Source: Loxodes magnus
Taxonomy: Eukaryota; Ciliophora; Karyorelictea; Loxodida; Loxodidae
Assembly: GCA_946699065.1 (NCBI GenBank)
Contig: CAMPDV010000063.1
Span: 124,001-188,000, forward strand
DNA: 64,000 bases
Direction: 5' to 3'
Part shown: one piece after another, positions 1 to 64,000 of the stretch
How the letters are laid out: the number at the start of each line of letters is the position of its first letter
How positions within the stretch are numbered: the first letter of the stretch is position 1
Notes under the pieces: generated by a model
What the model was told of the DNA's origin: nothing
Database searches by the model: none
What the model saw: the letters and a program-made list of their open reading frames with translations, nothing else
Program-made: the position numbers and the translations under genes

Positions 1-614
1 TAAATGACATTCATTTATATTGTTTAAATATTGTTTAGTACAATAAAAAATTAAAAGCAAAATAAATGATTAAATAAAATGTTTATATAAAATCCAAAAA
101 TGTATCTAAAATATATAATGCAAAGATCTTAAGTTCACAATAAAATAATTGAAATTAAAAATCCATTTAGATATTATTTAACAAATCAGAGAAAAATAAA
201 AATTTAAATATCATCATGAAAATGTTTATAACTGATTTATTAAAAAATAAAAATGTTTAGAAAATTAATTATAGAATTCCAAAACAATTATAAATTTATA
301 AGATTATTTCTTATAAATACTTTTTATTAATTACTTATTATTCTCCAAAGTAGAACTTTTATTTTTATTTTTTATCATTTTTAGATATTTCTAAGTAAAT
401 TTAGTTTATTTAATTTTAATAAATATTAATTTAATCTTTAAATATACTAATTAAGAATATTTTTAGAGCTAAAATAAAAAAAGCTTTTATGTTTTTAGCA
501 AAATTAAATTAAATTTAAGAAAAATTATTATATAATAAAAAAGTGGTTTATAATATGCAACAAATCTCTCTTAATATATATATTAAAATAAGAACAAATA
601 AATAAATAGACTAG
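1..614. other. AT-rich spacer, nothing recognised
   Basis: Very AT-rich sequence with homopolymer runs and no motif, repeat end or protein-like frame that I could support. Confidence 0.5.
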
Positions 615-925
615 ATTATAGAGTGCGTAGAACTTTCGATGGTATGCAGCTCTTTAAATTAATTTTATTTAATGTTAATAAAATTTCTCCTTGGAAGTTT
701 CCTCCAGTGTTTCATCCTTTGGGAATTCTGTCTTCTAATAGTGCATGGTCGAAGCAATTCCCAAGAGACCTAATCTTCTAGCATCTTTCAACATCCATTA
801 CTCAATGTCATCAGTTCTTTCCTCTTGGTTCCTGACGAGATTCTTCCTCAGTTATCGCCTCTGAAGTACTTTCTTATGCTATGTGTTAAATTAATCTCAA
901 TTGGAGGATTGCTCCTCCCTATTTA
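615..925 (-). repeat. Structured GC-rich repeat (eta), terminal-hairpin family
   Basis: Read on the minus strand, it starts with TAAATAGG followed by a perfect 6-bp stem with a GCAA tetraloop (903-918: GGAGGA, GCAA, TCCTCC). It ends about 290 nt later in a hairpin-like AGAGC...ACTCT block followed by TATAAT (615-654). The same start and end occur at 2985, 10388, 17311 and 17819. The body differs from the alpha, epsilon and zeta members. The 3' hairpin is the weakest of the set, with mismatches. It is likely a non-autonomous element or an unannotated RNA gene; the sequence does not say which. Confidence 0.55.
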
Positions 926-1274
926 AAATCTATAATAACATGTTCTGACCGAACAAAAACCTTAGCAATAAGAATAAAATTAATTTCAAGAGTAGTTTGC
1001 ATAATCAGTGCATCAAAGAATAACAAATCTTTAATTAAAATTAAAATAATAAAAATAAATTGAAATTGAAATTTTAGAATAAATACTAGATAAAATAGAA
1101 AGAACTAACTCTTTAATTTTCATCTATAGATGAGGATATAAATAAGATCTAAGATCAAATAATTCAAAAATAAACGAGATAGATTTATAATTTAATCAAA
1201 TTCCTCAAATTTTTTAATTTTAATTTTCGATATTCTAATGTTAAATAAAAGAACTGTATGAAAAACAGACATCA
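926..1274. other. AT-rich spacer
   Basis: No gene, RNA or repeat end recognised. Confidence 0.45.
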
Positions 1275-1722
1275 TAATCGAAAATTATTAAAAGAACTAT
1301 GGGTAATAAGGATGCGTACCAATGGACATAGAAAAAACGATATATAAAATATATAGGAAGAAAAATTAGTTGCTACATATGTTAAAAGCAATATAATTAC
1401 AAAATATGCTGAAAAAACTCTGAGAATTATAACAAACATAAATAAGCCATTTTAAACGATTTATTTAAAACTGGCCATCAAAAACTTGACTAAATCTATA
1501 GGAAGAAATTCTATGATTCGAGTTGCATCTTATCTAAAGATAGTTTTTTCAAGATGCTGGATTACACTTAATAAGCTAGGATTTAAAAAAAAGATAGAGA
1601 ATTAACGAAGTCCTAAGTAATACTTTAGTTTAGGAGAGAACATATTCAGTATTTAAAGATTCTCAAGACCCTCTTCTAAAAATATAAATTTATTCAGCAT
1701 AAATAAGAATATTTTTCTTTTT
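1275..1722 (+). other. Possible decayed coding segment
   Basis: This purine-rich tract has less extreme base composition than its flanks. With TAA/TAG as Gln and TGA as Trp, two frames both give protein-like text rich in Lys, Gln, Leu and Tyr, so the frame cannot be decided. One frame contains the Cys pairs CYIC and KICW, but no complete zinc-knuckle spacing. It may be another relic of the zinc-knuckle family that surrounds it, but no family motif is clear. Confidence 0.25.
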
Positions 1723-1884
1723 AATGTTAATTAAAATCAAGAAAATAGGATAATTTTTTATTTTATTAAACTATAAGATATATTATTCGACAAAATAGAT
1801 AATAAAGCTTAAAATGAAAATTACTAAATTTAATATTAAAATTTAATTATAAAGATTAATTTTATATACATTTTTATTTCATTC

Positions 1885-2040
1885 ATTATTATTATCGTTA
1901 GCTTATCTTAACAACATATTTTTTATGATCCTGACTCACCGGACTTAACCCTTTTGGTTGGAGTATTAACACTTCCATCTATGAAAGGAATTAACTTAAA
2001 TCACTTTGGGTTGAAATGCCCAAAAATATACTTAAATTTT
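1885..2040 (-). other. GC-richer island, possible coding fragment
   Basis: A short island in AT-rich DNA. On the minus strand one frame reads NPKWFKLIPFIDG followed by a Ser/Lys-rich stretch, with TGA supplying the Trp. It is too short to assign, and other frames are also open. Confidence 0.2.
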
Positions 2041-2221
2041 ATATATACATTAATATTATTTTTAAAGTAAAATAGTTAGCGAACAAACTATTAGTAATTT
2101 TGATTATATATATGCATATTAAATTAACTTAGTCTAATTTAATTTAATTTAATTAAATCGATAATTATTATTTTTACTTTTTTTTGAAATAATTTTTCAA
2201 TTTATTTAGGTGAAAATTTTC

Positions 2222-2960
2222 TTAAACATTTTCATATCAAATATAAATAAAAAGTAGAAAAATGGAAGATATAAAATACTATAATTTTCGTAAAATTCTA
2301 TATCTTAGGAAACTTTTGAAATAGAAAATTCAAAGTAATCAAGATGCAAGTTTATTTGCTAAAGTTTCACTTTAATGGCAAAATATGAAATATTCCCTAA
2401 TTTAAGCTTATAAATTAAATTAAAGTGAGATAAAAATAAATGCTCATCTTACACTATCGATTCGTAAGATTAAAGAACTATTATAAAGTTGAAAAATAGT
2501 GGATTTAACACTGACATGTTAGATTAACTTTTAAGAAAAATTATATTGTATATTATTTAATTCAATATTTATATTCCTTATGTAAATGATTGCAAAATGG
2601 GAATTTCTCAGAATTTAAATAAAAAATTTTTCAATTTTTTTCAGATTTTTAAACAGGATGAAGTTGATATATAGTAAAATAAAAATAAGACGTAACTTAA
2701 AGAGGGAGGGTTCTAAATACGGGTATTAGATTAAATAAATAAAAAATATAATTTTTTTTTAATTAGAGAGGATAGTAAATACATGTAAAGGTGAACTTTC
2801 ATTTATAGTGGAAGATTAAAATTGTGGAATAGCTTTCACTGAATCTGAAAAATTTACTGATGAAAATTTATATGTAGCAGTTAGTATTTAAAATAATAAT
2901 TCAGTCATAACAATAGAAAAAGTTAAAATAAAAGCACTATATAACTTTTAAATAGTTTTA
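2222..2960 (+). pseudogene. Decayed SPRY-domain gene copy
   Basis: This is a diverged copy of the SPRY gene found in every tandem unit (for example 23195-23965, minus strand). Shared landmarks are the NSISQETF segment, LMAKYEIFPNLS, the K-TGA-D site (2426-2428), the G-TGA-S-TGA-Y site near 2656, and the C-terminal ELSFIVEDQNCGIAF and NLYVAVS blocks. The blocks lie in different frames here, so indels have broken the gene, and the central region is degenerate. Its value is evolutionary: TGA codons sit at the same three tryptophan positions as in the array copies, so they predate the split of the two lineages. Confidence 0.65.
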
Positions 2961-2984
2961 TTTATTTTTATTTATTATATAATT

Positions 2985-3263
2985 TAAATAGGGGGTATTT
3001 TGCCTCTAAAGGTTACGGAAAAAATTCCCCAAAGATGAGCTGACTCAGAAGCAAACCTTCTAAGTGTTGGATCAGACTAATCTCTTTTATGGGTTCGAAG
3101 TTTACCTGTAATCGCCTGTTGGCTTCCTGTGCTTTGGAGATTTGGAACGCAACCTTGCCCACAATTAGAAGTGAAGATGGAAATTAAATATTGGGATTCA
3201 AATACTTGAAAATTGACTTTTTTTAGTGCTGTGCACTGTTGAGGTGCTACACGCGCTTTAATC
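2985..3263 (+). repeat. Structured GC-rich repeat (epsilon)
   Basis: It starts with TAAATAGG and ends in a hairpin at 3225-3257 with arms AGTGC/GCGCT, GTG/CAC and CAC/GTG. The body is related to zeta (10388) and more distantly to alpha: all share a block around CCTGTAATC and GTGCTTTGGA. After the hairpin comes AATCAAAG and a run of six T, a possible RNA polymerase III terminator. It is either a small RNA gene or a non-autonomous element. Confidence 0.6.
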
Positions 3264-3609
3264 AAAGTTTTTTAATATATTTTTGAATCTTTTTTATTTA
3301 TTAAATTTTGGAAATTAAAAAATTATTCAAACATAGCTTTAATGTCCTTTATTTTGATAATTAACATATTTTAAAACATAAGATATAGAGTAAAATAAGC
3401 AATTTAAAGGGTATAAAATATTTTATTATTAATAATTATTAAAATAGAATTTTTAGAGTGTAATCTGTAAAATGTTCACTAATATTTTATAATATTATTA
3501 AAAGTAACCAAAACAGTCAAATATAATAAAAAGAAATTAAACTGAAGCACTAGGTTAAAATAAATTAGTAAGTTAGTATTTAATAAATGTATGATAAGTT
3601 TTATAAGTA
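3264..3609. other. AT-rich spacer
   Basis: The region between repeat epsilon and the tRNA gene. Nothing recognised. Confidence 0.45.
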
Positions 3610-3681
3610 GGCTGCTTGGTCTAGTGGTATGATTCTCGCTTTGGGTGCGAGAGGTCACGGGTTCAATTCCCGTAGCAGCCC
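3610..3681 (+). tRNA. tRNA-Pro (anticodon UGG)
   Basis: The cloverleaf is complete without an intron. The acceptor stem GGCTGCT/AGCAGCC has 7 bp with discriminator C. The D-arm contains TGGTCTAGTGG (box A). The anticodon stem CTCGC/GCGAG encloses loop TTTGGGT, giving anticodon TGG. The T-arm ACGGG/CCCGT has loop TTCAATT and includes box B. CCA is not encoded, as usual in eukaryotes. It decodes CCN proline codons and is the only RNA gene in the window that I can assign firmly. Confidence 0.97.
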
Positions 3682-3682
3682 C

Positions 3683-3691
3683 TTTTTTTTT
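3683..3691 (+). terminator. RNA polymerase III T-run terminator of tRNA-Pro
   Basis: Nine consecutive T residues begin two bases after the discriminator of the tRNA. Confidence 0.85.
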
Positions 3692-4880
3692 ATTTTCTAA
3701 AATTAAACATTTTGGGATTTATCTTAAGTCATTATAAAATTTATGATTTGTAAATAATTATTTGCTAATTATACACAGAGAAAGTAGTTTATTGATATTA
3801 TTAATTTACTAGAATATATTAAAATAGGTATTTTAATTAATTAATATAATGCTGTAATTTTCATCATTTTAATTTTTTAAGATTATTTTAATAAATTCGA
3901 TTTTTACTTTTTAAATATCTTTTCCTTTTTCTTCATTCCAGAAAGCTAGAAAAAAGTATATTTAATTTGACACAACGTTGTTTAAATATTTTAGCTCAAA
4001 AAATTTAATTTTTAATAATTATTGTAGAGTTCTATTTTCTTTAATATCAAGATATAGTCGAATTTTTTTTTCCTTATCACTAATTTACTTCTTTAAGATT
4101 TTAATTTTTCACAATATTATCTTTTATTAATTTTTAGAAATAATAAATTATTTTTTAATTTATTTCTAAATTTCATTTTATGTCCATATGATTCATAAGT
4201 AAGATACAACCAATAAACTTAAAAATAAAGTTGTTAATAATTTTAGCCTTTTAATAAGCTCTCAGTTTAGTTAAAAAAATTATATCTTTATATGAAAAGT
4301 TATTTTAATTACAATTTTAAAATTTTTTAATCTTTATTTATAAAAGTATTTATTAATAATTGTTTCAAGCTTCGGAATTAAAGTCAAAATTATTGTTAAA
4401 TTTTTTATTAAATTATTTTTTTTAGTTTTTATATTTAAAATATGATTAAAGATGAAATTAAATTTATTATTTATGAGAGCAAAAAATTTTAGCAAAATTC
4501 AATTTTTTCGTTATTTTCACTTTTAGTTTTTAACTTTTGAAATATCATATACATTATTATTTTATTTACTCTTCAAAATTTTTTTAAAGTTTCTATGATT
4601 TTTTTAAACTTTTAGTTTAATAAATTTTATTTACTTTCTTTAATTATTTGTCTTATTTTATTAAAATTTTAATTTTACTAAATCAAAAATAAAATTGTCA
4701 TAAAGTATAGTCTATTTTTATAATTAATTCAAAATTTATTTGAAAAGACATGATAATCTAAATACTGACGTTCTTTGAGGTATTTCAACCTTTCCAGCAA
4801 ACTTCTAGGTTACTCTAGAGACTAAATAAAAAGTTTGTGAATTTCTATATTTCATCTTTTTACTAATCACTTGATACTTT
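3692..4880. other. AT-rich region, nothing assigned
   Basis: Extremely AT-rich with pyrimidine-rich patches, which could reflect minus-strand coding remnants. No motif was found to support a call. Confidence 0.35.
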
Positions 4881-5640
4881 ATTTATTCTTTTGCCTAGAT
4901 AATATTTTATTTTTTCTTTTATATATTTCTTATTTAGTTGAATAGAATATTTCTTTTTATCTTTTAGTTTAAGCTTGATGCTTTTTCTTCTTTTTATTCT
5001 CATACTTCTTCTAGTGATTTCAAAACTTTTATTTAAGTTGTGAAATTTCTAATATTTTTTCATAGCGACGTTAGAGAGTTACAGAGTAATACCTTTGCGC
5101 TTCTCATTTAGCTTTAATCTAGCATTTATTCTTCTTCTTCATAAAGTCATTGGGTCACTTCCTTACTCACTTAGTTCATTTTAATGCTAAATTTTAAATG
5201 ATTTCTCTATTTATTCTATCCCACTTCTCCTTTTCTTCTGTTTCTATTGTTTTGATCTGTAAATATCTATTCTAGTTTTTTAGAAATATTTTAAAAAGTG
5301 TTAAGATTTCTTTCTTAAGTCATGAGTTTCTATTCTATTTCCTCTGCTATTTCAAGTTTTTCCATTAGTTTCCTGTTGTCTTTATTCTGCTTTTTAACAT
5401 CTTACTAAAGGTAAAAACCACTTTATTCAGCTAATTATAGTTTATTTACTTCTCTGTGGTACAATTAGTGATTTTTGAGTGCTTCATACTTTTAACCAAT
5501 TTTCAAAATTTCTCTTCAAAGGTGAGAGTCTCTATTTGATTATCGACTTTTTTGGTGGCCTTTTCCTGGTCTCAATCTCTGTAGGATTTTGTTAATTTCT
5601 ATTATTTTGGAGCTCTCTAAAATCCTGATCTGATGTATAA
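4881..5640 (-). pseudogene. Probable minus-strand coding relic, coiled-coil rich
   Basis: The plus strand is pyrimidine-rich, and the minus strand translates under the ciliate code into Lys/Glu/Gln-rich text such as TKKVDNQIETLTFEEKFW and ETEEKEKWDRINREI, with several TGA codons read as Trp. The composition and the heptad-like Leu/Ile spacing match the coiled-coil part of the zinc-knuckle proteins seen elsewhere. No CCHC knuckle is recognisable, and continuation in other frames near the C-terminal side suggests indels. The family assignment is inference. Confidence 0.35.
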
Positions 5641-6414
5641 TATTTTTTTATCTTTCACAAAATTTATAAATTTTATTTATCAATAAATAATTTTCTTATT
5701 CTATATCGATTTTACATAAATTGAACATTTAAATAATAAAAATTTAAATAAAATTTTATTTAACTTAAAATTCTTTATCATTAATCATGTTTAATTGTTT
5801 TTTTCACTTTTTAAGATTTATAAATTTAATTTTTATTATAATGACTGCAACTTTATCGAAAACTAATGAATTCTATATTTTACTCGTTTCAAAGATTTAT
5901 TTTTATAATTTTAATTTTATAATTAATATCTTTTATATTTCTTATCACTACAAATTCATTAATTGCAATTTTATTTAATATGTTCATTATTAATTTTTTA
6001 ATTTTTAATATTACAGGAGATTATTAAAAATAAAGTTTTATTATTAGATAATGGTAATTTATGTGTGGAAAGTATAAAGAATTTAAAAGAATAAAATAAA
6101 ACTAAGTCCTAAATAAAATAAACAGCTTTAATAATAGAAATAACTATTGAAAAAGTATAATATTTATAAAGTTTAAAATATTTATTGTGGATTTAAAAAT
6201 CTAAGCAACAAAAAATTTAATTATTGTATTTAAACTCAAAAAATTTATGATATATTTAAACTTAAAATTTAAATAACTTTTAGATTTATAAATAATTGAG
6301 ATAAATATAATCAAAATATGTTAGCAATTATTTTCAAATCTTGCTCTAAATTATTAATAATTTATATAATTTTAAAATAAAATATAAAATGGATAACTTC
6401 AAAATGGGTTTTTA
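5641..6414. other. AT-rich spacer
   Basis: Low-complexity AT-rich DNA; no supported feature. Confidence 0.4.
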
Positions 6415-7360
6415 TCACCTCGTCAAAACAGGAGAGAAAACCAGAAGCATCTTCTCTAACTAAATCATAGTTTTAACTAATCCAATCTTCTTTTGACTAA
6501 AATTTACCAATAGGGAGGAAATTAAAAAAAATAGAGTAATAAATTCGCGCGGCTTTCTTTTATCAACAGACAGATAGGCACTGATGAAAAAATTTTGATT
6601 GAAATGTTAATATATCTCTCAATACCTCATCTTGAAAACTGGAAAAAGAGATAATTAGACTGAATTTCTGAAGATAATAACTAAAATATGTATAAAACTT
6701 AGATAATAATGTAAGACACTTCATTGATATCGTTGATTTAGATAATATTGAAATAGAGCAAATGGAGACTTAATATAATAAACTGTAAATTTGTCAATTT
6801 ATCGAAAAAATTTGAAGAGGACTTTAACTAATAAAAGAAAGAGCAGTTAGAAATAATTCAAAACTCATAAAGCACAAAGATAGTAATGAGGTAAATATTG
6901 TAGTTCGGAGAGCTAACAACGCTGTCTATTAATGATTGATAGGGTTAAAGAATGACATTTGAATAATGAAAGAGCAAGATGAGAAAAACTGAGTAGAATT
7001 AGATTCAAGACTCTAATATATTGAAGAAAATTTGCAGAAACTTTTAAAAGAAACCCCATTGGCACAGGAAAACAAGGAAGAACATTTCATAGAGCATGAA
7101 AAAAGATTCTACATTTGCAACAATACTTGACATTATGAAGGAAATATTTAACTTAAAAAAGAGAAAAAAGAAAATTTTTACGAAAAATTAAATTCTAGGG
7201 TCGAGATAAAAGGCTATTAAATTTATTCTTAAGGAGCTAGAAAAATCTGGGTAAAAATAAATCTCAAATACAAGGCATAAAATAATAAATAGCAAGAGAT
7301 TAAATTAAAAACAAGGAGAAGTTAGGAAAGGAAATTATTATATTAACAAGAAAAATTTTG
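6415..7360 (+). pseudogene. Zinc-knuckle (ORF1/Gag-like) relic
   Basis: Its 5' part resembles the relic at 25030 at nucleotide level (AAAACAGAAGC... and following). With TGA as Trp one frame runs about 300 codons. It has a Ser/Gln-rich start, a charged coiled-coil-like middle (IVDLDNIEIEQMETQYNKLQ), then a degenerate knuckle at 7107-7148 in which the CCHC positions read F, C, H and I. The C-terminal segment includes KLNSRVEIKGYQIYSQGA, similar in layout to the family's C-terminal motif. Loss of two zinc ligands marks it as decayed. An alternative frame near 6570 also reads well, so indels are likely. Confidence 0.5.
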
Positions 7361-7589
7361 CTTTTAAGCTGAAAGACGAACTATATAAATGATTAAATTA
7401 ATGATATAATTTTAAATTAAAATATTTGCTTTTATTTATATTAATTCTTATAGAATATAAAATTTTTAAAATTAAATTTTATTGCAAAAGCTTTTTCATT
7501 AATAATTTTTATTAAAAAAAATTGGAAATTCGAATTCAATTAAATTTTACTTTTATATATATTTATTTTATTTTTAATTTAATTTTGAT

Positions 7590-8475
7590 ACGTTTTTTCA
7601 AACAAAATAGCTCTAAATAAATTCAAAGTAATGAGTTTGTATATTTAGAATCTTCACTAAGAAAACTGTCAGATTCCAATGATATGCTTGGATGTAAAGC
7701 AAATATGAGTTAGTTCAAGCTTTATTTTCTACAATTATATTTCTTTCTAATCTCAGCAATAAAATTTCCTTACTTTATGAAAATTCAGCAAAATATGCAT
7801 ATCAAAAGATAGTTCACAAAGAAAAAGGTATAAAAATAAGCTCAATAGTTTTTGTAAACATAAAATTAGTTAAAATTTAATATCTTGCTTCTAAAGGCTT
7901 ATTCTTCTAGATAAAATGAGTCATTTAAATTATTAGTCTAGTAATATCCTAGAATCATATAATGAACTTAAGAAAAACGAGTCATTTTATCTTTCGAAAT
8001 ATATATATAATTTCTTGCATTTCTAGCGAAAAATTTTAAACTACTTGAATATCAGTTTTGCGAATTTTCTAAATTATTTAAATAATTAAATTGACTGAAT
8101 ACAAAACTGGCAGCAAGAAAATAGCTATGCAAAATAAGTATGTTCCTATTATTAAATTCTTTTTTTAGTAACTATTTAAAAATATTCAGATTATTTCTGT
8201 AGTACCCATAAATAAAGGAAATATAAATAAAACCAGAAGTTAGAAGATAACAATTTTTCTGTGTTGCTTCTAGGAAGTTCTTTAAAGCTACAGGATAAAT
8301 TTTTTCAAAACAAAAAGGATAATAATATGTCAATATAAAATCTATAAAGAAAAAGAAACTTAAATTAAGTGTAAAATTCTTTCTAAAATAAATAATTACT
8401 AGTGCTTTTGAAAGCTTTCTTAAAGAATAAGATTCAGTATGTTTAAGATTTGTTTTATCATTGTATTAAAAATGA
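7590..8475 (+). other. Possible gene of unknown function, frame uncertain
   Basis: About 290 codons give protein-like text ending at a TGA (8473-8475), which is 16 nt before the ATG of the next zinc-knuckle locus. The frame includes PRIIQWTQEKRVILSFEIY and KATGQIFSKQKG and hydrophobic stretches that could be membrane segments. A second frame starting at an ATG near 7630 is also plausible, and no ATG opens the first frame. I do not recognise a family. Treat as a candidate only. Confidence 0.3.
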
Positions 8476-8491
8476 GCCATCATAAAAAAAA

Positions 8492-9332
8492 ATGGAATAA
8501 TAGGTCCGTCTTTCAAAAAACTAAATAAGGAAAGCAAGAAAGCAAGCGACGAAAGAGGAACTAAAAAAATAAAAACAATAATAAGAATCTAGCTCTTCAC
8601 CTGAAGGAAAAATAATGATAGGTCCAGCTGAGTAAGTTAATCCACAAATTTAGAGTAACGACTTTCTTCAAGATTAAATTGAAAAATTGAAAGCAATGAT
8701 CACTAAATAAGATGAAATGATATTCAATTACGGAGATCGAATTCGAGAACTTATGGATTGCATCGAAGATTAAAACAACGAATTAAAAATATTGAGAAGC
8801 TAGCTAATAAAAGTAGTTTAGTTACAGAATAGTAATTATGAGAAATGTCATAATCAAATTTTTAATAATCTCAATGCATGATTATAGAAGAAACTCCAAC
8901 CCAATTTTAGAATACGTAATAAAATAAACCTAGTTAAGAATAGGCAAGTACGGATTTAACTAAAAGAATAGAAAAACTGGAAAATAAAATATTTAAAAAG
9001 AAGAACACTGAAAAATAAATAAAAAAATGCTGGTATTGCTACTCACGGAATCATTTACTAAGACACTGCAAAGAATGAAAGAATTTACAGATAAGAGAAG
9101 AGCAGAAAACATGAAGAGCTTTAAATAAACTATGGATTACTGAAAATGGAGTTTACAGACAAAAAATTTTAATACGCAACAAAGAAAATTAACAGTGGTA
9201 ACCATCCACTTACAAAAAAGGTCGGGAAGACTTACCACGTAAAAAAATTGGTCTGCAGGTACCTGGTTGAAAGCCCAGGGATAGCAAATTTTTATTTAAC
9301 ACTAAGTTCACTTATTATTATTTTTAAAAATG
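8492..9332 (+). pseudogene. Zinc-knuckle coiled-coil protein gene, best-preserved single-copy member
   Basis: It begins at ATG with MEQQVRLSKNQIRKA, homologous to the start at 18287 (MELYVYLSKNQLR), which fixes the start. Residues about 20-45 are Lys/Gln/Ser-rich. Residues about 60-130 form a likely coiled coil (LMDCIEDQNNELKILRSQL). An intact CCHC knuckle lies at 9028-9069 (CWYCYSRNHLLRHC). After it comes the family C-terminal motif, Trp(TGA)-R-A-L then LWITENGVYR, and a final G-Trp(TGA)-K block before a possible TGA stop at 9330. The reading frame shifts once near 8880, so the gene is either broken, has a tiny intron, or is frameshifted during translation. Coiled coil plus zinc knuckle is typical of LINE ORF1 or Gag RNA-binding proteins. 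No polymerase frame is adjacent. Confidence 0.6.
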
Positions 9333-10387
9333 AGTCATCATATTAGATTATAAATCTGACTATGCAAATTTTTCAAGCAAGCATACAAAATTATAGAAAT
9401 CAAGCAAAATTAAAAAGCAAACCCATAAAATATTCCCGCAGAAATATAATAAGCAATCTCACTCAAATCCATTTTAGTTAAATAATAAAAGTTAAAATTA
9501 TTTATACTATAAACACTTATATAAATGCATTATTTAAAAAAAATAAAAAAAATTTTTATTAAAAAATATTTTATTAGGGATTATAATTATTTTAAATTGC
9601 CTTAGTACAGCTAAATTTGAAAGATTTATTAGGAAATAAAAAATAGAAAAGAGAATATAAGCAGACTTAAAGGCAAAAGACTTTCTATTTAATAATAGAG
9701 TTTTTAAGGGATGCATATTCTATCATGAAGTCATTTCGTATAGGTTAAAAATGAGATTATTATTAGTTAGTTGTGATATAAGATGATGTCTCATTTATTA
9801 ACCGTTTTATGATTTATCATTCTTTATTCACACTTTTAATTACTCTAAGTCTTTATATACTTCAAGTTTTAATAAAGCTTATTTATTTTATTTCTAAGCA
9901 TTCAAATAAAACTCTATTATTTATTCTCCAACTACCAAAGTTCTGTTAATATAGCAGGCTAAGCCCTAAAGATTTGAAAGAAAAGTTAGCTAGATAGTTT
10001 TAACTTGCTTTATCAAACAGTCTCTATAGCTTTTTAAGTGACTAATGACTGTTTTATATTTATTGAACTAAATGATTTATACTAGATGAGTCTGTTTTTT
10101 GGTTTAAAGTGCTAACTTACTGTATGTTTTAAGTATTATCTTCTCTTTGCTTCAAATTATATCTATTACTATAATTTTCCCATATATACTATATTTCTAC
10201 AAGAAATGGAAATAATTTTGTAAACAGCACTTTTTATTTATACTGTTAAAGTAAGATTCTAGTATTAAGCAAGAAATAGAGAGTAAATTTTAGTTTATAC
10301 TACATTAGTTTTATGCATAAAAGATTGATTATAATTAAGTATAGACTATTGAAAGTTATATTATTTTATTTTATTAGGATAATTTAA
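9333..10387. other. AT-rich spacer
   Basis: No gene or RNA recognised downstream of the zinc-knuckle locus. In particular, no reverse transcriptase motif was seen where an ORF2 would be expected. Confidence 0.4.
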
Positions 10388-10678
10388 TTTAAAAAGGATG
10401 GACCTTGCCTCTAAAGGCTACGAGAAGATTACCTCAAAGATGAACTGACTCAGAAGCAAACTTTCTAAGTTTAGGACCATACTAATCTCTTCATCATAAG
10501 TTGGAAATTTACCTGTAATCGCCTGTTGGCATACTGTGCTTTGGAGAATTGGGACCGCACCTTACTCACAATTAGAAGAGAAGATGGAAAGGGAATGTTA
10601 GGATTTAAAAATTTAAAATTGACTTATTATAGTGCTGCGCACTATTGAGGTTCTGTGCGCACTTTAATCAAAGTTTTT
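10388..10678 (+). repeat. Structured GC-rich repeat (zeta)
   Basis: A close relative of epsilon (2985). The terminal hairpin at 10631-10663 has outer arms AGTGC/GCACT, fully complementary, and inner arms GCG/TGC with one wobble pair. It is followed by TAATCAAAG and a run of seven T, like epsilon. It shares the CCTGTAATCGCCTGTTGGC block with epsilon. Confidence 0.6.
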
Positions 10679-10989
10679 TTAGAAAAAAGAGAAGAATAGT
10701 CCTCTTTTGCTATATGTAAAATAATCTATAATATAAAAATGAGATTAGAAAAATATTGGTATTACATTTTAATTTTTAGCAATAGATAATTAGATTTTAT
10801 TTAATTAAGTTAGTTTTATTTTTAAATTAAAATATTAAGATAAATTTTTACTTAAACATAGTATTAACCACTTTTAGCAAGAGATTAATCTTAGTATTTA
10901 TCACAATATTTAGAAAGTAAAATATAAAATATCTTAGTAAGCTATATTTGTTAAAAGATTGCTTAAAATGATAATAAAATTTAGTTAAA
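10679..10989. other. AT-rich spacer
   Basis: Nothing recognised. Confidence 0.4.
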
Positions 10990-11767
10990 ATATAGCATTT
11001 TAAATAACTTATATTTTATTTAATTGTCTTCTCCCCCAAAATCCATTTTTTCCTCAGGCTTTTCCCCCATTTGTTATTCTATTCGTTTATTCTTGAGTGT
11101 TAGAATTTCTTTCTGTATATTTTTCCTTTCCTTGCTGATCAAATGCAGAAAAATTCTTCTAATATTTATTTCTTCCTGCTTTTTCAAATTTTTTTTCAAC
11201 AGTGATTCTTCTAACATATGCAGCATTGGATTTTTCTACGATAATAATTTATCTTATTTGTATCTAATTATTTTATAAATTAGATTTCTGTTGGAATACT
11301 TGATTACTAATTTAATACTTTTTAAATTACTATATTTTATTATTCTTATAATTCTTAATTTTCTTACAGTTTTTTTATTTTCTATTAAACTTAGAAAATT
11401 TAAATTAAAACATTTGAGGAACTTCATTGAGACAATAATCAATCTCTTCCATTTTTATTACTATTTATGATTAGATCTTATTAAAAGTTTCTTCCATAGA
11501 TGAAAATTATAGATAAAGTTATTCAATCAAATTTTCTAGCATTATTTCAAGTTTTTATATCTTTTATCTTTGCTATTTTAATTCTTATTCTATATTGGTT
11601 ATTCTTTGTTGCATCTATTATGTGTACACTTATTTGGATTAATCTTTTAAGTTTATTGAGGCTCTTACTCAGTTAGATTAGATTATTTCTCTTGTTTTTT
11701 ATTGAATGAGCCAAGAGAAATTTATTCTTTGTGGCATTTTATTTAATTCTGGTGTGATATATTTCAT
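10990..11767 (-). CDS. Coiled-coil protein, probably a decayed or ORF1-like gene
   Basis: From an ATG at 11765-11767 the minus strand reads a continuous frame beginning MKYITPELNKMPQRINF, followed by a strong coiled coil (ITNIEQELKQQRQKIQKLEI) to about residue 120. The middle is AT-rich and less convincing. The C-terminal part is protein-like in two frames. One gives a heptad-type helix ending KPEEKMDFGGEDN with no TGA. The other, in phase with the start, gives FSAFDQQGKEKYTERN and GKNGFWGRR with one TGA as Trp. So either an indel separates the halves or the second frame is correct. No zinc knuckle is visible and the function is unknown. Confidence 0.45.
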
Positions 11768-13469
11768 CTTATAGAAATTTAGTTCTTTGTGAATAGAATA
11801 TTAGATTATTTATTAATTAAATATTTTATAATTTATCTAAATAAAAATAAAGATTATTATTTTATATTTTACTTTTGCCACTGCTATTATTTAAGTATTA
11901 ATTTAAATATTAGGAAGCTAGCTAAATCATTAAAATTATAATTTATAGCTAATCATTTTAAATTTTAATTCCAATGAAATTTTATTTTTCAAATAAAATG
12001 AAGTTATAGAAAATAATTAAAATATTACTTAAATAATTTACATAGTATGATTAATGATTAATCTAATTTTATTTATTTCTATTTTGTTTTAATTTAAATA
12101 AATAGGAGTCAACTTTTGGTTTATACAAATTATAAAGTTAAATTGACTCTAAAAAATATAATATTTAATCTATTATTTATTTTATTATTTTGATAAATTA
12201 TTATAATTTTTTATTTGTTTTCATTTAAATATTCAAAGTAAAGCTATTATTACTTAGAATTGCCTCGTTTCACATATAAATTAAAACTCGATTCGATAAT
12301 ATTCTAATTTTACAATGTAAATTTATTTATAAGTAATCTATAAATTTAATGATTTTAGTTTTAAAATTTGTTAAATATTAAATGTAATGAACTAGATATT
12401 CATAAAATTTATTATTGGATATATAAATATATTCTTAATGCTATATATTATAATTTTATTATTATGAAAATATTTACTTTATATAATAATTAAAATAATA
12501 GTATTTTAATTTGAATTCTATGATCCCAGAGTATACATTCAATAAACATGTTAGTCTCTGCTTGCAAAAAATAATCAGTAGAATATTCCCGTATATCCGT
12601 CAAGAAGCTGTTAAAAGAATACAGCATGGTGAGAGCTTAATTATTTCGAATTCTAAAAGTTAATAATTTATTTAGTAAAGATAAATTTTTAAACAACTAA
12701 TAAAAAAAATACATAACTTTTTATTAATGCAAGATACCTTTATTTAATTAAAAATTTGTTAATTAAAAATTCTATGAAACACATATTATTTAAAGTTAAA
12801 TTTCCAATGTCATTTATAGTTACTTTTAATAAGCACAAAAGCTTTTAAATTTAAATTATCTTAAAATCTAAACTTTATTATATAATATTTTATTATTATA
12901 ATATTTTATAATTATTTTATTTATAAATTTACTATATTTTTAATATTTAAAAAATTTTTATTAATCATAAAGTTAATACTAGATTTATTTTAGTTTAATT
13001 AATTTTATTAACATAAGAATTTATTTACATTTCTAAGTTAGACATTTTTTAAATAAAAAGATTTTTCTTATGTTAAATTATTTAGATTAATTAACTCTTT
13101 AAAATCAATCAACTTACGGAAATGATATTTATATATTGTAATGGTTGTTACTAATAAAGGATTTTGAAATATTTGCATTCCTATGGTAATATAATTTAAA
13201 CTTTTTCTATTTTTTTTCAAAATAAAAAAGTAAAGTTTTCCTTTTTATCTTTCTACTTTTTTTTAAGCATCTCACATATTTCTTGTTTTATATAAAACCT
13301 TTATTTTAACTTAACTTTGTTGTAATTCAATTTCATACTTTTTTTCTTTTCTATCTATATTTAGATTGAGATACTCTTGGTTATTTTTAATAATAATAAA
13401 ATAAAATGATTCTACCTTTAATAAATTGATCACTATATTAAATTTAATTATCTTATTAAATTTTAAATT
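11768..13469. other. AT-rich region with one small candidate coding patch
   Basis: Mostly low-complexity AT-rich DNA. Positions 12525-12660 are less AT-rich, and on the plus strand one frame reads SACKKQSVEYSRISVKKLL. It is isolated and cannot be assigned. Confidence 0.35.
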
Positions 13470-14345
13470 TCCATTCTTCGTTTGGATCGTTTTCCGAAAG
13501 ACATATCTATTTGCGCTGATTTAACTTTTTTAAAATTTGAATCTTGATTCAATCAAGTTCACTACCCAGCATTTGCTTGTTTCTTCTTTCTTTTGCTAAT
13601 GTTATATCTCTTAAAATTTCACTCTTTCTATAAATTTTCTTCCTGTATAATGTCCCTTTGGAGTGTAATATAAATTACTGAACGATTAACTTAATTTTAA
13701 GTTTTCTTATTATCATTTTCGTTAAAATATCAGCATTATCTTACCATATGACCAATTCTCCTGCAATATCAGCATTACAGCTTTAAAGCATTCTCTTATA
13801 AAGAATTTTTATTCGGTTAATCTTAAGCTTCTACATTCATAGTGTCATATATCGACATATTTTAAAGAATTAAACTTTCCTGTCAACACTGCAAATTAAT
13901 TGAAACTTTCTAATTACTCGATTCTCACATTTGCTGAATATCTATTGTCAATTTTGATTCTTAGGTATTAGAAATAAGATTTCTAATTTTTCCTTATAAC
14001 TCTTATACGTATCTTTATAATTTTGATTTTATTCTTTGATATTTTTAAGTTCTTTAAGTACAATTTGCTAATTTTAGTTTGAGAGTGATTAATACTTATT
14101 AAAAGAGACTTTTTACAAAAAATTTTCCATTTTTTTATCCGTAAGTAATTTTCAATTTTTTTATATAATATTTCTCTTCTAACTTTTTGATCGTTTCTTT
14201 AAATCATATTTTTTAACGTATTTCTTAAATTATTTGCTATTCATATATTTAATGTTCAATTTTGTAGTTATAAGTTTTTGAGTATTTAGTAATCATAATT
14301 CATTTGTCTTATCTATTTGATTTTTTTGTTTTAAATTAAATAAAT
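13470..14345 (-). pseudogene. Zinc-knuckle relic with intact CCHC motif
   Basis: The minus-strand codons at 13733-13774 encode CWYCRRIGHMVRQC, a perfect C-x2-C-x4-H-x4-C knuckle, with the Trp written as TGA. Upstream is a Lys/Glu/Gln-rich coiled-coil section (VLKELKNIKEQNQNYKDTY), which is in a different frame from the knuckle, so at least one indel separates them. Downstream, SVIYITLQRDIIQEENLQK lies where the family's C-terminal motif should be. The intact zinc site with TGA-Trp is one of the clearest pieces of code evidence outside the kelch gene. Confidence 0.55.
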
Positions 14346-14369
14346 TTTATAATAAGAACAATATATTAA

Positions 14370-15150
14370 CGTGGCGTCACCTTTGTTTGATTTACCACGA
14401 ATTAAAGTTTATAAAGGTTTGTGTTAATCAATATGTCTCGAATTCGTATTCTTCTGGATTTTTTGGATCGTAAATCCTTATAACTTGCTTATTTTCTTCT
14501 CTTACTAATGCTTGTAAGTAAAATCCAAATTGTCATCTTTAGTGCCATCTCAATGCATCTTTGATTTTTGGAGCTTTAAGAATGGTTAAAATATTATTTT
14601 TTGTCAATTATTCTGCTTGGTGAGCATAGATCTTGAATAAGTTTTAGATTTTTCTTTCTGTTATTTGAGATTATTTCTTCTAAAGACTATAAACTATTTA
14701 GTTTTGTGTTCATACTTATAACAGTATAAACATCTAATTTTTCTTTTCTAATTTGATAAGCTTGAGTTCGGATTTTCTTCTCCTTTTAATTCTGGATTTG
14801 ATAATTAATTGAGCTGAGTATGCTCCAGTTAATTGGTCCTCTGTTTAAATTTTATCTTAAATTTCATTCGATTTGACCAATTTACCTTTTTAAGAAATTC
14901 TCTACTTTTTAATTTCTTGCTTAGGATTCTATTCATTTGTCAATTTTTTAATGGTTAGCATGAGGGATAAATTTATTTATTTAAATTCTTTAACTTCTTT
15001 TGCTGGTTTTTAATTATCCAATTGTAGCAAATAGAAATCGTTAGCAAAGTCTGGTTAATTATTAGGCTTTGTTGGAGAATTATATTTAATCTTAGGTGCT
15101 ATTTTAATATCATAATATTTGCTTCTCATTACATAAGATTTGCTCTTATT
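14370..15150 (-). pseudogene. Zinc-knuckle relic, frame-disrupted
   Basis: Minus strand. The N-terminal part reads KIAPKIKYNSPTKPNN and continues in one frame. The knuckle at 14691-14732 reads CLYCYKYEHKTKQF in a second frame, with the last Cys replaced by Phe. The C-terminal part returns to the first frame with QFGFYLQALVREENK and RIYDPKNPEEYEFETYW, the last Trp as TGA. Two compensating shifts flanking the knuckle, plus loss of one ligand, indicate decay. Confidence 0.5.
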
Positions 15151-15544
15151 CTAGAATCCTCACTTTTTAGTAACAAAAAATTATATTAAATATTTTAATC
15201 TAGTTAACATAAATTTCTTCTTTTGATTCATATAAATTTTGATTCGTTTCTAAAGGATTTAAATATCGAAATTTGTATTACTGATTGTTTACCTTGTGTT
15301 TTCTTTACTTTTCAATACATCTAAATTTTATTTTCTTATCTATATAAAAGTATTAACAAGAAGGTAGCGAATTCTTATATTTTTATTGCTTTTTTTAAAT
15401 ATGAAATTCTGGAAAATTTAATTTATTTTAGTAAATTTATCATCTTAATATATTAAAAATGTATTATTATTTTTAAACTTTATTTCATAAAAATTAAATT
15501 ATATTTGCTATATTATTTTAAATTGATCAAAAATATTTTTATTA
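15151..15544. other. AT-rich left flank of the tandem array
   Basis: AT-rich DNA unlike the sequence left of the kelch gene in units 2-4. Similarity to those units begins at about 15545, just beyond the kelch stop codon, which places the left array boundary here. Confidence 0.5.
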
Positions 15545-15554
15545 AAATTTTATT

Positions 15555-17099
15555 TCATCTTCTTTCTCTTCTGATTATTTCTGCTTGCAGACTGTCTATT
15601 TCAACTTTCAAAATTTATATATAATCTTCTTGACTATAAGAATACATAAATGCGAAAATGTAATTATCTTTTACTTTTACTTATGTAAAACCACTACATT
15701 CTATAGGAAGAATTCCTTCTTACCAATTCATACTATTTCTTTTATAAATTTATCTAGATTGCTTATTAAGTTCATAATTACCTCCTAATATTATTAAAGG
15801 CTCTAAATTTATAGCTGCATTGCTAATAGGTTATGGTAATTAAAAATCAAACTACATTCATTCGTCTTATTAAATATTATATTTAAATATTTCTTTTATA
15901 ACTTAATTTCCTTATTTTTTTCCTCCAAAAGAATAAATATTTTATTCTTATTTATCAGTTACAAGAAATTAATCAATAATTCCATATGGTAATTAAGAGC
16001 ATCATTTTCAACTATTTTCACTTTCTAATCTTAAACTTTCTACTGTAGCTAACTTATTTCTATTATTATCAACTCCACCTACCACAAAAATACTTCCTTA
16101 AGCTGCTGCTATTCCTGAACCACATCTAGCTTTATTTATATCATTTAATTATTTACATCTACCATCATATTCCACTTATCAAGTTGTCTTAATTACTTAA
16201 TTATTTATTTCTCCTCCTACTAGATAAAGTTTATTTTCATACTCTACACTTCCTCAAAAAAGTGGAACTTTTTATTATATCTAAACTAACTTATAATCTT
16301 CTTTTTCTATATCGAATAAATGTAAATTATAGGAATCACTAGCGAAGGCATAAATAAAATTACAAATTTTTTTATTTCTTTAATCTAAATTTTAATTTAG
16401 AATTCTTATATTTTATATACTCTCTTCTTATTATTTTTAACTTTACTATATTATTTCTTATGCTTTCATTTTTTTGTTCCTAGATACGGAGTCAAAAATC
16501 TGATCCATTAGATTTATCAATTAACTTTTATATTATTCTAATTGTTATATTTATTAATTTCCTTTATTTTATACAGTTTAATAATCTTCTTAAGTTATTA
16601 CTTAGCTATTATTTCTTAGATCATTTATATTAATTTTATCTTACTATTTTAGAATATATTCAAGTTTTAATATTTTTTTATTTATATTTTTTATACTTTA
16701 TTTCAATTCAGTTTGAACTATATTGCCTTGATTAAAGATATGGTGATTTAAGAGAATTAAAGCTTATTAAGCAATAAAAGAATGTTATTAATTAATCTTT
16801 TATAGTTACTATTTCAAGTTTATTCTTTAAGACTTTAACATTTCTAAGTTTTACTCTACTTATTAATTTCATTATATCATCTATTTATATTTATTTAAAA
16901 GTTACTCGTTATTTTTTAAATCATTAGGATTTTATTTAGAGACTGCCTGGCAAATAGGACATTTATTTTATTTGTTTTTTCTAAATTCCGCGAACAAACA
17001 ACAAATGCAGACAGAATGATTGCAAGGTAATATTTTAGGAATTCCAACCTATGAGTCGAATTTTTCAGTACAAGATACACAAATATCTTGGTTCTACAT
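15555..17099 (-). CDS. RING finger - coiled-coil - kelch protein, copy 1
   Basis: 514 residues, ATG at 17097-17099, TGA stop at 15555-15557. Residues 7-50 form a textbook C3HC4 RING: C7-x2-C10, C26-x-H28, C31-x2-C34, C47-x2-C50, pointing to E3 ubiquitin ligase activity. Residues about 60-250 are Gln/Lys/Glu-rich coiled coil. Residues about 260-500 carry kelch repeats with Gly-Gly pairs at 295-296, 341-342, 392-393 and 439-440, a beta-propeller that would bind substrate. About 60 Gln are TAA/TAG and fewer than ten CAA/CAG. Trp 77, 282, 307, 364, 366 and 414 are TGA; Trp 459 is TGG. Residues 414 and 459 hold the same position in successive kelch repeats, each followed by a Leu-Pro. It is the only gene in the unit open in all four copies. 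The substrate is unknown. Confidence 0.93.
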
Positions 17100-17310
17100 T
17101 ATTATTATTTTAAACTAAAAAATGAGATTAAATATAATTAGTTTCAATATAATATTTATTAGTTTAATACTTTTTAGTTACATTTTAATAATATAATTAA
17201 TATTTTAATTCTAATAATTAATTAAAATATTAAAAAGTAATTATAGTTTTCTATTTTTCCTTGTTGATTATATAATAGCTACTATATTTATTTATTACTA
17301 TTATTTTATT

Positions 17311-17668
17311 TAAATAGGGTGGAAAGCCCTCTCCTTCGGATGTTGCTTGGAGGCCCAGCAAGGCAACAAAAAAATGAGCATGGACGGAGGATAAATCGGA
17401 AGAAGAGAAACCAGAAACAAGAGAAAGAAGATGTGACAAGTTGGAGAACTCTGAATGCCAGGAGGAAACTTTCTTCATCATAGGTCGGAGGAATGTACCC
17501 GTAATCACATATTGCATCCTATGCTTTGGAAGGAAAAATTATAGGGACGTACCGCAGGAAGAGGAAACAAGGAAAGAGGAAAAGAGAGACCTATAAAAAA
17601 AATTTCGACGTTAAATAAAATTAATTTAAAGAGCTGCGCACCAACGAGAGTGCTACGCGCTCTATAAT
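17311..17668 (+). repeat. Structured GC-rich repeat alpha, unit 1
   Basis: Starts TAAATAGGG, followed by an AGGG/CCCT stem. Ends in a hairpin (17630-17663: arms AGAGC/GCTCT, GCG/CGC, CAC/GTG) and then TATAAT. It lies about 210 nt upstream of the kelch start codon, pointing away from it. The plus strand also gives an open protein-like frame ending AAHQRECYALYN then TGA. The one-base length differences among relatives argue against that frame being the conserved feature. Confidence 0.6.
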
Positions 17669-17818
17669 TGAATTTATTTATTTATTATTTCAACTTTTTA
17701 ATTTTTATTACTTTATTGAAAATGTTAGCAAGTTTAATTTTTTAAACCAATCATTTTTAAAGCAGATTAGTTTCCTAGATAAATATAATAGAAAATATAA
17801 TATTATTATAATTTATTT

Positions 17819-18130
17819 TAAATAGGCAGGAGAAATCCTCTCGATATCATTGAAAGAAACTCAGTAACTAGGAAATACTCTGTGTGAAGACATGAACAAG
17901 AATCTTGGCTAGTGCCAAGTATGTCAAGAACGAGGCATCAAGTAACAATACGTTGAACAATGCCTGAGATTAAGGTCTCTTTAGGAAAGCACTCCAACAC
18001 TGTCCCTATAAGAGAAAAGAATTTCCAAGGGATGTTAGCACAGGGAAGAATGTACCATAATAAATTTTTAAACTTTAAAAGACTTTAATTAAAGAGCTGC
18101 GCGCTATCGTAGTGCTACGCACTCTATAAT
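17819..18130 (+). repeat. Structured GC-rich repeat beta, unit 1
   Basis: Starts TAAATAGGC, then AGGA-GAAA-TCCT (28-39 past 17800), a 4-bp stem with a GNRA tetraloop. Ends with a hairpin at 18093-18125 (arms AGAGC/ACTCT with one mismatch, GCG/CGC, CGC/GTG, CTA/TAG) and TATAAT. The body is unrelated to alpha. Confidence 0.6.
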
Positions 18131-18286
18131 GTTAGTTGTTGTAGTTATTGTAAAATAATAATAGATTAAATATATGATTTTAATTAAAAATATTATTATA
18201 GATAATTACTTATTTTAGTAATAAATCTTAATATCAATTATTTACGCTATTTATTTGGTTATAATAAAAATTAATTTTCGATAAAA

Positions 18287-19064
18287 ATGGAGTTATATGT
18301 TTACCTTTCAAAGAATCAACTAAGAAGTTTAACTAGAAACAGCGAAAGGAAGTGAGAAAATTCAAAAGCAACAAAAAGAATCTAGTTTTTCATCGCAAGG
18401 TAAAATCTTGATCAGATATGTTGATAAAAAACTAAGAAGGAATCTAATTTAAAACTTTAAGGTAAAATAGACTAAATATAATAAATAATCTAAAGGTATG
18501 AAGAAAACATTTCTAATTAAGGAAATAAATCAGAGAATTAATTAATAATATTGATAAAGAATAATGAGATATTGATAAAAATCAAAGCTATTTAAAAAAT
18601 TGTTACTAGCAGAATGTTGATTTTATTAGTAATCACAGTCAATATCTTGTCAAGAATAAAATATTCTTTCAGAAAGTGACTAAATAAAATATTATGATAA
18701 AAAATTAGGCAAATTTAAAGACTGATATAAATTTACAAAAGAGCATAGTAAAATTGAAAAAAATAAGAAAAATATTAAGTAAAAAAGATGAAAAAAGGTA
18801 TATGTACTACAAGGAAAATATCCACATTCTACGACTATGGTGAACTTGGAAAAAACTTTCGATAAGAGAACAACAAAAAACTTAAAATATACTAAATAAA
18901 ATTTGAATAACTGAAACTGGAATATACAAATTTAAAATTTATTCAAGAGTTACAGGAAATTATTAGTGGTAAACTTCAAACCAAAAAATTATAGTGCTAT
19001 TTATTACGCAAATATAATGGTAGCAGATATCTGGATGAAAGTCCTGAGTAGCAAATTTTTATCA
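18287..19064 (+). pseudogene. Zinc-knuckle relic D, unit 1
   Basis: Starts MELYVYLSKNQLRSL, homologous to the locus at 8492, and ends in the same G-Trp(TGA)-K block before AGCAAATTTTTA. The knuckle at 18799-18840 has lost three of its four ligands: the CCHC positions now read Tyr, Tyr, His and Trp. The C-terminal motif survives as IREQQKT...NKI-TGA-ITETGIY, where the aligned residue at 8492 is TGG. Decayed member of the family. Confidence 0.6.
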
Positions 19065-19349
19065 CTTTAGCTCATTATTATATATAATGGCATTTAAGAA
19101 ACAATTCACCTAAAATAAATCTTCTAACTAACAATAAGATACTTTATTTAGATTTATTCGCTATAATCAGAAAGCAAAAAACTATAGGTTGCAATGCAAC
19201 AATTAATTCTGCAAATAGCAATCCGGATTTAAAAATTAACTATCTATAAAATTATAATAAAACACTGAATACAGTTTTGAGCTTAAAAGCTTCAACACAT
19301 CTAGTTAATCAAAAAATAAAAAGAACATAAAAAAATTAGAAATTAGAAA

Positions 19350-19381
19350 TCTAAATAAAATAAAATAAAATAAAATAAAAG
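19350..19381 (+). repeat. AAAAT microsatellite
   Basis: Five to six AAAAT-type repeats. The copy number is lower in unit 2 (near 34022) and unit 3 (near 48450), so it varies within the array. Confidence 0.7.
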
Positions 19382-19384
19382 CAA

Positions 19385-19884
19385 GTTACGAGTAAAGTAA
19401 TAATTAGTTCATTAGAGATTGAATTATCAAATTTAAATATTAATCAAACATGAAAAAATTAAGCATCTAATTAAGTAATAAAAAGAAGACTAATGATGAG
19501 TTGATCTGTAGAAGGTTAGGACACATAAAATAACTGCTAGAGATACAAAAATTTCAAATTTGTTAAAATAAAAGGTTCTAATAAAACCTAACCAAAATTT
19601 ATTGTACATCCGAATTGAATCTACACAAGAAAAAATGAATGGTGGAGACTAGTTTCTCTAACAAAATAGCAGATTCACAAAAAAGAAGAAAAAAGTAAAT
19701 GTTTGGAAAGAACTGATATTGGAATAAAATACCAATTGTAAAAAAAAGCTATATTAGCAGTCTTAGATATATTATTCCAGATTACGAGTCCTGAAGAAGA
19801 AATGGATGATTTCAACGAGTTTTACTATGGTTCTTGAGACTTTTAATAAACTAATATGCGACAAATAAAAGCGACGTTATATTA
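19385..19884 (+). CDS. Unidentified frame E, unit 1
   Basis: The plus-strand frame (possible ATG at 19493) reads MMS-Trp-SVEGQDTQ, then TRKNEWWRLVSLTKQQ, DIGIKYQLQKKAILAVLDIL and SPEEEMDDFNEFYYGS-Trp-DF. Four Trp are TGA and two TGG. Acidic and Trp-rich; no family recognised. It follows zinc-knuckle relic D on the same strand and could be part of the same element. Unit 2 carries a one-base deletion within the frame, so not all copies are functional. Confidence 0.45.
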
Positions 19885-20072
19885 ATAAATATTATTATGC
19901 AATAATATATTTTATAATTTACTTGCACATTATCACTTATAAAAATTGAAATTTAATGTATACTTTATTATTAATTAATAAAATAATTTAGTAAATTAAA
20001 GCATTAACTATAATTTTAAATTTTTATCTTTTTCTTAAAATTAAATATTTAATATAATTCTAAATATTTATA

Positions 20073-20948
20073 TTGTATTTTCATTCTATATTTATAATAA
20101 TATTCTATATTTATAAATTCAAAGATATCTTATCTCATGTAAGACCTGCAAGGAATCATAAATTGGAACTAAGGGGTTTTAGAACAAACCTTCAATTAGA
20201 AAAAAAATTGCTCAATTTTCAGGACTTTAAGAATCCTCAGATCAATTTCTGGAGGGTAGCTTAAGGAGTTCAGGAAAAGTATGGAGTATCACTCCCCCTG
20301 ATTCCTTTCAAACTCTATTACGTAGAATCGGACCTTGGATAAGCCTATACCATGTATAAGAGGATGATATGCAACATCGGGCTGGAAGATTCTCATTGGA
20401 TTGCCCGAAATTTTAGTGAAGGGTAAATTCCCACTAGATTCTAAGCCGAAGCACTACAATTAGTTAGCCCGATGGAGCTGGAAAAGCTTTGCCTTAGTCA
20501 GGAGTGGAAGGAAAATTCTCACTGAGATTTTATGGCTTCGATCAAAAGAAAAGAAGTGTTCTATTGCGATAGAGTTCAAAGTTCTTCGGACAAGTTGGAT
20601 TTAAATCAGCAATATATCATGGAGTGATGAACGACACGGATTGGTGTACAGTGAAGTATCTCCTACAAGCCCATTAACTGTATATTCAGTCCGTTTGTAG
20701 TGTACTAGTTCTAACGGGCAGTCTTTTACACCACTCCGTCCCTTCACATACCCCTTCCAAAGTGAGAAAAATATTCTAAGAAATATTAAGAGCTAATGGA
20801 GAATTAGGTTGCTCTGATTAAGAAGAACCTATTCAGAAAGAGATGGACCCGTAAATTGGAATTTAAGGCTTTTAACGTGAAGCAACTATTGACTAACAAG
20901 AAATTGAACTGGAAGGTAACTGAAGAAAAATCCTGCTAATAAGTAACG
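20073..20948 (+). other. GC-rich island F, unit 1 (coding status unclear)
   Basis: About 850 nt with much higher GC than the surroundings. One plus-strand frame reads protein-like throughout (GVSLPLIPFKLYYVESDLG, GLEDSHWIARNFSEG) with TGA at 20523, 20625, 20628, 20652 and 20763. However, a minus-strand frame reads equally well. Differences between units are mostly replacement changes, and units 2 and 3 have one-base deletions. So it may be a dead gene, a non-coding RNA, or an insertion of foreign composition. No family recognised. Confidence 0.35.
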
Positions 20949-21018
20949 AAATATTAAATAGCTAGTTTGAAAATTGATTAATCTTTAATTTATTAGTAAA
21001 TCAATATTTATTAATCTT

Positions 21019-21036
21019 ATTATTTCAAATTTTTAA
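21019..21036. repeat. Target-site duplication of delta-1, left
   Basis: An 18-bp direct repeat (ATTATTTCAAATTTTTAA) identical to 21346-21363 on the other side of the insertion. Confidence 0.8.
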
Positions 21037-21345
21037 TTATTAATTAATTTCAACTTAAAGAGTTTTGGACTGCAACTTCTTGCAGTTTAACAACCCCAAC
21101 ACTCCCTTCATGGGATAACGGGGATATCCTGTTGCTTTCGAAAAGCAGCTGCCAGGGAGCTCCATCGCTATGGGCAGCCAGGCTTCAAGCCCCTACCATG
21201 AGTGGATAATCAAAAGGAAGGCGTTCCCTTGCAAAGGTTGACTTTGACCAGGGACTTTCTCAGCGACAGGAAAGGAACTTGTTCTTAACCATAAAATCAG
21301 AAAGTATGATTCAGAAGGTCAATCTCAGCTCTCACCATTTTTTTA
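21037..21345 (-). mobile_element. SINE-like element delta-1, unit 1
   Basis: About 290 nt of GC-rich sequence plus an AT-rich tail, flanked by an 18-bp direct repeat. Minus orientation: head ATGGTGAGAGC, hairpins TGCTTT/AAAGCA (loop TCG) and CTGCAA-GAAG-TTGCAG near the 3' end, then CTCTTT and an A/T-rich tail. The same element sits inverted at 27457-27767. Unit 3 has the unfilled site. An AT tail and long target duplications fit target-primed retrotransposition of a short non-autonomous element. Confidence 0.75.
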
Positions 21346-21439
21346 ATTATTTCAAATTTTTAAATGATTGAAAGATTTATTTGATTAAAAAGATAATAGC
21401 ACTTATAAAAATGAATAATTACGTGATATTACCATTAAT

Positions 21440-21935
21440 AGGATCATTTTATTAAAGAGTTTAATTTCTAAAGAAAGTATTCACTTCAAATTTGATAGGT
21501 CTTTATTGTCATGAATCTTTGATGATTTTTAATTCTTTCATGATTTTGCCCTATAAATAATAACCCAGCTATTTTTTGTTGGATTAATTAATTATTTATA
21601 AATATAAGGGAGCATCTTTATTGACTTGAAATTTTTCCACATAAAGTAAATCTTCTTAATTATAATAACTACTGAATAAGTGTTCCCATTTATTTTCTAT
21701 TATTCTTAAGCTTTTTTGATTGGTAATAAACTCTTATTTTATATCCTACTCCTTGTAATATCGACAAATCGTTATTCTTCGTTAGAAATTATCATTTTTT
21801 TAGTACTATTTTTCTATTTTCATTATATCATCGAGTACTTAGATTTGCTCCAATTTACATTTTCTGATATTTTAGAATTTCTTTACGATTTATACTGTCA
21901 AAAAAATTTTCCTTAATTTGCTACAGGAAAGAGTT
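21440..21935 (-). other. Possible minus-strand frame G, unit 1
   Basis: The minus strand reads KEILKYQKMQIGANLSTRW, LSILQGVGYKIRVYYQS and HERIKNHQRFMTIKTYQIW in one frame with several TGA as Trp; a second frame is also open. No family recognised. Conserved in all units with few changes. Confidence 0.3.
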
Positions 21936-22083
21936 TAGAGTTAATTCCTATCTTAAAGATAAGTTTACATATTTAAAAATTCCATAGAATGTATAAAATC
22001 TTAATTTCGTTAATAAAGATTACTAATATTTTTGTAATTACAATTTTATTTTTAATAATAATAATATACACTTAATTAAAGTG

Positions 22084-22865
22084 TTTGTGTCTTTGAGATA
22101 TTTCAATCTCATTTCCACTGAGTTCTAGTGATCGCTCCTTGATGCTTAAAATAAAAGTTCGGGTCATACAGTTTTTTTGGAGTTCTGGAACTCGAATGGA
22201 AAATTCTTCCTTCCGTCGTCACATAAATTCTTGCTAATTCTCTTCAGACTTCTTCGCTGTTTCTCTTCATCTTTTTCTTGCATATCGTGCAACTCTTGGA
22301 TCTATGGAATCTTTATTAGTACAGGTAACATCTCTTAAGAATCCTTCTAATATTGGTTGGCTCTATTTGCCTATCGTCTTCTACTTCCATTTTTATTTCT
22401 TAGATTAGAGGTTCTATTCTTTTTTGTCCAAGTTGCTATACTTCGATTTCTTATTTAACTAATCTTTCTTCATTATTTAACTTTTTCCTAATAATTTTTT
22501 GTTTTCTTATCTTAATATTTTTACTTCTTCTTACAGAATACATACAGATTTCAAAAGACTTTCAATTAATAATTATTCTTCATTTGTCTGTTTTTGCATC
22601 GTTTTTGGATTCTCTTATTCCCTATAGTTACTTGGTATCGGTTTACGAAGAAAGTTCAATATTTTATTATTAGTTTTAATCTGTTTATGCTTATTTAAGT
22701 ACTTATTTTATTTAAGATTGTCTTAAATTTTCAACTATTTGAGGTTATTAAGATTAAGAAGATTATTATTTTATTAAAGAAGAAGTGATGGATGAAGAAT
22801 TAGAAGACTCTGGTTCTTGCTCCTTTATCTATGGAGCCTGCACTCTTCTTGAGACCTTCTGCCAT
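22084..22865 (-). pseudogene. Zinc-knuckle family member H, unit 1
   Basis: Minus strand. A Ser/Gln/Pro-rich N-terminal half (KEQEPESSNSSSITSS) and a Glu/Lys-rich middle lead to a knuckle at 22289-22330 reading CYLYQQRFHRSKSC, with the second Cys changed to Tyr. The family C-terminal motif follows: SEEV-Trp(TGA)-RELARIYVTTEGRIF. The ATG at 22865 (MAEGLKK) is one base out of phase with this frame, so either an early indel occurred or the start lies elsewhere. Confidence 0.5.
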
Positions 22866-23194
22866 TTTTTTTGTTAGAATTTTATTTATAATATTTACTA
22901 AGAAATACATTACTTTTTATTATTTATTATGATAATAAACATTTTAAATAAAAAATAGTATAAAGATCTATAAAATTAGTTAATTTTCTATTAAATTTAA
23001 ATTAGATATGACTAGAATAAATAAATTAGATTTTAGAAAGTAAAATATAATTATTTAATTTATAAGATTATTACTTTTATAAATATAATATAAATAGCAT
23101 AGTATTTATCATTAAATTACATTTATTAAATAATAAAATACATACAACTAAAATATTAGATAAATTGAATAACTTAAATATAATAGTTGTTAAA

Positions 23195-23965
23195 TCATAA
23201 AATATATAAGAAAATTTAAATATGTTTTTAAGTGTTATTTATTGCCTTTACTTTAACTTTTTCTATAGTTATACTTGAACTACCAAAATAAAAACTGACT
23301 GCTACATATAAATTTCCATCAGTAAATTTTGCTGGCTCGTTGAAGGCTATTCCACAATTTTAATCTTCCACTATAAAAGAAAGTTCGTCTTTGCATGTAT
23401 CTACTATCATCTTTACTTTTAAATTATTTTATATTTATTTAATCTATTTTCCATATTTTGGACCATTACTTCCAGAATTATGTCTTGTTTCTGCATATCC
23501 TACATATCAACTTCAACCTGTTTCAAAATCTGAAAAACATTTGGAAAAATCTTAATTACAATGTTTAGAAACTCCTAATTTGCAATCAGACATTACATGA
23601 AGGTAAATTTTAAATTCAAAAACATATAATCTATCTTTTCTAAGAGGTTAGTCTAGCATGTTAGTATCAAATCCACTATTTTTCGATTTTTTAATAGTTC
23701 TTTGATCTTCAGAAACGATAGTATGAGGCGAGCATTTATTTTAATCTCAGTTGAATTTAATTAAATAGCTTAAATTAGGAAATATTTCATATTTCGCCAT
23801 TAAAAGAGGAACCCGAGAAAATTAACTTGACTCTTGATTTTTTAAAATTTTCTATTTTAAAAGTTTCCTAAGATATAGAATTTTGCAAAAATGATATTAC
23901 TTTAGATTTATCTACATCTTTAAAATGATTTTATCTTTTATTAAATAAACATGAAAATAATAGTT
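23195..23965 (-). CDS. SPRY (B30.2-like) domain protein I, unit 1
   Basis: The minus strand carries a SPRY domain: DCKLGVSKHCNQDFSKCF, then ETG-Trp-S-Trp-YVGYAETRHNSGS, then DTCKDELSFIVEDQNCGIAF and NLYVAVSFYFG. The order (Gly-Trp core, GYAETRHNSG loop, D-x-L-SF strand, G-AF, LYVAVS) fits the SPRY fold, a protein-binding domain often joined to RING ligases. Trp codons at 23507, 23513 and 23747 are all TGA. A possible stop TGA lies at 23195. One base near 23805 is extra compared with the copy at 2222, so the N-terminal part (NSISQETFKIENF) is out of phase with the domain. The start is not identified. Confidence 0.6.
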
Positions 23966-24502
23966 AGATAAATATACAAAATAAATTAAAGCAATAAAAG
24001 ATAATTAATATCTTAATAATTATATTAAAAACAAATAATTCTTTTAATCTAAAAGATAAATTAAATGTAATTCTTCTTATATAATTAAACATTCAAACAT
24101 AAAAAATTGCAAATATTTATTTACTATTTTTAATGAGAAATATAGTTAAATTTAAACTAAAAATTAAAGATAAAATAATTTTAGATACATTATAAATAAA
24201 TTATAAGGAAAATTAAATTAAATATGGAAAGACAATAATTTAAAACTCTAATTACATTAATATATCAAGTGAAAATAAGGTAAATATTTGTAAAGCTAAT
24301 CAATCATGGTTAAAATATTAAATGCGAAAATGCTTAAAAAAGTAAATTTGATTGTTCTTTTTAATCAAGTATAGAGATATTCAATCAAATAATAATTAAA
24401 TTCTACTAACTAAAATTAATTTAATAATATTTAAAATGAAAGCATTCAATTTTAAGTATATAAATTAAATTGCTATTTAAAATGTAAAAGTATATAAATA
24501 AA
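23966..24502. other. AT-rich spacer, unit 1
   Basis: Nothing recognised between the SPRY gene and the Cys-rich frame. Confidence 0.4.
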
Positions 24503-25012
24503 TTAGCGTGATACCACCATTTTTTGGATATTATCACGATTAATAAAAAAACCTAAATTAACTAACAGTGGTAGTCTTGAAAATTTTCTTGCTTCATCTG
24601 GTCTCTTTGATCATCTTCTTCACTCCATCTTTAAAATCAAAATTATTGTCTAATTCTTGCAATTCTTTCCGAAGATTGGAGTTGGAAGGGATAAGAGGAC
24701 ATTTCGAATTTGCTTTAAATGTAGTAGTAGAAATGAATTCACCTGGATAAAAGTTATAATTGTCTCAATCATGTCTTTGATACTTTGCGATTTCTTATCA
24801 GATTAATTACATGCGGATCAGGATAGCTCTTAGATTTTGACATCAGTGCTACTAGTCAGATTCTAGAGGCGATAGGGAGAGTCCTCAAACAAGTAAAGTT
24901 TATCACACAATGGGCATGTCCTTCCTTGTTTGTGATGGCACCCATTGCAAGAGTACTTGCAATGCAGACATAACTGTACAGGATTACCTACTGACTAGAG
25001 ATAAAGATCCAT
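24503..25012 (-). CDS. Cys-rich protein J, unit 1
   Basis: Minus strand from ATG at 25010-25012: MDLYLQSVGNPVQLCLHC, then KYSCNGCHHKQGRTCPLCD. The pattern C-x2-C-x3-C-x2-C-H-H-x5-C-x2-C resembles the second half of a RING or another zinc-binding fold, but the first Cys pair of a RING is missing. If the first in-frame TGA (about residue 63) is a stop the product is small; if it is Trp the frame continues through a hydrophobic helix (IETIITFIQVNSFLLLHL). Several unit 1/unit 3 differences are synonymous under this code (CAG/TAG, TGC/TGT), hinting at past selection. Confidence 0.4.
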
Positions 25013-25029
25013 TAATAAACTATATAATA

Positions 25030-25905
25030 AAATAGTAGAAGACTTAAAAAATTATCTTTAAATCATCTCCTCAAAGATAAGTTAGAAAAACAGAAGCCCT
25101 CTTCTTTAAATCATGCGTATTAACTATACTATCCTAACCTTCTTGATTAATAACATAGAAAGAGAAAAGAAAGATTATTCATACACTTCTCATATCCATT
25201 CCTCCAAGAAAAATAGATAAGCACTATTATCTTTCAGAATATAAATTGAAATATCTTAGAAAAAACAAAAATTAACTGAGGAAGAGTTAATTAAAGAGTT
25301 CCCTACGAATGATGACTTAAGCCAATTGACATAGAATAAATTCTTAGAAAGGACTGCAAAAAACCTCAGAAATAATTTTCTGTTTAATAAGGACTTTTAT
25401 AGAACTGAAAAAAAGTATGATTAGCTTTAGCATTAATTATTTTTTCTCTTTAAACATAAATATACAAACACTCAGCTCCATTTCTAAGAGGAATTATAAA
25501 TTAAAGTGAAGAATTAGAATGAAATCTGTTATTAAAGAAAGAAAGAAATAATTAAGTAAAATCAAAACCAAGAAGCAAGAATAAAGAAATTAAAGCCACT
25601 ATGCAATACTAACTAACGACAGTTAAAATAACTTAACTCAATGATATAATAAAAGTAGAAAAAATGCAAGTTAGATTAAAATAGTTAAGAAAAAAATACT
25701 GCATCTGTCATAACAAATGACATCTTAAGAGAATTTGTAGAAAAATTAAAACAATAATCAAAAAAATTTGAAAGTAAACAATTACCTTTGTCCAACATGT
25801 GATGAAGTAAGATACTCAATCTGAAGAAGTAGCATAATCCTGCAAATGAACTGCTTTTAAGCTTTAGAATCTGAAAACCGACTTGCTCTTCAGGAGGAAG
25901 AGAAC
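25030..25905 (+). pseudogene. Zinc-knuckle relic K, unit 1
   Basis: Nucleotide similarity to 6415 at its 5' end. The knuckle at 25697-25738 reads YCICHNK-TGA-HLKRIC: the first Cys is Tyr, and the usual Gly before His is TGA. The upstream part is Lys/Glu-rich in several frames. It starts just beyond, and diverges from, the minus-strand gene J. Confidence 0.45.
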
Positions 25906-26469
25906 TGTTTAAAGAAATATTTTATTTTCCTAGTAAATCTGTTAATTTGGTTTGATTTGTAAATTAATTGGACAATGTTTAGAATATTACTTTAAATATA
26001 TTAACTAAAATATAATAAAATCAAAATAGAAAAATAATGCTTGTTATAGAAATAGTTTTTATAAAATTTATATAAATATAAAATATTTCAATTTTAAATA
26101 AGAAAATAGATAAAAATGCTATTAAATTTAGAAAATCACAAAATAAAATTAATTTAAAATATTATGTACAAACTTTTAATAAATGCTTAATATATTTTAA
26201 TAAGGAATAGTAGAAAAATGAAAATAAAGCAACATTTGCTTATTATTTCTTACTATATTAATTTTCTAAATTGTTTATAATATTTTGATATTCATAATTT
26301 TTAACCAAAAGATTTATTGGATTTTTAAATTTTAATATATCTAATCTTTATTTAGTTATAAACCTTTAGTTAATTTATTTTATTTTATTTTTAAATTTTA
26401 ATTTTTTAATATTTTTAAATATCATAAATAATTAAGAGTTTAAATTATTATTTCTATTATTTATAAGTT
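25906..26469. other. AT-rich spacer, unit 1
   Basis: Nothing recognised. Confidence 0.4.
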
Positions 26470-27130
26470 AAAATGAAAAATTTATTGAAAAAAGTCTCTT
26501 CTTAAAAAGATTCATCTCAGCCAAACTACAATCAGTAAAAAATACTTTAAGACCTTAATATTATACAATAAGAAAATTTTAAACCTTAAGAAAATTATAA
26601 GAGATCAAAAGAAAAATTGAGTACCTAATGATGAATTAAAAGTACAAAAAACTGAAAATAAGTAGGTAGCGAATATCAGAATCTATTAATTAGAAACAAA
26701 ATTAAACCAATTCGCAGAGCTGGTGAAAGCATATTCCTCTAAAAGATATCAATGAAAGATAAGATGATGTGAAACAACAACCTACGATAAATTATATTCC
26801 GTATCGGAAAATAATTAGATGCTGATATTGTAAGAGGTCAAGACAAAAAGTGCGAAATTGTTTCTAATTTAGACTAAAAGAAAAGATAATCATAAAAAAT
26901 TAATGGGAAAATATATTCAGACTTTAACGCAATTAAGAAGACAAAATTAACGAGAAAAAATACTACAACTAAACAAAGAAACTTTATATATCTAATATGT
27001 TGCTAATGAATTCAATAAGGAATGAATATGAATCGACCTATTGGAAAATATTAGAAAGAACAAGCTAAAATTCATCAAAATTTAAGATAGACATGATCCA
27101 AGCAAATTTGAAGTTAATAATTTTATTCTA
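26470..27130 (+). pseudogene. Zinc-knuckle relic L, unit 1
   Basis: The knuckle at 26820-26861 reads CWYCKRSRQKVRNC with Trp as TGA and the His ligand changed to Gln. The upstream text (QPNYNQQKILQDLN, RNKIKPIRRAGES) is in another frame from the knuckle. Decayed family member. Confidence 0.45.
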
Positions 27131-27289
27131 CATTAAATTTTTATTCATGATGAACCTAAATTTGTAGAGTCCGTCAATTAATTGGTATTAATATTATTAT
27201 TAATTAAAGTTATAATCAACTAAAAGTTTTATAAATGTTGCTTTATATTAATTTAAAACAGTTCAAACTGTCAGTTTTTATTAAAGTTT

Positions 27290-27442
27290 AGTTCATTAAT
27301 CTGCTATTTTGCAAAAGGAAACTCTTCCCCTACCCTCCATCTAATAAAAGCTTTTGCTTTTTCCAATCTTTTTGAAGTTCCTATTAATATTTATTCAAAA
27401 TCCTGCTAATTCTCTTCAAATTCCTTCAACCTTCTTGTCTTT
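27290..27442 (-). pseudogene. C-terminal fragment of a zinc-knuckle family member (P), unit 1
   Basis: The minus strand reads EGI-Trp(TGA)-RELAGFWININRNFKKIG, matching the C-terminal motif of member H (EEV-Trp(TGA)-RELARIYVTTEG). The SINE-like delta-2 has inserted directly beside it. Confidence 0.45.
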
Positions 27443-27456
27443 TAAACCTTTTGAAG

Positions 27457-27767
27457 GATAATTAAAAGGATGGTGGGAGCTGAGATTGACCTTCTGAATC
27501 ATACTTTCTGGTTTTATGGCTAGGAACAAGTTCCTTTCCTGTCGCTGAGAAAGTCCCTGGTCAAAGTCAACCTTTGCAAGGGAACGCCTTCCTTTTGATT
27601 ATCCACTCATGGTAGGGGCTTGAAGCCTGGCTGCCCATAGCGATGGAGCTCCCTGGCAGCTGCTTTTCGAAAGCAACAGGATATCCCCGTTATCCCATGA
27701 AGGGAGTGTTGGGGTTGTTAAACTGCAAGAAGTTGCAGTCCAAAACTCTTTTAGTTTAAAATTAAAT
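27457..27767 (+). mobile_element. SINE-like element delta-2, unit 1
   Basis: The same element as delta-1 in the opposite orientation, flanked by a 14-bp direct repeat (TAAACCTTTTGAAG at 27443-27456 and 27768-27781). It contains the stems AGGAAC/GTTCCT, TGCTTT/AAAGCA and CTGCAA/TTGCAG, and ends CTCTTTTAG plus an A/T-rich tail. Absent from unit 3. Confidence 0.78.
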
Positions 27768-27805
27768 TAAACCTTTTGAAGTTAAAGTAACATTTTATTA
27801 AATAC

Positions 27806-28206
27806 TAATAAAATGGATGTCAATTGCGTTCAAGTGAATTAGTAGGTATAATTGTGTATTGCATTGCGAGTAATTTCGCACTAGATGCCACCACAGGAAG
27901 GGTGGAAAAGTTCGGAAGAGACAAACCTAACTTGCCCGAAGGTTCTTACTAGCATTATGAACGTTTGATTGATAGGCCTACTAATGATTTAACTACTAAT
28001 TCTTGCTTGGATCTTATTAAAAAGACTTGAGTATTTAGTTCAAAATTCAAGAATAATCTTTAATAAGCAAATTCCCCAATTTGGAGAAACTGACGTGATT
28101 ATTGGACAGCTAGAATGACAACATGAAGTATGAAAATACTTTTTTTAATATTAAATGCTGATATTGAAAGAGCTGCGCGCCAACGAGAGGCTACGCGCTC
28201 TATAAT
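27806..28206 (+). repeat. Structured GC-rich repeat gamma, unit 1
   Basis: Shares only the 3' end of the family: hairpin 28169-28201 (arms AGAGC/GCTCT, GCG/CGC, GCC/GGC, loop AACGAGA) and TATAAT. The 5' boundary is uncertain and lacks an obvious TAAATAGG start. Confidence 0.5.
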
Positions 28207-28399
28207 CATATTTATTAGTTTTACTTATTTTCTTTAAATGTAGGAAAGATTTTAGACATCAGTTCATCTATTCATTCTTTTTTTTAATTTTGAAAGAATA
28301 ATATTTTCAGATTTTTTTAATCTTAAAGCTATTTCAGTTCTTAAATTCATTTAATAATTTATTTTATTAGTCATGATATCAGTTTTTTTTACTTTAGTA

Positions 28400-29075
28400 A
28401 TCATTGCAACTAGCTCTATTGTTAATTAAACTTTGAAAAGTAGAAAGTAGACTTTGATCAGCTATCTTTAATGGCTATCAACCTTCAGTAAGAGGTTCAT
28501 AAACTTAAGATTTTGAACAAAAATCTTTTTTAATAAAATAGCAAAAATAAAATCAAAGTGCATCAAGAATGAAGTCTTAAGAAAGAGTGATGCAAGGGCA
28601 ATGAAACTTAAAAAATTAGCAAGTATAATAGACTACAAAGCTACAATAAAAACAAAAGAGGTAAAAAAAGCATTAAAAATAGAACAAATTTAATAAAAGA
28701 AAATTCCCAAGATATAATGGGAATTGAAAAAGACCCACTGGAATAAAAAATTGTAGGAAAAATAGCCAAAATTAAAAGACTATGCTATTGATGTCATAGT
28801 AAATGTCATCTATGAAGAAAATGTTCTTTCTTTTAGAGACTTAAGGAATAATCATGATAAAACTAGAAAAGAGAAAAATAAAAAAGGCGAAAACTAGATT
28901 TGATGCAGAAAGAGCGGAGAGATATAAAGGTTGAAATGAAGTGTGGATTTAGGGGAATTGGGATGATAATCGAAAATAGATCATGATGAGCTGAGCAGAA
29001 TATGAGAAAGAATAAGACTCTCAAGTTCTAGAGCTTGATAAAAACTGGATATTTTTAACTAAAAAATTTTCTTTA
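28400..29075 (+). pseudogene. Zinc-knuckle relic M, unit 1
   Basis: The knuckle at 28783-28824 reads CYWCHSKCHLWRKC with both Trp as TGA and all four ligands intact. Downstream, in another frame, GWNEVWIQGNWDDNRKQI matches the family C-terminal motif. Upstream text is Lys-rich. The zinc site is complete but the frame is broken after it. Confidence 0.5.
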
Positions 29076-30217
29076 AGTAGTGATCTGCATAGCCCTGCAA
29101 ACATTTTAATTAATAATAATAATAATTTTTTATTTTATAATTTTAAAAATTTTAAATCTTTTAGCAATTGACAAAATTTTAAATTTTAAAAAAGTTCAAT
29201 ACTAAGCGTATTAAACTTTATTATTTTTATTTAAAAAGAAATTACTATCTTAAGCTTTCAAAGCCATAAAATTTATTTAATTAATAATTTTTATTTAATT
29301 AATATAAATATAGTTCATTCAGTATTTAAGCTCAATAAATATGAAAATTTATTTAAAATATAATGGATGCTATAGTAATGTTTTTAAAATATTTGTAACT
29401 TTAAGGTATTTAATTAAATTTTTAAGTGACAGAAAAGATGATTTATTTTAATATTTCTTTTTTCAAGTAACTTTCTATAAAATATTTATTTTTAGCATGC
29501 CCTTCATTTTATATTAACTTTAATATATTTATTTTAATTATTTATTTTATTACATCAATTTTTAATATAGATCCCTCTCAGTATCTACATAAGACTTCTC
29601 TTCCAATTTTTTATTTTACTTATGCCTTTTAGTCTTTATTGTAATTTTTAAATATTTTCTTATTTATATCCATGAATTAAATATTAAATATATGTAATTT
29701 TAAATTATTAAGTATTTTATATTTAATTATTATTCATCATATTTATTTAATTTTTCGTTAGAAATAAGTTAAATATTTATAATATCTATTTCTCCTTTTT
29801 ATTAGATTAATTTTTTATTAAATTCTCATTTTTTATATAAATATAAATAATTTTTTTGAAATATATTTCAATTTCTGCTTTTGATTAAATATACTTTCAT
29901 TTCTAAAAGAATATTTCGCTAGATGGTATAAAATTGATTTAATCAATTTTTTAATTACTTATTTAAATCTTTGGATTTTTATGTTTACTTACCTGCATTT
30001 AAAATATTAAAAAGTAACGGCGACTTTATAAGTTATAATTCTTTTTCCTTTCTAGAAAACATGAAATTCTTGACTAAAATATCAATTTTTATGATTTATT
30101 TTTTTCTGAAATAAATCATAAATACTAATTAAAAACTTCTTATAATTTTAAATTTTACTTAAAAAAGTAAAAAGATAATTTATATATATCTTAAATTAAA
30201 TAAATATATTTTAATTT
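29076..30217. other. AT-rich spacer closing unit 1
   Basis: Low-complexity AT-rich DNA up to the stop codon of the next kelch gene, almost identical to 43746-44887. No feature recognised. Confidence 0.45.
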
Positions 30218-30227
30218 TAATTTTATT

Positions 30228-31772
30228 TCATCTTCTTTCTCTTCTAATTATTTCTGCTTGAAGACTATTCGTTTCAACTTTCATAATTTATATATAATCT
30301 TCTTGATTATAAGAATACATAATTGCAAAAATGTAATTATCTTTTACTTTTACTTATGTAGAACTATTACATTCTATAGGAAGAAATCCTTCTTACCAAT
30401 TATTACTATTTCTTTTATAAATTTATCTAGATTGCTTATTAAGTTCATAATTACCTCCAATTATTATTAAAGGCTCTAAGCAAACAGCTGCAATGCTAAT
30501 AGGTTATGGTAATTAAAAATCAAGCTACATTCATTCATCTTATTAAATATTATATTTAAATATTTCTTTAATGAATTAAATTCCTTACTTTATTCCTCCA
30601 AAAGAATAAATATTTTCTTCTTATTTATCAGTTACAAGAGTTTAATCATTAATTCCATATGGTAATTAAGAACATCATTTTCAACAATTTCCACTTTCTA
30701 ATCTTAAACTTTCTACTGTTTCTAACTTATTATCATTATTATCAACTCCACCTACCACAAAAATACTTCCTTAAGCTGCTGCTAATCCTTAACCTGCTCT
30801 TGCTTTATTCATATCATTTAATTACTTACATCTACCATCGTATTCCACTTATCAAGTTGTCTTAATACTCTAATTATTTATTTATCCTCCTACTAGATAA
30901 AGTTTATTTTCATACTCTACACTTCTTCAAAAAAGTGGAACTTTTTATTATATCTAAACTAACTTATAATCTTCTTTTTCTATATCGAATAAATGTAAAT
31001 TATAAGAATCTCTAGTGAAGTAATGAATAAAATTATAAAGCTTTTTATTCCTTTAATCTAAATTTTAATAATGAATTCTTATATTTTATGTACTCTCTTC
31101 TTATTATTTTTAACTTTTTTCAATTATTTCTTATGCTTTTTCTTTTTTGTTCCTAGATACGGTGTCAAAAATCTGATCTATTAGATTTATCAATTAACTT
31201 TTATATTATTCTAATTGTTATATTTATTAATTTCCTTTATTTTATACAGTTTAATAATCTTCTTAAGTTATTACTTAGCTATTATTTCTTAGATCATTTA
31301 TATTAATTTTATCTTACTATTTTAGAATATATTCAAGTTTTAATATTTTTTTATTTATATTTTTTATACTTTATTTCAATTCAGTTTGAACTATATTGCC
31401 TTGATTAAAGATATGGTGATTTAAGAGAATTAAAGCTTATTAAGCAATAAAAGAATGTTATTAATTAATCTTTTATAGTTACTATTTCAAGTTTATTCTT
31501 TAAGACTTTAACATTTCTAAGTTTTACTCTACTTATTAATTTCATTATATCATCTATTTATATTTATTTAAAAGTTACTCATTATTTTTTAAATCATTAG
31601 GATTTTATTTAGAGACTGCCTGGCAAATAGGACATTTATTTTATTTGTTTTTTCTAAATTCCGCGAACAAACAACTAATGCAGACAGAATGATTGCAAGG
31701 TAATATTTTAGGAATTCCAACCTATGAGTCGAATTTTTCAGTACAAGATACACAAATATCTTGGCTCTACAT
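30228..31772 (-). CDS. RING finger - coiled-coil - kelch protein, copy 2
   Basis: Same 1545-nt frame, start and TGA stop as copy 1, with compensated length throughout. The RING residues are unchanged, and all six in-frame TGA tryptophans are kept. Differences concentrate in the C-terminal kelch half, for example the Ser-Met-Asn-Trp site becomes Ser-Asn-Asn-Trp. Confidence 0.92.
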
Positions 31773-31983
31773 TATTATTATTTTAAACTAAAAAATGAGA
31801 TTAAATATAATTAGTTTCAATATAATATTTATTAGTTTAATACTTTTTAGTTATATTTTAATAATATAATTAATATTTTAATTCTAATAATTAATTAAAA
31901 TATTAAAAAGTAATTATAGTTTTCTATTTTTCCTTGTTGATTATATAATAGCTACTATATTTATTTATTATTATTATTTTATT

Positions 31984-32341
31984 TAAATAGGATGGAAAGC
32001 CTTCTCCTTCTGATGCTGCTTGGAGGCCCAGCAAGCCAACAAAAAAATGAGCATGGATGGAGGATAAATCGGAAGAAGAGAAACCAGAAACAAGAGAAAG
32101 AAGATGTGACAAGCTGGAGAACTCTGAATGCCAGGAGGAAACTTTCTTCATCATAGGTCGGAGGAATGTACCCGTAATCACATATTGCATCCTATCCTTT
32201 GGAAGGAAAAATTATAGGGACGTACCGCAGGAAGAGGAAACAAGGAAAGAGGAAAAGAGAGACCTATAAAAAAAATTTCGACGTTAAATAAAATTAATTT
32301 AAAGATCTGCGCACCAACGAGAGTGCTACGCGCTCTATAAT
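31984..32341 (+). repeat. Structured repeat alpha, unit 2
   Basis: As alpha in unit 1. The outer left arm is AGATC, so one pair of the terminal stem is lost. Confidence 0.55.
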
Positions 32342-32487
32342 TGAATTTATTTATTATTTCAACTTTTTAATTTTTATTACTTTATTGAAAATGTTAGCAA
32401 GTTTAATTTTTTAAACCAATCATTTTTAAAGCAGATTAGTTTCCTAGATAAATATAATAGAAAATATAATATTATTATAATTTATTT

Positions 32488-32799
32488 TAAATAGGCAGGA
32501 GAAATCCTCTCGATATCATTGAAAGAAACTCAGTAACTAGGAAATACTCTGTGTGAAGACATGAACAAGAATCTTGGCTAGTGCCAAGTATGTCAAGACC
32601 GAGGCATCAAGTAACAATACGTTGAACAATGCCTGAGATTAAGGTTTCTTTAGGAAAACACTCCAACACTGGCCCTATAGGAGAAAATAATTTCCAAGGG
32701 ATGTTAGCACAGGGAAGAATGTACCATAATAAATTTTTAAACTTTAAAAGACTTTAATTAAAGAGCTGCGCGCTATCGTAGTGCTACGCGTTCTATAAT
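32488..32799 (+). repeat. Structured repeat beta, unit 2
   Basis: As beta in unit 1. The right arm is GTTCT instead of ACTCT, which pairs better with AGAGC. Confidence 0.55.
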
Positions 32800-32955
32800 G
32801 TTAGTTGTTGTAGTTATTGTAAAATAATAATAGATTAAATATATGATTTTAATTAAAAATATTATTATAGATAATTACTTATTTTAGTAATAAATCTTAA
32901 TATCAATTATTTACGTTATTTATTTGGTTATAATAAAAATTAATTTTCGATAAAA

Positions 32956-33731
32956 ATGGAGTTATATGTTTACCTTTCAAAGAATCAACTTAGAAGTTTA
33001 AATAGAAACAGCGAAAGGAAGTGAGAAAATTCAAAAGCAACAAAAAGAATCTAGTTTTTCATCGCAAGGTAAAATCTTGATAAGATATGTTGATAAAAAA
33101 CCTAAGAAGGAATCTAATTTAAAACTTTAAGGTAAAATAGACTAAATATAATAAATAATCTAAAGGTATGAAGAAAACATTTCCAATTAAGGAAATAAAT
33201 CAGAGAATTAATTAATAATATTGATAAAGAATAATGAGATATTGATAAAAATCAAAGCTATTTAAAAAATTATTACTAGCAGAATGTTGATTTTATTAGT
33301 AATCACAGTCAATATCTTGTCAAGAATAAAATATTCTTTTAGAAAATGACTAAATAAAATATAATTATAAAAAATTAAGCAGATTTAAAGACTGATATAA
33401 ATTTACAAAAGAGCATAGTAAAATTGGAAAAAATAAGAAAAATATTAAGTAAAAAAGATGAAAAAAGGTATATGTACTACAAGGAAAATATCCACATTCT
33501 ACGACTATGGTGAACTTGGAAAAAACTTTAGATAAGAGAACAACAAAAAACTTAAAATATACTAAATAAACTTTGAATAACTGAAACTGGAATATACAAA
33601 TTTAAAATTTATTCAAGAGTTACAGGAAATTATTAGTGGTAAACTTCAAACCAAAAAATTATAATGCTATTTATTACGCAAATATAATGGTAGCAGATAT
33701 CTGGATGAAAGTCCTGAGCAGCAAATTTTTA
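32956..33731 (+). pseudogene. Zinc-knuckle relic D, unit 2
   Basis: As in unit 1, with the same degenerate knuckle near 33469 and small substitutions. Confidence 0.5.
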
Positions 33732-34041
33732 TCACTTTAGCTCATTATTATATATAAAATGGCATTTAAGAAACAATTCACCTAAAATCAATATTCTAAC
33801 TAACAATAAGATACTTTATTTAGATTTATTCGCTATAATCAGAAAGCAAAAAACTATAGGTTGCAATGCAACAATTAATTCTGCAAATAGCAATCCGGAT
33901 TTAAAAATTAACTAACTATAAAATTATAATAAAACACTGAATACAGTTTTGAGCTTAAAAGCTTCAACACATCTAGTTAATAAAAAAATAAAAAGAACAT
34001 AAAAAAATTAGAAATTAGAAATCTAAATAAAATAAAAACAA

Positions 34042-34541
34042 GTTACGAGTAAAATAATAATTAGTTCATTAGAGATTGAATTATCAAATTTAAATATTAA
34101 TCAAACATGAAAAAAATAAGCATCTAATTAAGTAATAAAAAGAAGACTAATGATGAGTTGATCTGTAGAAGGTTAGGACACATAAAATAACTGCTAGAGA
34201 TACAAAAATTTCAAATTTGTTAAAATAAAAGGTTCTAATAAAACCTAACCAAAATTTATTGTACATCCGAATTGAATCTACACAAGAAAAAATGAATGGT
34301 GGAGACTAGTTTCTCTAAAAAATAGCAGATTCACAAAAAAGAAGAAAAAAGTAAATGTTTGGAAAGAACTGATATTGGAATAAAATACCAATTGTAAAGA
34401 AAAGCTAGATTAGCAGTCTTAGATATATTATTCCAGATTACGAGTCCTGAAGAAGAAATGGATGATTTCAACGAGTTTTACTATGGTTCTTGAGACTTTT
34501 AATAAACTAATATGCGACAAATAAAAGCGACGTTATATTAA
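34042..34541 (+). pseudogene. Frame E, unit 2 (frameshifted)
   Basis: As in unit 1 but one base is deleted after GTTTCTCTAA (near 34319), shifting the frame before the acidic C-terminal part. Confidence 0.45.
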
Positions 34542-34728
34542 TAAATATTATTATGCAATAATATATTTTATAATTTACTTGCACATTATCACTTATAAAA
34601 ATTGAAATTTAATGTATACTTTATTATTAATTAATAAAATAATTTAGTAAATTAAAGCATTAACTATAATTTTAAATTTTTATCTTTTTCTTAAAATTAA
34701 ATATTTAATATAATTCTAAATATTTATA

Positions 34729-35604
34729 TTGTATTTTCATTCTATATTTATAATAATATTCTATATTTATAAATTCAAAGATATCTTATCTCATGTAAGA
34801 CCTGCAAGGAATCATAAATTGGAACTAAGGGATTTTAGAACAAACTATCAATTAGAAAAAAATTGCTCAATTTTCAGGACTTTAAGAATCCTCAGATCAA
34901 TTTCTGGAGGGTAGCTTAAGGAGTTCAGGAAAAGTATGGAGTATCACTCCCCCTGATTCCTTTCAAACTCTATTACGTAGAATCGGACCTTGGATAAGCC
35001 TATACCATGTATAAGAGGATGATATGCAACATCGGGCTGGAAGATTCTCATTGGATTGCCCGAAATTTTAGTGAAGGGTAAATTCCCACTAGATTCTAAG
35101 TCGAAGCACTACAATTAGTTAGCCCGATGGAGCTGGAAAAGCTTTGCCTTAGTCAGGAGTGGAAGGAAAATTCTCACTGAGATTTTATGGCTTCGATCAA
35201 AAGAAAAGAAGTGTTCTATTGCGATAGAGTTCAAAGTTCTTCGGACAAGTTGGATTTAAATCAGCAATATATCATGGAGTGATGAACGACACGGATTGGT
35301 GTACAGTGAAGTATCTCCTACAAGCCCATTAACTGTATATTCAGTCCGTTTGTAGTGTACTGGTTCTGACGGGCAGTCTTTTACACCACTCCGTCCCTTC
35401 ACATACCCCTTTCAAAGTGAGAAAAATATTCTAAGAAATATTAATAGCTAATGGAGAATTAGGTTGCTCTGATTAAGAAGAACCTATTCAGAAAGAGATG
35501 AACCCGTAAATTGGAATTTAAGGATTTTAACGTGAAGCAACTATTGACTAACAAGAGATTGAACTGTAAGGTAACTGAAGAAAAATCCTGTTAATAAGTA
35601 ACGA
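34729..35604 (+). other. GC-rich island F, unit 2
   Basis: Seven instead of eight A residues near 34860 shift the plus-strand frame relative to units 1, 3 and 4. Most other differences would replace residues. Confidence 0.35.
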
Positions 35605-35692
35605 AATATTAAATAGCTAGTTAGAAAATTGATTAATCTTTAATTTGATTAGTAAATCAATATTTATTAATCTTATTATTTCAAATTTTTAA

Positions 35693-36001
35693 TTATTAAT
35701 TAATTTCAACTTAAAGAGTTTTGGACTGCAACTTCTTGCAGTTTAACAACCCCAACACTCCCTTCATGGGATAACGGGGATATCCTGTTGCTTTCGCAAA
35801 GCAGCTGCCAGGGAGCTCCATCGCTATGGGCAGTCAGGCTTCAAGCCCCTACCATGAGTGGATAATCAAAAGGAAGGCGTTCCCTTGCAAAGGTTGACTT
35901 TGACCAGGGACTTTCTCAGCGACAGGAAAGGAACTTGTTCCTAACCATAAAATCAGAAAGTATGATTCAGAAGGTCAATCTCAGCTCCCACCATTTTTTT
36001 A
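35693..36001 (-). mobile_element. SINE-like element delta-1, unit 2
   Basis: Same site and target duplications (35675-35692 and 36002-36019) as unit 1. The hairpin loop sequence differs (GCG instead of TCG region), with the stem kept. Confidence 0.75.
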
Positions 36002-36095
36002 ATTATTTCAAATTTTTAAATGATTGAAAGATTTATTTGATTAAAAAGATAATAGCATTTATAAAAATGAATATCTACATGACATTACAATTAAT

Positions 36096-36591
36096 AGGAT
36101 CATTTTATTAAAGAGTTTAATTTCTAAAGAAAGTATTCACTTCAAATTTGATAGATCTTCATTGTCATGAATCTTTGATGATTTTTAATTCTTTCATGAT
36201 TTTGCCCTATAAATAATAACCCAGCTATTTTCTGTTGGATTAATTAATTATTTATAAATATAAGAGAGCATCTTTATTGACTTGAAATTTTTCCACATAA
36301 AGTAAATTTTCTTAATTATAATAACTACTGAATAAGTGTTCCCATTTATTTTCTATTATTCTTAAGCTTTTTTGATTGGTAGTAAACTCTTATTTTATAT
36401 CCTACTCCTTGTAATATCGAAAAATCGTTATTCTTCGTTAGAAATTATCATTTTTTTAGTACTATTTTTCTATTTTCATTATATCATCGAGTACTTAGAT
36501 TTGCTCCAATTTACATTTTCTGATATTTTAGAATTTCTTTACGATTTATACTGTCAAAAAAATTTTCCTTAATTTGCTACAAGAAAGAGTT
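36096..36591 (-). other. Possible frame G, unit 2
   Basis: As in unit 1 with few substitutions. Confidence 0.3.
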
Positions 36592-36739
36592 TAGAGTTAA
36601 TTCCTATCTTAAAGATAAGTTTACATATTTAAAAATTCCATAGAATGTATAAAATCTTAATTTCGTTAATAAAGATTACTAATATTTTTGTAATTACAAT
36701 TTTATTTTTAATAATAACAATATATACTTAATTAAAGTG

Positions 36740-37536
36740 TTTGTGGCTTTGAGATATTTCAATCTCGTTTCCACTGACTTCTAGTGATCGCTCCTGGATG
36801 CTTAAAATAAAAGTTCGGGTCATACAGTTTTTTTGGAGTTCTGGAACTCGAATGGAAAATTCTTCTTCTGTAAATTCTTCCTTCCGTCGTCACATAAATT
36901 CTTGCTAATTCTCTTCAGACTTCTTCGCTGTTTCTCTTCATCTTTTTCTTGCATATCGTGCAACTCTTGGATCTATGGAATCTTTATTAGTACAGGTAAC
37001 ATCTCTTAAGAATCCTTCTAATATTGGTTGGCTCTATTTGCCTATCGTCTTCTACTTCCATTTTTATTTCTTAGATTAGAGGTTCTATTCTTTTTTGTCC
37101 AAGTTGCTATACTTCGATTTCTTATTTAACTAATCTTTCTTCATTATTTAACTTTTTCCTAATAATTTTTTGTTTTCTTATCTTAATATTTTTACTTCTT
37201 CTTACAGAATACATACAGATTTCAAAAGACTTTCAATTAATAATTATTCTTCATTTGTCTGTTTTTGCATCGTTTTTGGATTCTCTTATTCCCTATAGTT
37301 ACTTGGTATCGGTTTACGAAGAAAGTTCAATATTTTATTATTAGTTTTAATCTGTTTATGCTTATTTAAGTACTTATTTTATTTAAGATTGTCTTAAATT
37401 TTCAACTATTTGAGGTTATTAAGATTAAGAAGATTATTATTTTATTAAAGAAGAAGTGATGGATGAAGAATTAGAAGACTCTGGTTCTTGCTCCTTTATC
37501 TATGGAGCCTGCACTCTTCTTGAGACCTTCTGCCAT
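36740..37536 (-). pseudogene. Zinc-knuckle family member H, unit 2
   Basis: As in unit 1, with a 15-bp in-frame insertion near 36860 that unit 3 also has, so unit 1 probably lost it. Confidence 0.5.
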
Positions 37537-37865
37537 TTTTTTTGTTAGAATTTTATTTATAATATTTACTAAGAAATACATTACTTTTTATTATTTATTA
37601 TGATAATAAACATTTTAAATAAAAAATAGTATAAAGATCTATAAAATTAGTTAATTTTCTATTAAATTTAAATTAGATATGACTAGAATAAATAAATTAG
37701 ATTTTAGAAAGTAAAATATAATTATTTAATTTATAAGATTATTACTTTTATAAATATAATATAAATAGCATAGTATTTATCATTAAATTACATTTATTAA
37801 ATAATAAAATACATACAACTAAAATATTAGATAAATTGAATAACTTAAATATAATAGTTGTTAAA

Positions 37866-38636
37866 TCATAAAATATATAAGAAAATTTAAATATGTTTTT
37901 AAGTGTTATTTATTGCCTTTACTTTAACTTTTTCTATAGTTATACTTGAACTACCAAAATAAAAACTGACTGCTACATATAAATTTCCATCAGTAAATTT
38001 TGCTGGCTCGTTGAAGGCTATTCCACAATTTTAATCTTCCACTATAAAAGAAAGTTCGTCTTTGCATGTATCTACTATCATCTTTACTTTTAAATTATTT
38101 TATATTTATTTAATCTATTTTCCATATTTTGGACCATTACTTCCAGAATTATGTCTTGTTTCTGCATATCCTACATATCAACTTCAACCTGTTTCAAAAT
38201 CTGAAAAACATTTGGAAAAATCTTAATTACAATGTTTAGAAACTCCTAATTTGCAATCAGACATTACATGAAGGTAAATTTTAAATTCAAAAACATATAA
38301 TCTATCTTTTCTAAGAGGTTAGTCTAGCATGTTAGTATCAAATCCACTATTTTTCGATTTTTTAATAGTTCTTTGATCTTCAGAAACGATAGTATGAGGC
38401 GAGCATTTATTTTAATCTCAGTTGAATTTAATTAAATAGCTTAAATTAGGAAATATTTCATATTTCGCCATTAAAAGAGGAACCCGAGAAAATTAACTTG
38501 ACTCTTGATTTTTTAAAATTTTCTATTTTAAAAGTTTCCTAAGATATAGAATTTTGCAAAAATGATATTACTTTAGATTTATCTACATCTTTAAAATGAT
38601 TTTATCTTTTATTAAATAAACATGAAAATAATAGTT
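37866..38636 (-). CDS. SPRY domain protein I, unit 2
   Basis: Nearly identical to unit 1, including the three TGA tryptophans and the extra base before the domain. Confidence 0.58.
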
Positions 38637-39173
38637 AGATAAATATACAAAATAAATTAAAGCAATAAAAGATAATTAATATCTTAATAATTATATTAAA
38701 AACAAATAATTCTTTTAATCTAAAAGATAAATTAAATGTAATTCTTCTTATATAATTAAACATTCAAACATAAAAAATTGCAAATATTTATTTACTATTT
38801 TTAATGAGAAATATAGTTAAATTTAAACTAAAAATTAAAGATAAAATAATTTTAGATACATTATAAATAAATTATAAGGAAAATTAAATTAAATATGGAA
38901 AGACAATAATTTAAAACTCTAATTACATTAATATATCAAGTGAAAATAAGGTAAATATTTGTAAAGCTAATCAATCATGGTTAAAATATTAAATGCGAAA
39001 ATGCTTAAAAAAGTAAATTTGATTGTTCTTTTTAATCAAGTATAGAGATATTCAATCAAATAATAATTAAATTCTACTAACTAAAATTAATTTAATAATA
39101 TTTAAAATGAAAGCATTCAATTTTAAGTATATAAATTAAATTGCTATTTAAAATGTAAAAGTATATAAATAAA
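38637..39173. other. AT-rich spacer, unit 2
   Basis: Matches 23966-24502; nothing recognised. Confidence 0.4.
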
Positions 39174-39683
39174 TTAGCGTGATACCACCATTTTTTGGAT
39201 ATTATCACGATTAATAAAAAAACCTAAATTAACTAACAGTGGTAGTCTTGAAAATTTTCTTGCTTCATCTGGTCTCTTTGATCATCTTCTTCACTCCATC
39301 TTTAAAATCAAAATTATTGTCTAATTCTTGCAATTCTTTCCGAAGATTGGAGTTGGAAGGGATAAGAGGACATTTCGAATTTGCTTTAAATGTAGTAGTA
39401 GAAATGAATTCACCTGGATAAAAGTTATAATTGTCTCAATCATGTCTTTGATACTTTGCGATTTCTTATCAGATTAATTACATGCGGATCAGGATAGCTC
39501 TTAGATTTTGACATCAGTGCTACTAGTCAGATTCTAGAGGCGATAGGGAGAGTCCTCAAACAAGTAAAGTTTATCACACAATGGGCATGTCCTTCCTTGT
39601 TTGTGATGGCACCCATTGCAAGAGTACTTGCAATGCAGACATAACTGTACAGGATTACCTACTGACTAGAGATAAAGATCCAT
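39174..39683 (-). CDS. Cys-rich protein J, unit 2
   Basis: Identical or nearly identical to unit 1, with ATG at 39681-39683. Confidence 0.4.
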
Positions 39684-39700
39684 TAATAAACTATATAATA

Positions 39701-40575
39701 AAATAGTAGAAGACTTAAAAAATTATCTTTAAATCATCTCCTCAAAGATAAGTTAGAAAAACAGAAGCCCTCTTCTTTAAATCATGCGTATTAACTATAC
39801 TATCCTAACCTTCTTGATTAATAACATAGAAAGAGAAAAGAAAGATTATTCATACACTTCTCATATCCATTCCTCCAAGAAAAATAGATAAGCACTATTA
39901 TCTTTCAGAATATAAATTGAAATATCTTAGAAAAAACAAAAATTAACTGAGGAAGAGTTAATTAAAGAGTTCCCTACGAATGATGACTTAAGCCAATTGA
40001 CATAGAATAAATTCTTAGAAAGGACTGCAAAAAACCTCAGAAATAATTTTCTGTTTAATAAGGACTTTTATAGAACTGAAAAAAAGTATGATTAGCTTTA
40101 GCATTAATTATTTTTTCTCTTTAAACATAAATATACAAACACTCAGCTCCATTTCTAAGAGGAATTATAAATTAAAGTGAAGAATTAGAATGAAATCTGT
40201 TATTAAAGAAAGAAAGAAATAATTAAGTAAAATCAAAACCAAGAAGCAAGAATAAAGAAATTAAAGCCACTATGCAATACTAACTAACGACAGTTAAAAT
40301 AACTTAACTCAATGATATAATAAAAGTAGAAAAAATGCAAGTTAGATTAAAATAGTTAAGAAAAAATACTGCATCTGTCATAACAAATGACATCTTAAGA
40401 GAATTTGTAGAAAAATTAAAACAATAATCAAAAAAATTTGAAAGTAAACAATTACCTTTGTCCAACATGTGATGAAGTAAGATACTCAATCTGAAGAAGT
40501 AGCATAATCCTGCAAATGAACTGCTTTTAAGCTTTAGAATCTGAAAACCGACTTGCTCTTCAGGAGGAAGAGAAC
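39701..40575 (+). pseudogene. Zinc-knuckle relic K, unit 2
   Basis: As in unit 1, with one A fewer just before the knuckle near 40365. Confidence 0.45.
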
Positions 40576-41139
40576 TGTTTAAAGAAATATTTTATTTTCC
40601 TAGTAAATCTGTTAATTTGGTTTGATTTGTAAATTAATTGGACAATGTTTAGAATATTACTTTAAATATATTAACTAAAATATAATAAAATCAAAATAGA
40701 AAAATAATGCTTGTTATAGAAATAGTTTTTATAAAATTTATATAAATATAAAATATTTCAATTTTAAATAAGAAAATAGATAAAAATGCTATTAAATTTA
40801 GAAAATCACAAAATAAAATTAATTTAAAATATTATGTACAAACTTTTAATAAATGCTTAATATATTTTAATAAGGAATAGTAGAAAAATGAAAATAAAGC
40901 AACATTTGCTTATTATTTCTTACTATATTAATTTTCTAAATTGTTTATAATATTTTGATATTCATAATTTTTAACCAAAAGATTTATTGGATTTTTAAAT
41001 TTTAATATATCTAATCTTTATTTAGTTATAAACCTTTAGTTAATTTATTTTATTTTATTTTTAAATTTTAATTTTTTAATATTTTTAAATATCATAAATA
41101 ATTAAGAGTTTAAATTATTATTTCTATTATTTATAAGTT
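40576..41139. other. AT-rich spacer, unit 2
   Basis: Nothing recognised. Confidence 0.4.
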
Positions 41140-41800
41140 AAAATGAAAAATTTATTGAAAAAAGTCTCTTCTTAAAAAGATTCATCTCAGCCAAACTACA
41201 ATCAGTAAAAAATACTTTAAGACCTTAATATTATACAATAAGAAAATTTTAAACCTTAAGAAAATTATAAGAGATCAAAAGAAAAATTGAGTACCTAATG
41301 ATGAATTAAAAGTACAAAAAACTGAAAATAAGTAGGTAGCGAATATCAGAATCTATTAATTAGAAACAAAATTAAACCAATTCGCAGAGCTGGTGAAAGC
41401 ATATTCCTCTAAAAGATATCAATGAAAGATAAGATGATGTGAAACAACAACCTACGATAAATTATATTCCGTATCGGAAAATAATTAGATGCTGATATTG
41501 TAAGAGGTCAAGACAAAAAGTGCGAAATTGTTTCTAATTTAGACTAAAAGAAAAGATAATCATAAAAAATTAATGGGAAAATATATTCAGACTTTAACGC
41601 AATTAAGAAGACAAAATTAACGAGAAAAAATACTACAACTAAACAAAGAAACTTTATATATCTAATATGTTGCTAATGAATTCAATAAGGAATGAATATG
41701 AATCGACCTATTGGAAAATATTAGAAAGAACAAGCTAAAATTCATCAAAATTTAAGATAGACATGATCCAAGCAAATTTGAAGTTAATAATTTTATTCTA
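41140..41800 (+). pseudogene. Zinc-knuckle relic L, unit 2
   Basis: Essentially identical to unit 1 (offset 14,670). Confidence 0.45.
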
Positions 41801-41959
41801 CATTAAATTTTTATTCATGATGAACCTAAATTTGTAGAGTCCGTCAATTAATTGGTATTAATATTATTATTAATTAAAGTTATAATCAACTAAAAGTTTT
41901 ATAAATGTTGCTTTATATTAATTTAAAACAGTTCAAACTGTCAGTTTTTATTAAAGTTT

Positions 41960-42112
41960 AGTTCATTAATCTGCTATTTTGCAAAAGGAAACTCTTCCCC
42001 TACCCTCCATCTAATAAAAGCTTTTGCTTTTTCCAATCTTTTTGAAGTTCCTATTAATATTTATTCAAAATCCTGCTAATTCTCTTCAAATTCCTTCAAC
42101 CTTCTTGTCTTT
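41960..42112 (-). pseudogene. Zinc-knuckle C-terminal fragment P, unit 2
   Basis: Essentially identical to unit 1. Confidence 0.45.
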
Positions 42113-42126
42113 TAAACCTTTTGAAG

Positions 42127-42437
42127 GATAATTAAAAGGATGGTGGGAGCTGAGATTGACCTTCTGAATCATACTTTCTGGTTTTATGGCTAGGAACAAG
42201 TTCCTTTCCTGTCGCTGAGAAAGTCCCTGGTCAAAGTCAACCTTTGCAAGGGAACGCCTTCCTTTTGATTATCCACTCATGGTAGGGGCTTGAAGCCTGG
42301 CTGCCCATAGCGATGGAGCTCCCTGGCAGCTGCTTTTCGAAAGCAACAGGATATCCCCGTTATCCCATGAAGGGAGTGTTGGGGTTGTTAAACTGCAAGA
42401 AGTTGCAGTCCAAAACTCTTTTAGTTTAAAATTAAAT
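42127..42437 (+). mobile_element. SINE-like element delta-2, unit 2
   Basis: Same insertion as in unit 1, with the 14-bp target duplications at 42113-42126 and 42438-42451. Confidence 0.78.
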
Positions 42438-42475
42438 TAAACCTTTTGAAGTTAAAGTAACATTTTATTAAATAC

Positions 42476-42876
42476 TAATAAAATGGATGTCAATTGCGTT
42501 CAAGTGAATTAGTAGGTATAATTGTGTATTGCATTGCGAGTAATTTCGCACTAGATGCCACCACAGGAAGGGTGGAAAAGTTCGGAAGAGACAAACCTAA
42601 CTTGCCCGAAGGTTCTTACTAGCATTATGAACGTTTGATTGATAGGCCTACTAATGATTTAACTACTAATTCTTGCTTGGATCTTATTAAAAAGACTTGA
42701 GTATTTAGTTCAAAATTCAAGAATAATCTTTAATAAGCAAATTCCCCAATTTGGAGAAACTGACGTGATTATTGGACAGCTAGAATGACAACATGAAGTA
42801 TGAAAATACTTTTTTTAATATTAAATGCTGATATTGAAAGAGCTGCGCGCCAACGAGAGGCTACGCGCTCTATAAT
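42476..42876 (+). repeat. Structured repeat gamma, unit 2
   Basis: Identical terminal hairpin to unit 1. Confidence 0.5.
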
Positions 42877-43069
42877 CATATTTATTAGTTTTACTTATTT
42901 TCTTTAAATGTAGGAAAGATTTTAGACATCAGTTCATCTATTCATTCTTTTTTTTAATTTTGAAAGAATAATATTTTCAGATTTTTTTAATCTTAAAGCT
43001 ATTTCAGTTCTTAAATTCATTTAATAATTTATTTTATTAGTCATGATATCAGTTTTTTTTACTTTAGTA

Positions 43070-43745
43070 ATCATTGCAACTAGCTCTATTGTTAATTAAA
43101 CTTTGAAAAGTAGAAAGTAGACTTTGATCAGCTATCTTTAATGGCTATCAACCTTCAGTAAGAGGTTCATAAACTTAAGATTTTGAACAAAAATCTTTTT
43201 TAATAAAATAGCAAAAATAAAATCAAAGTGCATCAAGAATGAAGTCTTAAGAAAGAGTGATGCAAGGGCAATGAAACTTAAAAAATTAGCAAGTATAATA
43301 GACTACAAAGCTACAATAAAAACAAAAGAGGTAAAAAAAGCATTAAAAATAGAACAAATTTAATAAAAGAAAATTCCCAAGATATAATGGGAATTGAAAA
43401 AGACCCACTGGAATAAAAAATTGTAGGAAAAATAGCCAAAATTAAAAGACTATGCTATTGATGTCATAGTAAATGTCATCTATGAAGAAAATGTTCTTTC
43501 TTTTAGAGACTTAAGGAATAATCATGATAAAACTAGAAAAGAGAAAAATAAAAAAGGCGAAAACTAGATTTGATGCAGAAAGAGCGGAGAGATATAAAGG
43601 TTGAAATGAAGTGTGGATTTAGGGGAATTGGGATGATAATCGAAAATAGATCATGATGAGCTGAGCAGAATATGAGAAAGAATAAGACTCTCAAGTTCTA
43701 GAGCTTGATAAAAACTGGATATTTTTAACTAAAAAATTTTCTTTA
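43070..43745 (+). pseudogene. Zinc-knuckle relic M, unit 2
   Basis: Essentially identical to unit 1, knuckle intact with two TGA tryptophans. Confidence 0.5.
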
Positions 43746-44887
43746 AGTAGTGATCTGCATAGCCCTGCAAACATTTTAATTAATAATAATAATAATTTTT
43801 TATTTTATAATTTTAAAAATTTTAAATCTTTTAGCAATTGACAAAATTTTAAATTTTAAAAAAGTTCAATACTAAGCGTATTAAACTTTATTATTTTTAT
43901 TTAAAAAGAAATTACTATCTTAAGCTTTCAAAGCCATAAAATTTATTTAATTAATAATTTTTATTTAATTAATATAAATATAGTTCATTCAGTATTTAAG
44001 CTCAATAAATATGAAAATTTATTTAAAATATAATGGATGCTATAGTAATGTTTTTAAAATATTTGTAACTTTAAGGTATTTAATTAAATTTTTAAGTGAC
44101 AGAAAAGATGATTTATTTTAATATTTCTTTTTTCAAGTAACTTTCTATAAAATATTTATTTTTAGCATGCCCTTCATTTTATATTAACTTTAATATATTT
44201 ATTTTAATTATTTATTTTATTACATCAATTTTTAATATAGATCCCTCTCAGTATCTACATAAGACTTCTCTTCCAATTTTTTATTTTACTTATGCCTTTT
44301 AGTCTTTATTGTAATTTTTAAATATTTTCTTATTTATATCCATGAATTAAATATTAAATATATGTAATTTTAAATTATTAAGTATTTTATATTTAATTAT
44401 TATTCATCATATTTATTTAATTTTTCGTTAGAAATAAGTTAAATATTTATAATATCTATTTCTCCTTTTTATTAGATTAATTTTTTATTAAATTCTCATT
44501 TTTTATATAAATATAAATAATTTTTTTGAAATATATTTCAATTTCTGCTTTTGATTAAATATACTTTCATTTCTAAAAGAATATTTCGCTAGATGGTATA
44601 AAATTGATTTAATCAATTTTTTAATTACTTATTTAAATCTTTGGATTTTTATGTTTACTTACCTGCATTTAAAATATTAAAAAGTAACGGCGACTTTATA
44701 AGTTATAATTCTTTTTCCTTTCTAGAAAACATGAAATTCTTGACTAAAATATCAATTTTTATGATTTATTTTTTTCTGAAATAAATCATAAATACTAATT
44801 AAAAACTTCTTATAATTTTAAATTTTACTTAAAAAAGTAAAAAGATAATTTATATATATCTTAAATTAAATAAATATATTTTAATTT
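43746..44887. other. AT-rich spacer closing unit 2
   Basis: Nothing recognised. Confidence 0.45.
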
Positions 44888-44897
44888 TAATTTTATT

Positions 44898-46442
44898 TCA
44901 TCTTCTTTCTCTTCTAATTATTTCTGCTTGAAGACTATTCGTTTCAACTTTCATAATTTATATATAATCTTCTTGATTATAAGAATACATAATTGCAAAA
45001 ATGTAATTATCTTTTACTTTTACTTATGTAGAACTATTACATTCTATAGGAAGAAATCCTTCTTACCAATTATTACTATTTCTTTTATAAATTTATCTAG
45101 ATTGCTTATTAAGTTCATAATTACCTCCAATTATTATTAAAGGCTCTAAGCAAACAGCTGCAATGCTAATAGGTTATGGTAATTAAAAATCAAGCTACAT
45201 TCATTCATCTTATTAAATATTATATTTAAATATTTCTTTAATGAATTAAATTCCTTACTTTATTCCTCCAAAAGAATAAATATTTTCTTCTTATTTATCA
45301 GTTACAAGAGTTTAAGCACTAATTCCATATGGTAATTAAGAACATAATTTTCAACAATTTCCACTTTCTAATCTTAAACTTTCTACTGTATCTAACTTAT
45401 TATCATTATTATCAACTCCACCTACCACAAAAATACTTCCTTAAGCTGCTGCTAATCCTTAACCTGCTCTTGCTTTATTCATATCATTTAATTACTTACA
45501 TCTACCATCGTATTCCACTTATCAAGTTGTCTTAATACTCTAATTATTTATTTATCCTCCTACTAGATAAAGTTTATTTTCATACTCTACACTTCTTCAA
45601 AAAAGTGGAACTTTTTATTATATCTAAACTAACTTATAATCTTCTTTTTCTATATCGAATAAATGTAAATTATAAGAATCTCTAGTGAAGTAATGAATAA
45701 AATTATAAAGCTTTTTATTCCTTTAATCTAAATTTTAATAATGAATTCTTATATTTTATGTACTCTCTTCTTATTATTTTTAACTTTTTTCAATTATTTC
45801 TTATGCTTTTTCTTTTTTGTTCCTAGATACGGTGTCAAAAATCTGATCTATTAGATTTATCAATTAACTTTTATATTATTCTAATTGTTATATTTATTAA
45901 TTTCCTTTATTTTATACAGTTTAATAATCTTCTTAAGTTATTACTTAGCTATTATTTCTTAGATCATTTATATTAATTTTATCTTACTATTTTAGAATAT
46001 ATTCAAGTTTTAATATTTTTTTATTTATATTTTTTATACTTTATTTCAATTCAGTTTGAACTATATTGCCTTGATTAAAGATATGGTGATTTAAGAGAAT
46101 TAAAGCTTATTAAGCAATAAAAGAATGTTATTAATTAATCTTTTATAGTTACTATTTCAAGTTTATTCTTTAAGACTTTAACATTTCTAAGTTTTACTCT
46201 ACTTATTAATTTCATTATATCATCTATTTATATTTATTTAAAAGTTACTCATTATTTTTTAAATCATTAGGATTTTATTTAGAGACTGCCTGGCAAATAG
46301 GACATTTATTTTATTTGTTTTTTCTAAATTCCGCGAACAAACAACTAATGCAGACAGAATGATTGCAAGGAAGAATTTTAGGAATTCCAACCTATGAGTC
46401 GAATTTTTCAGTACAAGATACACAAATATCTTGGCTCTACAT
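44898..46442 (-). CDS. RING finger - coiled-coil - kelch protein, copy 3
   Basis: Open over the same 1545 nt and nearly identical to copy 2. A change in the RING region near 46371 is silent (both codons Leu). Only a few replacements lie in the kelch half. Confidence 0.92.
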
Positions 46443-46653
46443 TATTATTATTTTAAACTAAAAAATGAGATTAAATATAATTAGTTTCAATATAATATTT
46501 ATTAGTTTAATACTTTTTAGTTATATTTTAATAATATAATTAATATTTTAATTCTAATAATTAATTAAAATATTAAAAAGTAATTATAGTTTTCTATTTT
46601 TCCTTGTTGATTATATAATAGCTACTATATTTATTTATTATTATTATTTTATT

Positions 46654-47003
46654 TAAATAGGATGGAAAGCCTTCTCCTTCTGATGCTGCTTGGAGGCCCA
46701 GCAAGCCAACAAAAAAATGAGCATGGATGGAGGATAAATCGGAAGAAGAGAAACCAGAAACAAGAGAAAGAAGATGTGACAAGCTGGAGAACTCTGAATG
46801 CCAGGAGGAAACTTTCTTCATCATAGGTCGGAGGAATGTACCCGTAATCACATATTGCATCCTATCCTTTGGAAGGAAAAATTATAGGGACGTACCGCAG
46901 GAAGAGGAAACAAGGAAAGAGAGACCTATAAAAAAAATTTCGACGTTAAATAAAATTAATTTAAAGAGCTGCGCACCAACGAGAGTGCTACGCGCTCTAT
47001 AAT
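46654..47003 (+). repeat. Structured repeat alpha, unit 3
   Basis: As unit 2 but with 8 nt fewer in a purine repeat near 46915 and the outer arm AGAGC restored. Confidence 0.55.
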
Positions 47004-47149
47004 TGAATTTATTTATTATTTCAACTTTTTAATTTTTATTACTTTATTGAAAATGTTAGCAAGTTTAATTTTTTAAACCAATCATTTTTAAAGCAGATTA
47101 GTTTCCTAGATAAATATAATAGAAAATATAATATTATTATAATTTATTT

Positions 47150-47291
47150 TAAATAGGCAGGAGAAATCCTCTCGCTATAATTGAAAGAAGGCAGTAACTA
47201 GGAAGTACTCTGTGTGAAGACATGAGCAAGAATCTTGGCTGGAGCCTAGTATGTCAAGACCGAGGCATCAAGTAACAATATGTTGAACAAT
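47150..47291 (+). repeat. Structured repeat beta, unit 3 (3' truncated)
   Basis: The 5' half including the AGGA/TCCT stem is present. Compared with unit 2 about 237 nt are deleted, removing the terminal hairpin. The surviving part also differs from units 1, 2 and 4 at many positions. Confidence 0.6.
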
Positions 47292-47382
47292 ACTTAGATA
47301 ATTACTTATTTTAGTAATAAATCTTAATATCAATTATTTATGTTATTTATTTGGTTATAATAAAAATTAATTTTCGATAAAA

Positions 47383-48156
47383 ATGGAGCTATATGTTTAC
47401 CTTTCAAAGAGTCAACTTAGAAGTTTAACTAGAAACAGCGAAAGAAAGTGAGAAAATTCAAAACCAACAAAAAGAATCTAGTTTTTCATCGCAAGGTAAA
47501 ATCTTGATCAGATATGTTGATAAAAAACTAAGAAGGAATCTAATTTAAAACTTTAAGGTAAAATAGACTAAATATAATAAATAATGTAAAGGTATGAAGA
47601 AAACATTTCCAATTAAAGAAATAAATCAGAGAATTAATTAATAATATTGATAAAGAATAATGAGATATTGATAAAAATCAAAGCTATTTAAAAAATTATT
47701 ACTAGCAGAATGTTGATTTTATTAATAATCACAGTCAATATCTTTCAAGAATAAAATATTCTTTTAGAAAGTGACTAAATAAAATATAATTATAAAAAAT
47801 TAAGCAGATTTAAAGACTGATATAAATTTACAAAAGAGTATAGTAAAATTGGAAAAAATAAGAAAAATATTAAGTAAAAAAGATGAAAAAAGGTATATGT
47901 ACTACAAGGAAAATATCCACATTCTACGACTATGCTGAACTTGAAAAAAACTTTAGATAAGAGAACAACAAAGAACATAAAATATACTAAATAAACTTTG
48001 AATAACTGAAACTGGAATATACAAATTTAAAATTTATTCAAGAGTTACAGGAAATTATTAGTGGTAAACTTCAAACCAAAAAATTATAATGCTATTTATT
48101 ACGTAAATATAATGGTAGCAGATATCTGGATGAAAGTCCTGAGCAGCAAATTTTTA
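47383..48156 (+). pseudogene. Zinc-knuckle relic D, unit 3
   Basis: As in unit 1 with additional substitutions. Confidence 0.5.
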
Positions 48157-48469
48157 TCACTTTAGCTCATTATTATATATAATGGCATTTAAGAAACAAT
48201 TCACCTAAAATCAATCTTCTAACTAACAATAAGATACTTTATTTAGATTTATTCGCTATAATCAGAAAGCAAAAAACTATAGGTTGCAATGCAACAATTA
48301 ATTCTGCAAATAGCAATCCGGATTTAAAAATTAACTAACTATAAAATTATAATAAAACACTGAATACAGTTTTGAGCTTAAAAGCTTCAACACATCTAGT
48401 TAATAAAAAAATAAAAAGAACATAAACAAATTAGAAATTCTAAATCTAAATAAAATAAAATAAAAGCAA

Positions 48470-48969
48470 GTTACGATTAAAGTAATAATTAGTTAATTAG
48501 AGATTGAATTATCAAATTTAAATATTAATCAAACATGAAAAAAATAAGCATCTAATTAAGTAATAAAAAGAAGACTAATGATGTGCTGATCTGTAGAAGG
48601 TTAGGACACATAAAATAAATGCTAGAGATACAAAAATTTCAAATTTGTTAAAATAAAAGGCTCTAATAAAACTTAACCAAAATTTATTGTATATCTGAAT
48701 TGAATCTACACAAGAAAAAATGAATGGTGGAGACTAGTTTCTCTAACAAAATAGCAGATTCACAAAAAAGAAGAAAAAAGTAAATGTTTGGAAAGAACTG
48801 ATATTGGAATAAAATACCAATTGTAAAGAAAAGCTAGATTAGCAGTCTTAGATACATTATTCCAGATTACGAATCCTGAAGAAGAAATGGATGATTTCAA
48901 CGAGTTTTACTATGGTTCTTGAGACTTTCAATAAACTAATATGTGACAAATAAAAGCGACGTTATATTA
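48470..48969 (+). CDS. Frame E, unit 3
   Basis: Frame open as in unit 1. The second codon block reads MMC-Trp instead of MMS-Trp, and the segment around DIGIKYQLQ is preserved. Confidence 0.4.
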
Positions 48970-49158
48970 ATAAATATTATTATGCTATAATATATTTTAT
49001 AATTTACTTGCACATTATCACTTATAAAAATTGAAATTTAATGTATACTTTATTATTAATTAATAAAATAATTTAGTAAATTAAAGCATTTAACTATAAT
49101 TTTAAATTTTTATCTTTTTCTTAAAATTAAATATTTAATATAATTCTAAATATTTATA

Positions 49159-50032
49159 TTGTATTTTCATTCTATATTTATAATAATATTCTATATTTAT
49201 AAATTCAAAGATATCTTATCTCATGTAAGACCTGCAAGGAATCATAAATTGGAACTAAGGGGTTTTAGAACAAACCTTCAATTAGAAAAAAAATTGCTCA
49301 ATTTTCAGGACTTTAAGAATCCTCAGATCAATTTCTGGAGGGTAGCTTAAGGAGTTCAGGAAAAGTATGGAGTATCACTCCCCCTGATTCCTTTCAAACT
49401 CTATTACGTAGAATCGGACCTTGGATAAACTTATACCATGTATAAGAGGATGATATGCAACATCGGGCTGGAAGATTCTCATTGGATTGCCCGAAATTTT
49501 AGTGAAGGGTAAATTCCCACTAGATTCTAAGCCGAAGCACTACAATTAGTTAGCCTGATGGAGCTGGAAAAGCTTTGCCTTAGTCAGGAGTGGAAGGAAA
49601 ATTCTCACTGAGATTTTATGGCTTCGATCAAAAGAGAAGAAGTGTTCTATTGCGATAGAGTTCAAAGTTCTTCGGACAAGTTGGATTAAATCAGCAATAT
49701 GTCATGGAGTGATGAATGACACCGATTGGTGTACAGTGAATTATCTCCTACAAGCCCATTAACTGTATATTCAGTCCGTTTGAAGTGTACTAGTTCTGAC
49801 AGGCAGTCTTTTACACCACTCCGTCCCTTCACATACCCCTTTCAAAGTGAGAAAAATATTCTAAGAAATATTAATAGCTAATGGAGAATTAGGTTGCTCT
49901 GATTAAGAAGAACCTATTCAGAAAGAGATGAACCCGTAAATTGGAATTTAAGGATTTTAACGTGAAGCAACTATTGACTAACAAGAAATTGAACTGGAAG
50001 GTAACCGAAGAAAAATCCTGCCGATAAGTAAC
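49159..50032 (+). other. GC-rich island F, unit 3
   Basis: One T is missing near 49687 relative to the other units, breaking the plus-strand frame. Confidence 0.35.
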
Positions 50033-50104
50033 GAAATATTAAATAGCTAGTTAGAAAACTGTTTAATCTTTAATTTGATTAGTAAATCAATATTTATTAA
50101 TCTT

Positions 50105-50122
50105 ATTATTTCAAATATTTAA
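50105..50122. other. Empty insertion site of delta-1 in unit 3
   Basis: A single copy of the target (ATTATTTCAAATATTTAA) joins the flanks found on either side of delta-1 in units 1, 2 and 4. Confidence 0.8.
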
Positions 50123-50198
50123 ATAATTGAAAGATTTATTTGATTAAAAAGATAATAGCATTTATAAAAATGAATATCTACGTGACATTACAATTAAT

Positions 50199-50690
50199 AG
50201 GATCATTTTATTAAAGAGTTTAATTTCTAAAGAAAGTATTCACTTCAAATTTGATAGGTCTTTATTGTCATGAATCTTTGATGATTTTTAATTCTTTCAT
50301 GATTTTGCCCTATAAATAATAACCCAGCTATTTTCTGTTGGATTAATTAATTATTTATAAATATAAGAGAGCATCTTTATTGACTTGAAATTTTTCCACA
50401 TAAAGTAAATTTTCTTAATTATAATAACTACTGAATAAGTGTTCCCATTTATTTCTTATTATTCTTAAGCTTTTTTGATTGGTAGTAAACTCTTATTTTA
50501 TATCCTACTCCTTGTAATATCGACAAATCGTAATTCTTCGTTAGAAATTATCATTTTTTTAGTACTATTTTTCTATTTTCATTATATCATTGAGTACTTA
50601 GATTTGCTCCAATTTACATTTTCTGATATTTTAGAATTTCTTTACGATTTATACTGTCAATAAAAGTTTCCTTAATTTGCTACAGGAAAG
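50199..50690 (-). other. Possible frame G, unit 3
   Basis: As in unit 1 with a few substitutions and a changed codon near 50660. Confidence 0.3.
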
Positions 50691-50828
50691 AGTTTAGAGT
50701 TAATTCCTATCTTAAAGATAAGTTTACATATTTAAAAATTCCATAGAATGTACCAAATCTTAAGTTCGTTAATAAAGATCACTAATATTTTTCTAATTAC
50801 AATTTTATTTTTAATAATACACTTAATT

Positions 50829-51631
50829 AAAGAGTTTGTGTCTTTGAGGTATTTCAATCTCATTTCCACTGAGTTCCAGTGATCGCTCCTGGATGCTTAA
50901 AATAAAAGTTCGGGTCATACAGTTTTTTTGGAGTTCTGGAACTCGAATGGAAAATTCTTCTTCTGTAAATTCTTCCTTCCATCGTCACGTAAATTCTTGC
51001 TAATTCTCTTCAGATTTCTTTGCTGTTTCTCTTCATCTTTTCCTTGTATATCTTACAACTCTTGAATCAATGGAATATTTATTAGCACAGGTAACATCTC
51101 TTGAGAATCCTTCTAATGTTGATTGGTTCTATTTGCCTATCATCTTCTACTTCCATTTTTATTTCTTAGATTAGAGGCTCTATTCTTTTTTGTCCAAGTT
51201 GCTATACTTCGATTTCTTATTTGACTAATCTTTCTTCAGTATTTAATTTTTTCCTAATAATTTTTTGTTTTCTTATCTTAATATTTTTACTTCTTCTTAC
51301 AGAATACATACATATTTCAAAAGACTTTCAATTAATAATTATTCTTCATTTGTCTGTTTTTACATCGTTTTTGGATTCTCTTATTTCCTATAGTTACTTG
51401 GTCTCGGTTTAGGAAGAAAGTTCAATATTTTATTATTAGTTTTAATCTGTTTATGCTTATTTAAGTACTTATTTAATTTAAGATTGTCTTAAATTTTCAA
51501 CTATTTGAGGTTATTAAGATTAAGAAGATTATTATTTTAATAAAGAAGAAGTGATGGATGAAGAATTAGAAGACTCTGGTTCTTGCTCCTTTATCTATGG
51601 AGCCTGCACTCTTCTTGAGACTTTCTGCCAT
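50829..51631 (-). pseudogene. Zinc-knuckle family member H, unit 3
   Basis: More diverged copy with extra substitutions in and around the knuckle. Confidence 0.45.
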
Positions 51632-51959
51632 TTTTTTGTTAGAATTTTATTTATAATATTTACTAAGAAATACATTACTTTTTATTATTTATTATGATAA
51701 TAAACATTTTAAATAAAAAATGGTATAAAGATCTATAAAATTATTACTTTTCTATTAAATTTAAATTAGATATGACTAGAATAAATAAATTAGATTTTAG
51801 AAAGTAAAATATAATTATTTAATTTATAAGATTATTACTTTTATAAATATAATATAAATAGCATAGTATTTATCATTAAATTACATTTATTAAATAATAA
51901 AATACATACAACTAAAATATTAGATAAATTGCATAACTTAAATTATAATAGTTGTTAAA

Positions 51960-52730
51960 TCATAAAATATATAAGAAAATTTAAATATGTTTTTAAGTGT
52001 TATTTATTGCCTTTACTTTAACTTTTTCTATAGTTATACTTGAACTACCAAAATAAAAACTGACTGCTACATATAAATTTCCATCAGTAAATTTTGCTGG
52101 CTCGTTGAAGGCTATTCCACAATTTTAATCTTCCACTATAAAAGAAAGTTCGCCTTTGCATGTATCTACTATCATCTTTACTTTTAAATTATTTTATATT
52201 TATTTAATCTATTGTCCATATTTTGGACCACTACCTCCAGAATTATGTCTTGTTTCTGCATATCCTACATATCAACTTCAACCTGTTTCAAAATCTGAAA
52301 AACATTTGGAAAAATCTTAATTACAATGTTTAGAAACTCCTAATTTGCAATCAGACATTACATGAAGGTAAATTTGAAATTCAAAAACATATAATCTATC
52401 TTTTCTAAGAGGTTAGTCTAGCATGTTAGTATCAAATCCACTATTTTTCGATTTTTTAATAGTTCTTTGATCTTCAGAAACGATAGTATGAGGCGAGCAT
52501 TTATTTTAATCTCACTTGAATTTAATTAAATAGCTTAAATTAGGAAATATTTCATATTTCGCCATTAAAAGAGGAACCCGAGAAAATTAGCTTGATTCTT
52601 GATTTTTTAAAACTTTCTATTTTAAAAGCTTCCTAAGATAAAGAATTTTGCAAAAATGATATTACTTTAGATTTATCTACATCTTTAAAATGATTTTATC
52701 TTTTATTAAATAAACATGAAAATAATAGTT
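51960..52730 (-). CDS. SPRY domain protein I, unit 3
   Basis: Keeps the SPRY core and TGA tryptophans. The variable loop reads HNSGGSGPKYGQ, closer to a typical SPRY loop than units 1 and 2. Confidence 0.58.
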
Positions 52731-53268
52731 AGATAAATATAAAAAATAAATTAAAGCAATAAAAGATAATTAATATCTTAATAATTATATTAAAAACAAA
52801 TAATTCTTTTAATCTAAAAGATAAATTAAATGTAATTCTTCTTATATAATTAAACATTCAAACATAAAAAATTGCAAATATTTATTTACTATTTTTAATG
52901 AGAAATATAGTTAAATTTAAACTAAAAATTAAAGATAAAATAATTTTAGATACATTATAAATAAATTATAAGAAAAATTAAATTAAATATGCAAAGACAA
53001 TAATTTAAAACTCTAATTACATTAATATATCAAGTGGAAATAAGGTAAATATTTGTAAAGCCAATCAATCAAGGTTAAAAAATTAAATGCGAAAATGCTT
53101 AAGAAAAGTAAATTTGATTATTCTTTTAAATATAGTATAGAGATATTCAATCAAATAATAATTAAATTCTACTAACTAAATTTAATTTAATAATATTTAA
53201 AATGAAAGCATTCAATTTTAAGTAAATAAATTAAATTGCTATTTAAAATGTAAAAGTATATAAATAAA
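52731..53268. other. AT-rich spacer, unit 3
   Basis: Nothing recognised. Confidence 0.4.
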
Positions 53269-53774
53269 TTAGCGTGATACCACCATTTTTTGGATATTAT
53301 CACGATTAATAAAAAAACCTAAATTAACTAACAGTGGTAGTCTTGAAAATTTTCTTGCTTCATCTGGTCTCTTTGATCATCTTCTTCACTCCATCTTTAA
53401 AATCAAAATTATTGACTAATTCTTACAATTCTTTCCGAAGATTGGAGTTGGAAGGGATAAGAGGACATTCCGAACTTGCTTTAAATGTAGTAGTAGAAAT
53501 GAATTCACCTAGATAAAAGTTATAATAGTCTCAATCATGTCTTTGATACTTTGCGATTTCTAATCAGATTAATTACATGCGGATCAGGATAGCTCTTCCT
53601 TGACATCAGTTCTACTAGTCAGATTCTAGAGGCGATAGGAGAGTCCTCAAACAAGTAAGGTTTATCACACAATGGGCATGTCCTTCCTTGTTTGTGATGG
53701 CACCTATTGTAATAGTACTTGCAATGCAGACATAACTGTACAGGATTACTTACTGACTAGAGATAAAGATCCAT
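53269..53774 (-). pseudogene. Cys-rich gene J, unit 3 (broken)
   Basis: One G is missing in the GATAGGGAGAG block (near 53638), shifting the frame, and a Cys and neighbouring residues of the zinc motif have changed (Cys to Tyr, Gly to Arg near 53711). Confidence 0.5.
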
Positions 53775-53795
53775 AAAAAAAATATACTAATAAAA

Positions 53796-54672
53796 TAGTA
53801 GAAGTCTTAAAAAATTATCTTTAAATCATCTCCTCAAAGATAAGTTAGAAAAACAGAAGCCCTCTTCTTTAAATCATGCGTATTAACTATACTATCCTAG
53901 CCTTCTTGATTAATAACATAGAAAGAGAAAAGAAAGATTATTCATACACTTCTCATATCCATTCCTCCAAGAAAAATAGATAAGCACTATTATCTCTCAG
54001 AATATAAATTGAAATATCTTAGAAAAAACAAAAATTAACTGAGGAAGATTTAATTAAAGAGTACGAATGGACTTAAGCCAATTGACATAGAATAAATTCT
54101 TAGAAAGGACTGCAAAAAACCTCAGAAATAATTTTCTGTTTAATAAGGACTTTTATAGAACTGAAAAAAGAGTATGATTAGCTTTAGCATTAATTATTTC
54201 TTCTCTTTAAACATAAATATACATACACTCAGCTCCATTTCTTAGAGGAATTAGAAATTAAAGTGAAGAATTAGATTTAGATTTGTTATTAAAGAGAGAA
54301 AGATAAAATAAAGAAAAATCAAAGCCAAGAAAAGCATAGAGAATAAAGAAATTAAAGCCACTATGCAATACTAACTAACGACAGTTATAATAACTTAACT
54401 CAATGATATAATAAAAGTAGAAAAAATGCAAGTTAGATTAAAATAGTCAAGAAAAAAATACTGCATCTGTCATAACAAATGACATCTTAAGAGAATTTGT
54501 AGAAAAATTAAAACAATAATCCAAAAATTTGAAAGTAAACAATTACCTTTGTCCAACATGTGATGAAGTAAGATACTCAATCTGAAGAAGTAGCATAATC
54601 CTGCAAATGAACTGCTTTTAAGCTTTAGAATCTGAAAACCGACTTGCTCTTCAGGAGGAAGAGAACTGTTTA
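53796..54672 (+). pseudogene. Zinc-knuckle relic K, unit 3
   Basis: Diverged copy; the knuckle region near 54462 is unchanged in its motif. Confidence 0.45.
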
Positions 54673-55224
54673 AAGAAATATTTTATTTTCCTAGTAAATC
54701 TGTTAATTTGTTTTGATTTGTAAATTAATTGGACAATGTTTAGAAATATTACTTTAAATATATTAACTAAAATATAATAAAATCAAAATAGAAAAATAAT
54801 GCTTATTATAGAAATAGTTTTTATAAAATTTATATAAATATAAAATGTTCCAATTTAAAATAAAAAAATAGATAAAAATGTTATTAAATTTAGAAAATCA
54901 CAAAATAAAATTAATTTAAAATATTATTTACAAACTTTTAATAAATGTTTAATATATTTTATAATGGAATAGTAGAAAATTAAAGATAAAGCAACATTTG
55001 CTTATTATTTCTTACTATATTAATTTTCTAAATTGTTTAGAATATTTTGATATTTATAATTTTTTAACCAAGAGATTTATTGGATTTTTAAATTTTAATA
55101 TATCTAACTTTATTTAGTTATAAACCTTTAGTTAATTTATTTTATTTTGAAATTTTAATTTTTTAATACTTTAAATATCATAAATAATGAAGAGTTTAAA
55201 TTATTATTTCTATTATTTATAAGT
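54673..55224. other. AT-rich spacer, unit 3
   Basis: Nothing recognised. Confidence 0.4.
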
Positions 55225-55885
55225 TAAATTTGAAAATTTCTTAGAAAAAGTCTCTTCTTAAAAAGATTCATCTCAGTCATACTACAATCAGTAAAAAATA
55301 CTTTAAGACCTTAAAATTATACAATAAGAAAATTTTAAACCTTTAAGAAAATTATAAGAGATCAAAAGAAAAATTAAATACTTGATGATTAATAAAATGC
55401 ACAAAAACTGAAAATAAGTAGGTAGCTAATATCAGAATCTATTAATTAGAAACAAAATTAAACCAATACGCAGAGCTGATGAAAGCATATTCCTCTAAAA
55501 GATATCAATGAATGATCCAATGGATGCGGAACAACAGCATACGATAAATTATTTTCTCTATGGAAAATAATTAGACGCTGATATTACAAGATGTAGGGAC
55601 GTTTGTGTGAAATTGTTTCCAATTAGACTAAAAGAAAATATAATCATAGAAAATTAATGGGAAAATATATTCAGACTTTAACGCAATTAAGAAGGCAAAA
55701 TTAACAGAGAAAAAATACTACAACTAAATAAAGAAACTTTATATATCTAATATGTTGTTAATGAATTCAATAAGGAATGAATATGAATCGACCTATTGGA
55801 AAATATTAGAAAGAACAAGCTAAAATTCATCAAAATTTAAGATAGACATGATCCAAGCAAATTTGAAGTTAATAATTTTATTCTA
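55225..55885 (+). pseudogene. Zinc-knuckle relic L, unit 3
   Basis: Further decayed: near 55570 the first knuckle Cys is Arg and the second is Tyr. Confidence 0.45.
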
Positions 55886-56047
55886 CATTAAATTTTTAAT
55901 TCATGATGAACCTAAATTTGTAGAGTCTGTCAATTAATTGGTATTAATATTATTATTAATTAAAGTTATCATCAACTAAAAGTTTTATAAATGTTGCTTT
56001 ATATTAATTAAAAACAGTTCAAACTGTCAGTTTTTATTAAAGTTTAA

Positions 56048-56198
56048 TTCATTAATCTGCTATTTTGCAAAAGGAAACTCTTCCCCTACCCTCCATCTAA
56101 TAAAAACTTTTGTTTTTTCCAATCTTTTTGTAGTTCCTATTAATATTTATTCAAAATCCTGCTAATTCTCTTCAAATTCCTTCAACCTTCTTGTCTTT
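56048..56198 (-). pseudogene. Zinc-knuckle C-terminal fragment P, unit 3
   Basis: Diverged copy without the adjacent SINE-like insertion. Confidence 0.4.
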
Positions 56199-56212
56199 TA
56201 AACCTTTTGTAG
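56199..56212. other. Empty insertion site of delta-2 in unit 3
   Basis: A single copy of the 14-bp target (TAAACCTTTTGTAG) joins the two flanks directly. Confidence 0.8.
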
Positions 56213-56236
56213 TTAAAGTAACATTTTATTAAATAC

Positions 56237-56637
56237 TAGTAAAATGGATGTCGACTGCGTTCAAGTGAATTAGTAGGTAAAATTGTGTACTGCATTGCGA
56301 GTAATTTCGCACTAGATGCCATCACAGGAAGGGTGGAAAAGTTCGGAAGCGACAAGACTAACTTGCCCGAAGGTTCTTACTAGCATTATGAACGTTTGAT
56401 TGATAGACCTACTAATGATTTAACTACTAATTCTTGTTTGGATCTTATTAAAAAGACTTGATTATTTAATTCAAAATTCAAGAATAATCTTTAATAAGCA
56501 GATTTCCCAATTTGGAGAAATTGACATGATTATTGGACAGCTAGAATGACAACATGAAGTATGAAAATACTTTTTTTAATAATAAATGTTAATATTGAAA
56601 GAGCTGCGCGCCAACGAGGGGCTTCGCGCTCTATAAT
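56237..56637 (+). repeat. Structured repeat gamma, unit 3
   Basis: Hairpin 56600-56632 with small changes in loop and inner stem; the outer arms AGAGC/GCTCT are unchanged. Confidence 0.5.
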
Positions 56638-56849
56638 CATATTTATTAGTTTTACTTATTTTCTTTAAATGTAGGAAAGATTTTAGACATCAGTTCATAT
56701 ATTCATTCTTTTTTTAATTTTGAAAGAATAATATTTTCAGATTTTTTTAATCTTAAAGCTATTTCAGTTCTTAAATTCATTTAATAATTTATTTTATTAG
56801 TCATGATATCAGTTTTTTTTTACTTCAGTAATCATTGTAACTAGCTCTA

Positions 56850-57510
56850 TTATTAATTAAACTTTGAAAAGTAGAAAGTAGACTTTGATCAGCTATCTTT
56901 AATGGCTATCAACCTTCAGTATGAGGCTCATAAGCTGAAGATTTTGAACAAAAATCTTCTTTAATAAAATAGCAAAAATAAAATCAAAATGCATCAAGAA
57001 TGAAGTCTTAAGAAAGAGAGATTCCAATGAAACTTAAAAGATTAGCAAGTATAATAGACTACAAAGCAACAATAAAAACAAAAGAGATAAAAAAAGCATT
57101 AAAAATAGAACAAATTTAATAAAAGAAAATTCCCAAGATATAATGGAGATTGAAAAAGACCCACTGGAATAAAAAATTGTAGAAAAAATAGCCAAAATTA
57201 AAAGACTGTGATGTTGATGTCATAGTAAATGTCATCTATGAAGAAAAAGTTCTTTCTTTTAGAGACTTAAGGAATAATCATGATAAAACTAGAAAAGAGA
57301 AAAGTAAAAAAGGCGAAAACTAGATTTGATGCAGAAAGATCTGAGAGATATAAAGGTTGAAATGAAATATGGATTTAGGGGAACTGGGATGATAATCGAA
57401 AATAGATCATGATGAGCTGAGCAGAATATGAGAAAGAATAAGACTCTCAAGTTCTAGAGCTTGATAAAAACTGGATAATTTTAACTCAAAAATTTTCTTT
57501 AAGTAGTGAT
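56850..57510 (+). pseudogene. Zinc-knuckle relic M, unit 3
   Basis: Diverged copy in which the last Cys of the knuckle is changed (TGT to AGT near 57247). Confidence 0.45.
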
Positions 57511-58611
57511 CTGAATGACCCTGCAAATATTTTAATTAATAATAGTAATAATTTTTTATTTTATAATTTTAAATTTTAAAAAAGTTCAATACTAAGCGTA
57601 TTAAGCTTTATTATTTTTATTTAAAAAGAAATTATTATCTTAAACTTTCAAAGCCATAAAATTTATTTAATTAATAATTTTTATTTAATTAATATAAATA
57701 TAGTTTATTCAGTATTTAAGCTCAATAAATATGAAAATTTATTTTAAAATATAATGGATGCTATAATAATGTTTTTATAATATTTGTAACTTTAAGGTAT
57801 TTAATTAAATTATTAAGTGACAGAAAAGATGATTTATTTTAATATTTCTTTTTTCAAGTAACTTTCTATAAAATATTTATTTTTAGCATGCCCTTCATTT
57901 TATATTAACTTTAATATATTTCAATTTTAATTCTTTATTTTATTACATCAATTTTTAATATAGATCCCTCTCAGTATCTACATAAGACTTCTCTTCCAAT
58001 TTTTTATTTTTCTTATGACTTTTAGTCTTTATTGTAATTTTTTAAAATTTTCTTGTTTATATCCATGATTTTAAATGTTAAATATATGTAATTTTAAATT
58101 ATTAAGTATTTTGTATTTAATTATTATTCATCATATTTATTTAATTTTTCGTTAGAAATAAGTTAAAGATTTATAATATCTATTTCTCCTTTTTACTAGA
58201 TTAATTTTTTATTAAATTCTCATTTTTTATATAAATATAAATAAATTTTGTTGAAATATATTTCAATTTCTGCTTTTATTAAATATACTTTCATTTCTAA
58301 AAGAATAGTTCACTAGATGGTGTAAAATTGATTTAATCAATTTTTTAATTTCTTATTTAAATCTTTGGATTTTTATGTTTACTTACTTGCATTTAAAATA
58401 TTAAAAAGTAACGGCGACTTTATAAGTTATAATTCTTTTTCCTTTCTAGAAAACATGAAATTCTTGACTAAAATATCAATTTTTATGATTTATTGTTTTA
58501 CGAAATAAATCATAAATACTAATTAAAAACTTCTTATAATTTTAAATTTTACTTAAAAAAGTAAAAAGATAATTTATATATATCTTAAATTAAATAAATA
58601 TATTTTAATTT
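57511..58611. other. AT-rich spacer closing unit 3
   Basis: Nothing recognised. Confidence 0.45.
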
Positions 58612-58621
58612 TAATTTTATT

Positions 58622-60166
58622 TCATCTTCTTTCTCTTCTAATTATTTCTGCTTGAAGACTATTTGTTTCGACTTTCAAAATTTATATATAATCTTTTTGA
58701 CTATAAGAAAACATAAATGCAAAAATGTAATTATCTTTTACTTTTACTTATGTAAAACCACTACATTCTATAGGAAGAATTCCTTCTTACCAATTCATAC
58801 TATTTCTTTTATAAATTTATCTAGATTGCTTATTAAGTTCATAATTACCTCCAATTATTATTAAAGGCTCTAAACTTGAAGCACTACCACAAATAGGATT
58901 TGGTAACTATAATTCAAGCTACATTCATTCATCTTATTAAATATTATATTTAAATATTTCTTTTATAATCTATTTTCCTTATTTTATTCCTCCAAAAGAA
59001 TAAATATTTTCTTCTTATTTATCAGTTACAAGAGTTTAATCATAAATTCCATATGGTAATTAAGAACATCATTTTCAACAATTTCCACTTTCTAATCTTA
59101 AACTTTCTACTGTAGCTAACTTATTTCTATTATTATCAATTCCACCTACCACAAAAATACTTCCTTAAGCTGCTGCTATTCCATTACTATATCTAGCTTT
59201 ATTCATATCATTTAATTATTTACATCTACCATCGTATTCCACTTATCAAGTTGTCTTAATACTCTAATTATTTATTTCTCCTCCTACTAAATAAAGTTTA
59301 TTTTCATACTCTACACTTCTTTAAAATGAAGGAACTTTTTATTATATCTAAACTAACTTATAATCTTCTTTTTCTATATCGAATAAATGTAAATTATAAG
59401 AATCTCTAACGAATTAATGAATAAAATTATAAAGCTTTTTATTCTTTTAATCTAAATTTTAATTTAGAATTCTTATATTTTATATACTCTCTTCTTATTA
59501 TTTTTAACTTTACTATATTATTTCTTATGCTTTCATTTTTTTGTTCCTAGATACGGAGTCAAAAATCTGATCCATTAGATTTATCAATTAACTTTTATAT
59601 TATTCTAATTGTTATATTTATTAATTTCCTTTATTTTATACAGTTTAATAATCTTCTTAAGTTATTACTTAGCTATTATTTCTTAGATCATTTATATTAA
59701 TTTTATCTTACTATTTTAGAATATATTCAAGTTTTAATATTTTTTCATTTATATTTTTTATACTTTATTTCAATTCAGTTTGAACTATATTGCCTTGATT
59801 AAAGATATGGTGGTTTAAGAGAATTAAAGCTTATTAAGCAATAAAAGAATGTTATTAATTAATCTTTTATAGTTACTATTTCAAGTTTATTCTTTAAGAC
59901 TTTAACATTTCTAAGTTTTACTCTACTTATTAATTTCATTATATCATCTATTTATATTTATTTAAAAGTTGCTCGTTGTTTTTTAAATCATTAGGATTTT
60001 ATTTAGAAATTGCCTGACAAATAGGACATTTATTTTATTTGTTTTTTCTAAATTCCGCGAACAAACAACTAATGCAGACAGAATGATTGCAAGGTAATAT
60101 TTTAGGAATACCAAGTTGAGAATCAAACTTTTCAGTACAAGATACACAAATATCTTGGTTCTACAT
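58622..60166 (-). CDS. RING finger - coiled-coil - kelch protein, copy 4
   Basis: Open over the same 1545 nt. The RING cysteines and histidine are kept although flanking residues differ (near 60110-60125). Residue 282 is Gln instead of Trp. It resembles copy 1 in some kelch blocks and copies 2-3 in others, a mosaic pattern. Confidence 0.9.
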
Positions 60167-60377
60167 TATTATTATTTTAAACTAAAAAATGAGATTAAAT
60201 ATAATTAGTTTCAATATAATATTTATTAGTTTAATACTTTTTAGTTATATTTTAATAATATAATTAATATTTTAATTCTAATAATTAATTAAAATATTAA
60301 AAAGTAATTATAGTTTTCTATTTTTCCTTGTTGATTATATAATAGCTACTATATTTATTTATTATTATTATTTTATT

Positions 60378-60734
60378 TAAATAGGGTGGAAAGCCCTCTC
60401 CTTCGGATGCTGCTTGGAGGCCCAGCAAGGCAACAAAAAAATGAGCATGGACGGAGGATAAATCGGAAGAAGAGAAACCAGTAACAAGAGAAGGAAGATG
60501 TGACAAGTTGGAGAACTCTGAATGCTAGGAGGAAACTTTCTTCATCATAGGTTGGAGGAATGTACCCGTAATCACATATTGCACCTATGCTTTGGAAGGA
60601 AAAATTATAGGTACGTACCGCAGGAAGAGGAAACAAGGAAAGAGGAAAAGAGAGACCTATAAAAAAAATTTCGACGTTAAATAAAATTAATTTAAAGATC
60701 TGCGCACCAACGAGAGTGCTACGCGCTCTATAAT
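60378..60734 (+). repeat. Structured repeat alpha, unit 4
   Basis: The 5' stem is as in unit 1 (AGGG/CCCT); the outer 3' arm AGATC is as in unit 2. Confidence 0.55.
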
Positions 60735-60880
60735 TGAATTTATTTATTATTTCAACTTTTTAATTTTTATTACTTTATTGAAAATGTTAGCAAGTTTAAT
60801 TTTTTAAACCAATCATTTTTAAAGCAGATTAGTTTCCTAGATAAATATAATAGAAAATATAATATTATTATAATTTATTT

Positions 60881-61192
60881 TAAATAGGCAGGAGAAATCC
60901 TCTCGATATCATTGAAAGAAACTCAGTAACTAGGAAATACTCTGTGTGAAGACATGAACAAGAATCTTGGCTAGTGCCAAGTATGTCAAGACCGAGGCAT
61001 CAAGTAACAATACGTTGAACAATGCCTGAGATTAAGGTTTCTTTAGGAAAACACTCCAACACTGGCCCTATAGGAGAAAATAATTTCCAAGGGATGTTAG
61101 CACAGGGAAGAATGTACCATAATAAATTTTTAAACTTTAAAAGACTTTAATTAAAGAGCTGCGCGCTATCGTAGTGCTACGCGTTCTATAAT
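60881..61192 (+). repeat. Structured repeat beta, unit 4
   Basis: Nearly identical to beta of unit 2, including the GTTCT right arm. Confidence 0.55.
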
Positions 61193-61348
61193 GTTAGTTG
61201 TTGTAGTTATTGTAAAATAATAATAGATTAAATATATGATTTTAATTAAAAATATTATTATAGATAATTACTTATTTTAGTAATAAATCTTAATATCAAT
61301 TATTTACGTTATTTATTTGGTTATAATAAAAATTAATTTTCGATAAAA

Positions 61349-61830
61349 ATGGAGTTATATGTTTACCTTTCAAAGAATCAACTTAGAAGTTTAAATAGAA
61401 ACAGCGAAAGAAAGTGAGAAAATTCAAAAACAACAAAAAGAATCTAGTTTTTCATCGCAAGGTAAAATCTTGATCAGATATTTTGATAAAAAACTAAGAA
61501 GGAATCTAATTTAAAACTTTAAGGTAAAATAGACTAAATATAATAAATAATGTAAAGGTATGAAGAAAACATTTCTAATTAAGGAAATAAATCAGAGAAT
61601 TAATTAATAATATTGATAAAGAATAATGAGATATTGATAAAAATCAAAGCTATTTAAAAAATTGTTACTAGCAGAATGTTGATTTTATTAGTAATCACAG
61701 TCAATATCTTGTCAAGAATAAAATATTCTTTCAGAAAGTGACTAAATAAAATATTATGATAAAAAATTAGGCAAATTTAAAGACTGATATAAATTTACAA
61801 AAGAGCATAGTAAAATTGGAAAAAATAAGC
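61349..61830 (+). pseudogene. Zinc-knuckle relic D, unit 4 (3' deleted)
   Basis: The sequence runs from the ATG to a junction at AAAAAATAAG, where it jumps directly into the region before frame E. The knuckle and C-terminal part are missing. Confidence 0.5.
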
Positions 61831-62250
61831 ATCTAATTAAGTAATAAAAAGAAGACTAATGATGTGCTGATCTGTAGAAGGTTAGGACACATAAAATAAA
61901 TGCTAGAGATACAAAAATTTCAAATTTGTTAAAATAAAAGGTTCTAATAAAACCTAACCAAAATTTATTGTATATCCGAATTGAATCTTCACAAGAAAAA
62001 ATGAATGGTGGAGACTAATTACTCTAACAAAATAGCAGATTCACAAAAAAGAAGAAAAAAGTAAATGTTTGGAAAGAACTGATATTGGAATAAAATACCA
62101 ATTGTAAAGAAAAGCTAGATTAGCAGTCTTAGATATATTATTCCAGATTACGAGTCCTGAAGAAGAAATGGATGATTTCAACGAGTTTTACTATGGTTCT
62201 TGAGACTTTTAATAAACTAATATGCGACAAATAAAAGCGACGTTATATTA
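61831..62250 (+). CDS. Frame E, unit 4
   Basis: Frame E continues after the deletion junction. Possible ATG at 61859; reads MMC-Trp as in unit 3. Confidence 0.38.
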
Positions 62251-62438
62251 ATAAATATTATTATGCAATAATATATTTTATAATTTACTTGCACATTATC
62301 ACTTATAAAAATTGAAATTTAATACATACTTTATTATTAATTAATAAAATAATTTAGTAAATTAAAGCATTAACTATAATTTTAAATTTTTATCTTTTTC
62401 TTAAAATTAAATATTTAATATAATTCTAAATATTTATA

Positions 62439-63312
62439 TTGTATTTTCATTCTATATTTATAATAATATTCTATATTTATAAATTCAAAGATATCTTATC
62501 TCATGTAAGACCTGCAAGGAATCATAAATTGGAACTAAGGGGTTTTAGAACAAACCTTCAATTAGAAAAAAAATTGCTCAATTTTCAGGACTTTAAGAAT
62601 CCTCAGATCAATTTCTGGAGGGTAGCTTAAGGAGTTCAGGAAAAGTATGGAGTATCACTCCCCCTGATTCCTTTCAAACTCTATTACGTAGAATCGGACC
62701 TTGGATAAGCCTATACCATGTATAAGAGGATGATATGCAACATCGGGCTGGAAGATTCTCATTGGATTGCCCGAAATTTTAGTGAAGGGTAAATTCCCAC
62801 TAGATTCTAAGCCGAAGCACTACAATTAGTTAGCCCGATGGAGCTGGAAAAGCTTTGCCTTAGTCAGGAGTGGAAGGAAAATTCTCACTGAGATTTTATG
62901 GCTTCGATCAAAAGAAAAGAAGTGTTCTATTGCGATAGAGTTCAAAGTTCTTCGGACAAGTTGGATTTAAATCAGCAATATATCATGGAGTGATGAACGA
63001 CACGGATTGGTGTACAGTGAAGTATCTCCTACAAGCCCATTAACTGTATATTCAGTCCGTTTGTAGTGTACTGGTTCTAACGGGCAGTCTTTTACACCAC
63101 TCCGTCCCTTCACATACCCCTTTCAAAGTGAGAAAAATATTCTAAGAAATATTAATAGCTAATGGAGAATTAGGTTGCTCTGATTAAGAAGAACCTATTC
63201 AGAAAGAGATGAACCCGTAAATTGGAATTTAAGGATTTTAACGTGAAGCAACTATTGACTAACAAGAGATTGAACTGTAAGGTAACTGAAGAAAAATCCT
63301 GTTAATAAGTAA
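62439..63312 (+). other. GC-rich island F, unit 4
   Basis: Eight-A run as in unit 1. Mixed unit-1 and unit-2 variants elsewhere. Confidence 0.35.
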
Positions 63313-63403
63313 CGAAATATTAAATAGCTAGTTAGAAAATTGATTAATCTTTAATTTGATTAGTAAATCAATATTTATTAATCTTATTATTTCAAATTTT
63401 TAA

Positions 63404-63712
63404 TTATTAATTAATTTCAACTTAAAGAGTTTTGGACTGCAACTTCTTGCAGTTTAACAACCCCAACACTCCCTTCATGGGATAACGGGGATATCCTGTT
63501 GCTTTCGCAAAGCAGCTGCCAGGGAGCTCCATCGCTATGGGCAGCCAGGCTTCAAGCCCCTACCATGAGTGGATAATCAAAAGGAAGGCGTTCCCTTGCA
63601 AAGGTTGACTTTGACCAGGGACTTTCTCAGCGACAGGAAAGGAACTTGTTCTTAACCATAAAATCAGAAAGTATGATTCAGAAGGTCAATCTCAGCTCCC
63701 ACCATTTTTTTA
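63404..63712 (-). mobile_element. SINE-like element delta-1, unit 4
   Basis: Same site as in units 1 and 2, with direct repeats at 63386-63403 and 63713-63730. Confidence 0.75.
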
Positions 63713-63802
63713 ATTATTTCAAATTTTTAAATGATTGAAAGATTTATTTGATTAAAAAGATAATAGCACTTATAAAAATGAATAATTACGTGATATTACC
63801 AT

Positions 63803-64000
63803 TAATAGGATCATTTTATTAAAGAGTTTAATTTCTAAAGAAAGTATTCACTTCAAATTTGATAGGTCTTTATTGTCATGAATCTTTGATGATTTTTAAT
63901 TCTTTCATGATTTTGCCCTATAAATAATAACCCAGCTATTTTTTGTTGGATTAATTAATTATTTATAAATATAAGGGAGCATCTTTATTGACTTGAAATT
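63803..64000 (-). other. Possible frame G, unit 4 (cut by window end)
   Basis: Partial copy matching unit 1. Confidence 0.28.

Follow-up and report, generated by a model that had tools for sequence, protein, structure and literature searches.

Tryptophan and stop readings of UGA in a Loxodes magnus RING-kelch gene, with signs of UAA as a second stop

The window, a stretch of 64,000 nucleotides of Loxodes magnus DNA, contains a RING-kelch gene that runs on the minus strand from 17099 to 15555. The gene has 515 codons, from an ATG to a terminal TGA, for 514 residues; the plus strand at 15555–17099 gives a different peptide, the kelch frame being that of the minus strand. Measured against curated Pfam cut-offs, the translation matches Kelch_1 (40.5 bits; cut-off 20.1), Kelch_6 (38.9; 25.3) and Kelch_4 (28.3; 21.6). 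Its RING match (22.1 bits) falls under the Pfam cut-off of 27.3; in the copy at 30228–31772, zf-C3HC4 scores 23.1 against a cut-off of 21. The open frame alone is little evidence for a gene because only TGA can close a frame under code 27. Evidence beyond chance comes from homology (the Kelch_1 score) and from 84 scored matches in the genome, the window copy included. The protein is perhaps a RING E3 ligase whose kelch propeller picks substrates. The features of the window are given below; the codon counts are over 54 copies of the gene and do not represent independent events, since the copies are related and partly homogenised.

15555..17099, minus strand: RING-kelch gene copy, 514 codons plus terminal TGA (frame, Pfam matches, paralogues)
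16869..16871, minus strand: TGA codon 77, predicted Trp (28 TGA, 5 TGG, 11 TAG, 10 other)
16254..16256, minus strand: TGA codon 282, predicted Trp (24 TGA, 29 TAA, 1 TTA, no TGG)
16179..16181, minus strand: TGA codon 307, predicted Trp (53 TGA, 1 TGG; TGG in distant paralogue L055)
16008..16010, minus strand: TGA codon 364, predicted Trp, the final residue aligned to Kelch_1 (TGA in 52 of 54; TGG in distant paralogue L054)
16002..16004, minus strand: TGA codon 366, predicted Trp (TGA in 40 of 54, no TGG)
15858..15860, minus strand: TGA codon 414, predicted Trp (TGA in 54 of 54, also in distant L054 and L055)
15723..15725, minus strand: TGG codon 459, Trp (42 TGG, 8 TGA, 4 TAG)
15555..15557, minus strand: terminal TGA, predicted stop (boundary for indels that are not multiples of three, 300 pairs of 41 copies)
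23240..23630 (bounds approximate), minus strand: second gene of the tandem unit, SPRY-like (weak match, 20.4 bits; cut-off 26.3)
30228..31772, minus strand: second window copy of the RING-kelch gene (L003), TGA-ended
44898..46442, minus strand: third window copy (L007), TGA-ended
58622..60166, minus strand: fourth window copy (L002), TGA-ended

The segment from 15500 to 64000 is a tandem array with a unit spacing of about 13.3–14.7 kb and one RING-kelch gene per unit. Many stretches of the units are 96–100% identical and some 60–90%, and further RING-kelch copies lie on many other contigs. Six-frame Pfam scans of 17100–31880 returned nothing besides the kelch gene and the SPRY-like match. The SPRY-like gene itself contains the sequence GGT TGA AGT TGA, read as G-W-S-W with two TGA-Trp codons; its end reads ...ACT TAA..., followed by an in-frame TGA 11 codons on. 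Either codon may be the stop of this gene: in the three units compared the sequence is alike over the whole stretch between them, both codons included, and in one unit divergence sets in five codons past the TGA. Beside the window gene, GC-richer stretches at 17310–17660 and 17820–18130 have ends with similar AGCTGCGC...GTGCTACGC.CTCTATAA motifs, and possibly belong to a short repeat family. A tRNA-Pro (anticodon TGG) occupies 3610–3682 on the plus strand (Rfam, 60.7 bits).

Counting codons in the minus-strand frame (the original prediction had named no strand) reproduced exactly the six in-frame TGA codons of the original prediction (77, 282, 307, 364, 366 and 414), the sole TGG being codon 459. 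Glutamine is written TAA 53 times, TAG 8, CAA 7 and CAG 2, giving 61 TAA/TAG glutamines where about 60 had been announced, and the terminal codon is TGA as had been said. The original prediction further held that W414 and W459 sit at the same place in successive kelch repeats, each before a Leu-Pro. The Leu-Pro does follow both residues; the positions differ, lying 7 and 5 residues ahead of it, respectively.

The meaning of these codons was assessed by comparison of paralogues. Fifty-eight loci, mostly full-length matches, were read first, and 54 with a recognisable end motif in frame with the start were kept; full-length matches had been fetched first. The four left out comprise L054 and L055, whose ends are too divergent, and L056 and L057, whose frame breaks near codon 455; the latter two fell out, like any copy with a net frameshift, because the end motif had to be in frame. 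The 54 copies divide into 44 that end in TGA (group A) and 10 that end in TAA (group B). TGG occurs in only 3 of the 553 codon columns of this set, each of which has TGA as well in other copies (Fisher p=6e-5). In 27 of the 553 columns TAR and CAR codons are both present (p=3e-11), and the eRF1 and Rab genes of the genome likewise read through with TAR as glutamine. Exchange of TGA with TGG is direct at codons 77, 307, 364 and 459, with paralogues of 42–46% identity supplying TGG at two of the TGA codons of the window gene (W307 in L055, W364 in L054). Codons 282, 366 and 414 are never TGG in the 54 copies, and there tryptophan is reached through the kelch scores and the code alone. W307, W414 and W459 are invariant across 14 aligned copies. 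TAA or TAG appears in some copies in columns 77, 282, 366 and 459, so tryptophan is not strictly required at these positions.

When ten residues were tried in place of TGA, tryptophan gave the top score in five of six kelch-type models (tryptophan versus next-best residue: Kelch_1 40.5/36.8, Kelch_6 38.9/35.5, Kelch_4 28.3/24.0, PF24981 42.4/33.4, PF24681 45.2/43.6); in the sixth, the NANM model, other residues outscored it. A PDB search with TGA masked as X aligned the kelch repeats and gave no support for tryptophan: in the five alignments listed no Trp stands opposite codons 282 and 307, and codons 364–414 lie beyond the aligned part.

Internal TGA codons might instead be removed from the mRNA, as short introns or by editing, with UGA left as a stop alone. 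Introns of L. magnus are indeed very short, with a mode of 17 nt (section 9 of PMC11441545), and introns of 16–17 nt are present in other genes of this genome. The TGA codons of the kelch family lie, however, within conserved kelch motifs, with homology continuous on both sides and TGG alternating with TGA among paralogues, and editing is unneeded since a paralogue has a genomic TGG at the same position. We give this explanation next to no credence. Paralogue comparison and kelch-model scores support the central claim of the original prediction, that TGA serves as tryptophan and as stop within one gene while TAA and TAG specify glutamine.

The reading of the terminal TGA as a stop is supported by the distribution of insertions and deletions. 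In 300 random pairs drawn from 41 group-A copies (three divergent ones being excluded), indels that are not multiples of three amount to 0 per kb over the 1542 nt of coding sequence. Past the terminal TGA, frame-breaking indels jump to about 42 per kb over the first 30 nt, followed by 22 per kb over the 90 nt after that. Although intact frames were favoured when the copies were chosen, the jump at the TGA is independent of that choice. The codons preceding the stop tell a similar story: TAA, TAG and TGA are absent from the last 19 codons in all 54 copies, with the nearest TAA at exactly −20, and glutamine at −10 is CAA in all 30 copies that have it there (elsewhere, TAR makes up 3106 of 3529 glutamine codons). 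This is as predicted by PMC11441545 (section 9), which describes L. magnus transcripts as depleted in UGA and UAA in the 20 or so codons before the stop.

These observations also bear on a rival account in which the family consists of pseudogenes in decay, or of a satellite that codes for nothing, and its in-frame TGA codons are ordinary nonsense changes. Such an origin would suit the very high copy number and the arrangement of part of the family in tandem, with a unit of about 14.7 kb, as well as the out-of-frame stretches of L043 (a copy included among the 54 and absent from the 41) and the frame-breaking indels found in 3 of 16 full-length TAA-ended copies and in the partial L056 and L057. 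It would also suit the moderate level of pN/pS, about 0.5 and above 1 in two 50-column blocks. It does not suit the pairs of the 41 copies, which lack non-triplet indels over 1542 nt and have many past the TGA (copies with a net shift being omitted), nor the frame-specificity of the constraint (median pN/pS 0.51 in frame, rising to 0.80 and 0.89 when the frame is shifted), nor the retention of TGA at codon 414 in all aligned copies, down to 42% identity. Decay is thus a very improbable account of the family. Across the 44 copies, pN/pS is 1.19 in columns 350–400, 1.52 in columns 150–200 (where synonymous changes are few) and 0.20 at the RING end; one kelch stretch may be diversifying, and the out-of-frame stretches of L043 add to the pN/pS signal.

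The TAA-ended copies raise a separate question. Including six more copies outside the 54, group B has 16 full-length members, and all 16 carry TAA at the homologous stop codon. In ten of them examined, the next in-frame TGA lies 29 to 157 codons on, at a position that differs among copies. Seven group-B copies placed in a tree form a single clade (support 1.0). By parsimony with one outgroup, a dN/dS-like ratio is 0.40 on the group-B side and 0.37 on the group-A side. Thirteen of the 16 have no indel in 1542 nt, and 9 of these 13 show indels of 1–3 nt within about 125 nt past the TAA. The 13 intact copies differ by 23 synonymous and 46 nonsynonymous changes, a synonymous share of 0.333 against 0.223 expected (p=0.023), which indicates that the lineage stayed modestly constrained after the change to TAA. 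In the remaining three (L048, L052 and L053) single-base indels inside the gene put stretches out of frame; long open frames are left even so, because there are almost no stop codons. L056 and L057, with their break near codon 455, are partial members of the group.

Rab-type genes provide a second test of UAA, since the lipid-anchor cysteines of Rab proteins must sit at the very C-terminal end. From 150 matches, 53 tails were obtained, 43 with a CC, CxC or CaaX end and 10 without. In 33 of the 43, TGA follows the cysteine motif after 0–3 residues, and three have a TAG between motif and TGA. Four have TAA directly after CC, with TGA 0–1 codon later; either codon may be the stop here, a paralogue carrying Ser at that place. 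The other three have TAA, and the 21 or more codons that follow contain no TGA: L101 (ending CLIF), L105 (SCNC) and L118 (KCCN). Inspection of L105 and L118 by eye revealed no evident GT-AG intron that would rescue them. None of the 43 tails ends in a lone TAG; UAG may all the same be a rare stop in Loxodes. Among 36 tails that end in TGA, of which 32 have a lipid-anchor end and 4 do not (some are paralogues, and some may cross introns), positions −1 to −8 hold no TAA and 7 TAG, while positions −9 to −20 hold 18 TAA and 22 TAG (one-sided p=0.025 for TAA versus TAG near the stop; p=0.13 versus CAR codons).

A further case is pelota (L095, TIGR00111), where removal of a 17-nt intron raises the score from 205.4 to 234.4 bits and extends the match to the end of the model. 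The spliced gene ends ...ATG ATT TAA, and TGA does not recur in frame until 170 codons later. Since a TGA in another frame lies four to five bases upstream, a single assembly error of the indel type would alter this reading. An unspliced, TGA-ended pelota was considered and dropped, the spliced form fitting the model better. The aminotransferase gene upstream of pelota, on the reverse strand, ends GCC AGT TAA AAT TGA, with TAA two codons before TGA.

Taken with the kelch branch, the three Rab-type genes and pelota suggest that L. magnus has two stops, UGA, which doubles as Trp, and UAA, which doubles as Gln and would end a minority of genes, with UAG as sense only, a reading that we regard as fairly probable. 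It would entail that one kelch lineage switched from TGA to TAA and stayed functional, the count being 44 copies with stop-TGA and 16 with stop-TAA, and the resulting code would lie between tables 27 and 28. If UAA stops, gene models that admit UGA only are wrong at the 3′ end of such genes, and the published avoidance of UAA, but not UAG, before stops is explained. The TAA-ended kelch branch would offer a direct test of UAA stop function in karyorelicts. Seah et al. in 2022 are said to have raised the possibility that a small minority of karyorelict transcripts use stop-UAA. We had considered presenting a UAA stop as categorically new and rejected this description for that reason; the UAA part corroborates an existing suggestion and opens none. 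The literature searched on Loxodes and karyorelicts, covered in part, yielded no statement about a UAA stop in Loxodes.

The original prediction had proposed looking in the genome for changes in eRF1 or for a tRNA-Trp(UCA). Two eRF1 genes are present (L096 and L097; L096 scores 405 bits against a release-factor cut-off of 234.7). Both carry the motifs RAQNIKS and FLCENTF, which are those listed for Loxodes striatus in a review table (PMC4695839). The assignment to the karyorelict code 27 is borne out by these motifs and by the publication of code 27 for Loxodes (PMC11441545). The same review links the divergent YCF motif and altered TASNIKS of Loxodes to UGA-only specificity. In the alignment, Loxodes eRF1 has Phe at human Tyr125 and Ala at human Glu55. 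Release by human eRF1 mutants, listed in Table 1 of PMC4698671 as a private communication, is 100, 34 and 100 percent on UAA, UAG and UGA for Y125F, and 75, 35 and 80 percent for E55Q. The equivalent Phe125 and Ala55 would fit loss of UAG release more than loss of UAA release. The eRF1 evidence is mixed, because the mutant data favour UAA release and the review has UGA-only release; on the latter account we withdrew the mutant data as clear support for a UAA stop.

A pattern search for tRNA-Trp(CCA) gave 140 matches, against 15 for a reversed control. Among the 100 matches listed, 94 fall into two arrays, with at least 48 on contig C67 (period about 187 nt) and at least 46 on C148 (period about 241 nt):

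C67, 482–491 kb (L065–L088): tRNA-Trp(CCA) array (pattern search, ARAGORN)
C148, 155–168 kb: tRNA-Trp(CCA) array (judged by identical matched core)

Each of six C67 loci given to ARAGORN was called tRNA-Trp(cca). A comparison of 24 tRNA-Trp loci, each from C67, showed all of them to be identical in sequence, with A-C as pair 27-43, marked by Rfam as non-standard; the anticodon stem therefore has 4 bp instead of 5, A27-C43 being unformed. A tRNA-Trp(CCA) with a 4-bp anticodon stem has already been noted for Loxodes (PMC13092985 and PMC12005148), and reporter experiments on B. nonstop and C. magnum have shown that such a tRNA reads UGA (PMC13092985). The main text of the L. magnus genome paper lacks the word 'tRNA', and no report of tRNA-Trp arrays was found in the literature searched.

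A strict pattern, which could miss a diverged tRNA, turned up no tRNA-Trp(UCA). Reading of internal UGA by a cognate UCA tRNA (a nuclear or imported mitochondrial tRNA-Trp, or a tRNA-Sec) in place of tRNA-Trp(CCA) would affect solely the tRNA step of the explanation offered below. Searching by pattern for anticodon arms with UCA yielded 14 matches, against 4 in the control; 7 of the 14 have a tRNA-like 3′ side, and a mitochondrial tRNA-Trp(UCA) could be imported. On the other hand, the two of these seven that were examined (L151 and L152) are not tRNAs by ARAGORN and Rfam, and the exchange of TGG with TGA speaks against selenocysteine; we consider such a tRNA unlikely. L151, L152 and five more places share a short repeat in which a UCA loop is combined with a T-arm resembling that of a tRNA, and these repeats are perhaps tRNA-derived.

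Altogether, the window gene appears to be one copy of a large, tandemly repeated Loxodes RING-kelch family that almost certainly follows the known karyorelict code, table 27, UGA being Trp internally and stop at the gene end, and UAA and UAG being Gln. Tryptophan at internal TGA, glutamine at TAR and the end of coding at the terminal TGA are shown by sequence, as are the 4-bp stem of the tRNA, its many gene copies and the identity of the eRF1 motifs with those of Loxodes. At a large distance from the mRNA end the ribosome would decode UGA as Trp, the likeliest reader being tRNA-Trp(CCA) with its 4-bp anticodon stem; near the poly(A) tail eRF1 would outcompete the tRNA and UGA would act as a stop. 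We infer the distance-to-poly(A) rule and the competition between tRNA and eRF1 from published work, and are less sure that the 4-bp-stem tRNA reads UGA than we are of the codon readings. The dual UGA reading is known for Loxodes (PMC11441545) and Parduczia (PMC4967479), and the window gene confirms it; an mBio study has UGA as stop and UAR as Gln in Loxodes (PMC6935857). The gene accordingly gives a plain illustration of an established rule, one in which a paralogue family lets both UGA readings be seen from sequence within one gene.

Compared with other kelch-propeller proteins that have a RING domain, the Loxodes family is alike in its RING-like N-terminus and kelch repeats and unlike in being large, partly tandem and Gln-rich in the middle. 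Its coding resembles table 27 of Parduczia and Loxodes in that UAA and UAG are Gln, UGA is Trp or stop by position, and UGA and UAA are depleted ahead of the stop (PMC11441545 and PMC4967479). It differs in that UGA is described there as the only stop, whereas in L. magnus UAA seems to end one clade of the kelch paralogues, pelota and three genes of Rab type. The 4-bp-stem tRNA-Trp(CCA) of Blastocrithidia, Condylostoma, Blepharisma, Loxodes and Amoebophrya has the same unformed first anticodon-stem pair; in L. magnus the unformed pair is A27-C43 and the genes stand in tandem arrays. Condylostoma, with table 28, is similar in that stop codons double as sense by position and UAA can end genes. 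All three codons can stop in Condylostoma (PMC4967479), whereas in L. magnus no gene was seen in which UAG alone marks the end, and UAG is present immediately next to the stop.
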